Shown here one piece after another: positions 1 to 64,000 of a stretch of 64,000 nt of DNA. The notes beneath the pieces are model-generated. The model was not told where the DNA came from. It saw only the letters and a list, made by a program, of their open reading frames with translations, and made no database searches. Within the stretch, counting starts at the first letter, position 1. Each line of letters starts with the position of its first letter. This DNA is from Granulicatella elegans (lineage in GTDB: Bacteria > Bacillota > Bacilli > Lactobacillales > Aerococcaceae): NCBI RefSeq assembly GCF_020735385.1, contig NZ_CP085953.1, forward strand, positions 496,001 through 560,000, read 5' to 3'. A program made the translations under genes and the position numbers.

Positions 1-415
1 CCAAATCGACAAATAACTCTTCCATTGCAACAACTTTTTTACGAGCTTCTAGAGAAATCGCATGCGTTTGAGGTCCACCAATAATTCCCGTCCATTTTCG
101 ACCATCACTCGTTGTAATGGTCACTAATTGTTGTAACAACGTATGCGCCCACATATTCCCTACAGGTTGAATCGATATATATCCTCTATCATGAATCGAA
201 GAAACAACAAATCCAACTTCATCCATATGAGTGGCAAACATGATAGAAAAGTCTCCCTCTCCTAACGAAAATAATCCTGAGCCTAATTTATCTTGTTCTT
301 TCGTACAAAAAGGAAGTTGTTCTGACACAAATTGTAACATTTGCTCTTCATGTCCTGAGACACCTACAAGATTACTCAATGTTTTTAATAATTCTATTTG
401 ATGATTTTCTAACAT
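1..415 (-). CDS. M42 family aminopeptidase (FrvX/PepA-like), N-terminal part
   Basis: The start codon is at 415 and the gene runs off the left edge of the window, so only about 138 residues are seen. They include the family opening VGVSGHEEQ and the metal-site motif THMDEVGF, in which His and Asp are expected to bind and activate the two metal ions of M42 (TET-type) aminopeptidases. This motif is intact here, unlike in the paralogue just upstream, whose stop codon lies only 4 bases before this start; translational coupling is likely. It is the last visible gene of an operon that begins with a PTS permease. E. coli frvX is a precedent for an M42 gene inside a PTS operon. M42 enzymes are cytoplasmic and usually form 12-subunit shells that trim peptides. 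The substrate cannot be inferred. Remaining catalytic motifs lie outside the window. Confidence 0.88.
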   Translation of the reverse strand, partial: MLENHQIELLKTLSNLVGVSGHEEQMLQFVSEQLPFCTKEQDKLGSGLFSLGEGDFSIMFATHMDEVGFVVSSIHDRGYISIQPVGNMWAHTLLQQLVTITTSDGRKWTGIIGGPQTHAISLEARKKVVAMEELFVDL

Positions 416-419
416 CGCT

Positions 420-1400
420 TCACCAACTTTCTTGGAAAGCCAGTTGCTGAACTTTTTGGAGAGTTAAATGTTCTAAAAATACTTGAAGCGTATGAATGAC
501 AGGTTTCAAATCTTCCTTATTCAATAATTGGACCAATTCTCCCTCTTCTTTTAACGGAATCACAACCACAACCGTCGGTGTTCCTGCTAGAGATTTATGA
601 ATAAACGATCCATCCGTCCCTTTTTCTTGGACATTTGCCTTCACTTCGTATCCTAAACTTTGAGCAACTGTTTTAATTTCTTTCACTAACGAAACATTCG
701 GTAATAATGTCTTGTCAAAATAACGAATATAGACAGTTTGTTCTGCATAATCTCTAACTGGCGCTACATCTAATACAATCGAAACATCGGGTAATATCGT
801 ATTTGTAGCAGTAATAGCTCCTCTATATCCCACAATCGATTGAGCAATTCCCCCAATACTAAGTGTATACGGCAAAGAGGATATTGTTTTCATCAACTCA
901 TATGCAGCATAAACTCCCGCTCGATTAGATAGATTTTTACTTAAAATCATTTGTTCGGTTTCAATCACTGGAATTTCTAATACAAAAGTATCTCCTACTT
1001 GAACTCCAAACTCTTCCACTTCTTGCAGTGATTTAGCTCCTATATGAATCCAAAATTTCTCTTGTTTTTGTAGAATATAGCCATAGACTCGTTGATGATG
1101 TCGTGTTAACAGACAAACTCGTTGATGAAGAAAATCTTTTGGCAAAATATCTCCAATAGTCACAAAAGACAATAATCCATTTCCATGAATATCGTCAATC
1201 ACTCCTCCACATTCATCGATATTAGAACTAATCATCACTTTAAAAGGACTATTCTCCACTTGTCTCTCACCAAAAATCGAACCCAACTTATCTCTTTTCA
1301 AGTCTAAATTCAATTGTTTATATGCTTGAGACAAATATTGATGGACTTCATACTCATCTCCTGAAACTCCAGGTAGACTACATAAGGTACTTAACTCCAC
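420..1400 (-). CDS. M42-family protein with lost catalytic residues (pseudoenzyme)
   Basis: About 326 residues with M42 hallmarks in order: LPGVSGDE near the start, SSNIDECG where M42 has xAHxDExG, LSNRAG where the family has LDDRxG, IAQSIVGYRGA where the family has VQEEVGLRGA, and LDVAP. Known M42 catalysis needs the His of the first motif, the first Asp of DDR, the Glu-Glu pair and a C-terminal His. Here these read Asn, Ser, Gln-Ser, and a hydrophobic VVVIP stretch respectively; only two Asp ligands remain. It should therefore not hydrolyse peptides. I chose the GTG start at 1400 because AAGGA lies 10 bases upstream and it places the family start correctly; an ATG at 1457 would add residues overlapping the upstream gene. 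It sits between a GrdB-like gene and an M42 gene with an intact first motif, and may be a structural or regulatory subunit. Function is inferred. Confidence 0.8.
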   Translation of the reverse strand: MELSTLCSLPGVSGDEYEVHQYLSQAYKQLNLDLKRDKLGSIFGERQVENSPFKVMISSNIDECGGVIDDIHGNGLLSFVTIGDILPKDFLHQRVCLLTRHHQRVYGYILQKQEKFWIHIGAKSLQEVEEFGVQVGDTFVLEIPVIETEQMILSKNLSNRAGVYAAYELMKTISSLPYTLSIGGIAQSIVGYRGAITATNTILPDVSIVLDVAPVRDYAEQTVYIRYFDKTLLPNVSLVKEIKTVAQSLGYEVKANVQEKGTDGSFIHKSLAGTPTVVVVIPLKEEGELVQLLNKEDLKPVIHTLQVFLEHLTLQKVQQLAFQESW

Positions 1401-1416
1401 TTCACTCGCTTCCTTT

Positions 1417-1920
1417 CTAACGATAAATCCGATTCGAATCTTGTTGATCATGCGCAATAATCAATGCAATGTCTTTCAATGCTTCATTCAGACCAACTGC
1501 ACCTTTTTTAGGCATTTCAATCATTGTCGTATGTTCCTTGAATTGTTGAATGATCTCTTCATTTTCTTTTGAACAAGCTACATACGTTTTACAATCTGTT
1601 TGATGTTCAATAAAAGAAGCTACATTCGCTGCCATTTCTGTAAAAGTTTCATCATTAAAGCACGGACCAGCAAATAACACTTCTGCTTTTGTTTTCAAAA
1701 TCAAATTATGAATTTTATGAAGCACTTCTTCCTTATGATTCGCAAAATAATCTGGACCACAATAGACAGTCGCTAATACTTGTAAATTTTCTTTTAAAAA
1801 GTAATCTTTATACATTAAGTAGGAGCCAATTCCTCCTTTTTCTAGCCCAAGAGGAGTATCTGCTCTTTCCTTTCCACCATAACCTGCCTGTATTTGATTT
1901 AAAAATAATATCACTCGCAT
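1417..1920 (-). CDS. short GrdB-like protein
   Basis: A 167-residue cytoplasmic protein resembling the N-terminal part of GrdB, the selenoprotein B component of glycine/betaine reductases: MRVILFLNQIQ, GGKERADTPLG, LATVYCG and FAGPCFN are recognisable. The C-terminal half, which in clostridial GrdB carries the selenocysteine/cysteine redox motif, is absent, so a reductase role is unlikely. I cannot tell whether this is a dedicated short family or a truncated gene; there is no frameshift scar in it. The ATG at 1920 has GGGAG 7 bases upstream; an ATG two codons earlier is too close to that site. The gene follows the PTS IIC gene after a strong hairpin and ends 17 bases before the degenerate M42 start. 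Its presence with PTS and M42 genes suggests a shared but unknown substrate. Confidence 0.6.
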   Translation of the reverse strand: MRVILFLNQIQAGYGGKERADTPLGLEKGGIGSYLMYKDYFLKENLQVLATVYCGPDYFANHKEEVLHKIHNLILKTKAEVLFAGPCFNDETFTEMAANVASFIEHQTDCKTYVACSKENEEIIQQFKEHTTMIEMPKKGAVGLNEALKDIALIIAHDQQDSNRIYR

Positions 1921-1933
1921 ATGCATTCTCCCT

Positions 1934-1987
1934 TCAAAAAAAGTGGGAATAGCGACAGAAATTTATTCATTTCTGTTGTCTTCCCAC
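1934..1987 (-). terminator. intra-operon terminator between PTS IIC and GrdB-like genes
   Basis: On the minus strand GTGGGAAGAC pairs with GTC..TTCCCAC around an inner CAGAAAT/ATTTCTG stem and is followed by seven T. It should reduce expression of the GrdB-like and M42 genes relative to the PTS genes. The ribosome site of the GrdB-like gene begins directly after the T tract, and no separate promoter is evident. Confidence 0.8.
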
Positions 1988-2024
1988 CTCCGCACATTCA
2001 ACTTTTCTACTCGTTTATTACTTT

Positions 2025-3380
2025 TTATAAATCATCAAAACTTAAATCATCCAATGACAATTCATCTAATTCATCGCTTAATGAATTAGAAGCTTGATGT
2101 TCTTCATGAAGATATTGTTTATCAATCACTCTAAAGAATGGATAGTAAATACACATTCCGATAATAATTAATACAATTTGGAATAAACCTGCTACGATAC
2201 TTCCTGTGGCTAACCAACCAGAGAAGAAGAATGGAGTTGTCCAAGGAAGTGCTGCTCCTGTAGTATATGGAATTAATCCTACAAGAGTTGCAACAGTCGC
2301 TAAAACAGTATTCACTAATGGTGTTAAAATAAATGGAATAACGATTAATGGATTTAATACAACTGGTAATCCAAAAATAATCATTTCGTTAATCCCAAAA
2401 ATACCAGGTACAATGGCTAAACGTCCTAATTTTTTCATACGTTCTGATTTTCCAAAGAATACCATTAAGAAAACAAGTGACAATGTACTACCGCCACCAC
2501 CAAAGTTTCCAAAGAAATCGCCGAATGGACTTGTAAAGATATTAGGAAGTGTTACTCCTTGTTTAAAGGCTTCTAAGTTTTCTGCTGTTAAAGCTAAATG
2601 AATTGGATTAAATACTGTATTCGTTACAGCAGGACCATTAATACCAAAGAACCAGAATAAAGTAGATAAGAACTGATAAATTGGTTCAAAAATTAAACTT
2701 TGTCCGAATCCCATTAATGGTGCTTGTAAAATTTTATAAATAAAGTTATGAGCATATTGATAATCTGTTACTGAGAACACTAAATACACTACAAAGAAGA
2801 AGAACATTGCAAACGCACTTGGAATTAATGCTGCAAATGATTGTGTTACAGCTGGCGGAACACCGTCAGGCATTTTAATAACCCAACCTTTGTTTTTAAC
2901 CGTTACAAAAATTTTTACAGAAATAATAGCTGTTAACATGGCTAAAAACATTCCTGCAGAACCTAAATGACCTAACGCAAATCCATTAAACACTTTACCA
3001 TTCGCTGCATTTACGAAATCAGAATGAACTTTTGGTGTAATAATAAGGAAACATACAAGAGCAACGGCTCCACCCGCAATTGGATCGCTTTCTAATTGAC
3101 GGGCATAAGCGTAACCAATCCCTACAGCTCCTAATAAACCTAAAACACTAAATGTTGAATCAATGACAGCATCCATTTTACTTGGCCAACCTTGACCAAA
3201 AAATTGAGCTAAGAAATCAACATAACCTGGTATTGGAAAGTTCGCAATGACAAGGAAAATAGAAGCCACAATAATTAATGGTGTGGATACTAAGAAACCA
3301 TCACGAATCGCAATTAAGACTTTATTATTGCCTAATTTTTCCGCGGAACTTCCCATTATTTTTTCTAACGAAGCAAACAT
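2025..3380 (-). CDS. PTS sugar transporter EIIC (lactose/cellobiose family)
   Basis: A 451-residue polytopic membrane protein of the CelB/EIIC lac family. Many hydrophobic segments are evident (for example LIIVASIFLVIANFP, AMFFFFVVYLVF, IVIPFILTPLVNTVLATV) along with the family-like loops GFGQSLIFEPIYQ and NGPAVTNTVFNPIHLA. It forms the sugar channel of a phosphotransferase system that phosphorylates a disaccharide or aryl-glycoside during uptake. The last 25 residues are unusually acidic with repeated Asp-Glu-Leu (SDELDELSLDDLSFDDL). It follows the IIB gene by 11 bases and is closed by a strong hairpin. No phospho-glycosidase is in the visible part of the operon, so the sugar is unknown. Confidence 0.92.
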   Translation of the reverse strand: MFASLEKIMGSSAEKLGNNKVLIAIRDGFLVSTPLIIVASIFLVIANFPIPGYVDFLAQFFGQGWPSKMDAVIDSTFSVLGLLGAVGIGYAYARQLESDPIAGGAVALVCFLIITPKVHSDFVNAANGKVFNGFALGHLGSAGMFLAMLTAIISVKIFVTVKNKGWVIKMPDGVPPAVTQSFAALIPSAFAMFFFFVVYLVFSVTDYQYAHNFIYKILQAPLMGFGQSLIFEPIYQFLSTLFWFFGINGPAVTNTVFNPIHLALTAENLEAFKQGVTLPNIFTSPFGDFFGNFGGGGSTLSLVFLMVFFGKSERMKKLGRLAIVPGIFGINEMIIFGLPVVLNPLIVIPFILTPLVNTVLATVATLVGLIPYTTGAALPWTTPFFFSGWLATGSIVAGLFQIVLIIIGMCIYYPFFRVIDKQYLHEEHQASNSLSDELDELSLDDLSFDDL

Positions 3381-3391
3381 AACAATTCCCC

Positions 3392-3712
3392 CTATTTTTT
3401 ATTTTTGATCAGTTGAATCGCGCGTTTTAATATACGTTCCCCATTGACATTCCCATAATCTTCCAAATTAATGACTTCTACAGGAATACCAGTAGGTTCG
3501 TATTTTTCACGAGTAGCATTAAATTTGAATTTCACTTGAGGCCCCAACAAAATGACATCCGGATGAAATTCTTGAACTACAGAATCTAGCTGAACATCAG
3601 AAAATGCTTTAACTTCTATTGGCAATTGATGTTGATTTGCAACTTCTTGCATCTTACTTGCCACTAAACTTGTAGACATTCCTGCATTACAAAATAAATA
3701 CACACGTTTCAT
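3392..3712 (-). CDS. PTS EIIB (lactose/cellobiose family)
   Basis: A 106-residue cytoplasmic domain that passes phosphate from IIA to the incoming sugar. The phosphorylated cysteine lies in CNAGMSTS near residue 8, the P-loop-like signature of the family, and VILLGPQVKF is also typical. It is a free-standing IIB rather than a fusion, between the IIA gene (18 bases upstream) and IIC (11 bases downstream). The sugar specificity cannot be read from the sequence. Confidence 0.93.
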   Translation of the reverse strand: MKRVYLFCNAGMSTSLVASKMQEVANQHQLPIEVKAFSDVQLDSVVQEFHPDVILLGPQVKFKFNATREKYEPTGIPVEVINLEDYGNVNGERILKRAIQLIKNKK

Positions 3713-3730
3713 ATCTATTCCTCCAATGAT

Positions 3731-4054
3731 TTATGATTTTTCAATTTTATCCAATCGTTGATATAATGCGAGCACTTCTTCACTTGTTACTTGTAAAATT
3801 TCTGCACTCATCAATTGATCTTCTGAATGTAATAAAAGCAACGAAAAAGGTACTTTATTTCCTGAACTATCTTTTTGTAATAATTCAAAATGTATTTCAT
3901 GTCCTTTTAATCGTTGCTGTTGACCTTCCTCAATCAGAGATTGAGCTTCTTCAAAATTTCCTTTTTTTGCGGCTGCCATTGCCTCCATAAAAGCAGAACG
4001 AGCCGCCCCTAATGCACTAATCATTTTAAAACAAACTAATTCTATTTCATTCAT
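3731..4054 (-). CDS. PTS EIIA (lactose/cellobiose family)
   Basis: A 107-residue all-helical IIA of the LacF/CelC type. The phosphorylated His is in LLLLHSEDQLM, and Asp/Glu-rich helices with EEAQSLIEEG fit the trimeric fold. The ATG at 4054 is preceded by GGAGAGGAGG at good distance; an upstream in-frame start at 4078 would put the ribosome site inside the gene. It is the first gene of the PTS operon, downstream of a -10 box and a cre-like site, so it is probably subject to CcpA repression. Confidence 0.92.
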   Translation of the reverse strand: MNEIELVCFKMISALGAARSAFMEAMAAAKKGNFEEAQSLIEEGQQQRLKGHEIHFELLQKDSSGNKVPFSLLLLHSEDQLMSAEILQVTSEEVLALYQRLDKIEKS

Positions 4055-4079
4055 GATTATTCCTCCTCTCCTAATCATT

Positions 4080-4093
4080 TTTAAACGCTTTCT
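4080..4093 (-). promoter_or_regulatory. cre-like CcpA site before the PTS operon
   Basis: AGAAAGCGTTTAAA matches the cre consensus TGWAANCGNTNWCA at all but two positions. It lies just downstream of the -10 box and upstream of the IIA gene, where CcpA binding would block transcription. Inferred from consensus only. Confidence 0.5.
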
Positions 4094-4103
4094 TTACGAA
4101 GTA

Positions 4104-4109
4104 ATTATA
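4104..4109 (-). promoter_or_regulatory. -10 box of the PTS operon
   Basis: Perfect TATAAT on the minus strand about 50 bases upstream of the IIA start. The -35 region (about 4127-4132, TAGGAT) is poor, so the promoter may need an activator. Confidence 0.55.
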
Positions 4110-4170
4110 AACCGTTTTCGAGAAAAATCCTAGTCTTTTAACTTAAAACCCTTAAATTATTCCATTTTTT

Positions 4171-4228
4171 ACAAAAAAAAACAAATAAACTCTCAAAACA
4201 ATAGAGCTTCTATTATTTTGAGAGTTTA
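4171..4228 (-). terminator. terminator of the small membrane-protein gene
   Basis: TAAACTCTCAAAA (4186-4198) pairs perfectly with TTTTGAGAGTTTA (4216-4228); on the minus strand a run rich in T follows. It begins 3 bases beyond the stop codon at 4231. Confidence 0.9.
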
Positions 4229-4230
4229 CT

Positions 4231-4668
4231 TTAACTAACTTTCTTTTCATAAGGAGTCTTCACAAATTGAATCGCTTTTAAAATCGCCATAATTGGACTT
4301 ACCAATACTAATACATATTGCATCATCCCAAGCAGTCGTATCACTGAAATCATTGGAATAGACAAATGAAGAATCCATCCTAAACTTAATACTTCTGCCA
4401 TATAACGATACGACATAAAAAAGATTGGTGTTAACATAATCGCAAACATCATTTCTCCTAATACCATTAATGGAGAATTTTTGCACATTTTCACATTCCG
4501 TTGTTCGGCAATCATAATCAATAAGGCCATTAGAAAAACAAATAAAATGACTTCACCATCTTTAGCTAATAATGAACTTCCTTGATTCATGGCATATACT
4601 GTTAGGACACTCGTTAGTACTATCATTCCCATGATGAACTTCCAATAATAGGTACTAAACTTTTTCAT
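4231..4668 (-). CDS. small integral membrane protein, unknown
   Basis: A 145-residue protein with about four hydrophobic segments (FIMGMIVLTSVLTVYAM, VILFVFLMALLIMIA, LMVLGEMMFAIMLTPIFFM, LLGMMQYVLVLVSPIMAIL) and short charged loops. I do not recognise a family. The ATG at 4668 has AAAGGAG 8 bases upstream; a GTG one codon earlier is less likely. It appears monocistronic, followed by its own terminator, between the tRNA cluster and the PTS operon. Confidence 0.75.
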   Translation of the reverse strand: MKKFSTYYWKFIMGMIVLTSVLTVYAMNQGSSLLAKDGEVILFVFLMALLIMIAEQRNVKMCKNSPLMVLGEMMFAIMLTPIFFMSYRYMAEVLSLGWILHLSIPMISVIRLLGMMQYVLVLVSPIMAILKAIQFVKTPYEKKVS

Positions 4669-4770
4669 CACCTTTGCTCCTTTCTCTAACTCCCACCTTT
4701 ACGACTATCATCACTGACTAGGTATTTAAAATCAAGAGTATCTGAGAAAATTTAATAAAAATTTAGGAAA

Positions 4771-4794
4771 TAAAAAAGACAGCCGAAGCTGTCT
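4771..4794 (-). terminator. terminator of the tRNA-Tyr/tRNA-Gln unit
   Basis: AGACAGC-CGAA-GCTGTCT followed on the minus strand by six T, just downstream of tRNA-Gln. Confidence 0.9.
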
Positions 4795-4800
4795 ATCCTA

Positions 4801-4872
4801 CTGGGGTAGCTGGATTCGAACCAACGAATGACGGAGTCAAAGTCCGTTGCCTTACCGCTTGGCTATACCCCA
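4801..4872 (-). tRNA. tRNA-Gln (TTG)
   Basis: 72 bases; acceptor arms TGGGGTA/TACCCCA, anticodon loop CTTTGAC giving TTG, T arm with GGTTCGAATCC, discriminator G. CCA is not encoded. Cotranscribed with tRNA-Tyr four bases upstream. Confidence 0.96.
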
Positions 4873-4876
4873 ATGG

Positions 4877-4957
4877 TGGAGGGGGGCAGATTCGAACTGC
4901 CGAACCCTAAGGAGCGGATTTACAGTCCGCCGCGTTTAGCCACTTCGCTACCCCTCC
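4877..4957 (-). tRNA. tRNA-Tyr (GTA)
   Basis: 81 bases with a long variable arm, as expected for bacterial tRNA-Tyr. Acceptor GGAGGGG/CCCCTCC, anticodon loop CTGTAAA giving GTA, T loop GTTCGAATC, discriminator A. Confidence 0.96.
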
Positions 4958-4985
4958 AGCTGTTATTAAAATAACGTACTCGTAT

Positions 4986-5014
4986 ATAGTACACTAGTCT
5001 TTAACTTTTTGCAA
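4986..5014 (-). promoter_or_regulatory. promoter of the tRNA unit
   Basis: TTGCAA, 17-base spacer, TACTAT, ending about 29 bases before tRNA-Tyr. A good sigma-A match. Confidence 0.8.
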
Positions 5015-5050
5015 TACCTTTTTTCAAAAAAATATTTATTTTTATATAAG

Positions 5051-5088
5051 AAAACTCCAACCACTTCATTCGAAACGATTGGAGTTTT
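5051..5088 (-). terminator. terminator after chorismate mutase gene
   Basis: AAAACTCCAA (5051-5060) pairs with TTGGAGTTTT (5079-5088). It lies 8 bases beyond the stop codon and is A/T-rich on both sides, so it may work in both directions. Confidence 0.85.
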
Positions 5089-5095
5089 CGTCATT

Positions 5096-5368
5096 TTATC
5101 CTTGTTGTTCAATCCAATTTTTTTGGTGTTCACGAGAAATACGCATTAATTCAGTATAAAGTTCAGCCAAGTCCTCTTTTAAAGACTCATCTTTTAAATA
5201 CGATTGAACTTTCAAAATCACTTGTTCCTCACGTCCACTATCTAAAATTGGAATATCGTTCTCTAACTTAATTTTTGCAACTTCTTCGACTACATTCGTA
5301 CGTTCTTCAAATAACGCAACAATTTGTCGATCAATTTGATCAATTTTTTGACGTTGTTCTTCTAACAT
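5096..5368 (-). CDS. chorismate mutase, AroQ class
   Basis: A 90-residue helical protein with the AroQ pattern: LEEQRQKIDQIDRQIVALF, then VVEEVAKIKLENDIPILD, then REEQVI and a final helix with LMRISREHQK. It should convert chorismate to prephenate for Phe/Tyr synthesis. The first helix has the usual Arg/Asp spacing and the IKLEN segment carries the active-site Lys. The ATG at 5368 has AGAAAGGAG upstream. It follows an anion-transporter gene by 14 bases in one operon. Stand-alone AroQ proteins of about 90 residues are normal. The partner transporter might carry an organic acid linked to aromatic metabolism, but that is inference. Confidence 0.88.
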   Translation of the reverse strand: MLEEQRQKIDQIDRQIVALFEERTNVVEEVAKIKLENDIPILDSGREEQVILKVQSYLKDESLKEDLAELYTELMRISREHQKNWIEQQG

Positions 5369-5382
5369 GATTTTCTCCTTTC

Positions 5383-6852
5383 TTACATCCATAGAGTCCC
5401 TAATGGATACCCGATTGCGACGGCACTTGCAATACTTAACACCAATAACCATCCACCATATAAAAAGGCATCTTTTGAACTCGTCCATCCACTACCTACA
5501 GAAATAGCTACATAAGGCATTGCTGGTGGAGTCATATAGGCTAAACTTGCCATAAAACCAATTAAGCAAGCGACAACTGCTGTATGAATTCCTAAGTCTG
5601 TACTAGCAGCAATCGTTGTTAATACTGTCGTCACAACAGAAACGGTAACTAAGTTCGATGAAAAATTCGTTTGAATGCCAGCCCAAATGACAAAGACAAT
5701 GACAATCATCATCGCACTCCATTGATGGAATAATGGAGTTAACCCACTTTCAATTAAAGGTAATACTCCTAATTCTGGTTTTGTTAATAAAGTTCCTAAA
5801 CTTAAAGTTGCACCCACTAATAATAAGCTTGGCCAGTAAACGCCACGTGTTAACGCCTCTTGAATCGACAGTAGCGGTTTTTCACCATCACGGACACAAG
5901 CTAATAATACAGCCCCAATCATTGGAGGAAATGCCATCCCTGCAGATTTTAAGAAAGCTGCCACACTAGGTGAAACAAGCCCTAACCACTCTGGAATAAT
6001 CCATAAAGCAATTACAATTGAAAAAATAGAAACAATCCATTTTTCTTTTTTCGTTACTGCTGGTAAATTTTCCAATGATTCTAAACTTTGAAAAGTTACT
6101 TCTGATAAATCTAATTTCCATAAGCGGTGTAAACTCGCCAACATTCCAACAAAAATACAAAGCCCGGCAGGCATCGCAATTCCCATATATTGGACATTCG
6201 AAATACTTACACCAGTTGCAGTATGATACAAGCCCATTGCCGTAATGGCAAATACATGATTAATCGGCGTCATCGCAGTCCCAATTGCAATAGTTGAAAA
6301 TAATGTCATTAAAATAAAGGACGCTTGTCGACTGCCTTTTTCTAAACCAAATACTTCCATCATTTCTTCATAAATTGGAAAAACAATCATAAATAAAATC
6401 GTCGGTGAAATAAAACAACTAATAACTAATACCGCTCCTAGAAAGGCTCCTAAAAAATGACTCGGACTTTTCTTAGCAAAATTCGTTTTTAAAAACCAAC
6501 CGACTAACCGTTTCAGAGCAGGAGTCTGTTCTAAAGCATACGTTACTATAAAGGTAAATAATAAGAAAACAAATGTGCTGTTCCCAAAAGAAAGAGAAAA
6601 CACTTGACTATAGGTTACTTTGGGCAGCCACCCGAGTCCTAATAAGACTAAACATAAAATACTAGGCCAGTCTATTCCTACAAATAACCATAATAATAAG
6701 CAACTCATAAAAATTGATAATAAGGCAAATGCACTTCCCGGTATCGCTAATAATTGCCAATCAAAATGTGAATTCATCATCGCAAGAACGATAAAAAGGA
6801 TACTTAACACTATTGCGCCCGTTTGAAACAAACTTCGCGTGTCTTTTTTCAT
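5383..6852 (-). CDS. DASS/SLC13-type anion transporter
   Basis: 489 residues with about 12 to 14 hydrophobic segments. The family hallmarks are SCFISPTILFMIVFPI and TAMTPINHVFAITAMGLY in the first half and GIQTNFSSNLVTVSVV and ASLAYMTPPAMPYVAI in the second: the two SNT-like re-entrant hairpins of sodium-coupled dicarboxylate or sulfate carriers. It sits in the cytoplasmic membrane. Substrate is not predictable. AGAGGAG precedes the ATG at 6852. Its upstream region has two 17-bp TCGA-flanked boxes 40 bp apart, so it is probably regulated, and it is cotranscribed with the chorismate mutase gene. Confidence 0.85.
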   Translation of the reverse strand: MKKDTRSLFQTGAIVLSILFIVLAMMNSHFDWQLLAIPGSAFALLSIFMSCLLLWLFVGIDWPSILCLVLLGLGWLPKVTYSQVFSLSFGNSTFVFLLFTFIVTYALEQTPALKRLVGWFLKTNFAKKSPSHFLGAFLGAVLVISCFISPTILFMIVFPIYEEMMEVFGLEKGSRQASFILMTLFSTIAIGTAMTPINHVFAITAMGLYHTATGVSISNVQYMGIAMPAGLCIFVGMLASLHRLWKLDLSEVTFQSLESLENLPAVTKKEKWIVSIFSIVIALWIIPEWLGLVSPSVAAFLKSAGMAFPPMIGAVLLACVRDGEKPLLSIQEALTRGVYWPSLLLVGATLSLGTLLTKPELGVLPLIESGLTPLFHQWSAMMIVIVFVIWAGIQTNFSSNLVTVSVVTTVLTTIAASTDLGIHTAVVACLIGFMASLAYMTPPAMPYVAISVGSGWTSSKDAFLYGGWLLVLSIASAVAIGYPLGTLWM

Positions 6853-6928
6853 ATTCTACTCCTCTACTTTCATTTATTCCGGTATCCATCCTACCGTATT
6901 TTTCTCAAAAATACTACTAAAACTATCA

Positions 6929-6988
6929 TTTCGATTATAGTCGAAACTGAATTGATTTTTCTCCCTTTTATCGACTATACTCGAAACA
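6929..6988 (-). promoter_or_regulatory. paired operator-like boxes over the transporter promoter
   Basis: Boxes at 6931-6947 (TCGATTATAGTCGAAAC) and 6971-6987 (TCGACTATACTCGAAAC) agree at 15 of 17 positions and start 40 bp apart, about four helical turns. The first is a dyad, TTTCGA-6-TCGAAA, and contains the minus-strand TATAAT (6934-6939) of the likely promoter of the transporter/chorismate mutase operon. This suits a dimeric regulator bound twice on one DNA face. The regulator is not identified. Confidence 0.6.
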
Positions 6989-7027
6989 TCTCGTTTGATG
7001 ACAATTCACCAACTATCTTTAGAACAT

Positions 7028-7062
7028 CAAAAAAACGATAGAGACTTTCCCTCTACCGTTTC
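7028..7062 (-). terminator. terminator after the DUF2087 gene
   Basis: AAACGGTAGAG and CTCTATCGTTT pair on the minus strand with one mismatch and are followed by seven T. Confidence 0.85.
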
Positions 7063-7074
7063 CTGTTCTTGTAT

Positions 7075-7350
7075 TTAATTATCTAATACAACCTCTGGAT
7101 TTAGTTGATAATGTTGACCATAATTATCTCTAATGATAAATTTATAATCCACTAGATAACGGCGCATTGTAGCAAAATCATCATATAGTTCCTTAATTTT
7201 TTCATTCAATTCTTTTTCAGTATAAGTCTCTGAATGACTCTTTAAATGCGCATAAATAAATTCAAAAATCTCTATTTTATTTTTCTGTTTTTTAGGAAGA
7301 ACAATAATCTTTCCATCCTTCATAAATCTTGAAATATTTTCTTCTTTCAT
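7075..7350 (-). CDS. DUF2087 domain protein, probable nucleic-acid-binding regulator
   Basis: A 91-residue protein matching the DUF2087 pattern: ISRFMKDGKIIVLPKKQKNKIEIFEFI, then YTEKELNEKIKELYDDFATMRRYLVDYKFIIRD. The family is often found as a C-terminal domain of ArsR-like regulators or alone; its function is unknown, but the helix pattern and YTEKELNE...RRYLVD resemble a winged helix. The ATG at 7350 has AGAGGTG 7 bases upstream; an upstream ATG at 7371 lacks a site. Its gene starts about 380 bases upstream of the anion-transporter start, on the same strand. It could be the regulator of the paired boxes, which is speculation. Confidence 0.72.
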   Translation of the reverse strand: MKEENISRFMKDGKIIVLPKKQKNKIEIFEFIYAHLKSHSETYTEKELNEKIKELYDDFATMRRYLVDYKFIIRDNYGQHYQLNPEVVLDN

Positions 7351-7458
7351 ATGAAAACACCTCTTATTCATATTTTTGTAAAGTTTATACTACATACAGA
7401 AAAAAGGCAAATCTTTATAAGAAACTTCTTCGATCTACAATACCAAGAATTTTCTCCA

Positions 7459-7499
7459 CAAAAAACTTGTTAGAAACGGTAGTTATTTCTAACAAGTTT
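7459..7499 (-). terminator. terminator after ribU
   Basis: AAACTTGTTAGAAA (7463-7476) pairs perfectly with TTTCTAACAAGTTT (7486-7499), followed on the minus strand by T. Confidence 0.92.
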
Positions 7500-7520
7500 G
7501 GGGTAGTAGGTTTGTTAAAT

Positions 7521-8141
7521 TTATTGTTTTTCTAGTTTTAATACTTTTTCAACTTTTTTATAAAGCATTAACGATAGTACACTGCTTAAACCGAATTTTA
7601 ATACATTAAATGGTAATAAAGCAAATAGCATTAATGACCATAGATTTGTCACAAATGGATTTGTAGTAGCTGCAAGGGCAACAATTTTATCAATTGGGAA
7701 ATGCATCGCTGTTGCATATAATGGGAACATTACAAAATAATTCGCTGTTAATAAGACTACTGTTGCAACAGTTGTACCAATCACTAAACTTGTAATCGCC
7801 CCTTTGAATGTACGGTTGTATTTATAATAAAATACCGCTGGTAACATGAAACTTAAACTTCCAATTAAGTTAACTGTTTCGCCAATCCCAAATGTTGTTG
7901 TTCCATTTAAAACAAAGTTCAATGCAACTTTTACAATCGCAATATACGCACCATATAATGGTCCTAATAAATAACCTCCTAAAATAACAGGCAATTCAGA
8001 AAAATCCATTTTAACAAATGGTGGAATAAATGGCAGACTAAATTCTAATAACATTAAAATCGCACTTAACGCACCGAACAGTCCTACTAAAATGATTTGT
8101 TTTGTCGCATAACGTGACACTGTTTTTGCATTTGTACTCAC
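7521..8141 (-). CDS. ribU: riboflavin ECF transporter S component RibU
   Basis: 206 residues with six hydrophobic segments. The N-terminal IILVGLFGALSAILMLLEF and the following PFIPPFVKMDFSELPVILGGYLLGP are typical RibU sequence. It binds riboflavin at the outer face and works with a shared ECF energising module (EcfA, EcfA', EcfT) encoded elsewhere. An FMN riboswitch lies about 170 bases upstream, so the gene should be shut off when FMN is plentiful. Monocistronic, with a strong terminator. Confidence 0.95.
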   Translation of the reverse strand: MSTNAKTVSRYATKQIILVGLFGALSAILMLLEFSLPFIPPFVKMDFSELPVILGGYLLGPLYGAYIAIVKVALNFVLNGTTTFGIGETVNLIGSLSFMLPAVFYYKYNRTFKGAITSLVIGTTVATVVLLTANYFVMFPLYATAMHFPIDKIVALAATTNPFVTNLWSLMLFALLPFNVLKFGLSSVLSLMLYKKVEKVLKLEKQ

Positions 8142-8309
8142 CGTACATCTCCTCCTTAACCGGGTGAAGGATCGGATGGTTTCTCATGCTCTTGTTCCAT
8201 TTTATTTGTATAACTGCACCAAAAAACGCAGCAACAAAATGGTCTACATTTCATTGCCGCATTCTTATATATCAAATGAATTGGTATCTTCGAACGTGAA
8301 ATATAACCA

Positions 8310-8415
8310 TTTTCTCTCATCTAGACTATCACTATCGGTTCTGGAATTGCACCAAATCATGCCTGTTCGGCTCGCGGACTATACCGCCGGTAAGGAATTA
8401 CACCTTGCCCCGAAA
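8310..8415 (-). ncRNA. FMN riboswitch (RFN element)
   Basis: Read on the minus strand from 8415, the conserved blocks occur in order: TTCGGGGCAAGGTG, AATTCC, ACCGGCGGTATAGTCCGCGA, then GATTTGGTGCAATTCCAGAA, CCGATAGT, AGTCTAGATGAGAG. This is the complete RFN core. It senses flavin mononucleotide in the ribU leader. The 170 bases between the core and ribU hold the expression platform; I did not resolve whether it acts on transcription or on the GGAGGAG ribosome site. Confidence 0.95.
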
Positions 8416-8534
8416 ACGTTATTTTATAAACAAAGAATACCACACTTTTTTTTACATGACAATCATTCTGCTTGAGTTCTCAAAAAAGTCTAACTTTTAT
8501 GATAAACAGTCTCTAAAAACTTTAAGGCAGTTCA

Positions 8535-11354
8535 TTATTTCAATACTTTCCTCAAATATTGCCCTGTAAAGCTTCCTTCAACTTGAGCCACTTCTTCAGG
8601 TGTTCCAGTAGCGACAACTAGTCCTCCGCCACTACCACCTTCTGGTCCCATATCAATAATATAGTCAGCCGTTTTAATTACATCTAAATTATGCTCAATC
8701 ACTAAAACTGTATTTCCTGATTCTACTAAACGATTCAATACTTCTAATAATCGTGCAATATCATCTGTATGAAGCCCTGTCGTTGGCTCATCTAATACAT
8801 AAAAGGTATTGCCTGTAGACACTCGTTGCAGTTCACTCGCTAATTTCATTCGTTGTGCTTCTCCACCTGATAAAGTTGTAGCAGATTGCCCTAAAGTCAC
8901 ATAGCCTAAACCAACATCTTTAATCGTTTGAAGTTTTCGCTTAATTTTTGGCACAGCTTGGAAAAATTCTACCGCATCATCTACCGTCATTTCTAATACT
9001 TCAGCGATGCTTTTTCCTTTATATTTGACTTCTAATGTTTCTGAATTATAACGACTACCATGGCAAATTTCGCACGGAACGTATACATCAGGTAGGAAAT
9101 GCATTTCAATTTTTAAAATACCGTCTCCCTTACAGGCTTCACATCGTCCACCTTTGACATTAAAACTAAAACGTCCTTTTTTATAGCCACGTAATTTTGC
9201 TTCATTTGTCGTTGCAAATAAATCACGAATATCATCAAATACACTTGTGTAAGTCGCTGGATTACTTCTTGGAGTACGACCAATTGGACTTTGATCGATA
9301 TCAATAATTTTATCTAAACCTTCATATCCTTCAATTGATTTAAAGGCCCCAGGTTTTTCTTTTGATTTTGAAATTTCTCTTGCTAAAGCTTTTTTCAATA
9401 CTCCATTGACAAGAGAACTCTTTCCAGAACCTGAAACTCCTGTAACTGCTACTAATCTTCCTAAAGGAATATCCACATTAACAGATTTTAAGTTATTTTC
9501 ACTTGCTCCTTTTAAGTGAATCCACCCTTTATCTTCTGTTCTACGTTCAGTTGGAACGGCAATTGATTTTTTCCCTGATAAATATTGACCCGTTAATGAG
9601 TTTGGATTTTTTTCCACTTCTTTTGGCGTTCCAGCAGCAATAATTTGCCCACCAAATTCCCCTGCTCCTGGTCCGATATCAATTAAGTAATCCGCTGCTC
9701 TCATGGTGTCTTCATCATGTTCGACTACAATTAATGTATTTCCTAAATCACGCATATTTTGTAACGATTGAATTAATCGATCATTATCTCTTTGATGCAA
9801 TCCAATTGATGGCTCATCTAAAATATATAAAACTCCTGATAAATTCGATCCAATTTGAGTCGCTAAACGAATCCGTTGCGCTTCTCCCCCTGATAATGTT
9901 CCTGCTGCACGGCTAAGGTTTAAATATTGCAAACCAACATTTTTCAAAAATGTTAAACGAGATTGCACTTCTTTTAAAATAGGAGCGGCAATTTGTTCAT
10001 CTTGTGGAGATAAGGTTAACTCTTTGAAAAATTCAATTTCTTCATCAACGGATAATTCTAACACTTCACTAATATGTTTATGATTCACTTTTACTGCTAA
10101 TGCCTGTTCATTTAAACGGTGTCCATGACAAGCTTTACACGATAATTCTGTCATATATTGACGCATTTGTTCTCTTGTATACTCGCTATTCGTCTCATGG
10201 TAACGGCGTTTCACATTGACAATGACTCCTTCAAAAGGTACATCCACATCTCGAACACCACCAAATTCATTTTCATAATGGAAATGGAAAGTGGCGTCTC
10301 CAGAACCATATAACACTAGATTTTTCTGAGATTGTGTTAATGTTTCAAAAGGTAAATCCATTGGAACTTTAAACTGCTCACAAAATTGACGCAGCATTTC
10401 TGGATAATAGTTCGAACTAATCGGATTCCAAGGCGCTAATGCTCCTTCATTTAAAGTTTTCTCTTTATCTGGAATAACTAAGTCGATATCCACTTCTAAT
10501 TTCATTCCTAATCCATCACATTTCGGACAAGCTCCAAAAGGTGCATTAAATGAAAATAGACGTGGCTCTAATTCTCCAATAGTAAATCCACAATGAGGAC
10601 AAGCATAATGCTCACTAAACAAGATTTCTTCTTGCCCAATGACATCGACAATCGCATACCCTTCTGCTAAACGAAGCGCTGCTTCTAATGAATCGAACAA
10701 TCTTGAACGGCTCTTATCGGACACAATAATACGGTCAACAACAATTTCAATCGAATGCTTTTTATTTTTTTCTAATGAAATTTCATCCGTTGTTTCCATC
10801 ATTTCGCCATCTACTCGAATACGAATATAGCCGTCTTTTTGAATATTTTCGAAAACTTTTTTATGTTCTCCTTTTTTCCCTTTTACAATTGGAGCTAAAA
10901 TTTGAATTTTTGTTCTTTCTGGCAATTCCATTACACGATTCACCATTTGTTCAATCGACTGACTTTCAATTAAAGTTCCGTCATTTGGACAGTAAGGTTT
11001 TCCTACACGTGCATATAGCAATCTCAAGTAATCATTAATTTCCGTTACTGTTCCCACTGTTGAACGAGGGTTACGAGAAGTTGTTTTTTGGTCAATCGCA
11101 ATTGCCGGACTTAATCCATCAATACTATCGACATCTGGTTTATCCATTTGCCCTAAAAATTGTCGTGCATAGGCTGATAAACTCTCTACATATCTTCTTT
11201 GTCCTTCTGCATATAATGTATCAAATGCTAGTGAGCTCTTCCCTGAACCAGATAATCCTGTAATTACTACTAATTGATCTCTTGGAATTGTTACATCGAT
11301 ATTTTTTAAATTATGGGAGCGTGCTCCACGAACGATAATCTGATCTTTCGCCAT
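8535..11354 (-). CDS. uvrA: excinuclease ABC subunit UvrA
   Basis: 939 residues, full length. Two ABC ATPase halves, with Walker [10 protein letters not shown] near residue 32 and GVSGSGKSS near residue 640, signature LSGGEAQR twice, and two CxxC zinc modules (CPHCG...[12 protein letters not shown]...CEIC). UvrA dimers scan DNA, recognise bulky lesions and load UvrB. uvrB is not adjacent here. The promoter carries a LexA box, so SOS induction is expected. Confidence 0.98.
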
Positions 11355-11411
11355 TCCATCTTCCTCTATTTCTATCTAAAATCAAAAACTCTGCCTTTAG
11401 GCGTTCGCCTT

Positions 11412-11417
11412 AGTATA
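11412..11417 (-). promoter_or_regulatory. -10 box of uvrA
   Basis: TATACT on the minus strand, 58 bases before the uvrA ATG. The LexA box lies just upstream over the -35 region. Confidence 0.55.
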
Positions 11418-11437
11418 GCATAGTTTCTTTTACATTA

Positions 11438-11451
11438 CGAACAAACGTTCT
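11438..11451. promoter_or_regulatory. LexA (SOS) box of uvrA
   Basis: CGAACAAACGTTCT agrees with the Gram-positive LexA consensus CGAACNNNNGTTCG except for the last base. It overlaps the -35 region of the uvrA promoter, the expected position for repression. Confidence 0.85.
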
Positions 11452-11521
11452 TGTATAGTCATACATCTTCATTTTAAGTGAATTCAAAAAAATGAGCAAA
11501 TTTTGAGCAGATTCCTACTTA

Positions 11522-11568
11522 ACAAAAAAGTCTGAATCTTCATAGTCCCTCACTACCAAAATTCAGAC
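11522..11568 (-). terminator. terminator after exoA
   Basis: GTCTGAAT (11530-11537) and ATTCAGAC (11561-11568), followed on the minus strand by six T. It lies 13 bases beyond the exoA stop. Confidence 0.88.
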
Positions 11569-11580
11569 ATTTTTAAACTC

Positions 11581-12342
11581 TTAGATAATTTCCATCTCCA
11601 CTGGACAGTGGTCACTTCCGGTTACATCCGCACGAATTTTCACTTCTTGAATGCGAGAGGTTAACACTTCTGATACAACAAAATAGTCAATTCTCCATCC
11701 AATATTTCTTGCACGAGCACCACCCATATAGCTCCACCAAGTATAAGCTCCTACTGTATCTGGATAACGATAACGGAACGCATCTACTAAGCCATTCTCT
11801 ACAATTTGATCAAATTTTTCACGCTCTTCTTTTGTAAATCCTGCATTTTTTGTATTTGTTTTTGGATTTGCCAAATCGATTTCCTTATGCGCTACATTTA
11901 AATCACCACACAAAATAACCGGCTTTGTTTCTTCTAACTTTTTAATAAAGGTTAAGAAATCATCTTCCCACACTTGGCGATAACTTAAACGAGTTAAATC
12001 ACGTTTTGCATTTGGCGTATACACTGTCACTAAATAATAGTCCGTATATTCTACTGTAATGACACGTCCTTCTTGATCATGTTCTTCAATTCCTAATCCA
12101 TATTGAACAGAAATCGGTTCTTCTTTTGTAAAAATGGCTGTTCCAGAATACCCTTTTTTCACAGCTGAATTCCAATAGGCATGATATCCTGCAAATTCCA
12201 TTCCTAACTCCACTTGTTCAGGCTGTGCCTTTGTCTCTTGTAAACATAAAATATCTGGTTGAGCTTCTAATACATATTCTTGTAAAGCTCCTTTATTTAA
12301 CACCGAACGAATCCCATTCACATTCCATGTTGTTAATTTCAT
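11581..12342 (-). CDS. exodeoxyribonuclease III / AP endonuclease
   Basis: 253 residues of the Xth/ExoA family: [24 protein letters not shown] (metal-binding Glu), [20 protein letters not shown], and the C-terminal [11 protein letters not shown] with the catalytic Asp-His pair. It cleaves DNA 5' of abasic sites in base excision repair. The ATG at 12342 has GGAGGA 6 bases upstream; an ATG 33 bases earlier has no site. Single gene with terminators on both sides. Confidence 0.96.
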
Positions 12343-12401
12343 ACTTCTTCCTCCACGTTCATTTTGTTCTATCATAACAATTTTATAAAATGATGACTAG
12401 C

Positions 12402-12458
12402 AAAAAGATACCGACCTCCAAGCGTTAGATTTTTAGTCAAACTTTTCGGGGTCGGTAT
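12402..12458 (-). terminator. terminator of the two-component operon
   Basis: ATACCGACC (12408-12416) pairs with GGTCGGTAT (12450-12458); on the minus strand CTTTTT follows. It lies 18 bases beyond the kinase stop. Confidence 0.82.
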
Positions 12459-12476
12459 TTCAGAAATACTTTTTCT

Positions 12477-13619
12477 TTAAACATCCGCATCATTCGGCAA
12501 GCAAATATAAAAACTAATCACTTCTCCAACGGATTCAGCTAACATTCTTCCACCATGACTACGAACGATATTATCCGCAATGGCTAACCCTAGGCCTGTT
12601 CCACCTGTTTCTTTCGAACGAGAGCCTTCTGCACGATAGAAACGACTAAATAAACGCTCCAACACTTCTTTAGAAATAGGTTCTCCAATATTACGAACCG
12701 CAATGGTTACAATGTCTTTTTGTTCCAATACTTCTATCATAATTTTTGTATTTTCACGACCATATTTAATGGCGTTTGATAGCAAGTTATGAATAACACG
12801 CACCATTTTTTCCGCATCCATTTCTAACACCATTTTTTTCTTTGGCGGAATCACTTCAATCGTCATTTGACGTTTTTGTGCTTCTAATTCAAAATCGGCT
12901 GCTACTTGTTCTAAGAAATTTGCTACCGGAATGTCATTCAATCGCAACGGTGCTCCATTTGGACTTGTCGTTGTATATTCGAATAAATCATCTACTAATG
13001 CTTTCATTTGTTGCGCTTTATGATACGCAATTTCTGCATAACGTTTTGTTTCTTCGGGTGTTTTTGGCTTACCATTAATGACTAATCCTAAATACCCAAT
13101 AATAGATGTTAAAGGGGTACGAATATCATGAGAAACATTTGTAATCAATTCATCTTTTGATTTTTCAATCATCCGTTCATCTTCCATGGCGCTTACGGTT
13201 GAATCTACTAAACGATTAATACTCGTCACTACTTTTCCCATATCACCTGCTAATTGGAAAGGAATTCTTCGATCATAATCTCCTTGCGCAATTAAATGTA
13301 ATTCCTCTAAAACATGAGACAATTGCATTTGATGATAACGACGAATTAAACGCCAATAGGTAAATCCAATCGCAAAAATAATCGAACTAATGGAAAAAAT
13401 ATTTTTATATAATCGAATTTCACTAAGATCTACATTCCATGCTTGACGAATCGAACGACTACCGTCTACAAAGTATCTAGGTGCATCTAGAAATTGATTC
13501 AACAATACTAATGCTCCTAAATATAAGACAAAGACGATACAGAGCGTAATAATGCCTTCTAAAAATAATTCACTAATTTCCCTGGCTGTTAATTTCAATA
13601 AGGCAGCAGGTTTTTCCAC
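12477..13619 (-). CDS. sensor histidine kinase (VanS-like, HisKA)
   Basis: About 380 residues. Two membrane helices near the N-terminus (GIITLCIVFVLYLGALVLL and IFSISSIIFAIGFTYW) frame a short extracytoplasmic loop of some 40 residues; then a HAMP-like linker, HisKA with NVSHDIRTPLTS (phospho-His), and HATPase_c with NAIKYG, GTGLGLAI. The small outer loop suggests sensing within or at the membrane. The start is uncertain: GTG at 13619 has AAAGG 8 bases upstream and begins after the regulator stop; the ATG at 13730 would overlap the regulator by 83 bases. The stimulus is unknown; the layout resembles cell-envelope sensing VanRS-type pairs. Confidence 0.86.
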   Translation of the reverse strand: MEKPAALLKLTAREISELFLEGIITLCIVFVLYLGALVLLNQFLDAPRYFVDGSRSIRQAWNVDLSEIRLYKNIFSISSIIFAIGFTYWRLIRRYHQMQLSHVLEELHLIAQGDYDRRIPFQLAGDMGKVVTSINRLVDSTVSAMEDERMIEKSKDELITNVSHDIRTPLTSIIGYLGLVINGKPKTPEETKRYAEIAYHKAQQMKALVDDLFEYTTTSPNGAPLRLNDIPVANFLEQVAADFELEAQKRQMTIEVIPPKKKMVLEMDAEKMVRVIHNLLSNAIKYGRENTKIMIEVLEQKDIVTIAVRNIGEPISKEVLERLFSRFYRAEGSRSKETGGTGLGLAIADNIVRSHGGRMLAESVGEVISFYICLPNDADV

Positions 13620-13647
13620 TCTAACTGCCTTTTTTTGAAAAAATCTC

Positions 13648-14343
13648 CTATTTACTTTCAATTTTATAGCCAACTCCCCATACGGTTTCAATGACTTTAT
13701 CTCCACCTGTTGCTTCAGCAATCTTGTCACGTAAATGACTCACGTGAACCATTACGGTTTTAGTAGAGACAATACTTTCTTGTTTCCATACTGTTTCAAA
13801 AATCTCATCCGCACTAAATACTTTATTTGGATGACTTGCAAGTAGGAATAGAATCCCAAACTCTAACACGGTTAATTGAATTTCTAAACCATCTAATGTT
13901 GTTACTTGATGAGAGCCATTATTAATTAATAATGGACCAATCGTAATCTCTTCAGTACTTTCACTTTCTTTTGTTAAAGCTGAAGTTCGACGTAATAATG
14001 ATTTTACACGTGCAATGACTTCTAATGGGTTAAAAGGTTTCGTTACATAATCATCTGCCCCATTTGTTAATCCTTGAATTTTATCAATATCTGTTGATTT
14101 AGCACTAAGTAATAAAATCGGTAAAGTATCATTCGTTTTACGAATTTCATGCACAACAGAAATTCCATCTAATCGTGGCATCATAATATCTAAAATCACC
14201 ATATCAATATCTGGATAAGCTTGGATTTTTTCCAATGCTTGTTTTCCGTCATATGCTTTTACAATTTCAAATTTTTCATTTCTTAAATAAATCGATAATA
14301 ATTCAACAATCTCGCGATCGTCATCTACGACTAAAATTTTCAT
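13648..14343 (-). CDS. response regulator, OmpR/VanR type
   Basis: 231 residues. Receiver domain with DDDRE acidic pocket, phosphorylated Asp in VILDIMMPRLDG, Ser and Lys at LLLSAKS and YVTKPFNP; then an OmpR winged-helix domain with LTVLEFGILFLLASHPNKVFS and VMVHVSHLRDKI. It binds DNA as a phosphorylated dimer. AGAGGG precedes the ATG. It is the first gene of the pair with the kinase; targets are not evident nearby. Confidence 0.94.
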   Translation of the reverse strand: MKILVVDDDREIVELLSIYLRNEKFEIVKAYDGKQALEKIQAYPDIDMVILDIMMPRLDGISVVHEIRKTNDTLPILLLSAKSTDIDKIQGLTNGADDYVTKPFNPLEVIARVKSLLRRTSALTKESESTEEITIGPLLINNGSHQVTTLDGLEIQLTVLEFGILFLLASHPNKVFSADEIFETVWKQESIVSTKTVMVHVSHLRDKIAEATGGDKVIETVWGVGYKIESK

Positions 14344-14528
14344 AAAAATCCCTCTTTTCGTATTATTTTCAACTTTATCCTACTCAATCTCTAAGAAAAA
14401 CTCCACCATTTCATTAAAATCTTGAAAATTCTTTAATAATTTGGCAAAAAAATCGCTTCTTTATGCCTGAATACGCGTTTTTTTGCTATAATGTAAGTGT
14501 ATTCCTAATTTATTGGAAAGGATTTTTT

Positions 14529-15352
14529 ATGATACAAACACCTATTACAAATCAACAAGTACAATTACTAGAAACGATTGTCTCTTCATCAGAACAAATG
14601 CAAGATTATTTTGTTCCATTTGCAGTGGATGAATCCATTTTACATCATTTGGTGCAATTCCCAGCAGAAACTTTTCTACATTTTTGGGAAATGGAAGATA
14701 CAGTCATTTTAGGAATGACAGATACTAAAACACCCTATTTAGAAGAAGGAGTTGCTTTATTAAAACAACGAAACTACACACCAGTTGTTCGTCATGCTGG
14801 AGGCTTAGCGGTTGTTAGTAACTCAGGCGTTTTAAATATTAGTTTATTATTTTCTAGACAAAACGCTACGATTGCTCAAGTCTATGAATGGATGCAAGAA
14901 CTCATTACACGTGCCTTTCCAGAAGCCATTGGAAAAAAAAAATCCAAGCCTTTGAAGTGAGTGATTCCTATTGTCCAGGAGACTATGATTTAAGTATCCA
15001 AGGAAAGAAATTCGCTGGAATTGCGCAGAGACGTTTCAAAAATTCTATTTGCGTCTCTATTTATCTTAGCATTAATGGAAATCAAGAAGAACGTGGAAAC
15101 TTAATCCATGATTATTATGAAAAAAGCATTAAGAGAGAAGAAACTCGTTGGCATTATCCAACTGTTAACGCCAATAGTATGGCAAATATATCACAATTAT
15201 TAGACTTAACACTAACGGTACAAGAAGTCAAAGAACGCATTTTAACAGCTCTATTAGATGGGCAATGCGAATTATTAGAATCAGAAATTAATTTTGCAAC
15301 GGAAGCAAGTTATCAAAAAGCCATGGAGCGTTTAAACCTTCGAAAAGTTTAA
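14529..15352 (+). pseudogene. lipL: LipL-like octanoyl transferase, frameshifted at an A10 tract
   Basis: The first frame runs from the ATG at 14529 (AAAGGA upstream) through RHAGGLAVVSNSGVLNISL to a stop near 14960; the second carries SYCPGDYDLSIQGKKFAGIAQRR, with the catalytic Cys of the GcvH:E2 octanoyl (lipoyl) amidotransferase LipL. The two halves are joined in the -1 frame at ten consecutive A (14933-14942): eleven or eight A would restore one protein of about 274 residues, the usual LipL length. It would move octanoyl groups from GcvH to E2 subunits in lipoate assembly. The break may be a sequencing error, a real mutation, phase variation, or be bypassed by polymerase or ribosome slippage. 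It is followed after 35 bases by the HD hydrolase gene. Confidence 0.85.
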
Positions 15353-15387
15353 CGATAACTCCAGATAATATAAGGAGGAAAAGATTG

Positions 15388-16740
15388 ATGTATATTGAAG
15401 AACTATCCCGTGAAAAAGTATTACGTGACCCTGTTCATAACTACATTCACGTTCAACACCGTGTTATTTTAGACTTAATTAATAGCCGAGAAATGCAACG
15501 ATTACGCCGAATTAAACAAACTGGTGCTTCTATGTTCACCTTCCATACGGCTGAACATTCCCGCTTTTCTCATTCACTAGGCGTCTATGAAATTGCTAGA
15601 AGAATTTGCGACAAATTTGTTCGAAACTACCCTTCTACAACCCCAGAAGATGGATTATGGGATGACTCTAATCGACTCGTTGTCCTATGTGCCGCTCTTT
15701 TACACGATATCGGACATGGCCCTTATTCTCATGCTTTTGAGAAAATTTTCGATACAAATCATGAACAAATTACGATTGATATTATTTTGTCACCAGACAC
15801 AGAAGTGAACAAAATTTTAAAAACAGTCTCTCCTACTTTCCCGGAAGAAGTAGCCAGTGTCATTCAAAAGAAACATCCAAATCCACAAGTCGTTCAATTA
15901 ATTTCTAGTCAAATTGATGCTGACAGAATGGATTACTTACTACGAGATGCTTATTTCACAGGAGTAAATTATGGAACTTTTGATTTAACTCGTATTTTAC
16001 GTGTGATTCGTCCTTATAAAGGTGGGATTGCCTTTAACTTTTCAGGAATGCATGCCGTAGAAGATTATGTCGTTAGCCGTTATCAAATGTATATGCAAGT
16101 TTATTTCCATCCAGTATCAAGAGGGATGGAAGTTGTGTTAAATCACTTATTAAAACGTGCTACTGAGTGTTATCATTCATCGACTCATCCATTAAAATAT
16201 ACCGCCTCTTTCTTAAAACCATTTTTTGAAAAAAATTGGACATTAGAAGATTACCTTCGTCTAGATGACAGTGTATTAAACACTTATTTTGCTCATTGGC
16301 AAATTGAAGACGATGCGATTTTAAGCGATTTAGCCGATCGTTTTATTAATCGTAGACCTTTTAAATCCGTACCATTTAATCATGTCAATGACATGGCAAC
16401 GATTGAACGTATGAAAGAACTTGTACAAAATGTTGGTTATAATACCGAGTATTATACTGCGATTAATAATAGTTATGATCTGCCATATGACTTCTATCGT
16501 CCAGATTCCGTAAAACCAAGAACGCAAATTGAATTAATGGAACGAAACGGCAATATGGTCGAATTATCTCTTGTCAGCTCGATTGTATCAGCTATTTCTG
16601 GAAGAGTGCGTGGAGATGAACGCTTATACTTCCCAAGAGAAATGTTTGCAGAAGGAACATCCGAATTATTTAGCGAAGATTATCAAGAATTTCAAGAACT
16701 AGCTTCAAAACTTGATGTCTACTCAAATCAAATGAAATAA
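15388..16740 (+). CDS. HD-domain phosphohydrolase (YwfO/dGTPase-like)
   Basis: 450 residues. Metal-binding HD motifs are present: RLRRIKQTG, HSRFSHSLGVYE, and LLHDIGHGPYSHAFE, then QIDADRMDYLLRDA. This is the YwfO-type family of deoxynucleotide triphosphatases with an HD core and a helical C-terminal part. It probably hydrolyses dNTPs and affects DNA precursor pools. ATG at 15388 with AAGGAGG upstream; a TTG one codon earlier is ignored. It follows the lipL gene in one transcript and is closed by a terminator. Runs against the replication fork, unlike most neighbours. Confidence 0.9.
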   Translation: MYIEELSREKVLRDPVHNYIHVQHRVILDLINSREMQRLRRIKQTGASMFTFHTAEHSRFSHSLGVYEIARRICDKFVRNYPSTTPEDGLWDDSNRLVVLCAALLHDIGHGPYSHAFEKIFDTNHEQITIDIILSPDTEVNKILKTVSPTFPEEVASVIQKKHPNPQVVQLISSQIDADRMDYLLRDAYFTGVNYGTFDLTRILRVIRPYKGGIAFNFSGMHAVEDYVVSRYQMYMQVYFHPVSRGMEVVLNHLLKRATECYHSSTHPLKYTASFLKPFFEKNWTLEDYLRLDDSVLNTYFAHWQIEDDAILSDLADRFINRRPFKSVPFNHVNDMATIERMKELVQNVGYNTEYYTAINNSYDLPYDFYRPDSVKPRTQIELMERNGNMVELSLVSSIVSAISGRVRGDERLYFPREMFAEGTSELFSEDYQEFQELASKLDVYSNQMK

Positions 16741-16743
16741 TAT

Positions 16744-16814
16744 TACAAAGACTTTTCTAAACTAGCGAACTCAACTTAGAATTCAGCTACAAAGGAAAGT
16801 CTTTTGTGCTTTTT
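16744..16814 (+). terminator. long-loop terminator after the HD gene
   Basis: ACAAAGACTTTTC pairs with GAAAGTCTTTTGT across a loop of about 40 bases that can itself form a short GAACTC/GAATTC-type hairpin. TTTTTC follows. Similar in design to the gyrA terminator. Confidence 0.75.
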
Positions 16815-16870
16815 CATTCAGTTGTAAAATATGATATAATGAAACTGATACAAAATAAAGGAGACTAACT

Positions 16871-17695
16871 ATGATTAAATTAATTGCCATCGATATCGAT
16901 GGAACTTTGATTAACTCAAAACACGAAATTACACCTCGTGTTCATGCAGCATTAACAAAAGCAAAAGAACAAGGCGTCTATGTTGTTCTTTGTACAGGAC
17001 GTCCACTTCCAGGCGTTCAAAGATATTTAAAAGAACTAAACTTAATCAATGATCGTGATTTTGTCATTACTTATAATGGTTCACTTGTTCAAAGAACAGG
17101 AACAGGAGAAAGTTTAGTACGCTTTGGAATGACGATGGATGATTTAAAACAGATGGATGATTACCATCAACAATACGGCGTTCACTATCATGTAATCGAT
17201 GAAAAAAATATTTATGTAACAACTCCAAATATTGGAAAATACTCTTATATGGAACGTGATCTTATTGGAATGCCGATTGTACAACAACCTCTAGACCAAT
17301 TTGACCCAAATGCTACTTTTTCAAAAATGATGTTCGTAGATGAACCAGAAATTTTAGAAAATCTTATTCCAAATTTAAGTGACTCATTCAAAGAAAACCA
17401 TAATATCGTTCGTAGTATGCCTGTTTACTTAGAAGTTCTACACCCACAAGCAAGTAAAGGACATGCTGTCGCTAAACTAGCAGAACTATTAGGATTAGAT
17501 GCCAGCGAAGTCATGTGTATCGGAGACCAAGAAAACGATAGAGATATGATTGAATATGCAGGAATGGGCGTTGCAATGGGAAATGCGATTGACGAAATTA
17601 AAGAACTTGCAAACTTCATTACAACAATAAATGATGAAGATGGCGTTGCAGTAGCTGTAGAAACTCACGTATTAAATACGGAGGACTCTCTATAA
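16871..17695 (+). CDS. Cof-type HAD sugar-phosphate phosphatase
   Basis: 274 residues of the HAD superfamily, subclass IIB. Motif I is IDIDGTLI (nucleophile Asp near residue 8), motif II VVLCTGRP, motif III a Lys in QASKGHAV, motif IV GDQENDRDMIEYAG. These cytoplasmic enzymes dephosphorylate sugar phosphates or similar metabolites with broad specificity. RBS AAAGGAG; promoter with TATAAT near 16846. Own terminator. Confidence 0.92.
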   Translation: MIKLIAIDIDGTLINSKHEITPRVHAALTKAKEQGVYVVLCTGRPLPGVQRYLKELNLINDRDFVITYNGSLVQRTGTGESLVRFGMTMDDLKQMDDYHQQYGVHYHVIDEKNIYVTTPNIGKYSYMERDLIGMPIVQQPLDQFDPNATFSKMMFVDEPEILENLIPNLSDSFKENHNIVRSMPVYLEVLHPQASKGHAVAKLAELLGLDASEVMCIGDQENDRDMIEYAGMGVAMGNAIDEIKELANFITTINDEDGVAVAVETHVLNTEDSL

Positions 17696-17720
17696 TTCAA
17701 AAAATAAGAACAATAAAGCG

Positions 17721-17761
17721 AAAAACCAAAGGAGACTCTCCGTTCTCCTTTGGGTTTTATT
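17721..17761 (+). terminator. terminator after the HAD gene
   Basis: CCAAAGGAGA (17726-17735) pairs with TCTCCTTTGG (17744-17753), followed by GTTTTAT. Confidence 0.9.
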
Positions 17762-17836
17762 ACAATTCAACAAAAAGAAACTCTTCACAAAACACGATTA
17801 TTAATAATAATTTTTGAAAGAAAAATCGATTTTTAA

Positions 17837-17846
17837 CGAATGTTCG
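17837..17846. promoter_or_regulatory. PurBox-like site before purR
   Basis: CGAATGTTCG; the reverse strand reads ACGAACATTCG, close to the PurBox CCGAACATT. It ends 14 bases upstream of the -35 box of purR, consistent with PurR controlling its own gene. Confidence 0.6.
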
Positions 17847-17859
17847 TCTTATTTTTTTA

Positions 17860-17887
17860 TTGTAATTTTCGTAAATTTCTGTATAAT
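17860..17887 (+). promoter_or_regulatory. purR promoter
   Basis: TTGTAA, 16-base spacer, TATAAT, about 70 bases upstream of the purR ATG. Confidence 0.7.
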
Positions 17888-17957
17888 AGTTTTACTGGAG
17901 CAATCTTCAGCCAGAGCTGTCTTATAAGCTTTGATTCAAATTAAAGGAGGCTAACCG

Positions 17958-18797
17958 ATGAAATTAAAGAGAAGCGAACGTTTAATCGATATGACACAAC
18001 GATTACTCGATAATCCTCACACATTGATTTCATTAACAAGTTTTACAGATTTATACCAATCTGCAAAGTCTTCCATCAGTGAAGATATTGCCATTATTAA
18101 ACGCACCTTTGAAATCCAAGGAATTGGTGTTGTTAATACACTTCCTGGAGCAGCAGGAGGCGTGATTTTCACTCCAAAAATAAAAAAAGGACAAGCATTA
18201 GAAGCAGCACAAAAAATTTGTGACCAGATGAATGACTCAACTCGTCTACTTCCTGGTGGATATATTTACTTATCTGATTTACTAGGAAAACCAGATGTTC
18301 TTCATCACTTAGGAAAAATGATTGCTTCTGCCTATGAAGATAAAAAAGTTGATGTCATTATGACTGTAGCCACAAAAGGCGTTCCAATTGCTCAAACAGT
18401 TGCCAATTATTTAAATGTGCCATTTGTTATCGTTCGCCGTGATTCTAAAATTACAGAAGGAGCTACTGTAAGTATTAATTACGTATCTGGTTCATCTTCT
18501 CGTGTTGAAAAAATGGAATTATCCAAACGTACTCTCCCTAGTGGATCAAATGTATTGATTGTCGATGACTTCCTAAAAGCCGGTGGTACTATTAATGGGA
18601 TGCGAAGCCTTATCAAAGAATTTGATTCTCATGCAGTAGGGGCAGTCGTTTTCTGCGAATCAGGAGTCTCAGGGCATCAATTAAAAGATTATTCTTCTAT
18701 CATTCGTATCACAGAAATCAACACCGAAAACCAACACATCAAAGCTGAACTCGGCAACTTCTTCGATACACATACATTTTTAGAGGAAACACATTAA
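17958..18797 (+). CDS. purR: purine operon regulator PurR
   Basis: 279 residues. An N-terminal winged helix (LKRSERLIDMTQRLLDNPHTLISL) precedes a phosphoribosyltransferase-like domain with the PRPP loop VLIVDDFLKAGGTI. This is the Gram-positive PurR: PRPP binding controls its grip on PurBox DNA, and it represses or activates purine genes depending on species. RBS AAAGGAGG. The gene ends in front of a structured inverted-repeat element that may act as its terminator. Confidence 0.96.
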   Translation: MKLKRSERLIDMTQRLLDNPHTLISLTSFTDLYQSAKSSISEDIAIIKRTFEIQGIGVVNTLPGAAGGVIFTPKIKKGQALEAAQKICDQMNDSTRLLPGGYIYLSDLLGKPDVLHHLGKMIASAYEDKKVDVIMTVATKGVPIAQTVANYLNVPFVIVRRDSKITEGATVSINYVSGSSSRVEKMELSKRTLPSGSNVLIVDDFLKAGGTINGMRSLIKEFDSHAVGAVVFCESGVSGHQLKDYSSIIRITEINTENQHIKAELGNFFDTHTFLEETH

Positions 18798-18837
18798 TGA
18801 ACTATTAAGAATTAAGAATTAACCATTAACACAAAAT

Positions 18838-18991
18838 AACAGAAAAACTTCCTTTAATAGCAACAGTAAAATGAGCCACGGAAGTGGCTTATTTTACAAG
18901 GGAAATTCGAAACCAAGGCTCGAATTTTAGGCATGAGACTCGCAAAACGAGGCTGCTGGCGACCTTGCTATTCAAGGGAAGTTTTTCTGTT
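18838..18991. repeat. cloverleaf-like inverted-repeat element (MITE-like) between purR and the AEC gene
   Basis: The arms AACAGAAAAACTTCC (18838-18852) and GGAAGTTTTTCTGTT (18977-18991) pair perfectly over 15 bp and, after a small bulge, continue with AATAGCAA/TTGCTATT (18856-18863/18965-18972). Inside are three hairpins: a 14-bp stem with one G-T pair and GGAA loop (18866-18897), AAATTCGA/TCGAATTT (18903-18927), and CTCG/CGAG (18939-18951). The 3' side on either strand is T-rich, so it can also serve as a bidirectional terminator for the converging genes. No ORF, no target duplication seen. Could be a miniature mobile element, a structured RNA, or a terminator enlarged by insertion. Confidence 0.7.
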
Positions 18992-19023
18992 TATTTTTAC
19001 TTTACGTCATTAAATTTTACATT

Positions 19024-19980
19024 CTACTGGAACACCATCGAAAACAACATCATCCATACGGGTAAAATCACGATATAGAGTAAAGTCGTAATCGTAACAG
19101 CTGATGTCGCAAAATCAATGTCCGCATTTTCCTCCGTTGCCAATAACGGCATAATCACCAATGTAGGAATCGTTGATTGAAGGAAGAACGTTTCTTGTAA
19201 TTTCATTGGTAATTCGATTGAAAAGAACTGCATGACTCCCACTTGAATTGTTAAAAGAATTGCTGGGAATAATACAAAACGTCCAAATATCGATAAACGC
19301 ATATCACCATCGAATGTCAACGAACGCAGCCCCACTTGTGCCAAATGAATTCCAATATACATTAACGATAATGGAGTTACCAAACTACCTATATAAATCA
19401 GAGAATCATTCAAAAATTCAGGAAGTGTCCACCCAAACCATACCCAAATCATACTCCCTAAAAAAGCGATTAATGGTGGTGAGAAAATTCTCTCCCATTG
19501 AATTCCTTTTCCAACATGTTGCTGATTATAATAAGCAAACAAATAGGTTCCTACTGTAAAAGTCGATAAAGTATTCACTACATAATATACTAAAAAATAA
19601 GGCCTAGCCTTTTCACCAAATAAAGATAAATTTAACGGTAATCCCATAAAAATCGTATTCGCATTAACAATCGTATTCATTACCGTTGCCTTACGTTCAT
19701 TAGGAATACGAAAGACTTGAACAATGATCCAAGCAACAAAATATCCAATAATGACACTCAAAAGTGGAATTCCTAAACTTCCTACAAATTCAATCATTTT
19801 TTCTCTTGAAATAAATCTTAAAACAGAAATCATAATCGAAGCAGGTAAAGCAATTTTAATAATAAGGGAAGCAATACTGGATGAAAAATTTTTATCAAAC
19901 CATCCCTTTATTTGTAATACATATCCTAAACTAATCATGATGACAATCGTTGCCATACTTGAAAAGATTTCACCTAACAT
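19024..19980 (-). CDS. AEC-family transporter
   Basis: 318 residues with about ten hydrophobic segments: MISLGYVLQIKGWFD and IASLIIKIALPASIMIS at the start, NANTIFMGLPLNLSLFG in the middle, and FLQSTIPTLVIMPLLA near the end, the pattern of auxin-efflux-carrier/malate-permease proteins. It lies in the cytoplasmic membrane and probably moves an organic anion or amino acid derivative. The ATG at 19980 has GGAGG 7 bases upstream; an ATG 30 bases earlier is not supported. Substrate unknown. Confidence 0.87.
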   Translation of the reverse strand: MLGEIFSSMATIVIMISLGYVLQIKGWFDKNFSSSIASLIIKIALPASIMISVLRFISREKMIEFVGSLGIPLLSVIIGYFVAWIIVQVFRIPNERKATVMNTIVNANTIFMGLPLNLSLFGEKARPYFLVYYVVNTLSTFTVGTYLFAYYNQQHVGKGIQWERIFSPPLIAFLGSMIWVWFGWTLPEFLNDSLIYIGSLVTPLSLMYIGIHLAQVGLRSLTFDGDMRLSIFGRFVLFPAILLTIQVGVMQFFSIELPMKLQETFFLQSTIPTLVIMPLLATEENADIDFATSAVTITTLLYIVILPVWMMLFSMVFQ

Positions 19981-20052
19981 TTTAATCCTCCAATTTCTTC
20001 GTACAGTCACTATACTCTGCTTTTCCTCTACCTGTCAACATTCTATAAAAGA

Positions 20053-20093
20053 TAAAAAATCTCGAAAAATCTGTTAGACAAACTTTCCGAGAC
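20053..20093 (-). terminator. terminator after the zinc-type permease gene
   Basis: On the minus strand TCTCGGAAA pairs with TTTTCGAGA, followed by six T. Confidence 0.75.
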
Positions 20094-20100
20094 TTCACTT

Positions 20101-20916
20101 TTATTTCTTCAATTGATTTTTAATCATTGTTGCAAATAAACTAATTACCAAAATAATTAAGAATACACAAGTAATCGTAGCACCTGGTGGTGTATCAAAT
20201 TCATAAGACATACTTAATCCACTAAAAATACCAAAAATACTAATGAACACACCTGACACAATAACTCCTGTAAAACTTCTCGTTAAACGAATTGCGATAG
20301 ATGCTGGTAACACGATTACCGCTGAAACTAATAAAGCTCCAGCAATTGGCATCATCACAGAAATGACTACACCCGTAATCATCGTGAAAACTTGTGTCAT
20401 TAAACGAACAGGTAATCCTGCCGTATAAGCCGTATCTTCATCAAATGATAAAACATATAACGGTCGTCTAAAAATCAAATATAACACAACCACAATGATC
20501 GCTAAAGCAATCATCAACCACATTTGTTGTTGTGTAATCGTCACGATAGAACCAAATAAAAATTGATCAACACTAATCGTTGAACGCCCTTTTTGGAAAT
20601 TCATTAAAATTAAGGCAATTGCCATCCCACCGGACATTAATATCGCAACGCTCACTTCTGAATAACCTTTAAAGTATTTTCCAATTACTTCTAATACAAT
20701 GGCTGCTAAAACTACCACTACCAAAGTCATAAAGGTAGGATTGTAGCCTAATAATAAACCTAGAGAAACCCCCACTAAGGAAACATGCGATAATGTATCT
20801 GCCAATAATGACTGTCTTCTTAAAATTAAAAACAATCCCAAAATTGGCGTAATCATCGCCATTGCTAATCCTGTGATGAATGCTCTTTGCATGAAACCAT
20901 AGAAAAACATCTCCAT
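20101..20916 (-). CDS. ABC-3 family metal permease (AdcB/ZnuB-like)
   Basis: 271 residues, about eight membrane segments, with [28 protein letters not shown] near the N-terminus and [18 protein letters not shown] in the second half, both hallmarks of zinc/manganese ABC permeases. It partners the ATPase whose gene overlaps its start by 52 bases. GGAGG precedes the ATG. The substrate-binding lipoprotein is not adjacent. Confidence 0.93.
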
Positions 20917-21569
20917 GGAGAATCCTCCTTTCTCATCAAATGAATATGTTTATCCACATAATGTTCCAAATCTTCTTCTTCATGCGTCACCATTAAAATT
21001 GCTTTTCCATGATGGGCACAACTATGATGTAAGAGATGATAGAAACGTTCTCTACTTGTTTTATCCATTCCTGCTGTTGGTTCATCTAATACAAATAAGT
21101 CTGGATCTGTCGCAAAAATACGTGCTAAACAAATTCTTTGTTTTTGACCACCTGATAATTCTCCAATTCGTTTATCACGTTCATCCCACATTCCAACAGA
21201 TTTTAAGGCTTTTTCAATATGTTCATGGTCTTCTTGATCTAATCGTTGAAACCAGCGACCTTGTTGGTAACGACCTGAAGCAACTAATTCATAAACGGTT
21301 GAAGGAAATCCCACATTAAAAGAAGAAATTTGTTGTGGGGCATACCCAATCGATAAAGTTTCTCCTTGTGTATTAACGGTTGCGATTGTTGCTTTTCCTT
21401 GTTTTGGAGTTAATAATCCTAAAATATTTTTTAATAAAGTGGATTTTGCTGCACCATTTTCGCCTGTTAAAATGACAAACTCTCCCGGTTCAACGGTAAA
21501 ACTAATGTTTTCTAAAACGGGTTCATTATCATACGAAAATGATAAATTCTCAACTGAAACGTAACTCAT
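20865..21569 (-). CDS. metal ABC transporter ATPase (AdcC/ZnuC-like)
   Basis: 234 residues. Walker [12 protein letters not shown]-loop [21 protein letters not shown], signature LSGGQKQR, Walker [13 protein letters not shown], and switch His in VTHEEEDL. The [11 protein letters not shown] segment is typical of AdcC-type zinc importers of Lactobacillales. Together with the downstream permease it would import zinc (less likely manganese). No clear AdcR operator was seen before it. Confidence 0.93.
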
Positions 21570-21622
21570 GCTAACTCCTTCCTTTTCTAAATCGTAGTAA
21601 TTCTTTTTTATATACGTTTGTT

Positions 21623-21652
21623 AGGATAGCATATTTTAGTACGAATAATCAA
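21623..21652 (-). promoter_or_regulatory. promoter of the metal transporter operon
   Basis: TTGATT, 18-base spacer, TATCCT on the minus strand, about 55 bases before the ATPase start. Confidence 0.55.
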
Positions 21653-21685
21653 GAATTTACGATACTGTTCACGAAATTTATAGAC

Positions 21686-21717
21686 AAAAAAGTAGGCAAT
21701 GACAATTGCCCACTTTT
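21686..21717 (-). terminator. terminator after the broken secreted-protein gene
   Basis: AAAAGTAGGCAAT (21688-21700) pairs with ATTGCCCACTTTT with one mismatch; T follow on the minus strand. Confidence 0.85.
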
Positions 21718-21723
21718 AATTGT

Positions 21724-22747
21724 TTATTTTAAAGTTGCTAAATGATCTTTTAATCGTTTGATCACTTTTTGCTCATAATCTGTACGAACTTTTTGAGAAA
21801 TTTCTGTCGTTTTAAATGGTAGACTTCCTGTTTTCTGAATATAAGAATCATCCACAAAGATAAAATGTCCAGAATCTCCTAATCCCACACCAAAATATTG
21901 ATCTTTATAAGATTTTCCAGAATTTACTCCAGCAACACTTTGAGCGTAAACATTTTCTTGATGATTTAATAAGAATAATAAAATAGATTCTCTTATTTCT
22001 GTACGAATTTTGAAATAATCTTTATTTTGGAAATCAATACTAATTTCACTTTCATAATACTGAGTTCCTTTTTCTTTCGCATTATCTCCAGAAGTTAATA
22101 ATCCATATTGCTCTACTACTTTATTAATAGCATGAGCATCATGACCTTTTCCATCTAAAACAAATCTACCATCATTCATATATTCTTTCGCAATTTTTTT
22201 GAAATCATCACCATTGTTTCTGTCACTTTTACAGGAGATAATTTCATTTATTGACGAACGGGATTCATTAAAGAAGCTGCGTAAAGATTTAAAGATTGTT
22301 TCACTTCTTCAGGCATTGTACGTAAATTATATTTTTCTAATAAAGTAGTAGAAATATTACCTATATCCTTTTTATTTTCTTTTTGTAACTCTTCGCTTAA
22401 AGATTTTAATTTTTTAATATTTTCCTTAATTTTTCCTTTATAAGAAGAACCATATTCCATTAAATATTTTACATAAGAATCATTAATCGTAATAGAATCT
22501 TCTGATTCTAACCATTGAATCGCTTGTTCTAAAGCTTTTTCTCAGCTTGTTGTGTTTGAGGAGAATTGCCAAATTGTCTTTTAGCTTTTTTAACTTCTGT
22601 CTCTCTTATTTTTCCATCAGATTTTAAATAATACCAAAAATCATTTTCTTTAATCCAACCTTGTTTTGAAGTTTCTTCTGCATGTACAGCAGTAAGACTT
22701 GTTAACGCGACTGTTGTTAGTAATGAAATAACTGTTTTCTTGTTCAT
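21724..22747 (-). pseudogene. secreted protein with a cell-wall-binding repeat, two frameshifts
   Basis: Three reading frames make one protein. The first (from ATG 22747, RBS AGGAGG) has a signal peptide, MNKKTVISLLTTVALTSL...VHA, then GWIKENDFWYYLKSDGK, a glucan/choline-binding-type repeat, and stops near 22529. The second continues with EKALEQAIQWLESEDS at a short A tract (22536-22540) and stops at 22248. The third, open from about 22309, reads FNESRSSINEIISCKSD and on to KDHLATLK at 21724. So there is one shift near 22530-22541 and one between about 22250 and 22308. The function of the C-terminal domain is not recognised. It lies downstream of an orphan TPP riboswitch and three terminators. 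Confidence 0.8.
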
Positions 22748-22822
22748 AAAGATCCTCCTTTATTTCTACTGTTATTGTACAGAATCTTCTGTAAAAATTA
22801 ACTAATATCCTAAAAAGAGAAA

Positions 22823-22854
22823 CTCCACTCTCAGGCACAACTCTGATAGTGGAG
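22823..22854 (-). terminator. hairpin with T tract, upstream of the broken secreted-protein gene
   Basis: On the minus strand CTCCACTATCAGAG pairs imperfectly with CTGAGAGTGGAG and is followed by TTTCTCTTTTT. Confidence 0.7.
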
Positions 22855-22862
22855 AAAAAGGG

Positions 22863-22899
22863 AAAACACACCAAAATGATGGCAACAATTTGGTGTTTT
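22863..22899 (-). terminator. second hairpin with T tract in the same leader
   Basis: ACACCAAA (22868-22875) pairs with TTTGGTGT (22889-22896); on the minus strand GTTTTCCCTTTTT follows. Confidence 0.65.
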
Positions 22900-22953
22900 A
22901 CTTCAATTCGAAAGCACATGTTTCCTGTTAACAGAAACAATCCGTTAAAACTA

Positions 22954-22992
22954 TATAAAAATCCCCTCTTGTTATTACAAACAAAAAGGGAA
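22954..22992 (-). terminator. terminator downstream of the TPP riboswitch
   Basis: On the minus strand TCCCTTTTTGTT and AACAAGAGGGGA pair (with G-T pairs), followed by TTTTTATAT. It lies about 75 bases after the TPP core and may be the riboswitch expression platform. Confidence 0.7.
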
Positions 22993-23067
22993 TCATCGCA
23001 TAATCATAGATTGGAATAAAATACTAGTTTAAAAACTGTAAGTTACCCTTTTTCTATACTTGATCGT

Positions 23068-23138
23068 CATTTTCCTTCGCTGGTATTATCCAGAACAGGT
23101 TCAATGGGTATGATCTCAGCCTTTCGGCACCCCAAATG
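23068..23138 (-). ncRNA. TPP riboswitch (THI element), orphan
   Basis: Read from 23138 on the minus strand: CATTTGGGGTGCC, GGCTGAGATCATACCC, GAACCTGTTCTGGATAATACCAGCGAAGG (written in parts), closing with AAAATG that pairs with CATTT. All conserved blocks of the thiamine-pyrophosphate aptamer are present. No thiamine gene follows: downstream are three terminator-like hairpins and, 320 bases on, a broken secreted-protein gene. The regulated gene was probably deleted. Confidence 0.93.
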
Positions 23139-23204
23139 CTTCTCTATTGAATTGAGTTCAGTATAGCATGTTTCCTCTAAGAAGAAAAGTTATCTAAACT
23201 ACTT

Positions 23205-23858
23205 TTATGAATGAATATGATGATTGTAAGCAAAAATTACTAATTGCGTACGGTCTCTCAAAGCTAATTTTGATAAAATTGTACTAATATTATTTTTAAC
23301 GGTTCCTTCAGATAAAAATAATGCTTCTGAAATTTCTTTATTATTTAACCCTTGAGATACAAGTCGAATCAATTCAATTTCTCTATCCGTTAATCCGAAT
23401 GAAGAAATATCCATTTTTTCGATAGTAGTCGGTGCTTTTGGTTGCATGACTAATTTTTCAGAAACTGTCGCATCCATCACTACTTTTCCAGATAAAGCCA
23501 CTTTAATCCCATCATAAATAGCTTCATAACTACTATCTTTTAATAAATAACCTGAAGCTCCATATTGCATCGCTTCTATAATATATTCTGTATCTTGAAA
23601 GGTTGTCACCATTACAATCTTCACTTCTGGATAAGCTTCTTTAATCAGTTTAGTTCCTTCAATTCCCGTACTTACTGGCATATGAATATCCATTAATACA
23701 ACATCTGGAACTTCTTTTTTACAACATTCAAATGCTTCTCGTCCATTTCCAGCTTGATGAATGACTTCAATATCTGGATAAGTTTCTAGCATAATTTTTA
23801 AACCTGAACGAATTAATTGCTCATCATCTACTAGCATCACTTTAATTTTTTCAGACAT
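23205..23858 (-). CDS. response regulator, NarL/LuxR type
   Basis: 217 residues. Receiver domain with VDDEQLIRSG, phospho-Asp in VLMDIHMPVSTG and Lys in LLKDSS; C-terminal LuxR helix-turn-helix with LTDREIELIRLVSQGLNNKEISEALFLSEGTVKNNIS. Start overlaps the kinase end by 8 bases. It should be phosphorylated by the neighbouring kinase; targets are not visible, though the upstream CPBP gene in the same operon may be part of the response. Confidence 0.95.
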   Translation of the reverse strand: MSEKIKVMLVDDEQLIRSGLKIMLETYPDIEVIHQAGNGREAFECCKKEVPDVVLMDIHMPVSTGIEGTKLIKEAYPEVKIVMVTTFQDTEYIIEAMQYGASGYLLKDSSYEAIYDGIKVALSGKVVMDATVSEKLVMQPKAPTTIEKMDISSFGLTDREIELIRLVSQGLNNKEISEALFLSEGTVKNNISTILSKLALRDRTQLVIFAYNHHIHS

Positions 23859-24981
23859 TGGTTTCTCCTTTCAATTTCATTTGTACTGTAAATCCTTGTT
23901 CAGTATTTTTGATTTCTAATTGCGCTTGTTGTTCATGCAGTCGCTCTTCTAACACTTTTAATCCGCCTTCTAGTGAAATAGCTGAAGAGCCCACTCCATT
24001 ATCCATAATCGTTACAATGAGTTCATTTGCAGAATACATCATTAATAGCGTAATTTTAGTTGCTTTTCCATGACGAATTGCATTTGTCGTTGCTTCCTGC
24101 ACTCCTCTAAAAATCGTCAACTCTTGCCCTTTAGTAAGTTGAATCGTTGGCTTATTTTGTCTAAATACAAATTCCACTCCACTATGTTGTTTTGTTTCAT
24201 AAATAAATTCTTCTAAAGCTACATTCAATTGTTGTTTCGTTAATTGTTCTGGTTTTAAATCATGAACTACAGTACGCACTTCTTGTAACCCTTTAACTGC
24301 AAATTCTCTTAATTGTGCGCTCATTTGAGAAACTTGTGGACTATTTTCTTCACTTAATTTACTAATCGCTCCTAGTTGAATAATAATCGTTGAAAGACTA
24401 TGTCCAACTGAATCATGAATTTCTCTTGAAATACGATTTCTCTCTTGTAAAGTATATAATTCCTTCATTGTTCCCATTGTATATTGGGCTTGTTGCAATT
24501 CTTTTTTCTGCTCGAACAATTGATTTTCTTGCTCTTTCAATAAATTTCCTTGGTCATTTAACTTTAAAACAAGCTGTGCACCATAATAAAATAATACATT
24601 TCCAAAAATCATTACCGAAATCGCCCACCATTGTTGCTGCTTAATCCCTAATATAATAACTACTAGACTAATCATCCCTTGAAGAATAATCGCATACATA
24701 GATGAAAATCGAAAACTAATTTCGAAACATAATAAAAGCATTAAAGTAATAAAAATATTCCCTGTAAAATAACAAAATAGCAAAATAGCTGTTCCTTGAG
24801 CTAAAATTGCCCAAGGATATTGAATCGAATAATAATCTAATTGGGCTACAACAACAATAACAAGAAATAGAAGCAAGTGATAAGCATTCACTGGATGATA
24901 TAATGCCCACTCTACAAGAGCTGTTATTAACAAGCCATAGCGAATTAAAAATTTTAATTGATTTTCTTGAATCATTTTCAT
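23851..24981 (-). CDS. sensor histidine kinase, HisKA_3 type
   Basis: 376 residues. About five to six membrane helices fill the first 140 residues with almost no outer loop, followed by a coiled coil (EQENQLFEQKKELQQAQ), the HisKA_3 motif RNRISREIHDSVGHS with the phospho-His, and an HATPase_c domain with ATTNAIRHG and DNGVGSS. The overall form is like DesK and LiaS-type kinases that sense membrane state. Its ATG overlaps the stop of the CPBP gene (ATGA). Confidence 0.92.
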   Translation of the reverse strand: MKMIQENQLKFLIRYGLLITALVEWALYHPVNAYHLLLFLVIVVVAQLDYYSIQYPWAILAQGTAILLFCYFTGNIFITLMLLLCFEISFRFSSMYAIILQGMISLVVIILGIKQQQWWAISVMIFGNVLFYYGAQLVLKLNDQGNLLKEQENQLFEQKKELQQAQYTMGTMKELYTLQERNRISREIHDSVGHSLSTIIIQLGAISKLSEENSPQVSQMSAQLREFAVKGLQEVRTVVHDLKPEQLTKQQLNVALEEFIYETKQHSGVEFVFRQNKPTIQLTKGQELTIFRGVQEATTNAIRHGKATKITLLMMYSANELIVTIMDNGVGSSAISLEGGLKVLEERLHEQQAQLEIKNTEQGFTVQMKLKGETNV

Positions 24982-25637
24982 GCTAGGAACCCTCTAGCTA
25001 CTAAAAAAATCATCGCAACACTATTACTTACAAAATGCATTAACATGGATGCCGCAACATTATCCTCATAATAGCGATACATTCCGACTAAAGGAATCGT
25101 TAACGGAACATACATCAAAGCAGCATTCCAATCAATTCCACCACTATTTGAAATCGAATGCAGTAAAACAAAAAAGAAAATAGAAATTCCCGTTAAAATC
25201 CAAGAATTCATTTTATCTTTAAAAGCTCCAATAATCGCTTCCCTAAATACTAATTCTTCCACAATCGGTGCAACCACACAGGTTAAGATTAGCATTAATA
25301 CAAGAGATGTAGAATTTAATAATGATTCAATATTAGCTTGATTATCTGTTTGCTGTAATGGAACAACAAGAGCTACAAACATAGTCAGTACAACTCGAAC
25401 TACATAACCAATCGCAATATCGCGAACAAATCTACGCTTTACTAAATTTTCAAACCCTCTTTGAATTACTTCTCGATAAGACCAAACTGCATACATTGCT
25501 GTAATCAATTGAACTAAAATATATACTTTTCTGTCCACATGTAATGTACCATCTTCAGCTTGTGTTAGAAAAAATCGAGGAACAATCATTAAATTAGAAA
25601 AATAAACAAACCATAATAATACTGCTTTCTTCTTCAT
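24978..25637 (-). CDS. CPBP-family intramembrane protease-like protein
   Basis: 219 residues with about six membrane segments and the CPBP (Abi) motifs: APIVEELVFREAIIG (Glu-Glu and Arg), FFFVLLHSI (His) and SMLMHFVSNSVAMIF (His, Asn). These conserved residues form a metal or nucleophile centre in Rce1-like proteases. Lactobacillales often use such proteins in bacteriocin processing or self-immunity, but no bacteriocin gene is seen. First gene of an operon with the HisKA_3/NarL pair, joined by an ATGA overlap. Confidence 0.87.
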   Translation of the reverse strand: MKKKAVLLWFVYFSNLMIVPRFFLTQAEDGTLHVDRKVYILVQLITAMYAVWSYREVIQRGFENLVKRRFVRDIAIGYVVRVVLTMFVALVVPLQQTDNQANIESLLNSTSLVLMLILTCVVAPIVEELVFREAIIGAFKDKMNSWILTGISIFFFVLLHSISNSGGIDWNAALMYVPLTIPLVGMYRYYEDNVAASMLMHFVSNSVAMIFLVARGFLA

Positions 25638-25649
25638 CCTTTACCTCCA

Positions 25650-26369
25650 TTAATGGAAATCTTTATGTTCTAAACTATAAATTTTTTGAATTTCACCATC
25701 ATGCCATACAACACCATGTAAAGCTCCGCCAAATACAGCTCCGCCATCCATGCCGATTTTTCCATCCTGTTGCCATAACTTCATATAATCTCCATCTTCA
25801 TTTAAACCTTTTAATGGAGTATGACCAAAAATAATCGTTTTTCCAGTTGTATTTTTTCCAGTATGGAAAGGTTCACGAATCCAATAAAAATCTTTTGGAA
25901 CAGTGTCTAACCAATGATCTAATCTTAAATCAACTCCAGCATGAACAAATAAGACATCCTCTTCATCAATATATAAAGGACGTTCTCTTAATAAAGATAT
26001 TAACTCAGGATATTGTTCTTTTACCAATTCGCAATCTTTTAAAGAATCTATTTCTGTATCGACTGGACGATTTAATAAATGGTTAATAGTTGTATTTCCA
26101 TTATTTCTCATATAATGATCAAAACGCTCTTCTGGATTATCAATCCATGCTAAGAACATGACTTCATGATTTCCCATTACATACCAAGCATTTTTTTCTT
26201 TTACATACTCCATTGCAGTTAAAACACTTTTTTTATTATTAGGGCCTCTATCAATTAAGTCACCAAGGAAAACTAATTGTTGAGTACTTTCATCCCAATT
26301 TTTTAACATTTCATCGAGCATTTTATCCTCTCCATGAACATCTCCAATAATAAAATAAGTTTTTTTCAT
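25650..26369 (-). CDS. metallophosphoesterase (PP2A-like serine/threonine phosphatase family)
   Basis: 239 residues with all phosphoesterase motifs: IIGDVHGE, FLGDLIDRGPNN, YVMGNHEVM, VFVHAGVD, IIFGHTPLKG. This is the PrpE/Ap4A-hydrolase-like group that binds two metal ions; it may hydrolyse diadenosine tetraphosphate or phosphoproteins. It ends 12 bases before the CPBP gene on the same strand, so they may be cotranscribed. Confidence 0.9.
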   Translation of the reverse strand: MKKTYFIIGDVHGEDKMLDEMLKNWDESTQQLVFLGDLIDRGPNNKKSVLTAMEYVKEKNAWYVMGNHEVMFLAWIDNPEERFDHYMRNNGNTTINHLLNRPVDTEIDSLKDCELVKEQYPELISLLRERPLYIDEEDVLFVHAGVDLRLDHWLDTVPKDFYWIREPFHTGKNTTGKTIIFGHTPLKGLNEDGDYMKLWQQDGKIGMDGGAVFGGALHGVVWHDGEIQKIYSLEHKDFH

Positions 26370-26462
26370 ATATTTCTACAACTCCTCTTTAAACATACGA
26401 TGATTATACCATACTACAAAGTTTCAAAAAAGCTTGTAGAATCATGTAGGAAGTAGCTAAAA

Positions 26463-26490
26463 CAAAAAAAAGACTGGTATTCACCAGTCT
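26463..26490 (-). terminator. terminator of the rRNA operon
   Basis: AGACTGGT-ATTC-ACCAGTCT followed on the minus strand by eight T, just downstream of tRNA-Thr. Confidence 0.92.
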
Positions 26491-26514
26491 CACTTAATTT
26501 TATATTTTTATGTA

Positions 26515-26587
26515 AGCTACTTGCCGGGATTGAACCGGCGACCTCCACCTTACCAAGGTGACGCTCTTCCGACTGAGCTAAAGCAGC
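26515..26587 (-). tRNA. tRNA-Thr (GGT)
   Basis: 73 bases: acceptor GCTGCTT/AAGTAGC with a G-T pair, anticodon loop TTGGTAA giving GGT, T arm GGTTCAATCCC, discriminator T. Last gene of the rRNA operon. Confidence 0.95.
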
Positions 26588-26618
26588 AAGTTGCTGAATT
26601 TTGGGTAAAAAAAAAGAA

Positions 26619-26692
26619 CTCCGCAAGTAGGACTCGAACCTACGACATCATGATTAACAGTCATGCGCTACTACCAACTGAGCTATTGCGGA
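26619..26692 (-). tRNA. tRNA-Asn (GTT)
   Basis: 74 bases: acceptor TCCGCAA/TTGCGGA, anticodon loop CTGTTAA giving GTT, T loop GGTTCGAGTCC, discriminator G. Follows 5S rRNA in the operon. Confidence 0.95.
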
Positions 26693-26703
26693 ATATTTGA
26701 AAA

Positions 26704-26819
26704 GCGTGGCAACGTCCTATCCTCACAGGGGGAAACCCCCAACTACTATCGGCGCTAAGAAGCTTAACTTCTGTGTTCGAGATGGGAACAGGTGTATCCT
26801 TCTTGCCATCGTCACCACA
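26704..26819 (-). rRNA. 5S ribosomal RNA
   Basis: About 116 bases. The terminal stem TGTGGTGACG pairs with CGTTGCCACGC, and the central CCATCTCGAACACAGAAGTT is the universal 5S core. Ends are estimated. Confidence 0.95.
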
Positions 26820-26894
26820 CTTCTCTCTTGAAAAAGCTCTCGCTCTCTCAAAACTGAATCTATATCCAATTCCTTCCTCATTTACCTTCAACCT

Positions 26895-31563
<4,669 letters not shown>

Positions 31564-31730
31564 TACATTCATGAGCTTTTGAAAGCTCATTTTAATTACT
31601 GACTTATTGTTTTTCTCCTTAGAGAAAAGAAATTGTTGTTTCTTCACTTTTGTGAAGTCCCTACACATTTGGTTTGTCTTCTTTGTTTAGTTTTCAAAGG
31701 TCAACGTCGCTTTATCGCGACAACTTCTAT

Positions 31731-31759
31731 ATATTATCACAGGTGTTTTTTTCTGTCAA
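31731..31759 (-). promoter_or_regulatory. strong rRNA promoter
   Basis: TTGACA, 17-base spacer, TAATAT on the minus strand, about 170 bases upstream of 16S, with A/T-rich DNA upstream that could act as an UP element. Confidence 0.9.
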
Positions 31760-31881
31760 CTACTTTTTAAAATTTATTTTAAATTTATTTTTCGCAATCG
31801 TTTCAAAGGCGAACGCTCGTTAACAGTGTTTATAATTTACCATAGCCAGAGTTCGTTTGCAAGTCCTTTTATATAAAAAAA

Positions 31882-32106
31882 TTATTTATTTTCATCCTTA
31901 TCTTCTATTGGCTCTAACCATTCTTTTTTTATATTTTTTTCTAGATTTTTTTGACGTTGATCTTCTTCCATTTTCGGCATCATAATAAATGTATCTCCAA
32001 AACTATCAAAGTCGTATTCTTCTTCTATTGATGGTAATTGTATATCTTCCGGTAAAATTACTTTTTCTTTTTTTAAAAATTCATCTTTATTGAATCGTAA
32101 GCCCAT
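31882..32106 (-). CDS. small hypothetical protein
   Basis: A 74-residue, strongly acidic and lysine-rich soluble protein (MGLRFNKDEFLKKEKV..., DFDSFGDTFIMMPKME). No family recognised, no signal peptide. The ATG at 32106 has AAGGAGTG 7 bases upstream, which supports expression. It lies between the rRNA promoter and the RNPP-like regulator gene, whose terminator separates the two. Confidence 0.6.
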   Translation of the reverse strand: MGLRFNKDEFLKKEKVILPEDIQLPSIEEEYDFDSFGDTFIMMPKMEEDQRQKNLEKNIKKEWLEPIEDKDENK

Positions 32107-32171
32107 TTTAATCACTCCTTATATTCTATAATAAGTATCATTTTCCCTTTTTCAATTATTTTTCCTTATCT

Positions 32172-32202
32172 TTACAAAAAAAGGAAGAATTGAATTCTTC
32201 CT
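32172..32202 (-). terminator. terminator after the RNPP-like regulator
   Basis: AGGAAGAATT-G-AATTCTTCCT, followed on the minus strand by seven T. Confidence 0.88.
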
Positions 32203-32221
32203 GATTACACTTTTTTATTTA

Positions 32222-33070
32222 TTATAAAGAATCATTTATTTTTTCAATTTCAGTTAACAATTCATCATTAGAATTAAATCTTGCAAAAGCTGCTGCATCA
32301 TTTAAGTATACTTTTACTTCTTCAACATTAGAATTATTCTTTAATGAATTCATTGCTAATTGATAATACAATCTTGATAAATAGTAAGTAATATGGAATT
32401 GACTACATAATTCAATACCTCTTTTTAATAATTCATTACTCTTTTTATAATTATTATTTTTTGTAAAGAACATAGCACTATGATATAAAACCATTAATAC
32501 TCGCCATACATCTTCCATTTTTTCTAATTCATGTTTTTCTATTTCTTGAATAGCTTTAATAAAGAAATATTCTGCTTTTTCTATATCTTCTTGTTTTTGA
32601 TAAACTAATCCTAGTCCTGTATAAGCTAAGTGCAAATAAGTATCTTGATTTTCATTTTGCTCTGCTAAAATTTTATTGAAATAAAACAAATCATCTTCCA
32701 CTTTTTTACCTTGTATTACTTGGGTGAATCCTTTTAAGTATAACAAGTGAATTTTTTGTTCATCTGTTAATTGTTCATTTTGAATGGTTCCAATTAATTT
32801 TTCAGCCAATTCATAATCCATTGTTACAATACTTTCTTCTATTTTATCTAAAAGTTTATTTGTTGCAACTTCCTTGGTATTAACACTCGCAAATAAGTCC
32901 CCTACATCTAATTGCAATCGTGCACACAATTGACTTAGAATTTTCATTGAAGGAATTTGCCCATGATTTTCAAATCGACTTAACGTTGCCTGCGTACAAA
33001 TCCCATGACTCAATTCAATTTGAGATAAGCCTTTTTCCTTACGACGCCTTATAAACACTTGAATATCCAT
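32222..33070 (-). CDS. XRE-type regulator with TPR-like helices (RNPP/PlcR-like)
   Basis: 282 residues. An N-terminal helix-turn-helix (FIRRRKEKGLSQIELSHGICTQATLSRFENHG) is followed by about 200 residues of paired helices resembling tetratricopeptide repeats (for example AYTGLGLVYQKQEDIEKAEYFF, YHSAMFFTKNNNYKKSNELL). This is the layout of RNPP and Rgg-like regulators that bind short peptides. I see no signal-peptide gene for a pheromone adjacent. The promoter region has two palindromes, suggesting self-regulation. Confidence 0.82.
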   Translation of the reverse strand: MDIQVFIRRRKEKGLSQIELSHGICTQATLSRFENHGQIPSMKILSQLCARLQLDVGDLFASVNTKEVATNKLLDKIEESIVTMDYELAEKLIGTIQNEQLTDEQKIHLLYLKGFTQVIQGKKVEDDLFYFNKILAEQNENQDTYLHLAYTGLGLVYQKQEDIEKAEYFFIKAIQEIEKHELEKMEDVWRVLMVLYHSAMFFTKNNNYKKSNELLKRGIELCSQFHITYYLSRLYYQLAMNSLKNNSNVEEVKVYLNDAAAFARFNSNDELLTEIEKINDSL

Positions 33071-33116
33071 AATGATTCTCCTAACTATAAAATTTCACTT
33101 TTATTGTACATTGTTT

Positions 33117-33181
33117 TTGGAAATTTTTCCAATGTTTTTATTTGTTTTTCTTATATAAAATTTATTTTATGTTTTATATAA
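33117..33181. promoter_or_regulatory. two palindromes upstream of the RNPP-like gene
   Basis: TTGGAAATTTTTCCAA (33117-33132) overlaps the probable -35 box (minus TTGGAA, 18 bases before TACAAT at 33103-33108). A second, TTATATAAAA-11-TTTTATATAA (33151-33181), has perfect 10-bp arms. Either could be an operator. The remaining 33182-33350 shows nothing further. Confidence 0.55.
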
Positions 33182-33352
33182 AACACAAATATTCATCGTT
33201 GTCTTCTATGTAAAGACACTGCAGAAAACTCATTTTAACCTTTTTCATAAAACGTTTCAACCTTTTAAGTAGGATTTTATCAAGTTTCTTTCTATTTTTT
33301 TGTATTTTCCTTCTACTATTATAGTTTATTCATCCGAAGTATATTGATAAAC

Positions 33353-33379
33353 AAAAAAGACTGGAATACTTCATTCCAG
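33353..33379 (-). terminator. terminator after jag
   Basis: CTGGAAT-5-ATTCCAG, followed on the minus strand by CTTTTTTG. Confidence 0.8.
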
Positions 33380-33391
33380 CCTCTAACTATT

Positions 33392-34132
33392 TTATTCTGC
33401 AATTTCTACAACCAAATAACGATGTGGTTCTTTACCTTCTGAATGAGTAGAAATACGTTTATTTTTACTTAAATATGCATGAATTTGTTTTCTTTCATAT
33501 GCCGGTAATGGTTCTAAATATACCGGTTGTTTTGTTTTTAAAACACGACGTGCTGTTTTTTCAGCAATTTGTTGTAAAGCTTCAGTACGACGTAAACGAT
33601 AATCTCCTACATCTACCTGTACAGACATTCTTCCTTTTACAAAACGATGAACTGAAACTTGCGCTAATACTTGTAAAGCATTTAAAATTTTACCATATTT
33701 ACCAATTAATAAACCTGGCTTATCTGTTTCAAAAATGAAATTCATTTTTTCTTTTTGTACTTCTACATGAACGACACTTGGTGCACCATAAGTTTCTGCA
33801 ATTTGTTCTAAATATGCTTTCGTAATATGAGCAGCTTCTTCAATATGATTATCTAAAACTTCAACTGTTTTTTCTTCAGCTTCTTCATCGTTAACTTCAA
33901 TTTCAAATTCTTCTTCAAAAGATTCTTCGATTTCCTCAACAACTACTTCTTCAATTTTTTCTTTAACTGTAATTGATACAATAGCATCTTTTTGTCCGAA
34001 ACCAAATAATCCTTTTTTTCCTTCATCAATTACTTCAATTTCTACATCATCTTGTGTTAATTGTAATTGACGTAATCCTTTTTGGATAGCTTTTTCTACT
34101 GAAGCATCATTTACTCGAATTGTTTGTGTCAT
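33392..34132 (-). CDS. jag: RNA-binding protein KhpB (Jag)
   Basis: 246 residues. N-terminal Jag domain (IRVNDASVEKAIQKGLRQLQLTQDDVEIEV...GKKGLFGFGQKDA), a Glu-rich linker, a KH domain with FETDKPGLLIGKYGKILNALQVL and an R3H domain (RRTEALQQIAEKTARRVL...YERKQIHAYL). With KhpA it binds many small RNAs and mRNAs and affects cell elongation. It lies 72 bases downstream of yidC in the rpmH operon, the usual place. Confidence 0.95.
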   Translation of the reverse strand: MTQTIRVNDASVEKAIQKGLRQLQLTQDDVEIEVIDEGKKGLFGFGQKDAIVSITVKEKIEEVVVEEIEESFEEEFEIEVNDEEAEEKTVEVLDNHIEEAAHITKAYLEQIAETYGAPSVVHVEVQKEKMNFIFETDKPGLLIGKYGKILNALQVLAQVSVHRFVKGRMSVQVDVGDYRLRRTEALQQIAEKTARRVLKTKQPVYLEPLPAYERKQIHAYLSKNKRISTHSEGKEPHRYLVVEIAE

Positions 34133-34203
34133 CTTTTATATCCTCCATATTGCAAATTTACATGTATTATCTCATGTTCTTTGGATCTGAACAAGTCTAT
34201 TCT

Positions 34204-35019
34204 TTAACTTCTGCCGTGTTTTTTCTTAGCTTTTTCTAAAGCTTTCTCACGACGACGTTTTTCCTGTGTAATAGCTTTTTGCTCTGCAATAAATGTAAAT
34301 GGATTATTCATAATTAATGTTTGAATAACCATAAAGATATTCCCTACAACCCAATATAATGATAACGCACTTGGGAATGTTAAAGCTGTAAACCCAATCA
34401 TTGCTGGTAATACAAATAACATAATTTTTCCAGCTGCTCCACTATCTTGCATTTTCATTGTTAACCAAGAAGTGGCATAAGTTGTAGCTACTACTAAAAT
34501 TGGTAAAATGAAAAATGGATCTGGTTGATCCAAATTAAACCATAAGAATGATCCTGTTTTTAAAGCTTCTGTACGACTAATTGCTTGATATAAAGCAATC
34601 ATTACAGGTAATTGAATCGCCACTGGTAAACATCCAGCATATTGATTCACGCCTTCTCTCTCATATAATGCTGAAATTTCTTCACGTAAAATTTCTTGTG
34701 TTTGGTGATCACGAGCAGAGTATTTTTCTCGAAGTTTATTAATTTCAGGTTGTAAAATAGCTGTTTGTCTTGTTGTCTTATATTGGAAATGCATCACTGG
34801 TACTAGTACAATTCTTGTTATAATTGTAAAAACGATAATTCCTAAACCATAACTATTTCCAAATATATGAGATAACGTGATAATAAATTGAGATAAATTA
34901 TAAATAATCCCTCGATCCCAAATTCCTGTACTTTCTGCTGTTACAGGCGTTGTGCTACATGCTGCTAAAAATAATGTTAAAACTGCTAATGTTAAAGCTA
35001 ATTTATGCTTTTTCTTCAC
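34204..35019 (-). CDS. yidC: membrane protein insertase YidC
   Basis: 271 residues. A lipoprotein signal with lipobox LAAC (Cys near residue 21) is followed by five membrane helices of the YidC/Oxa1/Alb3 family: GLGIIVFTIITRIVLVP, AGCLPVAIQLPVMIALYQAI, and a basic C-terminus ending KKHGRS. It inserts membrane proteins with or without SecYEG. The gene start overlaps the end of rnpA by 17 bases. A second YidC homologue is common in Lactobacillales but is not in this window. Confidence 0.97.
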   Translation of the reverse strand: MKKKHKLALTLAVLTLFLAACSTTPVTAESTGIWDRGIIYNLSQFIITLSHIFGNSYGLGIIVFTIITRIVLVPVMHFQYKTTRQTAILQPEINKLREKYSARDHQTQEILREEISALYEREGVNQYAGCLPVAIQLPVMIALYQAISRTEALKTGSFLWFNLDQPDPFFILPILVVATTYATSWLTMKMQDSGAAGKIMLFVLPAMIGFTALTFPSALSLYWVVGNIFMVIQTLIMNNPFTFIAEQKAITQEKRRREKALEKAKKKHGRS

Positions 35020-35389
35020 TTAATTCCCTACTTTCTCCATTATAATCATCTTTCATTAAAATTTTCCCTAATTTTAATACATGCATCATACATTTTTTTA
35101 TTTCTTGATAATTCATAGATACTACAGGTTTACGTGCGATCACGATAAAATCAATCTCTGACTGTAATTGTGGCTTTAGTTCTGTTAATACACTTCGTAT
35201 TAATCGTTTGATACGATTTCTAACAACTGCATTCCCTAATTTTTTACTCACAGAAATTCCTACCCTAAAATGAGATTGATTCGATTTATCGATTTGATAA
35301 ACCACAAATTGACGATTCGCTACTGAATTTCCATGATGAAAAACTTTTTGAAACTCTTGCTCTTTCTTTACTCGATAAGATTTACGCAT
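35003..35389 (-). CDS. rnpA: ribonuclease P protein component
   Basis: 128 residues, basic. KSYRVKKEQEFQKVFHHGNSVANRQFVVY and the signature RVGISVSKKLGNAVVRNRIKRLIRS are diagnostic. It assists the RnpB RNA in maturing tRNA 5' ends. Follows rpmH after a hairpin. Confidence 0.97.
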   Translation of the reverse strand: MRKSYRVKKEQEFQKVFHHGNSVANRQFVVYQIDKSNQSHFRVGISVSKKLGNAVVRNRIKRLIRSVLTELKPQLQSEIDFIVIARKPVVSMNYQEIKKCMMHVLKLGKILMKDDYNGESRELSEEKA

Positions 35390-35427
35390 ACACTCACCTT
35401 TATCTAAGTTTTTAAAACATTTATAAA

Positions 35428-35455
35428 AAAAAGATCACTGAGACGTTCAGTGATC
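35428..35455 (-). terminator. hairpin between rpmH and rnpA
   Basis: GATCACTGA and TCAGTGATC form a stem that begins inside the rpmH stop region, followed on the minus strand by seven T. Probably a partial terminator that keeps rpmH expression above rnpA-yidC-jag. Confidence 0.8.
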
Positions 35456-35589
35456 TAAGCTGCTAAAACTTTTCTACCTTTACGGCGTCTGCTTGCTAAT
35501 ACTCTACGGCCATTTTTTGTACTCATACGTTTACGAAACCCGTGAACTTTTTGACGTTTACGTTTGTTTGGTTGATATGTTCTTTTCAT
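35455..35589 (-). CDS. rpmH: ribosomal protein bL34
   Basis: 44 residues, [20 protein letters not shown]...; too short for many gene callers. Very basic, universally conserved. It starts with the RBS AGGAGG (AACTAGGAGGTGC) and a strong promoter upstream. First gene of the rpmH-rnpA-yidC-jag operon. Confidence 0.98.
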
Positions 35590-35646
35590 AACTTCTTGCA
35601 CCTCCTAGTTCTGTGTCATGTCTAACTATCCTAGACAGTCTACATC

Positions 35647-35675
35647 ATTATAATGATATTCCTTAACAAAGTCAA
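35647..35675 (-). promoter_or_regulatory. rpmH promoter
   Basis: TTGACT, 17-base spacer, TATAAT on the minus strand, about 57 bases upstream of the rpmH ATG. Confidence 0.85.
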
Positions 35676-35749
35676 TACTTTATTTCTTGCATCACTGTAC
35701 TGGAGTATAATACCATATTTTATTCAAAATACCTAGTAAAATTATTCAT

Positions 35750-36050
35750 CTTCCGATAGTTATCCACAATTATTTTTTGCAAACTTTTGAAATTTTAAAC
35801 TTTTCCTCATAATTTCCACAATTTTTAAACAAATTCAAAGTGTGTTTACAAAGTTTTATCCACAATCTGTGGATAATGTGGATAGCTTCCTAAAATCCTT
35901 TATTTTTATTGCACTTTCGTTATTAATAATTCTTGTGAATAACTAAAATTTCTTTTCTTTTTTTATTATTTATCCACAATTTTGTGGATAACTTATTCTA
36001 AATTCAAAAAAATTTGTTAAAATTGGATTTTCTGTGGAAAACTTTTAAAA
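35750..36050. other. origin of replication, dnaA-upstream box cluster
   Basis: Perfect DnaA boxes TTATCCACA occur at 35760-35768, 35856-35864 and 35970-35978 (plus), and TGTGGATAA at 35868-35876 and 35983-35991 (minus). Near-matches lie at 35813-35820, 35877-35885 (TGTGGATAG) and 36033-36041 (TGTGGAAAA). The DNA between is extremely A/T-rich, as in an unwinding region. Gene strand switches here from minus to plus. Confidence 0.93.
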
Positions 36051-36107
36051 AAAATGCTACACTTACTCTTAGATTTTAATATTATTTATCAACAAGGAGG
36101 TGTTTTT

Positions 36108-37475
36108 ATGGAGCTATTAGATGAATTTTGGAAAATTTTATTACATCATTTTGAAAAAACAAATTCAGATTTTACAATTAAACATTGGATTATGCCTGTG
36201 AAATTATTAAAAATTGACAAAAATTATCTATATATTCAAGTACCTTCTCAAACGTATGCAAATTTTTGGGAAGATAATTTATTAACCGACGTCATGGAAC
36301 GTGGGTATGATTTTTTTAGAAAGTCTTTTGAACCAAAATTTATCATTTCAGATGAACAAGATTTTTCAGCAAAAACAGCCATTATGGAATCTACTCCACG
36401 AATTCCAGCAAATGAAGATAAGAAAGAAGTTACTCAAAATATTTATATAGAAGATGATTCTCTATTAAATCCTAAATATACATTTGATTCATTCATTATT
36501 GGTAAAGGAAATCAAATGGCGCACGCTGCTGCTTTAGTGGTGTGTGAAAGACCTGGACAATTGTATAACCCACTATTTTTCTATGGTGGTGTTGGATTAG
36601 GAAAAACTCACTTAATGCAAGCGATTGGAAATCAATATAAATTGTTAAATCCAAATGCACGTGTTAAATATGTAACGAGTGAAGCTTTTACAAATGAAAT
36701 GATTACTTCATTGAGAACAAACACGCAACAAGAATTCAGAGATTATTATCGTAATGTTGATTTATTATTAGTGGATGATATTCAATTTTTTGCTGAAAAA
36801 GAGGCTACTCAAGAAGAATTTTTCCATACATTTAATGCACTGTTTAATAATCAAAAACAAATTGTATTAACAAGTGATCGACAACCAACAGAAATTAAAG
36901 CTTTACAAGAACGGTTAGTTTCCCGTTTCGTTTCTGGACTTCCAGTTGATATTACTCCACCGGATTTAGAAACAAGAATTGCAATTTTATCTAAAAAAGC
37001 AGAAACGGTTGGTATTGATATTTCTGTAGATACGTTAAGTTATATAGCTGGACAAATTCAATCCAATGTCCGTGAATTAGAAGGGGCTCTTGTTAGAGTT
37101 CAAGCCTATTCTGTAACTCATGGAGAAGATATTACAACGAATTTAGCAGCTGAAGCGCTACAAAACTTTTTACCTGGAAGTAAAGAAAAAATTGTATCCG
37201 TTCAAGATATTCAAGAAGCGGTAGCTCGTTATTACCATATTTCTCTAGAAGATTTAAAAGGTAAAAAACGAACAAAATCCATTGTAGAACCTCGTCAAAT
37301 TGCCATGTATTTAGCAAGAGAATTAACGAATAGCTCTCTTCCAAAATTAGGAACAGAATTTGGCAAAGACCACTCTACTGTATTACATGCCTATGATAAA
37401 ATTAATGAAGAATATAAACTTCAAGGCGATGTTACAAAAGCTGTTAATGATTTGAAAAAAAAACTTGGATTTTAA
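36108..37475 (+). CDS. dnaA: chromosomal replication initiator DnaA
   Basis: 455 residues. Domain I at the N-terminus (FWKILLHHFEK), then the AAA+ domain with Walker A GGVGLGKTHLMQ, Walker B LLLVDDIQFF and sensor LQERLVSRF, and the C-terminal DNA-binding domain with KRTKSIVEPRQIAMYLARE and KDHSTVLHAY. It binds the boxes on both sides of its gene and opens the origin. The ATG at 36108 has AAGGAGGTG upstream; an in-frame ATG at 36054 lies in the box region. Confidence 0.99.
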   Translation: MELLDEFWKILLHHFEKTNSDFTIKHWIMPVKLLKIDKNYLYIQVPSQTYANFWEDNLLTDVMERGYDFFRKSFEPKFIISDEQDFSAKTAIMESTPRIPANEDKKEVTQNIYIEDDSLLNPKYTFDSFIIGKGNQMAHAAALVVCERPGQLYNPLFFYGGVGLGKTHLMQAIGNQYKLLNPNARVKYVTSEAFTNEMITSLRTNTQQEFRDYYRNVDLLLVDDIQFFAEKEATQEEFFHTFNALFNNQKQIVLTSDRQPTEIKALQERLVSRFVSGLPVDITPPDLETRIAILSKKAETVGIDISVDTLSYIAGQIQSNVRELEGALVRVQAYSVTHGEDITTNLAAEALQNFLPGSKEKIVSVQDIQEAVARYYHISLEDLKGKKRTKSIVEPRQIAMYLARELTNSSLPKLGTEFGKDHSTVLHAYDKINEEYKLQGDVTKAVNDLKKKLGF

Positions 37476-37575
37476 AATGTGGATAACTATTCTATTTATA
37501 AAAAAGTTTTGCACAAGTTTTATCCACAATAAAAAATAGTATCACTAAAAGAAATCAGATAGTTTTCCACAACAT
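37476..37575. other. DnaA-box cluster between dnaA and dnaN
   Basis: TGTGGATAA at 37478-37486, TTATCCACA at 37520-37528 and TTTTCCACA at 37563-37571. Together with the cluster before dnaA this makes a bipartite origin of the Bacillus type. The rest of the gap to dnaN (37576-37658) only holds an A/T-rich stretch and the AGGAGG of dnaN. Confidence 0.88.
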
Positions 37576-37658
37576 TAACAGGCCCTACTACTATTACTAT
37601 ATTTATTATAAATAAAATTAAATTTAAGACAGGCACACATACAACTAGGAGGTATAAA

Positions 37659-38816
37659 ATGAAATTTTCAATTAATCGTCAAGCATTTTTAAAAAATTTA
37701 GCAGACGTTCAACGCGTGATTCCTTCAAAATCAACCATTACAATTTTGACAGGAATTAAGTTAGTTGTTTCTCAAGAAGGAATTACTTTAACAGGTAGTG
37801 ACTCTGAAGTTTCTATTGAAATTTTTCTTCCAGTAGAACATGAAGAATTACAATTATCTATTGTGGAGACAGGTTCAATTGTATTACCTGCTCGTTTCTT
37901 TGGTGAAATTATTAAAAAATTACCTAAAAATACATTTACTTTAGAAACAAATGACCAATTACAAGCAACGATTACAGCAGGAAGTGCTGCATTTACATTA
38001 AATGGCTTGTCCGCTCATGATTATCCACAACTTCCAGAAGTTGAAAAAGATCATGTATTAACATTACCAGTTCCATTATTTAGACAAGTAATTTTACAAA
38101 CATCTATTGCTGTTTCTACTGCTGAATCTCGTCCAATTTTAACGGGAATTCATATGGTCATTTCCAATAATCAATTAAAAGCTGTGGCAACAGACTCTCA
38201 CCGATTGAGTCAAAGAATTATTCCTTTAGAAATACCTGAAACAAGTAATGCATTAACATTTGAAATTACTTTACCAGGTAAAACATTAATTGAATTATCA
38301 CGTATTATTGATGGTTTAGAAACGATTGATTTTGCAATTACTGAAAATCAAGTTCTTTTCCAAACAGAAACTCTTTCTTTCTACTCTCGTTTATTAGAAG
38401 GACGTTATCCAGACACAGATCGATTAATTAATGATCAATTTAATACAGCGATTACGGTTGTTGCGAGTGATTTAGTAGCAGCTGTAGATCGTGCTTCATT
38501 AATGTCACATACAGATAAAAATAATATTGCGACATTATCAATTAATGAAAATCGTATTTTATTAACAGGTAATTCGCCAGAAATCGGAAAAGTTGAAGAA
38601 GAAATTATGGTAGAAAATTATGAAGGTGCTTCATTAGATGTTTCATTCAATCCTGATTATTTAAAAGATGCGCTTCGTTTATTTGGTTCTTCAGAAGCAA
38701 CGATTCAATTTTTAGAAGCGAATCGTCCATTTACATTGACGTTAAAAGATAATCATTCCGATATTCTATATAGTTTTATTCAATTAGTAACACCAGTTCG
38801 TACATTTAATGGTTAA
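37659..38816 (+). CDS. dnaN: DNA polymerase III sliding clamp (beta subunit)
   Basis: 385 residues with the three-fold clamp architecture. Recognisable segments are MKFSINRQAFLKNLADVQRVIP, ILTGIKLVVSQ, RPILTGIHMV, ATDSHRLSQR, and the C-terminal LVTPVRT. It encircles DNA and tethers polymerase. RBS AGGAGG. Its native terminator downstream is interrupted by an insertion sequence. Confidence 0.99.
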   Translation: MKFSINRQAFLKNLADVQRVIPSKSTITILTGIKLVVSQEGITLTGSDSEVSIEIFLPVEHEELQLSIVETGSIVLPARFFGEIIKKLPKNTFTLETNDQLQATITAGSAAFTLNGLSAHDYPQLPEVEKDHVLTLPVPLFRQVILQTSIAVSTAESRPILTGIHMVISNNQLKAVATDSHRLSQRIIPLEIPETSNALTFEITLPGKTLIELSRIIDGLETIDFAITENQVLFQTETLSFYSRLLEGRYPDTDRLINDQFNTAITVVASDLVAAVDRASLMSHTDKNNIATLSINENRILLTGNSPEIGKVEEEIMVENYEGASLDVSFNPDYLKDALRLFGSSEATIQFLEANRPFTLTLKDNHSDILYSFIQLVTPVRTFNG

Positions 38817-38830
38817 ATGATAAAAAATAG

Positions 38831-38840
38831 TCCATGATGA
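38831..38840 (+). terminator. left arm of the dnaN terminator, separated by an IS
   Basis: TCCATGATGA here and TCATCATGGA at 39918-39927, followed by seven T, are exact complements. If the 1068-bp element and one copy of its ATC duplication are removed, they form a 10-bp stem with loop CAAAAA and a T tract, placed 14 bases after the dnaN stop. The split arms are now more than 1 kb apart. Confidence 0.8.
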
Positions 38841-38879
38841 CAAAAATCTGAAGTGACCCCAAAAAGTTAGACTTTTTTT

Positions 38880-38904
38880 GAGACGACTTAAGTCGTCTCT
38901 TTTT
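38880..38904 (+). terminator. perfect palindromic terminator inside the IS end
   Basis: GAGACGACTTAAGTCGTCTC followed by TTTTTG. It lies inside the left end of the IS3 element and may replace the split dnaN terminator. Confidence 0.85.
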
Positions 38905-38980
38905 GATTATGTGACTTTCAGTCCGTCATGCTCCGAAGGTGCGTGACAAATAAACCACCCGCTATGCGGGTGCGCATCTT

Positions 38981-39256
38981 TCGGATGGTTTAAATCGTGT
39001 TCTACAAACAGTTAAGAAACTTCTACCGTATATTCAAAATACATGTGAGTATCCAACACTTTCAAATGAACCTATTGAAGGGATTAACAACAAGATAAAA
39101 GTACTAAAAAGAAATGCCTATGGTTACAGCAGTTTTACTCATTTTAGAAATAGAATTCTATTAATGTCTAAACTATTTACTTCAACAACTAAAAAAGGAA
39201 TTGTTGCATCAACCCTATTTGACAAAGAGTCACAAAATATATCAATAACTCCCTAG
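38981..39256 (+). pseudogene. ISL3-family transposase, C-terminal remnant
   Basis: About 91 codons with no start: SDGLNRVLQTVKKLLPYIQ, then EPIEGINNKIKVLKRNAYG and FRNRILLMSKLF, the typical end of ISL3 DDE transposases. The N-terminal three quarters are missing. A terminator follows it. Confidence 0.85.
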
Positions 39257-39262
39257 GGAGTT

Positions 39263-39289
39263 CGCGCCAAAATTTTTGGCGCGTTTTTT
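39263..39289 (+). terminator. terminator after the ISL3 remnant
   Basis: CGCGCCAAAA-T-TTTTGGCGCG followed by six T. Perfect 10-bp arms. Confidence 0.85.
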
Positions 39290-39310
39290 CTTAGATAGAT
39301 TATCAAACTT

Positions 39311-39861
39311 TTAAGTTGAACGAGCTAATTTAATTACTTTAAGAAGAATCTCCAATGCAAATTCATTGATTAATTCTTGAACAATTTCAGTCTTTCTTCT
39401 TTCTCTTTTTCCTCCTTCAATCGGAGTTCTCTCAACTTTTTTAGAATTGCATTCTCCGTTCTTAAGTATTCATTCTCTAGTTGAAGACGTTCTAAATCTG
39501 TCATTTCTTCTAATGTTTTCTTTGGTTTACGTCCCATTGTATTTGGTCTCTACCCATTTTTCTTATATTGTGCTAGCCAATTCGAAAGTAACCCCCAATT
39601 TGGAAGTGCATAATCAATAGATACACTTGATTGTGAACGACCTTCTAAAAGAACTTTATCCATTATTTCCTGCTTTAGTTTTGGTGAATAGTAACGATTT
39701 TTTTCTTTTTTAACAATTTCTATTCTATATCGATCAATCAATCGAACTAAGTATTTAATATTAGAAACGGCGATATCGTATTTTTGTGAAAGATTCTTTA
39801 AGCTTTTACCTTGTTTTCTTAGTTGATAAATTTCTATTTTATCTTCATAAGTTAATTTCAT
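39311..39861 (-). pseudogene. IS3-family OrfA, broken
   Basis: From ATG 39861: [20 protein letters not shown], helix-turn-helix, then [18 protein letters not shown] and an in-frame TAG at about 39550; the same frame goes on with MGRKPKKTLEEMTDLERLQL, the OrfA coiled coil, to about 39375. A -1 frame then gives QELINEFALEILLKVIK and ends at 39311 (TAA). OrfB with the catalytic DDE residues is absent. Also known as an IS150/IS1485-like layout. Confidence 0.8.
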
Positions 39862-40046
39862 TAAAAAACACCCCAAAAGTTAGATTTTTCATGTCTAACT
39901 TTTGGAGTGCAGTACAATCATCATGGATTTTTTTCTTATTTTTAAAATTTTGAAAAAATCCTAGTAAATTTCATTTTTCCCTTTAAAAAAGGTTTTTTAT
40001 TTATTTAATAAAAAAATGCAAAAATAGGCTAAATTTTTCAAAATCT

Positions 40047-40075
40047 TTGAGAATTCTCCAAAAAAAAGGTATAAT
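40047..40075 (+). promoter_or_regulatory. promoter of yaaA-recF-gyrB-gyrA
   Basis: TTGAGA, 17-base spacer, TATAAT, 43 bases before yaaA. With the IS upstream, this promoter isolates the recF-gyrase block from dnaA-dnaN. Confidence 0.85.
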
Positions 40076-40118
40076 ACAGTAGTATGTGTATACCCAAATG
40101 AGAGAAAAGAGGAAAATC

Positions 40119-40364
40119 ATGACAAAGATTGTAACGATCACAGAAGAATTTATTACATTAGGACAATTTTTAAAACATATTGATGTCATTACAACTGGTG
40201 GACAAGCAAAATGGTATTTGCAAGAAACAGTTGTATTTGTTGATGGTGAAATTGAAAATCGTCGTGGTAGAAAACTTTATGATAAAACACGTGTAGAAAT
40301 TCCTGAAGAAGGTATTTTTGTTGTGAAAAGAGAATCTGAGGAAGTAATGGATGAGATTAGTTGA
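40119..40364 (+). CDS. yaaA: S4-domain RNA-binding protein YaaA
   Basis: 81 residues with an S4 fold: TEEFITLGQFLKHIDVITTGGQAKWYLQE, VFVDGEIENRRGRKL. Conserved small protein between dnaN and recF in Firmicutes, possibly in ribosome or RNA metabolism. The ATG at 40119 has AGAGG upstream; an earlier start at 40086 would overlap the promoter leader. Its 3' end overlaps recF by 14 bases. Confidence 0.93.
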   Translation: MTKIVTITEEFITLGQFLKHIDVITTGGQAKWYLQETVVFVDGEIENRRGRKLYDKTRVEIPEEGIFVVKRESEEVMDEIS

Positions 40365-41460
40365 ATTACAACTGAATCATTTTAGAAATTATGAAGAACT
40401 TTTTCTTGAATTTGGGAACGGGGTTCATATTTTCATTGGTGAAAATGCTCAAGGAAAAACGAATTTAATGGAATCTATCTATACTTTGGCAATGACAAAA
40501 AGCCATCGTACTAATCAAAATCGAGAATTGATTATGTGGAATCAAGATACTGCTACCATTAAAGGAAAAGTAGAAAAGAAAATTAGCAGTATTCCATTAG
40601 AAATTCGGTTTTCCAATAAAGGAAAAATAGGACGAGTCAATCATTTAGAACAAAAGAAGCTCAGTTCCTATTTAGGACAATTAAATGTTATTTTATTTGC
40701 ACCTGAAAATTTAGAATTAGTGAAGGGTGCTCCTGCAAATCGCCGAAAATTCATGGATATGGAATTAAGTCAAATGAATCCTATTTATTTACATGAATTA
40801 GTGGAATATGAACGCCTTATAAAACAAAGAAATCATTATTTAAAACAATTAGCAATCAAAAAATCATCGGCTGATCTTTATTTAGAAGTTTTAACAGAAC
40901 AAGTCATTGAAAAAGCAAGTGCAATTTTAAACCATCGTTTAGAGTTTATGGAACAATTGGAAGCTTTAGCGAAACCAATTCATGAACAAATTTCATTAGG
41001 AAGAGAAGAGTTTTCTTTGAAATATCAAACATCTCTTTCGATTGAAAAAGGAATATCTCAAGATGATGTAAAAGTATTGTATCAAAAACAATTTGAAGCT
41101 GTACAAAAAAGAGAATTGGAGCAAGCGAGCACTTTAGTAGGCCCGCATCGAGATGATTTGATTTTTTATTTAAATGATAAGCCTGTTCAAAATTTTGGTT
41201 CTCAAGGGCAGCAACGTTCAACTGTATTAAGTTTAAAACTAGCAGAAATAGAATTAATGAACATTGCTACTGGAGAATATCCAATTTTATTATTAGATGA
41301 TGTGCTATCCGAATTAGATGATGATCGACAAACACATTTGATTAAAGCAATTGAAAATAAAGTACAAACATTCATAACAACGACTAGTTTAGATGGAATT
41401 CGTAAGCAATTTATTAATGAACCAATTGTATTTCCAATTCATCAAGGTCAAGTTCAATGA
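40351..41460 (+). CDS. recF: DNA replication and repair protein RecF
   Basis: 369 residues of an SMC-like ATPase: Walker A GENAQGKTNLMESI near residue 30, signature FGSQGQQRST and Walker B ILLLDDVLSELDD. It loads RecA at single-strand gaps. Start overlaps yaaA, indicating translational coupling. Confidence 0.98.
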   Translation: MRLVELQLNHFRNYEELFLEFGNGVHIFIGENAQGKTNLMESIYTLAMTKSHRTNQNRELIMWNQDTATIKGKVEKKISSIPLEIRFSNKGKIGRVNHLEQKKLSSYLGQLNVILFAPENLELVKGAPANRRKFMDMELSQMNPIYLHELVEYERLIKQRNHYLKQLAIKKSSADLYLEVLTEQVIEKASAILNHRLEFMEQLEALAKPIHEQISLGREEFSLKYQTSLSIEKGISQDDVKVLYQKQFEAVQKRELEQASTLVGPHRDDLIFYLNDKPVQNFGSQGQQRSTVLSLKLAEIELMNIATGEYPILLLDDVLSELDDDRQTHLIKAIENKVQTFITTTSLDGIRKQFINEPIVFPIHQGQVQ

Positions 41461-41480
41461 AAAATGGAGTGTGAGAATAG

Positions 41481-43421
<1,941 letters not shown>

Positions 43422-43445
43422 TGATTGAAGAAGAGGAGAGACAAA

Positions 43446-45998
43446 ATGTCTGAGGAAAAAGATTTAGAATTTTTCGAAGAAAAATTCGAACCAACGGATT
43501 TAGCAAAAACAATGCGTAAATCATTTTTGGAATATTCCATGAGTGTTATTGTATCTCGTGCGCTTCCTGATGTTCGTGATGGGTTAAAACCCGTTCACCG
43601 TCGTATTTTATTTGGAATGCATGAATTAGGAGTAACGCCAGATAAACCCCATAAAAAATCCGCTCGTATTGTTGGGGATGTAATGGGTAAATACCATCCA
43701 CACGGAGACTCTGCGATTTATGATGCAATGGTTCGTATGGCACAAGATTTCTCATATCGTTATCCATTAATTGATGGTCACGGAAACTTTGGTTCTGTCG
43801 ACGGAGATAGTCCAGCGGCAATGCGTTATACCGAAGCAAGAATGAGTAAAATTGCTTTAGAAATGCTACGTGATATTAATAAAGATACGATTAATTATCG
43901 TGATAACTATGATTCAACAGAGCGTGAGCCAGAAGTTTTACCATCTCGTATTCCAAACCTTTTAGTCAATGGAGCTACAGGGATTGCGGTAGGGATGGCA
44001 ACGAATATTCCTCCACATCATTTAGGGGAAGTCATTTCTGCTTTACATTTATTAATGAAAAATCCTGATGTTACAACAGCTGAGTTGATGGAAGTATTAC
44101 CAGGACCTGATTTTCCAACAGGTGGAATTGTACTAGGTAAATCTGGAATTCGTCGTGCTTATGAAACAGGTCGTGGATCTATTACGGTCCGTGGACGTGT
44201 ACAAATTGAAGAATTAAAAAATGGAAAAGAACGGATTATTATTACAGAATTACCATATATGGTCAATAAAGCTCGTTTAGTAGAACGTATTTCTCAATTG
44301 CATCATGAAAAGAAAATTGAAGGAATTACGTACTTAAATGACGAATCTGACCGTAAAGGAATGCGTGTCGTTATTGAAGTGAGAAGAGATGTTTCTGCTT
44401 CAGTTGTGTTAAATAATTTATACAAATTAACGCCATTACAATCAAATTTTGGATTTAATATGTTAGCAATTGTAGGGCAAGAACCAAAAATTTTAAGCTT
44501 AAAAGAAATTTTACGACACTACTTAAATCACCAAGAAGAAGTGATTCGTCGTCGTAGTATTTTCGAAAAGAAAAAAGCTGAAGATCGTGCTCATATTTTA
44601 GAAGGTTTACAAGTAGCTCTAGATCATATCGATGCCATTGTGGCGATTCTTCGTAGTTCTGCTAGTGGTGATATTGCTAAAGAACGTTTCATGAATGAAT
44701 ATGGATTAAGCGATAAACAAGCTCAAGCTATTTTAGATATGAGAATGGTTCGCTTAACAGGATTAGAACGTGAGAAAATCGATGCAGAATATGCAGATTT
44801 ACAAGCACTTATCAAAAAATTAAATGAAATTTTAGCCAGCGAAGAAAGACGTTATGAAATTATCGAACAAGAATTATTAGAAATTCAACAAAAATTTGAT
44901 AATCCTCGTCGTACTGAATTATTAGTCGGAGAAGCTTTAAGTTTAGAAGATGAAGACTTAATCGAACAAGAAGATGTAGTCATTACATTAACGAAGAATG
45001 GCTATATTAAACGATTAGCAAATTCTGAATTTAAAACACAACGTCGTGGTGGTCGTGGTGTACAAGGAATGAGTGTCCATGATGATGACTTTGTAGAAAA
45101 TATGATTTCATGTTCAACTCATGATTCATTATTATTCTTTACGAATACAGGTAAAGTATATCAAGCAAAAGGATATGAAATTCCAGAATACAGCCGTACT
45201 GCGAAAGGATTACCAGTCATTAACTTATTGAATATTGACTCAACTGAGAAAATTCAAGCGATTATTAGTGTACCGGAATCTGATGAAACAGAAAGATTCT
45301 TATTCTTTACAACTTTACATGGAACTGTTAAACGTGTGAAATTATCAGACTTCAAAAATATTCGTACAAATGGATTACGTGCGATTCAATTACGAGAAGA
45401 TGATCAATTGATTCGTGTAGTAGTAACAAGTGGTCAAGATGGCATCATTCTTGGAACTTACCACGGAAATGCTGTAACATTCCATGAAGAAAAAGTTCGT
45501 GCAATGGGTCGTACAGCAGCAGGGGTTCGAGGCGTATCCCTACGTGATGATGACTTCGTGATTGGAATGGATATTTTAACGCCTGAACGTGAAGTATTAG
45601 TCGTTAGTGAAAAAGGATATGGTAAACGTACAGCTGCCAGCGAATATGCCTTAAAAGGTCGTGGTGGTAAAGGAGTTAAAACCCTTCGTATTACTGAGAA
45701 AAATGGTCCTCTTGTATGCTTAAGAACCGTAACAGGTGAGGAAGATTTAATGATTATGACGAATAAAGGAGTAATCATTCGATTCCACGCTTCAGATGTT
45801 TCTCAAACAGGTCGTGGAGCTCTTGGAGTACGTATGATGCGTTTAGATCAAGATGCTATTGTAAGTTCATTAGCCATTGTTAATCGTGAAGAGGAAGCAG
45901 AAGAAACGATTACTTCATCAGAAGAAACAGTTGTTTCTGAAAAAGTAACCGAAAACTTACAAAACTTCGCACAAGAATTAGTAGACGAACAAGAATAA
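43446..45998 (+). CDS. gyrA: DNA gyrase subunit A
   Basis: 850 residues. Catalytic Tyr in [10 protein letters not shown], quinolone region [15 protein letters not shown] with the sensitive-type Ser and Asp, and a C-terminal beta-pinwheel with the GyrA box [10 protein letters not shown]. The ATG at 43446 has GAGGAG upstream; the TTG at 43425 has none. The last 40 residues are acidic and variable. Followed by a terminator. Confidence 0.99.
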
Positions 45999-46008
45999 AA
46001 TAGTAAAA

Positions 46009-46073
46009 ATAGACTTTTCTAAATGAGCAAAGGTATTAGACATCCTTTCATGCTATGAGGAAAAGTCTTTTTT
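46009..46073 (+). terminator. long-loop terminator after gyrA
   Basis: AGACTTTTC (46011-46019) pairs with GAAAAGTCT (46060-46068); the loop holds an inner AAAGG/CCTTT hairpin; six T follow. The rest of the gap to 46195 holds a TATAAT near 46156 for the next operon. Confidence 0.8.
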
Positions 46074-46195
46074 CTATTTATGATTAAAATACAAAAAATC
46101 AAGCAATTCTATTGAAAAATCAGACTTTAGTCACTAGAAAAGCGCTATTATTAGGTGTATAATCATCGTAATTACAGGATGGGAGGAAGTTTGTC

Positions 46196-46948
46196 ATGAT
46201 TGAATTTAAACAAGCAACAAAAAAATATGGAGATAAAGTAGCTTTAAACAACTTAAACTTAACGATTGAAAGTGGAGAAATTGTTGGATTAATTGGACAT
46301 AATGGTGCAGGAAAATCCACAACGATTAAATCATTAGTGAGTATTTTGCCACTCACTAGTGGAACCATTGAAGTAGATGGTGTTCCTCTATCACAAGATC
46401 CATTAACGATTAAGCGAAAAATTGGATATGTAGCAGATTCTCCAGATTTATTTTTACGTTTAACAGCTAATGAATTTTGGGAATTAATTGCAGTTTCTTA
46501 TCAATTAACAATGAATGAAGTAGAAGACAGATTAACCGATTTATTAGAGTTATTTGACTTTACTCCTTATCGTTATGATGTTATTGAATCATTTTCTCAT
46601 GGAATGAGACAAAAAGTATTCGTCATTGGGGCTTTATTATCCGACCCAGATATTTGGATTTTAGATGAACCATTAACTGGTTTAGATCCACAAGCTGCTT
46701 ACGATTTGAAAAAAATGATGCGGGAACATGCTGAAAAAGGAAAAACAGTCTTATTTTCTACTCACGTATTAGAAGTAGCAGAACAATTATGTGATCGTAT
46801 TGCCATTTTGAAAAAAGGTGAATTACTATTTTACGGTACAATCGAAGAGTTAAAAGAACATAATCCTCAAGAGTCTCTTGAAAGTATTTACTTATCTTTA
46901 GCGGGACGTAAGGAAGGAGAGACTGTCGATGAATCTGCAAGCTGTTAG
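46196..46948 (+). CDS. ABC transporter ATP-binding protein
   Basis: 250 residues. Walker A GHNGAGKSTT, Q-loop GYVADSPDLFLRL, signature SFSHGMRQK, Walker B DIWILDEPLTGLD, switch His in STHVLEVAE. The type is that of two-gene exporters (YhcH/EcsA-like). Overlaps the permease gene by 20 bases. Substrate unknown. Confidence 0.92.
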   Translation: MIEFKQATKKYGDKVALNNLNLTIESGEIVGLIGHNGAGKSTTIKSLVSILPLTSGTIEVDGVPLSQDPLTIKRKIGYVADSPDLFLRLTANEFWELIAVSYQLTMNEVEDRLTDLLELFDFTPYRYDVIESFSHGMRQKVFVIGALLSDPDIWILDEPLTGLDPQAAYDLKKMMREHAEKGKTVLFSTHVLEVAEQLCDRIAILKKGELLFYGTIEELKEHNPQESLESIYLSLAGRKEGETVDESASC

Positions 46949-48548
46949 AAAATTAGTGAAGTTGAATTTATTATATGCAGTTGCTCCTGCTCAATTAGCT
47001 GCTTATCGAAAAAAACAAGAAAAAAATCCACTAAAAAAAATCGATATCCCTAAAAAAATTCTTCGTTCTCAGCTCATGATTGGATTAATTTATATTGCTT
47101 TTTTTGGGGTGTTTAATTCATTTGTAAACCCTATTGGAAACAATCCTGTCTTATTTGCAAATATGATTAGTATTTTTAGTGCTTTTACATTTTCTCAAAG
47201 TTTTATTGCTTTTTATAATGTATTTTATGAAAGTAAAGATTTAACTTCTTATCGACCTTATGCTTTTAGAGAAGTAGAAATTATTCTTGGAAAAGCTATT
47301 TCAGTTATGATGGTCACTTTAATGGGATTAGGCCCTATTATTGCTTTTTTTATTGTTTTACCGATTCAATATGGAAAAGATTTTTGGTATACCATTCCTT
47401 TAATGATTGTTAACTGCTTCATCTTATTAGTCTTTTTAGGAGTATTTATTTTTACACTCGTACATTATTTGACAAGTTTGTTATTTTTTAAGAAGCATAA
47501 AAATATTATTTCGAATATTTTATTAGGGTTTGTTTCTATTTTTTCAGGTTTACTCTATATTTTAATTTCTAATCATAATAGTGTTTCAATATTAACGAAA
47601 CAAGAGAGGGCTTTTATTCCTCCTGTTGAAGCTTTTTATGCGATGATTCTTCATCCATTATCATTTGAAGGAATGATTGGCTATATTGGATGGATTGGAA
47701 TTACAGTTCTCTTATTAGTAAATATTCACTATAAAGTATTGCCAACATTTTATGAAAAAGCGATGGAAGTTAGTTCAATTCAACAATATTCTAAAAGAGT
47801 TCGTAGCTTTACATTGGATAATTTTTCAAAATTAGTGAAAAAATACCATATCCAATTAATGAAAGAAGGCTCCATTATTGTTCAAGGAATCATTGTACCA
47901 AGCATTTTACCGTTTTTGATGTTTTTACCAATGATTTTTGGAGTAACGAGAGAAGGAATTACTGTTACAGAATTTTTTACCTTCCGATTTTTAGTTTCTT
48001 ATTTATTATTTGCATTACTATTTGCAGTAACGAACTCAATTGGAAATAACTTAACAAGTATTGGTTTTTCTTTAGAAAGAGAAAATTTTGAATATTTAAA
48101 AGTATTACCAATTGATATGAAAAAATATGCTCGTGAAAAATTTAAAGTATTATTTTTAGCGCAATCTTCAGTGCCAATTTTATTATTAAGTATTGTATTA
48201 TTAGTACTACGCATGCCAATTTTATTAGTATTAGCTGTACTAGTTACTTGGTTTTCAATTAGTTTTGGCTTATCAGCTTGGGGATTTGAAAGAGACTATC
48301 GTCTACGTGTTCCAAATTGGAGTAATATTGTCGAACTACAAAGTCGAGGAAATAAATTTTTATTAGGATTATTAATGTTTATTTTATTTATTTTTTTACT
48401 CCTTTGTATAGTAGCCTCTTTCCCAATTATTCACTTCCTTCCCGAAACAATTGGTTATATTATAGGAGCTGTAGCTTTTATCATTCTCAATGGACTAGGG
48501 CTATTCTTTGGGGAATATTATTTAAGAAAATTGAAAAAAGCCTTATAA
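46929..48548 (+). CDS. ABC transporter permease, large integral membrane protein
   Basis: 539 residues, about ten to twelve hydrophobic segments in clusters, first cytoplasmic stretch with AAYRKKQEKNPLKKIDIPKK. The ATG at 46929 has AAGGAGAG upstream and lies within the end of the ATPase gene. No family name assigned. It probably pairs with the ATPase to export a lipid, peptide or drug. Confidence 0.82.
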   Translation: MNLQAVRKLVKLNLLYAVAPAQLAAYRKKQEKNPLKKIDIPKKILRSQLMIGLIYIAFFGVFNSFVNPIGNNPVLFANMISIFSAFTFSQSFIAFYNVFYESKDLTSYRPYAFREVEIILGKAISVMMVTLMGLGPIIAFFIVLPIQYGKDFWYTIPLMIVNCFILLVFLGVFIFTLVHYLTSLLFFKKHKNIISNILLGFVSIFSGLLYILISNHNSVSILTKQERAFIPPVEAFYAMILHPLSFEGMIGYIGWIGITVLLLVNIHYKVLPTFYEKAMEVSSIQQYSKRVRSFTLDNFSKLVKKYHIQLMKEGSIIVQGIIVPSILPFLMFLPMIFGVTREGITVTEFFTFRFLVSYLLFALLFAVTNSIGNNLTSIGFSLERENFEYLKVLPIDMKKYAREKFKVLFLAQSSVPILLLSIVLLVLRMPILLVLAVLVTWFSISFGLSAWGFERDYRLRVPNWSNIVELQSRGNKFLLGLLMFILFIFLLLCIVASFPIIHFLPETIGYIIGAVAFIILNGLGLFFGEYYLRKLKKAL

Positions 48549-48554
48549 TTTTTG

Positions 48555-48583
48555 ACTCCATAGTGAAAGCTATGGAGTTTTTG
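48555..48583 (+). terminator. terminator of the ABC operon
   Basis: ACTCCATAG-6-CTATGGAGT followed by TTTTTG. Confidence 0.92.
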
Positions 48584-48654
48584 TAAATTTTAATATAGTT
48601 TTAAACTATAACTAAAGACAATAATTAGATAGTTTGTTAGAACACTTTTTCCTG

Positions 48655-48930
48655 TTATTCTAAGTTCAGTTAAAGAACAGCACTGTGAAAATGTGAGTAG
48701 AGAAGGAAACTTGTTTAGAGAGTCTCGGTAGGTGAAAAGAGATCAAGATTAAATTTTTGAAGATGGCCTTGGAGTGTTAGATATTGAATGATTAAATATC
48801 TACGGGTAGCCTGATATAGAAAGAGTATAACTATACTCAAAGAGGGAATTATTGCGAAATAATTCTAAAACAAGGTGGTAACACGAAATTTCGTCCTTGC
48901 AGTGAAAAACTGTAAGGATTTTTTATTTTA
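48655..48930 (+). ncRNA. T-box riboswitch, methionine type
   Basis: Stem I has AGAGAGTCTCGG and GGTGAAAAGAGATC; the specifier region reads GAAG-ATG-GCCTTGGAGTG, so codon ATG (48763-48765) should pair with tRNA-Met. The T-box block AAGGTGGTAACACG holds TGGT, which can pair with the ACCA end of uncharged tRNA. The antiterminator/terminator switch ends with CCTTGCAG/CTGTAAGG and seven T-like bases at 48895-48925. The leader looks fully functional although the gene behind it is not. A TATAGTTT-T-AAACTATA palindrome lies upstream at 48594-48610. Confidence 0.92.
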
Positions 48931-48943
48931 GGAAGAATGTATC

Positions 48944-49870
48944 ATGACAAAACAACAAGCACCATTTAGAGTATCACGTAGGAAGTTTCTTACGTACAAA
49001 GGAATTAGTAGAAGCAAGAGAAAAATTTGCAAACGGAAGTATTTCTAGAGAAGAGTTAACAGCAGTGAAAGATAAAACGATTCAAGAAATTGTGAAAAAA
49101 CAAATTGCTACTGGATTACAAGGGGTAACAGATGGAGAATTTCGTCGTGCTTACTGGCATTTAGCCTTTTTTTGAGGGGTTTTATATGGAGTAGAACATG
49201 TAGTGGGTGAACGTAGCTATTTATTTCATGGAATTGAAACAAAAGCTGATACCGCAGTACTTAAAGCACCGATTAATGGAAAAAAGCACCCATTTGTTAA
49301 ACATTTTGAGTTTTTAAGAGATTTAGTAAAAGAAGAAGATGTCATTGTTAAATTTACAATTCCTTCACCTTCACAATTTTATTTTGAATTAATTCGTACA
49401 CCAGAGCATATTGTTGCTCGTGCTTTACGTTTAAACAATGGTGTCATTGCAAATGCACTTAAAGATTTAGTGATTAACACTCACGTTTGTCGTGGTAATT
49501 TCCATTCTACTTGGATTTCTCAAGGAGGATACAATAAAGTAGAAGATGAATAACTGGTGGAAAAAATGTAAATGCCTATTATTTAGAATTTGATACAGAT
49601 CGTGCAGGGGACTTTAAACCATTAGTAAAAGTTGGAACAGAGAAAAAAATAGTTCTTGGACTATTAACATCAAAATTTGCTGATTTAGAAAATAAAAATG
49701 ACATTATTGTTCGTATTAAAGAAGCTGGTCAATATGTTCCATTAGAAAATCTATATTTAAGTACACAATGTAGATTTGCTTCAACAGAAGAAGGAAATAT
49801 TTTAACGATTGAAGCACAATGGGATAAATTAAAACTAATTGACGAAATTGTTCGTGAAGTTTGGAAATAG
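48944..49870 (+). pseudogene. YxjG/YxjH-like cobalamin-independent methionine synthase, decayed
   Basis: MTKQQAPFRV is in one frame; HVGSFLRTKELVEAREKFANG in another after an apparent 2-base loss near 48977; QGVTDGEFRRAYWHLAFF then meets TGA where the family has Trp. The next frame has GERSYLFHGIETKAD and VIVKFTIPSPSQFYFEL, then an internal deletion of about 100 or more residues brings in INTHVCRGNFHSTW; after another shift NAYYLEFDTDRAGDF runs to TAG at 49870. At least four lesions, so not functional. The intact family uses methyl-tetrahydrofolate and homocysteine to make methionine, matching the Met T-box. Confidence 0.9.
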
Positions 49871-49932
49871 TCTCTTAACAGTATGTGGATTCTCTGCATA
49901 TTATTTTTCAAACTAGAACATAGATTGAGAAT

Positions 49933-50130
49933 TTAGCTATTTAAACGATCACAAGGAGGAAGTTTTTTATGTTCATCTAGTTGTTTAATGACTAAATGTT
50001 TACGAATTTCTTTTGAAACAGAAGAAGGATCTTTCTCAATTTTAGCGGAAATCTCTCTAAATGAAGAACTTTGTGTAATACCTAATTCAATTTCAATACG
50101 ATCAGATAATGTTAAATGTTTATGTTTCAT
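49933..50130 (-). pseudogene. IS30-family transposase, N-terminal remnant
   Basis: 65 codons: KHLTLSDRIEIELG, SSFREISAKIEKDPSSVSKEIRKH, the helix-turn-helix of IS30 transposases, then LPPCDR and a stop. The DDE domain is missing. Confidence 0.8.
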
Positions 50131-50187
50131 CGTTCCATACCATCATTTGTCCCATACTAAATTCTACCATAAAATGTAGTCTTAGAT

Positions 50188-50220
50188 TAACTTCTAGTAT
50201 TGATACTTAACTAGAAGTTA
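50188..50220. repeat. perfect inverted repeat, possible terminator
   Basis: TAACTTCTAGT (50188-50198) and ACTAGAAGTTA (50210-50220), loop 11. No T tract. Could be an old terminator or IS end. Confidence 0.5.
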
Positions 50221-50235
50221 CTTTGAAACTTTATG

Positions 50236-50262
50236 GTTAAATAAAAATTAATGCAAAATCGT
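50236..50262. repeat. 27-bp direct repeat, left copy (target duplication)
   Basis: Identical to 51897-51923 over 27 bases (starts GTTAAATAAA, ends AAAATCGT). Flanks the IS1202-type element. Length agrees with the 27-bp duplications known for IS1202. Confidence 0.92.
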
Positions 50263-51896
50263 GTCAAGCACAAGTTAAAATGTCCCGAAAAAATTAGTTT
50301 AGTACAGGTGTGCTATACACGCTAAAGCATGTATAGCTGCCCAAAAATAAAACATCAAAATATAAATATTTTAATGTTTTATTTTCGGAAAAAAAGGGGG
50401 GTTAGTGTTTCTTACTCAGTTTATTTAAATAATTCTGATAAGACTGTGCTTTCCAAGGATGTGACATAGGTGGAATATGAGGTTTTTTAGCTTTTTTTCT
50501 ACCTGTTCGATCGTTTCTAAGTCAAGATCCTTAGACACAGCCTCATGCTCTTTAATAACTTCTAAAGCATATAATTTATCATTTAAACTAGCGAATAATT
50601 GTTCATCTAGTGTTTCTATAACCATTACTCTAGAGTTTCGTAGTAAATAAATTTGTTCACCATTCGCATCAATAAAACGATAAGCATTGTTTTTATATTT
50701 AATAGAATGCCCTGCTGATACCGTTCTAAATGTATGTTTTGACAATAATTGATTAATCGATAATGTTGTATCTAGCTTTTCGAAAGCATTTTGTGTATCC
50801 TTAAGAGGGAAAGCAAATTGTTTATTAAAATTTTCAACAAAGGATTGTAAATAAAGATTTGCTTCTTCAAAAGTTTGGATATTGTAAAGATACAATTCGC
50901 TTGCGAGGCGGCTTTGTAAGGTGCCAAAGAAACGTTCAACCCGTCCTTTTGCTTGAGGAACAGAGGTAGTATCTAAGGAAACACCTAGAGTTTTACACAT
51001 ATATCCATATTGAGTAAGGGTTTCTCCGTCGGAAGAGGAATCCTTCTTTTTTTTCTGATTGTATATAAAAACAGAACGTCTATCCGTTAAAATTTTAACA
51101 GGAATTCCGTATTTTTCTAAAAATTGAGCGGTTACTTCGTAATAGCCTTTCAACGTTTCTTGATGATCAAAATAAGCTCCGACAATCATCCCAGTACAAT
51201 CATCAACAGCGATATGTAAATGCGACACCTCTTCTCCAAACCAAACAAAAGGCGAAGCATCCATCTGCAATAATTCACCAGCGTATTTTTTTCTAGGACG
51301 AGATGGATGAGCCTTTTCTAAAGGAACGATATTTTCTTTAACAGAGGAATCAGAACTATCACTATAGTTTTCCTTCTTTTGTTTTTTTTCGAGTACTAAT
51401 TTTTTCTTCATCTTTCTTTTCGTTGCTTTACGAGCTTTAGGAGAAAGGCAATTTGCTTCAGCAAGAATATTTCTTAAAGAACTTAAAGACACTGAAATAT
51501 TCTCATGAGAACGTAGAAATTCATGAAAATGAATAAAATTAAACCCATTATATCTAGAACTATAAAGAGCAATAATTTGTTGTTTTATTTCAGACGAAAT
51601 GGCAAAGGAACATTTCCTACCAGCATTTTTATGTTTAAAACCAGGACGACCTTCAGCAGAAAATCGTTGAATATAACGATTAATTTGTCTACGAGATAAT
51701 CCTAATTCGCATTCTGCTCTTTGTTTTGATTTTTTCCTTCTACAACTTTTTTAATGACTTCATATTTAATTTTTTCGTTCATATTTAGATAATCCTCCAT
51801 ACAAGCCCTCCATAATATTAGAATGAATTTATTGTAACATTAGTTGGGACATTTTTACTTGTGTTTCATTGAGACATTATCACTTGTGTTTGACAA
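50263..51896 (-). mobile_element. IS1202-type insertion sequence (ISNCY/IS1202)
   Basis: About 1634 bp. Ends are related inverted repeats: left GTCAAGCACAAGTT..AATGTCCC and right (reverse) GTCAAACACAAGTG..AATGTCTC, with a second CACAAGTAAAAATGTCCC block further inside the right end. Near the left end are two hairpins (GCTATACA/TGTATAGC and AAAATAAAACAT/ATGTTTTATTTT) that may stop outside transcription. Flanked by a 27-bp direct repeat. The transposase is frameshifted. Confidence 0.88.
50402..51782 (-). pseudogene. IS1202-type transposase, frameshifted
   Basis: MNEKIKYEVIKKVVEG begins at 51782; the frame breaks at a six-A run (51730-51735) and goes on as KQRAECELGLSRRQINRYIQ. The core has LLQMDASPFVWFG, HIAVDDCTGMIVGAYFD and RVERFFGTLQSRL, the DDE catalytic region. 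A second shift near 50520-50545 separates it from the usual end KAKKPHIPPMSHPWK, finishing at 50402. Likely inactive unless slippage restores the frame. Confidence 0.82.
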
Positions 51897-51923
51897 GTTA
51901 AATAAAAATTAATGCAAAATCGT
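51897..51923. repeat. 27-bp direct repeat, right copy
   Basis: Right target duplication of the IS1202-type element; its last base is the first base of the rpsF -35 box. Confidence 0.92.
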
Positions 51924-51951
51924 TGTCAGAATGCAATTTTTCTGTTATAAT
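51923..51951 (+). promoter_or_regulatory. promoter of rpsF-ssb-rpsR
   Basis: TTGTCA, 17-base spacer, TATAAT. The IS ends 26 bases before the -35 box, so the element spared the promoter and even copied its A/T-rich upstream DNA. Confidence 0.92.
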
Positions 51952-52033
51952 GATGGAACATGAGTATTAGTTTTAATACTCTCCTTGCTTGTTCAAAAGA
52001 ATAAGCCAAAAGTCCATAAGGAGGTGACAGTCA

Positions 52034-52339
52034 ATGAGTCAAACATCAAATTACGAGATTTTATACATTATCCGTCCAAACATCGATGAAGCTGCTAAAG
52101 CTGAATTGGTTGCAAGATTTGATGCTGTATTAACAGATAATGGCGCTGTTATTGTTGAATCTAAAGACTGGGCGAAACGTCGTTTTGCATACGAAATTAA
52201 AGATTTCCACGAAGGTATCTATCATTTAGTGAACATCACTGCTGAAGATGCAAAAGCAATTGACGAATTCGACCGTTTAGCTAAAATCAGCAATGACATC
52301 TTACGTCATATGGTTGTTAAAGTAGAAGCATTTGCTTAA
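52034..52339 (+). CDS. rpsF: ribosomal protein bS6
   Basis: 101 residues: [51 protein letters not shown]. Small-subunit protein that pairs with bS18. RBS AAGGAGGTG. First gene of the rpsF-ssb-rpsR operon. Confidence 0.99.
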
Positions 52340-52375
52340 TAATAAGTAAAACAAATCTTGAAAGGAGCAGATACT

Positions 52376-52879
52376 ATGATCAATAATGTTGTGTTAGTTG
52401 GTCGTTTAACTCGACCAGTAGACTTAAAATATACTCCAAATGGAGTAGCGGTTGGAACTTTTTCAGTTGCATGTGACCGCCGTTTTAAAAATCAACAAGG
52501 AACAAGAGAAACAGATTTTATTAACTGTAGAATTTGGAGAGAACGTGCTGAAACGTTAGCGAAGTACACTCGTAAGGGTTCTTTGATTGGAGTTGAAGGA
52601 CGTATTGAGACTAGAACTTATGAAAATCAACAAGGACAAAAAGTTTATGTAACTGAAGTTGTCGCTGAGAATTTTTCATTATTAGAGTCTAAAAATGTTA
52701 CTGAACAACGTTCAATGAATGATTCTTATAACGGTTATTCACAACAAAATCAGTATCAATCACAAGGTGGTTATAACTCACCAGGTGCTCCTACATCATC
52801 ATTTGGAAATGTTCCAGCAGACCCATTTTTAGCTAATGGTGAAGCAATTAATATTTCTGACGATGATTTACCATTCTAA
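52376..52879 (+). CDS. ssb: single-stranded DNA-binding protein
   Basis: 167 residues. OB fold [21 protein letters not shown]...[14 protein letters not shown], then a Gln/Gly/Ser-rich linker ([16 protein letters not shown]) and the acidic tip DDDLPF that binds partner proteins. ATG at 52376 with AAAGGAG upstream; an ATG at 52358 is less well placed. Confidence 0.99.
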
Positions 52880-52898
52880 TTAAAAGGAGGATACCGTA

Positions 52899-53141
52899 AT
52901 GGCTCAACAACGTAGAGGTGGCGGCGCTCGTCGTCGTAAAAAAGTTTGCTATTTCACTGCAAACCACATTAAATATATCGATTACAAAGATGTAGAATTA
53001 TTAAAACGCTACATTTCTGAAAAAGGTAAAATCTTACCACGTCGTGTAACAGGTACTTGTGCTAAATATCAACGTCTTTTAACTGTTGCTATTAAACGTG
53101 CTCGTATTATGGGATTATTACCATTTACAACAGTAGACTAA
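52899..53141 (+). CDS. rpsR: ribosomal protein bS18
   Basis: 80 residues, basic: [49 protein letters not shown]. Last gene of the operon, followed by a terminator. Confidence 0.99.
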
Positions 53142-53149
53142 TTAAGATA

Positions 53150-53176
53150 AAGGACTGGTTTTCCAGTCCTTTTTTC
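53150..53176 (+). terminator. terminator of the rpsF operon
   Basis: AAAGGACTGG-TTT-TCCAGTCCTTTTTT. Confidence 0.93.
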
Positions 53177-53184
53177 TATCAAAA

Positions 53185-53200
53185 TGTTTCACGTGAAACA
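53185..53200. promoter_or_regulatory. parS site 1
   Basis: TGTTTCACGTGAAACA, a perfect 16-bp palindrome fitting the Firmicutes parS consensus TGTTNCACGTGAAACA, the centromere-like site of ParB (Spo0J). Confidence 0.93.
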
Positions 53201-53229
53201 TTAGAAGAGAATTTCAATATCAGAATAAA

Positions 53230-53245
53230 TGTTTCACGTGAAACA
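53230..53245. promoter_or_regulatory. parS site 2
   Basis: Second perfect TGTTTCACGTGAAACA, 45 bp from the first. Together they form a ParB loading pair about 17 kb from the origin, between rpsR and gdpP. Confidence 0.93.
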
Positions 53246-53320
53246 TTTTGACAAAGCATCAAGGGTATTCCTAAGCTGGAAAATATGTTAAAATGTATAT
53301 AGAAAGATGGTGATAAACAT

Positions 53321-55354
53321 ATGTTAAATCATTTTAAGGAATGGTATGAAAAACTTCCATCTTATCTAAGAGTCCCTTCTGTAAAATATTATGGAGGATC
53401 TTTTATAATCCTTTTATTTATTCTATGTATAATGAGTTTTGTAACTCATGTATGGTTAGGTTTCGTATTTTTATTTTGGATATGTTTATTTGCCACATTA
53501 GTATATTTTTCAATACAGCATATTAATAAAAAAATTAATGAATATGCGATTGATATAGCTTACAAGATTCTTAAAGGTGAGCAAGACGCCTATTTAAAAA
53601 TGCCAATAGGTATGATTTTATATGATAAAAATGAGAATATTACATGGATAAATCCATATCTTCAGAAGAAACTCCAAAGACAGGATGTTATAGGAATTCC
53701 GTTAAAAGAATTAAATGAACGATTATATTATCAAGTGAAAAGACAAATTCAAAATCAAAAAGAAAATGATATCTTTACTCATGTAGATAAAAAATATCAA
53801 GTAATCGTACATTCTGACATTCGAATGATTTATTTAACAGATATTACAGAATATGCAAGTGTTGAAGAAAAATATCATGAAGAACAAATTGTTTTTGGAC
53901 AAATATTTTTAGATAATTTTTCAGAAGTTTCCCAGTCATTAAATGATAGAAGAAAATCAAATTTAAACAATTTTGTAACGAATCAATTATCAAGTTGGGC
54001 AATTCATCATAATATCTTTATGAAGAGAGTGGACGATGATCGTTTTATTGCATTTTTAAATCGAAAATCATTGGAAATTTTGGAAAAAGAAAAGTTTGAT
54101 ATTATGGATAAAATTCGTGAAACTACAGCTAAACAAAACTATCCATTAACTGTAAGTATGGGATTCTCCTATCCAGATAAAGAAAATAGTGATGTAACAT
54201 ACCCAGAAATTGCTTCTTATGCGCAAGCAAACTTGGATTTAGCTCTAGGACGTGGTGGAGACCAAGTAGTTGTTCGTTCTCAAAATGAGGATGCACGTTT
54301 CTATGGTGGAAAATCAAACCCAATGGAAAAACGAACAAGAGTAAGAGCAAGAATGGTTTCTCAAGCATTAAAAGATTTAATGGAAGAAGCATCTGAAATT
54401 ATTGTAATGGGACATCAATTTCCAGATATGGATGCTATAGGAGCTTGTTTAGGAATTCGACGTATTGCAAACATGAATCAGAAAAAAGCTTGGATTGTGA
54501 CAAATGAAAATCAATATTCTCATGATATTCATAAACTGATGGATGTCATTCAAAAACAAAAAGCACTACGAGAGGATATAATTACTCCAGAAGAAGCATT
54601 GGAAAAACTAACACCCAATACATTAGTTATATTAGTGGATGTGAGTCGTCCAGTCATTGCTGCTTCTCCAGAAGTGTTGAAACAAGCTAATAAAATTGTT
54701 GTAATCGACCACCATCGAAGAAGTCAAGATTTTCCAAAAAATCCTGTGTTGGTTTATATTGAACCTTATGCTTCTTCAACTGGTGAATTAATCACAGAAT
54801 TATTTGAATATCAGAATAATTATGCAGAAAGTATTCAACCAATTGAAGCAACAGCGATGTTAGGTGGAATTATTGTTGATACAAGAAACTTTACATTAAG
54901 AACAGGTTCAAGAACATTTGACGCAGCAAGTTATTTAAAATCAGTTGGTGCAGATACAATTCTAATTCAAAGATTATTGAAAGAAAATGTAGAAACTTTT
55001 TTATTAAGAAGTCATTTATTAAATTCATTAATTTTATTGGATAATAATATTGGAATTGTACAAGGGGAAGAGGATAATCCTTATTCAACAGTTGTTGCTG
55101 CACAAACAGCCGATATGATGCTTTCAATGGAAAATATTGATGCTTCATTTGTTGTTACAAAACGTGAAGATGGACGAATAGGTATTAGTGGAAGAAGTTT
55201 AGAAAATAAAAATGTACAACGAGTAATGGAAAAAATGGGGGGTGGAGGACATCTCTCGAATGCAGCTACTCAATTAAGTGATACTACGATTGAAGAAGCT
55301 GTTATCCAATTAAAAGAAGTAATTTCTGATTTAGGAAATGATATAGATTTATAG
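53321..55354 (+). CDS. gdpP: cyclic-di-AMP phosphodiesterase GdpP
   Basis: 677 residues. Two membrane helices (FIILLFILCIMSFVTHVW, VFLFWICLFATLVYFSI), a PAS domain (MPIGMILYDKNENITWIN), a degenerate GGDEF domain, and a DHH/DHHA1 phosphodiesterase domain with GHQFPDMDAIGA, VIDHHRRS near residue 462 and GGGGHLSNAA. It degrades c-di-AMP and so influences potassium import and wall stress resistance. The KtrA/KtrB potassium system, a known c-di-AMP target, is 3 kb away. 12 bases before rplI. Confidence 0.97.
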   Translation: MLNHFKEWYEKLPSYLRVPSVKYYGGSFIILLFILCIMSFVTHVWLGFVFLFWICLFATLVYFSIQHINKKINEYAIDIAYKILKGEQDAYLKMPIGMILYDKNENITWINPYLQKKLQRQDVIGIPLKELNERLYYQVKRQIQNQKENDIFTHVDKKYQVIVHSDIRMIYLTDITEYASVEEKYHEEQIVFGQIFLDNFSEVSQSLNDRRKSNLNNFVTNQLSSWAIHHNIFMKRVDDDRFIAFLNRKSLEILEKEKFDIMDKIRETTAKQNYPLTVSMGFSYPDKENSDVTYPEIASYAQANLDLALGRGGDQVVVRSQNEDARFYGGKSNPMEKRTRVRARMVSQALKDLMEEASEIIVMGHQFPDMDAIGACLGIRRIANMNQKKAWIVTNENQYSHDIHKLMDVIQKQKALREDIITPEEALEKLTPNTLVILVDVSRPVIAASPEVLKQANKIVVIDHHRRSQDFPKNPVLVYIEPYASSTGELITELFEYQNNYAESIQPIEATAMLGGIIVDTRNFTLRTGSRTFDAASYLKSVGADTILIQRLLKENVETFLLRSHLLNSLILLDNNIGIVQGEEDNPYSTVVAAQTADMMLSMENIDASFVVTKREDGRIGISGRSLENKNVQRVMEKMGGGGHLSNAATQLSDTTIEEAVIQLKEVISDLGNDIDL

Positions 55355-55366
55355 GAGGTAAGAAAA

Positions 55367-55819
55367 ATGAAAGTTATTTTTCTACAAGATGTTAAAGGTA
55401 AAGGTAAAAAAGGAGATGTAAAAAACGTAGCAGATGGCTATGCACAAAATTTCCTTATTAAAAATGGTTTAGCGAAAGAAGCAACAAATGCTAGCTTATC
55501 AACTTTAGCTGGTCAAAAGAAAGCAGAAGAAAAACATAATGCTGAATTATTAGCACAAGCTAAAAAATTAAAAGAGTTTTTAGAAAAAGAAGAAACTGTG
55601 GTAACGATTAAAGCAAAAGCAGGAGAAGATGGACGTTTATTTGGAGCAATTCCAGCAAAACAAATTGCAGAAGAATTTAATAAAGCTTTTAATCTATCAT
55701 TAGATCGTCGTAAATTTGAATTATCTGCTCCTATTCGTGCATTAGGATTTGCTAGAGTACCTGTTAAATTACATCATGATGTTCAAGCAATAATGACTGT
55801 GAATATTGTTGCTCAATAA
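55367..55819 (+). CDS. rplI: ribosomal protein bL9
   Basis: 150 residues: [36 protein letters not shown], the bL9 signature, long central helix, then a C-terminal domain. RBS AGGAGG. In many relatives the replicative helicase gene follows; here a terminator does. Confidence 0.98.
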
Positions 55820-55829
55820 TAACTTTTCC

Positions 55830-55860
55830 AAAACTGTGGATAAATTTCCACAGTTTTTAT
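55830..55860 (+). terminator. terminator of gdpP-rplI
   Basis: AAACTGTGGA-5-TCCACAGTTT followed by TTAT. The stem contains DnaA-box-like TGTGGATAA by chance or not. Confidence 0.88.
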
Positions 55861-55892
55861 TTATTTGTAAAATTATTCACAAATAAATGTAA

Positions 55893-55921
55893 ATAAAAAC
55901 CACCGATTTTCATCGGTGGAA
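55893..55921 (-). terminator. terminator downstream of rlmH
   Basis: CCACCGAT-4-ATCGGTGG; on the minus strand TTTTTATTT follows. About 125 bases beyond the rlmH stop; 55922-56046 otherwise shows no gene. Confidence 0.85.
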
Positions 55922-56046
55922 AAAAGGATTAGAAATATTTATTTTGGGAGGATAAATATTCTTATTTGGGAATGACTAAAGTATAGAGGAAGAATATGAA
56001 AAAATTATGAAATAAATTTATAGATTTTATTATGTTTTATGAAAAA

Positions 56047-56526
56047 TTATTTATGATAGGCATGCCCTGCAGTAATACGAAATGCACGATAAATTTGTTC
56101 AACTAGAACTAGTCTCATTAATTGATGAGGAAGAGTAATTCTACCAAATGAAATTTTAACATTCGCACGTTTTTTTACCATATCACTTAGTCCAAGTGAA
56201 CCACCAATAATGAAAACAATAGAACTTTTTCCATTTATTCCATAATTTTCAATTTTTTTAGCTAATTGTTCTGAACTAATTAAATCTCCCTCAATTGCCA
56301 TAGCAATAACGGTATCAGAATCCTTTACTTTAGAAAGAATTTTTTCTCCTTCTTTATCTTTAACTTGCTCCATTTCTTTTTCACTTAGATTTTCTGGAGC
56401 CTTTTCATCAGGAACTTCAATGAATTGAAGTTTACAATAACTTCCTAATCGTTTGGCATATTCGTCTATACCTTGTTTCAAATATTTTTCTTTTAATTTT
56501 CCAACACTAATAATGGTAATATTCAT
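56047..56526 (-). CDS. rlmH: 23S rRNA pseudouridine-1915 N3-methyltransferase RlmH
   Basis: 159 residues of the SPOUT fold: [43 protein letters not shown] (SAM-binding knot), [20 protein letters not shown] and the C-terminal AYHK. It methylates the stalk of helix 69 in the ribosome. Against the direction of its neighbours. In staphylococci the 3' end of this gene is the SCC integration site; no such element is seen here. Confidence 0.97.
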
Positions 56527-56662
56527 ATGACTCTCCTTTAAAAAGTTTACGTTAGTATTATACTAAATATTTGGATAAGATTTCATTTATTTTATCGATT
56601 TTTTTATTGAAAAGCATTATAATTTTCAAGAATAGATTTTTTATCATTAAAGGAGGAATTAA

Positions 56663-58042
56663 ATGATTCGTTTTTTATTTCAACAATCCATTCCTAAAAG
56701 AATAGCAGCTAGTTTTGCTATCGTCATTTTAGTGGGTTCTTTATTATTAAACTTACCTATCTCACAATTAGAAACTTCACAGGCAACTTATTTTGATCAT
56801 TTGTTTACGACAGTTTCTATGGTTTGTGTAACTGGATTATTTACTCAGCCAGTTGCTTCTACTTATAATACATTTGGTCAAATGATTGGTATGATATTAA
56901 TACAAATTGGTGGGCTCGGGTTAATGAGTATGATTGCTTTTTTCTTTTTTGATTCAGGAAAGAAATTGTCTTTAATGGATCGTCTGGCACTGCAAGATAG
57001 TTTGAATAGAGATGATACAAAGAATTTTAAAGATTACTTAAGTACTATTTTTAAATATACTTTTATCATTGAAGGAATAGCAGCTATATTATTTATGATA
57101 CGTTTTATACCGATGTTAGGAGTTGGTAAAGGGATATTTACTTCGATATTTCTTGCAATTTCTGCTTTTTGTAATGCTGGATTTGATAACTTAGGAAGTA
57201 ATAGTTTGATTGATTACGCAACAGATCCATTATTATCAATTGTCATTTCAGCATTAATTATATTAGGGGGAATTGGTTTTGCAGTATGGTTTGATGTGAA
57301 AAATTCTATTTCACGCTATCGTCGTTCGCTTCCAAATAAATATCACAAGTCATTTTATCAACGATTACATTATCATACGAAAGTGGTCATTTTATTAACA
57401 TTAGGGATTTTGCTAACAGGAACTTTCTTAACGTTGATAACAGAGTGGCATAATCCTGATACGATTGGAAATTTGAATTTTGGAGAAAAATTATTAGTTA
57501 GTTTTTTCCAAACGGTGACGATGAGAACAGCAGGATTTGCTAGTATTGATTATACAAAAGCTAATCCTTCAACTTTATTACTCTATTGTATTCAAATGTT
57601 TATTGGTGGATCTCCAGGAGGAACAGCAGGCGGTGTGAAAACTACAACAGTATTAGTCGTTTTATTATTTATTCGTTCTGAAATTTATGAAAAGAAGTCC
57701 ATTAATTTTAGACATCATACGATTTCCTATGAAATGGCTCGAAAATCATTAACGATTTTTATGATTTTTACCGTTTTAACATTAAGTAGTGTATTCTTGT
57801 TAAGTTTAACGGATCCACAGGTTCCATTATTATATACATTATTTGAAACAATTTCTGCCATGTGTACAGTGGGGGTAACAGCTAATTTAACACCGACCTT
57901 ATCGATGTTTGGACAAATTATTATTATGATATTAATGTTTATAGGAAGAATTGGGCCTTTAACAGTATTACTAAGTTTTTCAAATCGTAATCAACAAGAG
58001 TTACTGATAAAATATGCGAAAGCTCCATTATTAATCGGATAG
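56663..58042 (+). CDS. ktrB: potassium transporter KtrB (TrkH/KtrB family)
   Basis: 459 residues. Four membrane-pore-membrane repeats with filter-like motifs TVSMVCVTGLFT, SAFCNAGFDNLG, TMRTAGFASID and SAMCTVGVTANL, and SPGGTAGGVKTTT. Forms the membrane channel of a sodium-dependent K+ importer with KtrA rings. AAAGGAGG precedes the ATG. 15 bases before ktrA. Confidence 0.95.
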   Translation: MIRFLFQQSIPKRIAASFAIVILVGSLLLNLPISQLETSQATYFDHLFTTVSMVCVTGLFTQPVASTYNTFGQMIGMILIQIGGLGLMSMIAFFFFDSGKKLSLMDRLALQDSLNRDDTKNFKDYLSTIFKYTFIIEGIAAILFMIRFIPMLGVGKGIFTSIFLAISAFCNAGFDNLGSNSLIDYATDPLLSIVISALIILGGIGFAVWFDVKNSISRYRRSLPNKYHKSFYQRLHYHTKVVILLTLGILLTGTFLTLITEWHNPDTIGNLNFGEKLLVSFFQTVTMRTAGFASIDYTKANPSTLLLYCIQMFIGGSPGGTAGGVKTTTVLVVLLFIRSEIYEKKSINFRHHTISYEMARKSLTIFMIFTVLTLSSVFLLSLTDPQVPLLYTLFETISAMCTVGVTANLTPTLSMFGQIIIMILMFIGRIGPLTVLLSFSNRNQQELLIKYAKAPLLIG

Positions 58043-58057
58043 AAAGTAGGAATATAT

Positions 58058-58723
58058 ATGACAAAAACAGTAGGAATCTTAGGAATAGGCTTATTTGGTA
58101 CTACCATTGCGAAGCAATTAAGCCAATATGACTGTGATATTATTGCAGTAGATAGTCAAGAAGAAAATGTGAATCGTTTAGAACCTTATGTGGCTAAAGG
58201 AGTCATTGCGGATATTACAGATATTCATGTATTAGAAGAAATTGGTATTAGTGATTGTGAAGTTGTAGTGGTAGCTACAGGAAGTAATTTAGAAGCAAGT
58301 ATTTTAGCAGTGATGCATTGTCATAAATTAGGAGTTCCAAAAATTGTAGCCAAAGCAAAAAGTAAAACTTCAACAGAAATTTTAATGAAGATGGGAGCCA
58401 CTAGAATTATTAATCCTGAAAAAGAAACAGGAATTCGAGTTGCAAAAAATATTGTATATCATAAATTAGCAGATGTAATTTCTTTAGATGAAAATATCTC
58501 CTTAGTAGAATTTTATCCACCATTATCATGGGTTGGAAAATCTTTAGATAGCTTACAATTACGCCAAAAATATGATTTGAACTTAATTGGCTATCGTACA
58601 GAAGAAAATGCTTCGTTAAATACACAATTAAGTGCTGATTTTGAAGTGAAAGAGAAGTTTATGTTAGTTGCTATTATGGATAGTAAACGATTAGAAAATG
58701 CTGATTTTTTAAATGAGGAGTAA
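58058..58723 (+). CDS. ktrA: potassium transporter regulatory subunit KtrA
   Basis: 221 residues. RCK_N domain with the Rossmann nucleotide site GILGIGLFGTTIAKQL and acidic D in IIAVDSQ; RCK_C domain from about residue 140 (ISLVEFYPPLSWVGKSLDSL). Binds ATP/ADP and, in relatives, c-di-AMP in RCK_C, which closes the channel. The stop codon is directly followed by the IS1182-type element, so any native terminator has been displaced. Confidence 0.95.
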   Translation: MTKTVGILGIGLFGTTIAKQLSQYDCDIIAVDSQEENVNRLEPYVAKGVIADITDIHVLEEIGISDCEVVVVATGSNLEASILAVMHCHKLGVPKIVAKAKSKTSTEILMKMGATRIINPEKETGIRVAKNIVYHKLADVISLDENISLVEFYPPLSWVGKSLDSLQLRQKYDLNLIGYRTEENASLNTQLSADFEVKEKFMLVAIMDSKRLENADFLNEE

Positions 58724-60425
58724 CAAAAAGAGGCTGGGCAAAAAGTCTCAAAAATAGAAGAAAGCACGTCCCGATTTTGACTGAAATCAAAATTAGGACG
58801 TGCTTTTTAATAAATTCAGTAAAATCAAGGGGGATAAACCACCCTTGATTCATATTATTTAAGATATATTTCCTTAATCTCTGCAAATTCATCCCTAAAA
58901 AGAGCAGACCAATGTCATTATGAACTGCATTTTTACCTCTAACATGAGTTCTGCGCATGCCAAAATTGCGCTTCATTTGACCGAAAACTGGCTCAACTTC
59001 AATTTTTCGTTGAGCATATATACTACTTCCACGGTCACTATGTAACGCTTCTTTAATCGTTTCTTTATAAGATTCCCAAACTTGGTTTACACGGATTTGA
59101 CGTTGTTGTCCAGTAGGAGTTTTCGCTAATTCATCCAATGCTTCTGTTTCTTGAATTGAATCTGTCTCATACACTTTAAATCTACGAGTAAATCCATTCT
59201 TATCGTTTCTTGTTGAATAATATTTAAAACTAAATTTTACACCTAAATGATCAATATAATAATCTTCCTCTTCATTGTAATACCAATTTTGTCTATTAGA
59301 TGGATCATTTTTAAATTTCTTCGTTTGTTCTTTTTCGTACATTGTGTAAGGAATCAAAGGTGTCTTTTCATACTCTTCAAGAATCAATTGATAGTTTTCT
59401 TCACTACCGTATCCAGCATCCGCAATAATAATAGAAAATTTGTCTAATAGTTTAAATGAATTTAAAAATGGTTTAAGAGTACGCATATCTGTAGGATTAG
59501 GAAATACATCAAAACCTAAAACATATTGATGATTCGTTGCGATTTGAAGATTATAGCCAGGTTTTAATTCTCGATTTTTCATGGCATCTTCTTTCATACA
59601 CATAAAAGTAGCATCGTTATCTGTTTTAGAATAACTATTCCGGTTATCAAATGTTTCCTTAGCTATCGTATATTTTTCTTTACGAGGCAGAAAATCTTTT
59701 TCAAGTTGACGTTTAAAAGAATTTAACAAGCGTTTTTTCTGTTTGTTTTTAGAACCACCAACAATATGTTTAGGTTCTTCTTCAATGAGTTCTTCTAACT
59801 GTTCTAGAGAGTTATTAGTAGCTTCAATCATGGCATGAACACCATATTCAGTAATTTTTTCTTCTTCTGATAAAGCAATATTCACTTGATTTTGAATTAA
59901 TTGATCATATAATGTACTAATTTTTTCATTTAAAGCTTCATCATATCTTTCAATAGCTTTACGCCATACAAATGAATAACGATTGGCATCTGCTTGAACT
60001 TTTGTACCATCAATAAATAAACTATCTGAATCAATAATATGATAGTGTTGGAGTAATAAAGTAAAGTATACGAAAATGTTTTTAATGATAGAGGAAAACT
60101 GTTCATTACTTCTAAAATTATTAATAACATGGTAACAGACATAAGTTTGTTGAGAAAGCCACTGCATCGGAATATTTTCTTCATTTAATTGAACAATTTT
60201 TCTACCACTATACGTAGAACGAGTATAAGCGAAGAGAATCATTTTTAATAACATACGAGGATGATGAGCAGGTCTACCCATTTTTGATGTTGTATTAGGA
60301 AAGATAATAGAATCTGGAATAGAATCTACAAACTGATTAATAAATTGAGCAATGTGGTTTTTAGGGACGGTTAATGTAAAATTTAGTTCTAAAGTATCTG
60401 TTGGTGTGGTATAATTTTTGTACAT
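58674..60425 (-). CDS. IS1182-family transposase, running past the IS end
   Basis: 583 residues. N-terminal RPAHHPRMLLKMILFAYTRSTYSGRKI, DGTKVQADANRYSFVW, a DDE core with IIADAGYGSEENYQLI, and the typical EPVFGQMKRNFGMRRTHVRGK near the end. After GMNLQRLRKYIL...GWFIPLDFTEF the frame has no stop inside the element; it reads through the inverted repeat and 17 codons into antisense ktrA (stop at 58674). Apart from this tail the protein looks intact. ATG 60425 has AAAGGGTG upstream. Confidence 0.85.
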   Translation of the reverse strand: MYKNYTTPTDTLELNFTLTVPKNHIAQFINQFVDSIPDSIIFPNTTSKMGRPAHHPRMLLKMILFAYTRSTYSGRKIVQLNEENIPMQWLSQQTYVCYHVINNFRSNEQFSSIIKNIFVYFTLLLQHYHIIDSDSLFIDGTKVQADANRYSFVWRKAIERYDEALNEKISTLYDQLIQNQVNIALSEEEKITEYGVHAMIEATNNSLEQLEELIEEEPKHIVGGSKNKQKKRLLNSFKRQLEKDFLPRKEKYTIAKETFDNRNSYSKTDNDATFMCMKEDAMKNRELKPGYNLQIATNHQYVLGFDVFPNPTDMRTLKPFLNSFKLLDKFSIIIADAGYGSEENYQLILEEYEKTPLIPYTMYEKEQTKKFKNDPSNRQNWYYNEEEDYYIDHLGVKFSFKYYSTRNDKNGFTRRFKVYETDSIQETEALDELAKTPTGQQRQIRVNQVWESYKETIKEALHSDRGSSIYAQRKIEVEPVFGQMKRNFGMRRTHVRGKNAVHNDIGLLFLGMNLQRLRKYILNNMNQGWFIPLDFTEFIKKHVLILISVKIGTCFLLFLRLFAQPLFVTPHLKNQHFLIVYYP

Positions 60426-60583
60426 AGGAGTCACCCTTTCTTATTTTATTTCATTCAAACTTATTATAACAGAGGTAGACTCCTATGTTTAATTTATAAG
60501 ACTAAAAAGCACTATAAAATCCTGTTTCAGAATTTTATAGTGCTTTCTTCTATTTTTGAGACTTTTTGCCCAGCCTCTTTTTG
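58724..60583 (-). mobile_element. IS1182-family insertion sequence
   Basis: 1860 bp with perfect 44-bp inverted repeats (CAAAAAGAGGCTGGGCAAAA...AAAGCAC; 58724-58767 and 60540-60583). Beside each is a hairpin sharing the AAAGCAC: left 58762-58806 (AAAGCACGTCC/GGACGTGCTTT), right about 60505-60545 (AAAGCACTATAAAAT/ATTTTATAGTGCTTT). These can stop incoming or outgoing transcription. No clear target duplication. It lies 0 bases after the ktrA stop and 8 bases before the msmK stop. Confidence 0.9.
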
Positions 60584-60591
60584 CGTTTACA

Positions 60592-61695
60592 TTAACGAAT
60601 AACTGTTTCAGTTTCTGCATCGAAGAAATGTGATTTATTTAAGTCAAATGCTAAATCAACCATTTCTCCTGGGTTGTGGAAGTCACGAGCATCCACTTTA
60701 GATACGAATTCAGTGTCATCTACTTTAGTATATAACATAGTTTCAGCACCTAATAATTCTGATACAACAACTTCAGCTTTTACAGAAGATGAAGGATATG
60801 TTTCAAGAACAATTTGTGAACCTTTAATATCTTCTGGACGAATACCGAAGATTAATTCTTTACCGTTGTATCCTTTTTCTTCTAATAGATTTTGTTTAGC
60901 TAATGGTAATTGTAAAGCTAAACCTTTACCGTTTGAAATTACGCCATCTTGTAATGTTACTTTGAAGAAGTTCATTGCTGGTGATCCAATGAATCCAGCT
61001 ACGAATACATTATTTGGAGTATTGTAAACTTCTTGAGGAGAACCAATTTGTTGAACGATACCGTCTTTCATAATAACAATACGGTCAGCCATTGTCATCG
61101 CTTCAGTTTGGTCGTGTGTTACATAAATTGTAGTTGTTTCTAAACGACGGTGTAATTTAGCGATTTCTGCACGCATAGCAACACGTAATTTAGCATCTAA
61201 GTTTGATAGAGGTTCGTCCATTAAGAATACTTTAGCATCACGAACGATTGCACGACCTAAAGCCACACGTTGACGTTGTCCACCTGATAAAGCTGCTGGT
61301 TTACGTTCTAAGTATTGAGCTAATCCTAAGATTTCTGCTGCATTTTTAACACGTTTATCGATTTCAGCTTTGTCATATTTACGTAATTTTAATCCGAATG
61401 CCATGTTATCATAAACACTCATATGTGGATATAATGCATAGTTTTGGAATACCATTGCGATGTCACGATCTTTAGGAGCCACATCGTTCATTACAGTGTC
61501 CCCAATTTTTAATTCACCTTCAGAAATATCTTCTAAACCAGCAATCATACGTAAAGTTGTAGATTTACCACATCCAGAAGGTCCTACGAATACAATAAAC
61601 TCACGATCTTTGATATGTAAGTTAAAGTCTGTTACTGAATAGAAATCAGCATTATCGTATTTTTTGTGAATATGATTTAATTCAATTTGCACCAT
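60592..61695 (-). CDS. msmK: multi-sugar ABC transporter ATPase (MsmK/UgpC family)
   Basis: 367 residues. ABC domain with Walker A GPSGCGKSTT, Q-loop VFQNYALYPHMSV, signature LSGGQRQRVALGRAIV, Walker B KVFLMDEPLSNLD, switch His VTHDQTEAM, then a TOBE/regulatory domain (GIRPEDIKG). Stand-alone copies energise several carbohydrate importers; no permeases or binding proteins are nearby. ATG at 61695 with AGGGG upstream. A cre-like site overlaps its promoter. Confidence 0.93.
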   Translation of the reverse strand: MVQIELNHIHKKYDNADFYSVTDFNLHIKDREFIVFVGPSGCGKSTTLRMIAGLEDISEGELKIGDTVMNDVAPKDRDIAMVFQNYALYPHMSVYDNMAFGLKLRKYDKAEIDKRVKNAAEILGLAQYLERKPAALSGGQRQRVALGRAIVRDAKVFLMDEPLSNLDAKLRVAMRAEIAKLHRRLETTTIYVTHDQTEAMTMADRIVIMKDGIVQQIGSPQEVYNTPNNVFVAGFIGSPAMNFFKVTLQDGVISNGKGLALQLPLAKQNLLEEKGYNGKELIFGIRPEDIKGSQIVLETYPSSSVKAEVVVSELLGAETMLYTKVDDTEFVSKVDARDFHNPGEMVDLAFDLNKSHFFDAETETVIR

Positions 61696-61732
61696 TTTAT
61701 AATCCCCTTTTGTTATCTTATTGGATAATATA

Positions 61733-61754
61733 ATTATACATGAAAAAGCTTTCA
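61733..61754 (-). promoter_or_regulatory. msmK -10 box and cre-like site
   Basis: TATAAT at 61733-61738 (minus) and, just upstream, TGAAAAAGCTTTCA (61741-61754), a palindrome one base away from the cre consensus at its centre. CcpA binding here would compete with RNA polymerase. Confidence 0.65.
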
Positions 61755-61916
61755 AAACCTACAGTCCCCTTGCCTAAAAATTCTTCGTCATTTTTGTGCA
61801 AGATGCCTAGAAATGTAGAGTATAAGGATTTGTAAAAAATGAAGGGACTTCTAGTGTAATTTTCCTCTTTCAATGTTATGATAGAAGAGAATAGAATGAT
61901 TGGAAAAGGTGATGAA

Positions 61917-62480
61917 ATGGAAAGAAAACGTGGATTTGAAATTATATCAAGTTATCAAGATAAAGGGATTAATATCCCAAAACGTTCCACAAAACATTCA
62001 GCAGGATATGATTTTGAAGCAGCAGAAACAATTGTGTTACCAAGTATTTGGAAGATGATTTTTAAATATTGTGCTGTTCAATTAAAACAATGGGTGTACC
62101 GTAGCGATAGAAAAGTAGTGGAAGCTGAATTAGAAAAAGAACAAAAAGTATTAAAACCGATTTTAGTTCCTACAGGAATTAAAGCATATATGCAAGAAGA
62201 TGAATATTTACAATTAGCAAACCGTTCTAGTAATCCATTAAAACACTTCTTAGTATTACCAAATGGAGTAGGAGTTGTGGATAGCGATTACTATAATAAT
62301 GAAGGGAATGAAGGACATATTTATTTCCAATTATTGAATTTTGGATTATTTGATAAGGAAATTCAAAAAGGTAATCGTATCGGTCAAGGAATTTTCCATT
62401 CATTCTTGAAAGTAGATGAAGATGATGAACAAGAAGCGAATGAGAGAACAGGTGGATTTGGTTCATCAGGCGTTCGCTAG
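61917..62480 (+). CDS. dut: dUTP diphosphatase with an inserted segment
   Basis: 187 residues; typical trimeric dUTPases have about 150. Motif I STKHSAGYDFEA, motif II LANRSSNP, motif III NGVGVVDSDYYNNEGNEG, motif IV RIGQGIF, motif V ERTGGFGSSG are all present, so activity is likely. Between motifs I and II lie some 45 extra residues (LPSIWKMIFKYCAVQLKQWV...EKEQKVLKP), partly hydrophobic. ATG at 61917 with AAAGGTG upstream; the frame begins at 61878 but without a ribosome site. Removes dUTP and makes dUMP. 12 bases before radA. Confidence 0.92.
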   Translation: MERKRGFEIISSYQDKGINIPKRSTKHSAGYDFEAAETIVLPSIWKMIFKYCAVQLKQWVYRSDRKVVEAELEKEQKVLKPILVPTGIKAYMQEDEYLQLANRSSNPLKHFLVLPNGVGVVDSDYYNNEGNEGHIYFQLLNFGLFDKEIQKGNRIGQGIFHSFLKVDEDDEQEANERTGGFGSSGVR

Positions 62481-62492
62481 GAAGGAGTTTTT

Positions 62493-63869
62493 ATGGCAAA
62501 AGCAACCGTTAGCTATCTATGTTCAGAATGTGGGTATGTTTCTCCTAGATATTTAGGGAAATGTCCAAATTGTGGACAATGGAGTACGATGGAAGAATAT
62601 AAGGAAGTTGCTACAAGTAGTACTAAAAAACAATCTTTAGTGAGTCATTCTGAAGAAAAAAATCGAGCAAAACCACTTCGTATTGATCAAGTTGCTTATG
62701 AACGTGTCAAACGTGTAGAAACTTCGATGCAAGAATTAGATCGTGTATTAGGTGGTGGAGTCGTTCCTGGTTCTCTTGTATTAATTGGTGGAGACCCTGG
62801 AATTGGGAAGTCTACTTTGTTATTACAAGTATCGAGTCAATTACAAAAATCAGGAGGCAGTGTTTTATATGTTTCAGGTGAGGAAAGTGCTGCACAAGTA
62901 AAAATGCGTGCAGAACGTTTAGGGATGCAAGCAGATGGGTTTTATATTTATCCGGAAACAAATTTACAGGCTGTAGTGACACAAGTCGAACAATTAAAGC
63001 CAGACTATGTGATTATCGATTCGATTCAGACAATGGCTCATCCGCAAGCAACAGGAATTGCAGGAAGTGTTTCTCAAGTAAGAGAATCAACGGCAACATT
63101 GATGAGATTAGCGAAGTTAAATCAAATTGCGATTTTTATTGTAGGACATGTAACGAAAGAAGGAGCTTTGGCAGGGCCTAGAATGTTGGAACATATGGTG
63201 GATACGGTATTGTATTTTGAAGGGGAAAAACACCATAGTTTTAGGATTTTACGTTCGGTAAAAAATCGTTTCGGTTCGACAAATGAAATTGGTGTATTTG
63301 AGATGATGCAAGATGGATTAAAAGAAGTGGTGAATCCGTCAGAAGTTTTCTTAGAGGAACGATTAAAAGGGGCAACAGGATCTGCAATTGTTGTGTCGCT
63401 TGAAGGAACTCGTCCAATCTTAGCAGAAGTTCAATGTTTATTATCTCCAGCAATTTTTGGAAATGCTCGAAGAACAACGAGTGGATTGGATTATAATCGT
63501 GTAGCTCTACTAATGGCAGTATTAGAAAAGAGAGCCGGATTATTGTTACAAAATCAAGATGCTTATTTCAAATCTACAGGCGGTTTGAAATTAAATGAAC
63601 CAGCAATTGATTTAGCGATTGCGATGAGTATTGTTTCAAGTTATAAAGAACAGGGAACAGCAGTAGATGATTGTTTTGTAGGAGAAATTGGATTAACGGG
63701 AGAAATTCGTCGTGTCAATCGTATTAGCGATCGTGTAAAGGAAGCACAAAAATTAGGGTTTAAACGAATTTTTATCCCAAAAAATAATATCGATGGATGG
63801 GAATTTCCAAAAGGAATTGAAGTTGTCGGAGTTTCCTCTGTGAAAGAAGCCATTCAAAAAGCATTTTAA
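62493..63869 (+). CDS. radA: DNA repair protein RadA
   Basis: 458 residues. Zinc finger [21 protein letters not shown], RecA-like ATPase with Walker [13 protein letters not shown], the RadA motif KNRFG, and a Lon-like C-terminal domain. Helps branch migration in recombination and transformation. RBS AAGGAG. The gene order dut-radA-yacL is usual in Lactobacillales; disA is not present. Confidence 0.97.
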
Positions 63870-63899
63870 TAAAATCATCAAATAAGGAGGTTGAATAAC

Positions 63900-64000
63900 A
63901 TGGATTCATCCGTAAAAGGTCAACTTTTTGCTAAACGAATGATTAGCCTTATCTTTGTCATTTTAGGCGGTAGTTTGGGAGTGACCTATTTATCATTATT
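63900..64000 (+). CDS. PIN/TRAM-domain membrane protein YacL, N-terminal part
   Basis: Starts with MDSSVKGQLFAKRMISLIFVILGG and continues past the window edge. Only about 33 residues with one hydrophobic helix are seen; the assignment rests on that helix and on the usual position after radA. AAGGAGG precedes the ATG. Confidence 0.6.
   Translation, partial: MDSSVKGQLFAKRMISLIFVILGGSLGVTYLSL

Follow-up and report, generated by a model that had tools for sequence, protein, structure and literature searches.

The M42 aminopeptidases are textbook self-compartmentalised peptidases that assemble into large homo-oligomeric particles, and the genes of two of them, FrvX and YpdE, sit in PTS operons, as does the gene described here. 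In other oligomeric peptidases, active subunits are paired with inactive ones, as in ClpP/ClpR and heterosubunit M16B. Two reports describe mixed assemblies of M42 proteins, namely the PhTET2-PhTET3 heterododecamer (PMC4220976) and YtoP-YsdC (PMC10090944). The active-site metals help M42 dodecamers hold together (PMC4745047). In PhTET2, a loop histidine (H123) is needed for a normal KM and helps hold the substrate, and it may act on the active site of the neighbouring subunit (PMC8993905). M42 is absent from a review of metallopeptidase pseudoenzymes (PMC11266112), which cites the heterosubunit M16B paper, and our literature search, outside which most subscription papers fell, returned no description of an M42 pseudopeptidase. 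Judged by the literature searched, a dead subunit conserved in M42 would be without precedent.

We identified a candidate for such a subunit near one end of the window, by which we mean the whole stretch of 64,000 nucleotides that was analysed (G000:C1:496001-560000, part of a Granulicatella genome). The gene, here called pseudo-M42, occupies positions 420 to 1400 of the minus strand and has 326 codons. Its GTG start lies at 1400, with AGAAAGGAAG upstream, its stop codon is at 420-422, and the frame between them is intact. The longest open reading frame would begin at a TTG at 1457; we prefer the shorter GTG start because the TTG start overlaps the GrdB-like gene and the orthologues favour the shorter start. 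The protein matches PF05343 (Pfam) over its length with 133 bits, against a gathering cut-off of 23.2. Its AlphaFold2 model (pLDDT 83, pTM 0.82) has an M42 fold with a PDZ-like dimer domain, and structure alignment of the model with M42 structures, including TET particles, gave Z scores of about 34-36 (for 5ds0_L, Z 35.7 and rmsd 2.4 with 319 residues aligned). The protein is an M42 by descent and fold, yet it fails the defining criteria of an active M42 peptidase. A scan of genome contigs returned G. elegans ATCC 700633 alone, with a protein identity of 92%. The start of an adjacent, intact M42 aminopeptidase gene is found at 1 to 415 on the minus strand and runs past the window edge (whole gene, L005:9324-10415). 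This partner served as the reference for residue comparisons, and residue numbers are those of the partner protein of G000.

Alignment to the partner places an Asn codon (1221-1223) where the metal-ligand His of HxDE (H63) should be, a Ser codon (927-929) at the bridging Asp (D179), Ser-Ile codons (834-839) at the Glu-Glu pair comprising the catalytic base and a metal ligand (E211/E212), and a Gly codon (540-542) aligned with the C-terminal metal-ligand His (H319), all on the minus strand. D65, the Asp of HxD, and D234 are retained. Among the five M42 metal ligands (H, D, E, D, H), the second Asp alone remains in the window protein, and the catalytic pair has kept its Asp and exchanged its Glu for Ser. 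The Pro-Pro-His-type chamber loop (H118) is also deleted, in a segment missing throughout the Granulicatella lineage. The whole window protein was inspected for a His or acidic residue at a shifted position able to replace the lost ligands, and none was found; its histidines occur only at ORF positions 39, 91, 111, 120, 121, 138, 287, 322 and 330. We rejected shifted ligands for this reason, and chance or alignment error on the strength of 41 intact M42 controls and the same losses in 16 relatives. The best explanation of these residues is that the subunit would be unable to hold a dinuclear metal centre or to catalyse, and we consider it almost certain that the protein is conserved and has no catalytic activity as an M42 peptidase.

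A sequence-only reading of this DNA had already described an M42 pattern kept in an open frame directly before an intact M42 gene, and the frame, the family match, the predicted fold and the partner, which keeps all seven metal-ligand and catalytic positions, bear it out, as does the alignment with M42 structures that it had proposed. The changes of the HxDE His to Asn and of the bridging Asp to Ser, and the absence of the C-terminal His, were read correctly. Loss of the EE motif also stands, but the replacement is SI and not the "QS" reported, the Q aligning with a conserved Gln that precedes EE. Ligands at shifted positions had been named as the finding that would overturn these losses; none was found, so the losses stand.

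Searching first with the GrdB-like gene and next with a pseudo-M42 family profile, we found members in three genomes of the window's own family (f1), eight of f3, two of f8 and four of f9. The profile separated members, at 319 bits or more, from ordinary M42, at 274 or fewer. A sample of 299 genomes across the phylum contained no pseudo-M42 besides that of the window's own genome, and a plasmid search returned just ordinary M42 at 25-31% identity; one aminopeptidase from the plasmid search adjoins a fructose-like PTS. For residue comparisons we used 16 near-full-length pseudo-M42 proteins from four families of one order, 17 adjacent partners and 24 other M42 proteins. A phylogenetic tree contained the pseudo-M42 proteins as one clade (98/92) and the partners as another (97/91), with nearly equal branching order; the placement of G167, with its long branches, is unsure.

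The gene order GrdB-like, pseudo-M42, M42 is constant in every member. In the GrdB-like operons that were fetched, some on contigs that end near the operon, pseudo-M42 and M42 are both present or both absent. Among 103 genomes of f3, the operon-type M42 (at least 590 bits; next best 395) occurs in exactly the eight genomes that have pseudo-M42; these eight span five genera, and common descent lowers the weight of the count. Because the pair is inseparable across several lactic-acid families, the inactive gene most likely encodes a functional partner and is not a remnant. The evolutionary distances of pseudo-M42 correlate with those of M42 (r 0.97) and with those of IIC (r 0.98), and since IIC correlates equally well, the correlation shows shared inheritance and not contact. 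Two loci, L081 (G052, of the same genus as the window) and L083 (G309), have this operon type without the M42 pair, the asparaginase-like gene lying directly after the GrdB-like gene. It is as if the M42 pair were gained or lost as a cassette in such operons.

The best reading overall is probably that of a pseudopeptidase subunit kept as the obligate partner in a mixed M42 particle. We infer this hetero-assembly, and consider it reasonably likely that pseudo-M42 is a physical partner of the adjacent M42. Contacts at either the PDZ-like dimer domain or the dimer-dimer interface would join the two proteins in one hetero-oligomeric particle. Within it, the dead subunit would leave fewer active sites and, by lacking the Pro-Pro-His loop, would open the chamber to bulky substrates. 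A mixed shell of this kind, as the sequence-only reading proposed, is plausible and has precedents. Pseudo-M42 retains the dimer domain and, in 16/16 proteins, the residue equivalent to R217 at the PhTET2 dimer-dimer interface. At two further PhTET2 interface positions its residues are family-specific, with Q or I at R220 and N at F224 (the latter in 16/16); PhTET2 interface mutants are listed in PMC4220976. A tethered AlphaFold2 model of one pseudo-M42 and one M42 chain, taken from an in-frame readthrough in G322 and run with six paired rows and without a control, gave a low-confidence arrangement (pTM 0.49). Because active-site metals stabilise M42 dodecamers, a metal-less subunit might fail to enter the dodecamer and stay outside it.

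Pseudo-M42 could also form a separate binding or regulatory homo-oligomer outside its partner's particle, its M42 pocket binding a peptide or glycopeptide without chemistry. The former pocket does have conserved residues of its own (NWNGR, EQVG, a W in the N298 column and an N in the Y317 column), and pseudo-M42 always follows the GrdB-like gene. However, pseudo-M42 was found without an intact M42 in 0/16 members and 0/103 genomes, and GrdB-like operons often lack both genes of the pair. We regard such a separate protein, whether a scavenger, a sensor or a partner of the PTS or of the GrdB-like protein, as rather unlikely.

The mixed particle must also be weighed against a subfamily with changed chemistry, and here the pattern of losses across members is informative. 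The 17 partners and the 24 other M42 proteins without exception (41/41) keep the seven metal-ligand and catalytic residues, and 39 of these 41 controls also have the loop His, which two of the 24 other M42 proteins lack. No pseudo-M42 protein (0/16) has the loop His, the C-terminal His or the second Glu, the last being replaced by Q, I or L, and the bridging Asp is lost in 15/16, the exception being G799. The HxD His is retained in 11/16, the catalytic Glu in 11/16 and the second Asp in 15/16. Loss of active-site residues is therefore a matter of degree within the family, since 11 of the 16 members keep the first two of these, and it has gone furthest in the window's lineage. The surviving residues, together with the bridging Asp of G799, would suit a family in which many members are perhaps mononuclear hydrolases and the window's lineage is an extreme. 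Because most members keep the trio of HxD His, second Asp and catalytic Glu, they may have weak mononuclear activity. As an account of the whole family, changed chemistry is improbable, given that the window's lineage lacks both the HxD His and the catalytic Glu and that no member retains the loop His (PhTET2 H123, PMC8993905), the C-terminal His or the second Glu.

The dN/dS of pseudo-M42 is 0.149 between G000 and G345, and 0.073 and 0.058 in two other pairs, close to that of other operon genes; the partner M42 values in the matching pairs are slightly lower (0.106, 0.052 and 0.023). In G. elegans (G345), pseudo-M42 is interrupted in frame by a TAA at codon 126 (L080:6030-6032), and its partner is intact. 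The TAA is directly followed by GTG, so that a restart is possible. In G808 (L217), the pseudo-M42 and asparaginase-like genes are both split (9913-10880 and 6894-7963), which suggests operon decay or sequence errors; the G345 stop and the G808 break together may be sequence errors or recent losses. Because these two copies are broken, the pseudo-M42 gene may be dispensable in places and not indispensable everywhere. Decay after duplication, to which the two broken copies and the faster evolution of pseudo-M42 (median distance 1.06, versus 0.59 in the partner) might point, is nevertheless very improbable and already largely refuted for the family, given dN/dS of 0.06-0.15 in three pairs, open frames in 15/17 copies, losses that recur at identical columns across four families of the order, and 35 invariant columns among nine sequences.

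Decaying orthologues had been put forward beforehand as evidence against a conserved subunit; the G. elegans stop and the broken G808 copy answer to that description weakly, while the dN/dS values and the single origin of the family speak against it. The proposed test of whether Lactobacillales orthologues show the window's substitutions found the second Glu, the C-terminal His and, with one exception, the bridging Asp lost throughout, and the HxD His and catalytic Glu lost in some members. The central proposal, a conserved inactive partner of the next gene, gains support from the single-origin family, purifying selection, constant gene order and perfect co-occurrence.

The window operon lies on the minus strand and encodes, in order, PTS EIIA (3731-4078), EIIB (3392-3712) and EIIC of the lactose/cellobiose family (2025-3380), then a GrdB-like protein without selenocysteine (1417-1926; NF041545, 208.8 bits against a cut-off of 175), pseudo-M42, M42, Asparaginase_2, a Sapep/PepV-like M20, CutC and DUF7916. 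The GrdB-like gene, always directly upstream of the pair, corresponds to the N-terminal part of GrdB and is a standing member of PTS/asparaginase operons in many Lactobacillales (L020-L079). CutC and DUF7916 (L005:5572-7231) end the operon in Granulicatella and G167. Between the IIC and GrdB-like genes, an attenuator-like hairpin followed by a U run (1936-1989, minus strand) is absent from the consensus scan; the lower operon genes may be expressed by read-through past it. A different sequence at the same site in L082 (G167) may, by eye, form a hairpin too. Upstream of the operon are two tRNA genes (4801-4957, minus strand), and near these are a long hairpin (4185-4229) and an ORF of 146 aa (4231-4671) for which Pfam gave no match.

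The cellobiose-type PTS, the glycosylasparaginase-like hydrolase and the PepV-like dipeptidase encoded in this operon point to N-glycopeptide catabolism. The Asparaginase_2 protein, a glycosylasparaginase-like Ntn hydrolase, retains the HDT motif. Glycosylasparaginases require free alpha-amino and alpha-carboxyl groups (PMC6960285), a requirement that an M42 aminopeptidase and a dipeptidase fit. On the basis of these neighbours, we lean slightly towards a glycopeptide or glycoasparagine role. The PTS would import N-glycopeptides, the M42 particle and the PepV-like dipeptidase would trim them to GlcNAc-Asn, and the glycosylasparaginase-like enzyme would split the latter; as a speculation, a dead subunit without the chamber loop could leave room for the glycan. 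More tentatively, the pair may be an obligate hetero-oligomeric M42 machine, a glycopeptide-specific TET-like particle whose dead subunit reshapes the chamber so that glycopeptides are trimmed before glycosylasparaginase acts. If this is true, the known lactic-acid bacterial route for host N-glycan asparagine would extend from single glyco-amino acids to glycopeptides. The pair is also a natural system in which to examine how the metals and the chamber loop contribute to particle assembly and substrate selection.

In L. casei, AsnA2 is linked to PepV, and there the alf-2 cluster (alfR2, pepV, asnA2; PMC6960285) resembles this operon in bringing glycosylasparaginase-type and PepV-like genes together. 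A GntR-type gene is a further alf-2-like feature of several related operons studied here. The alf-2 cluster differs in having an MFS permease and a fucosidase instead of a PTS, and its published gene list has neither the M42 pair nor the GrdB-like gene. Pseudo-M42 resembles the M42 glutamyl/TET aminopeptidases (PhTET1-3, PepA, YpdE, FrvX, YsdC) in fold over residues 17-343, in domain order and in PF05343, and differs in having lost its Pro-Pro-His loop and most of the residues for metal binding and catalysis. PhTET2-PhTET3 (PMC4220976) and the YtoP-YsdC assembly of B. subtilis (PMC10090944, PDB 9a5r) each combine two paralogous M42 subunits. Both PhTET subunits are active, and for neither assembly do the accessible portions describe a dead subunit or an obligate neighbouring gene pair. 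ClpP/ClpR and heterosubunit M16B belong to other peptidase families but share with this locus a dead paralogue kept as a subunit, and the best reading by analogy is that pseudo-M42 would work like the dead subunits of these oligomeric peptidases.
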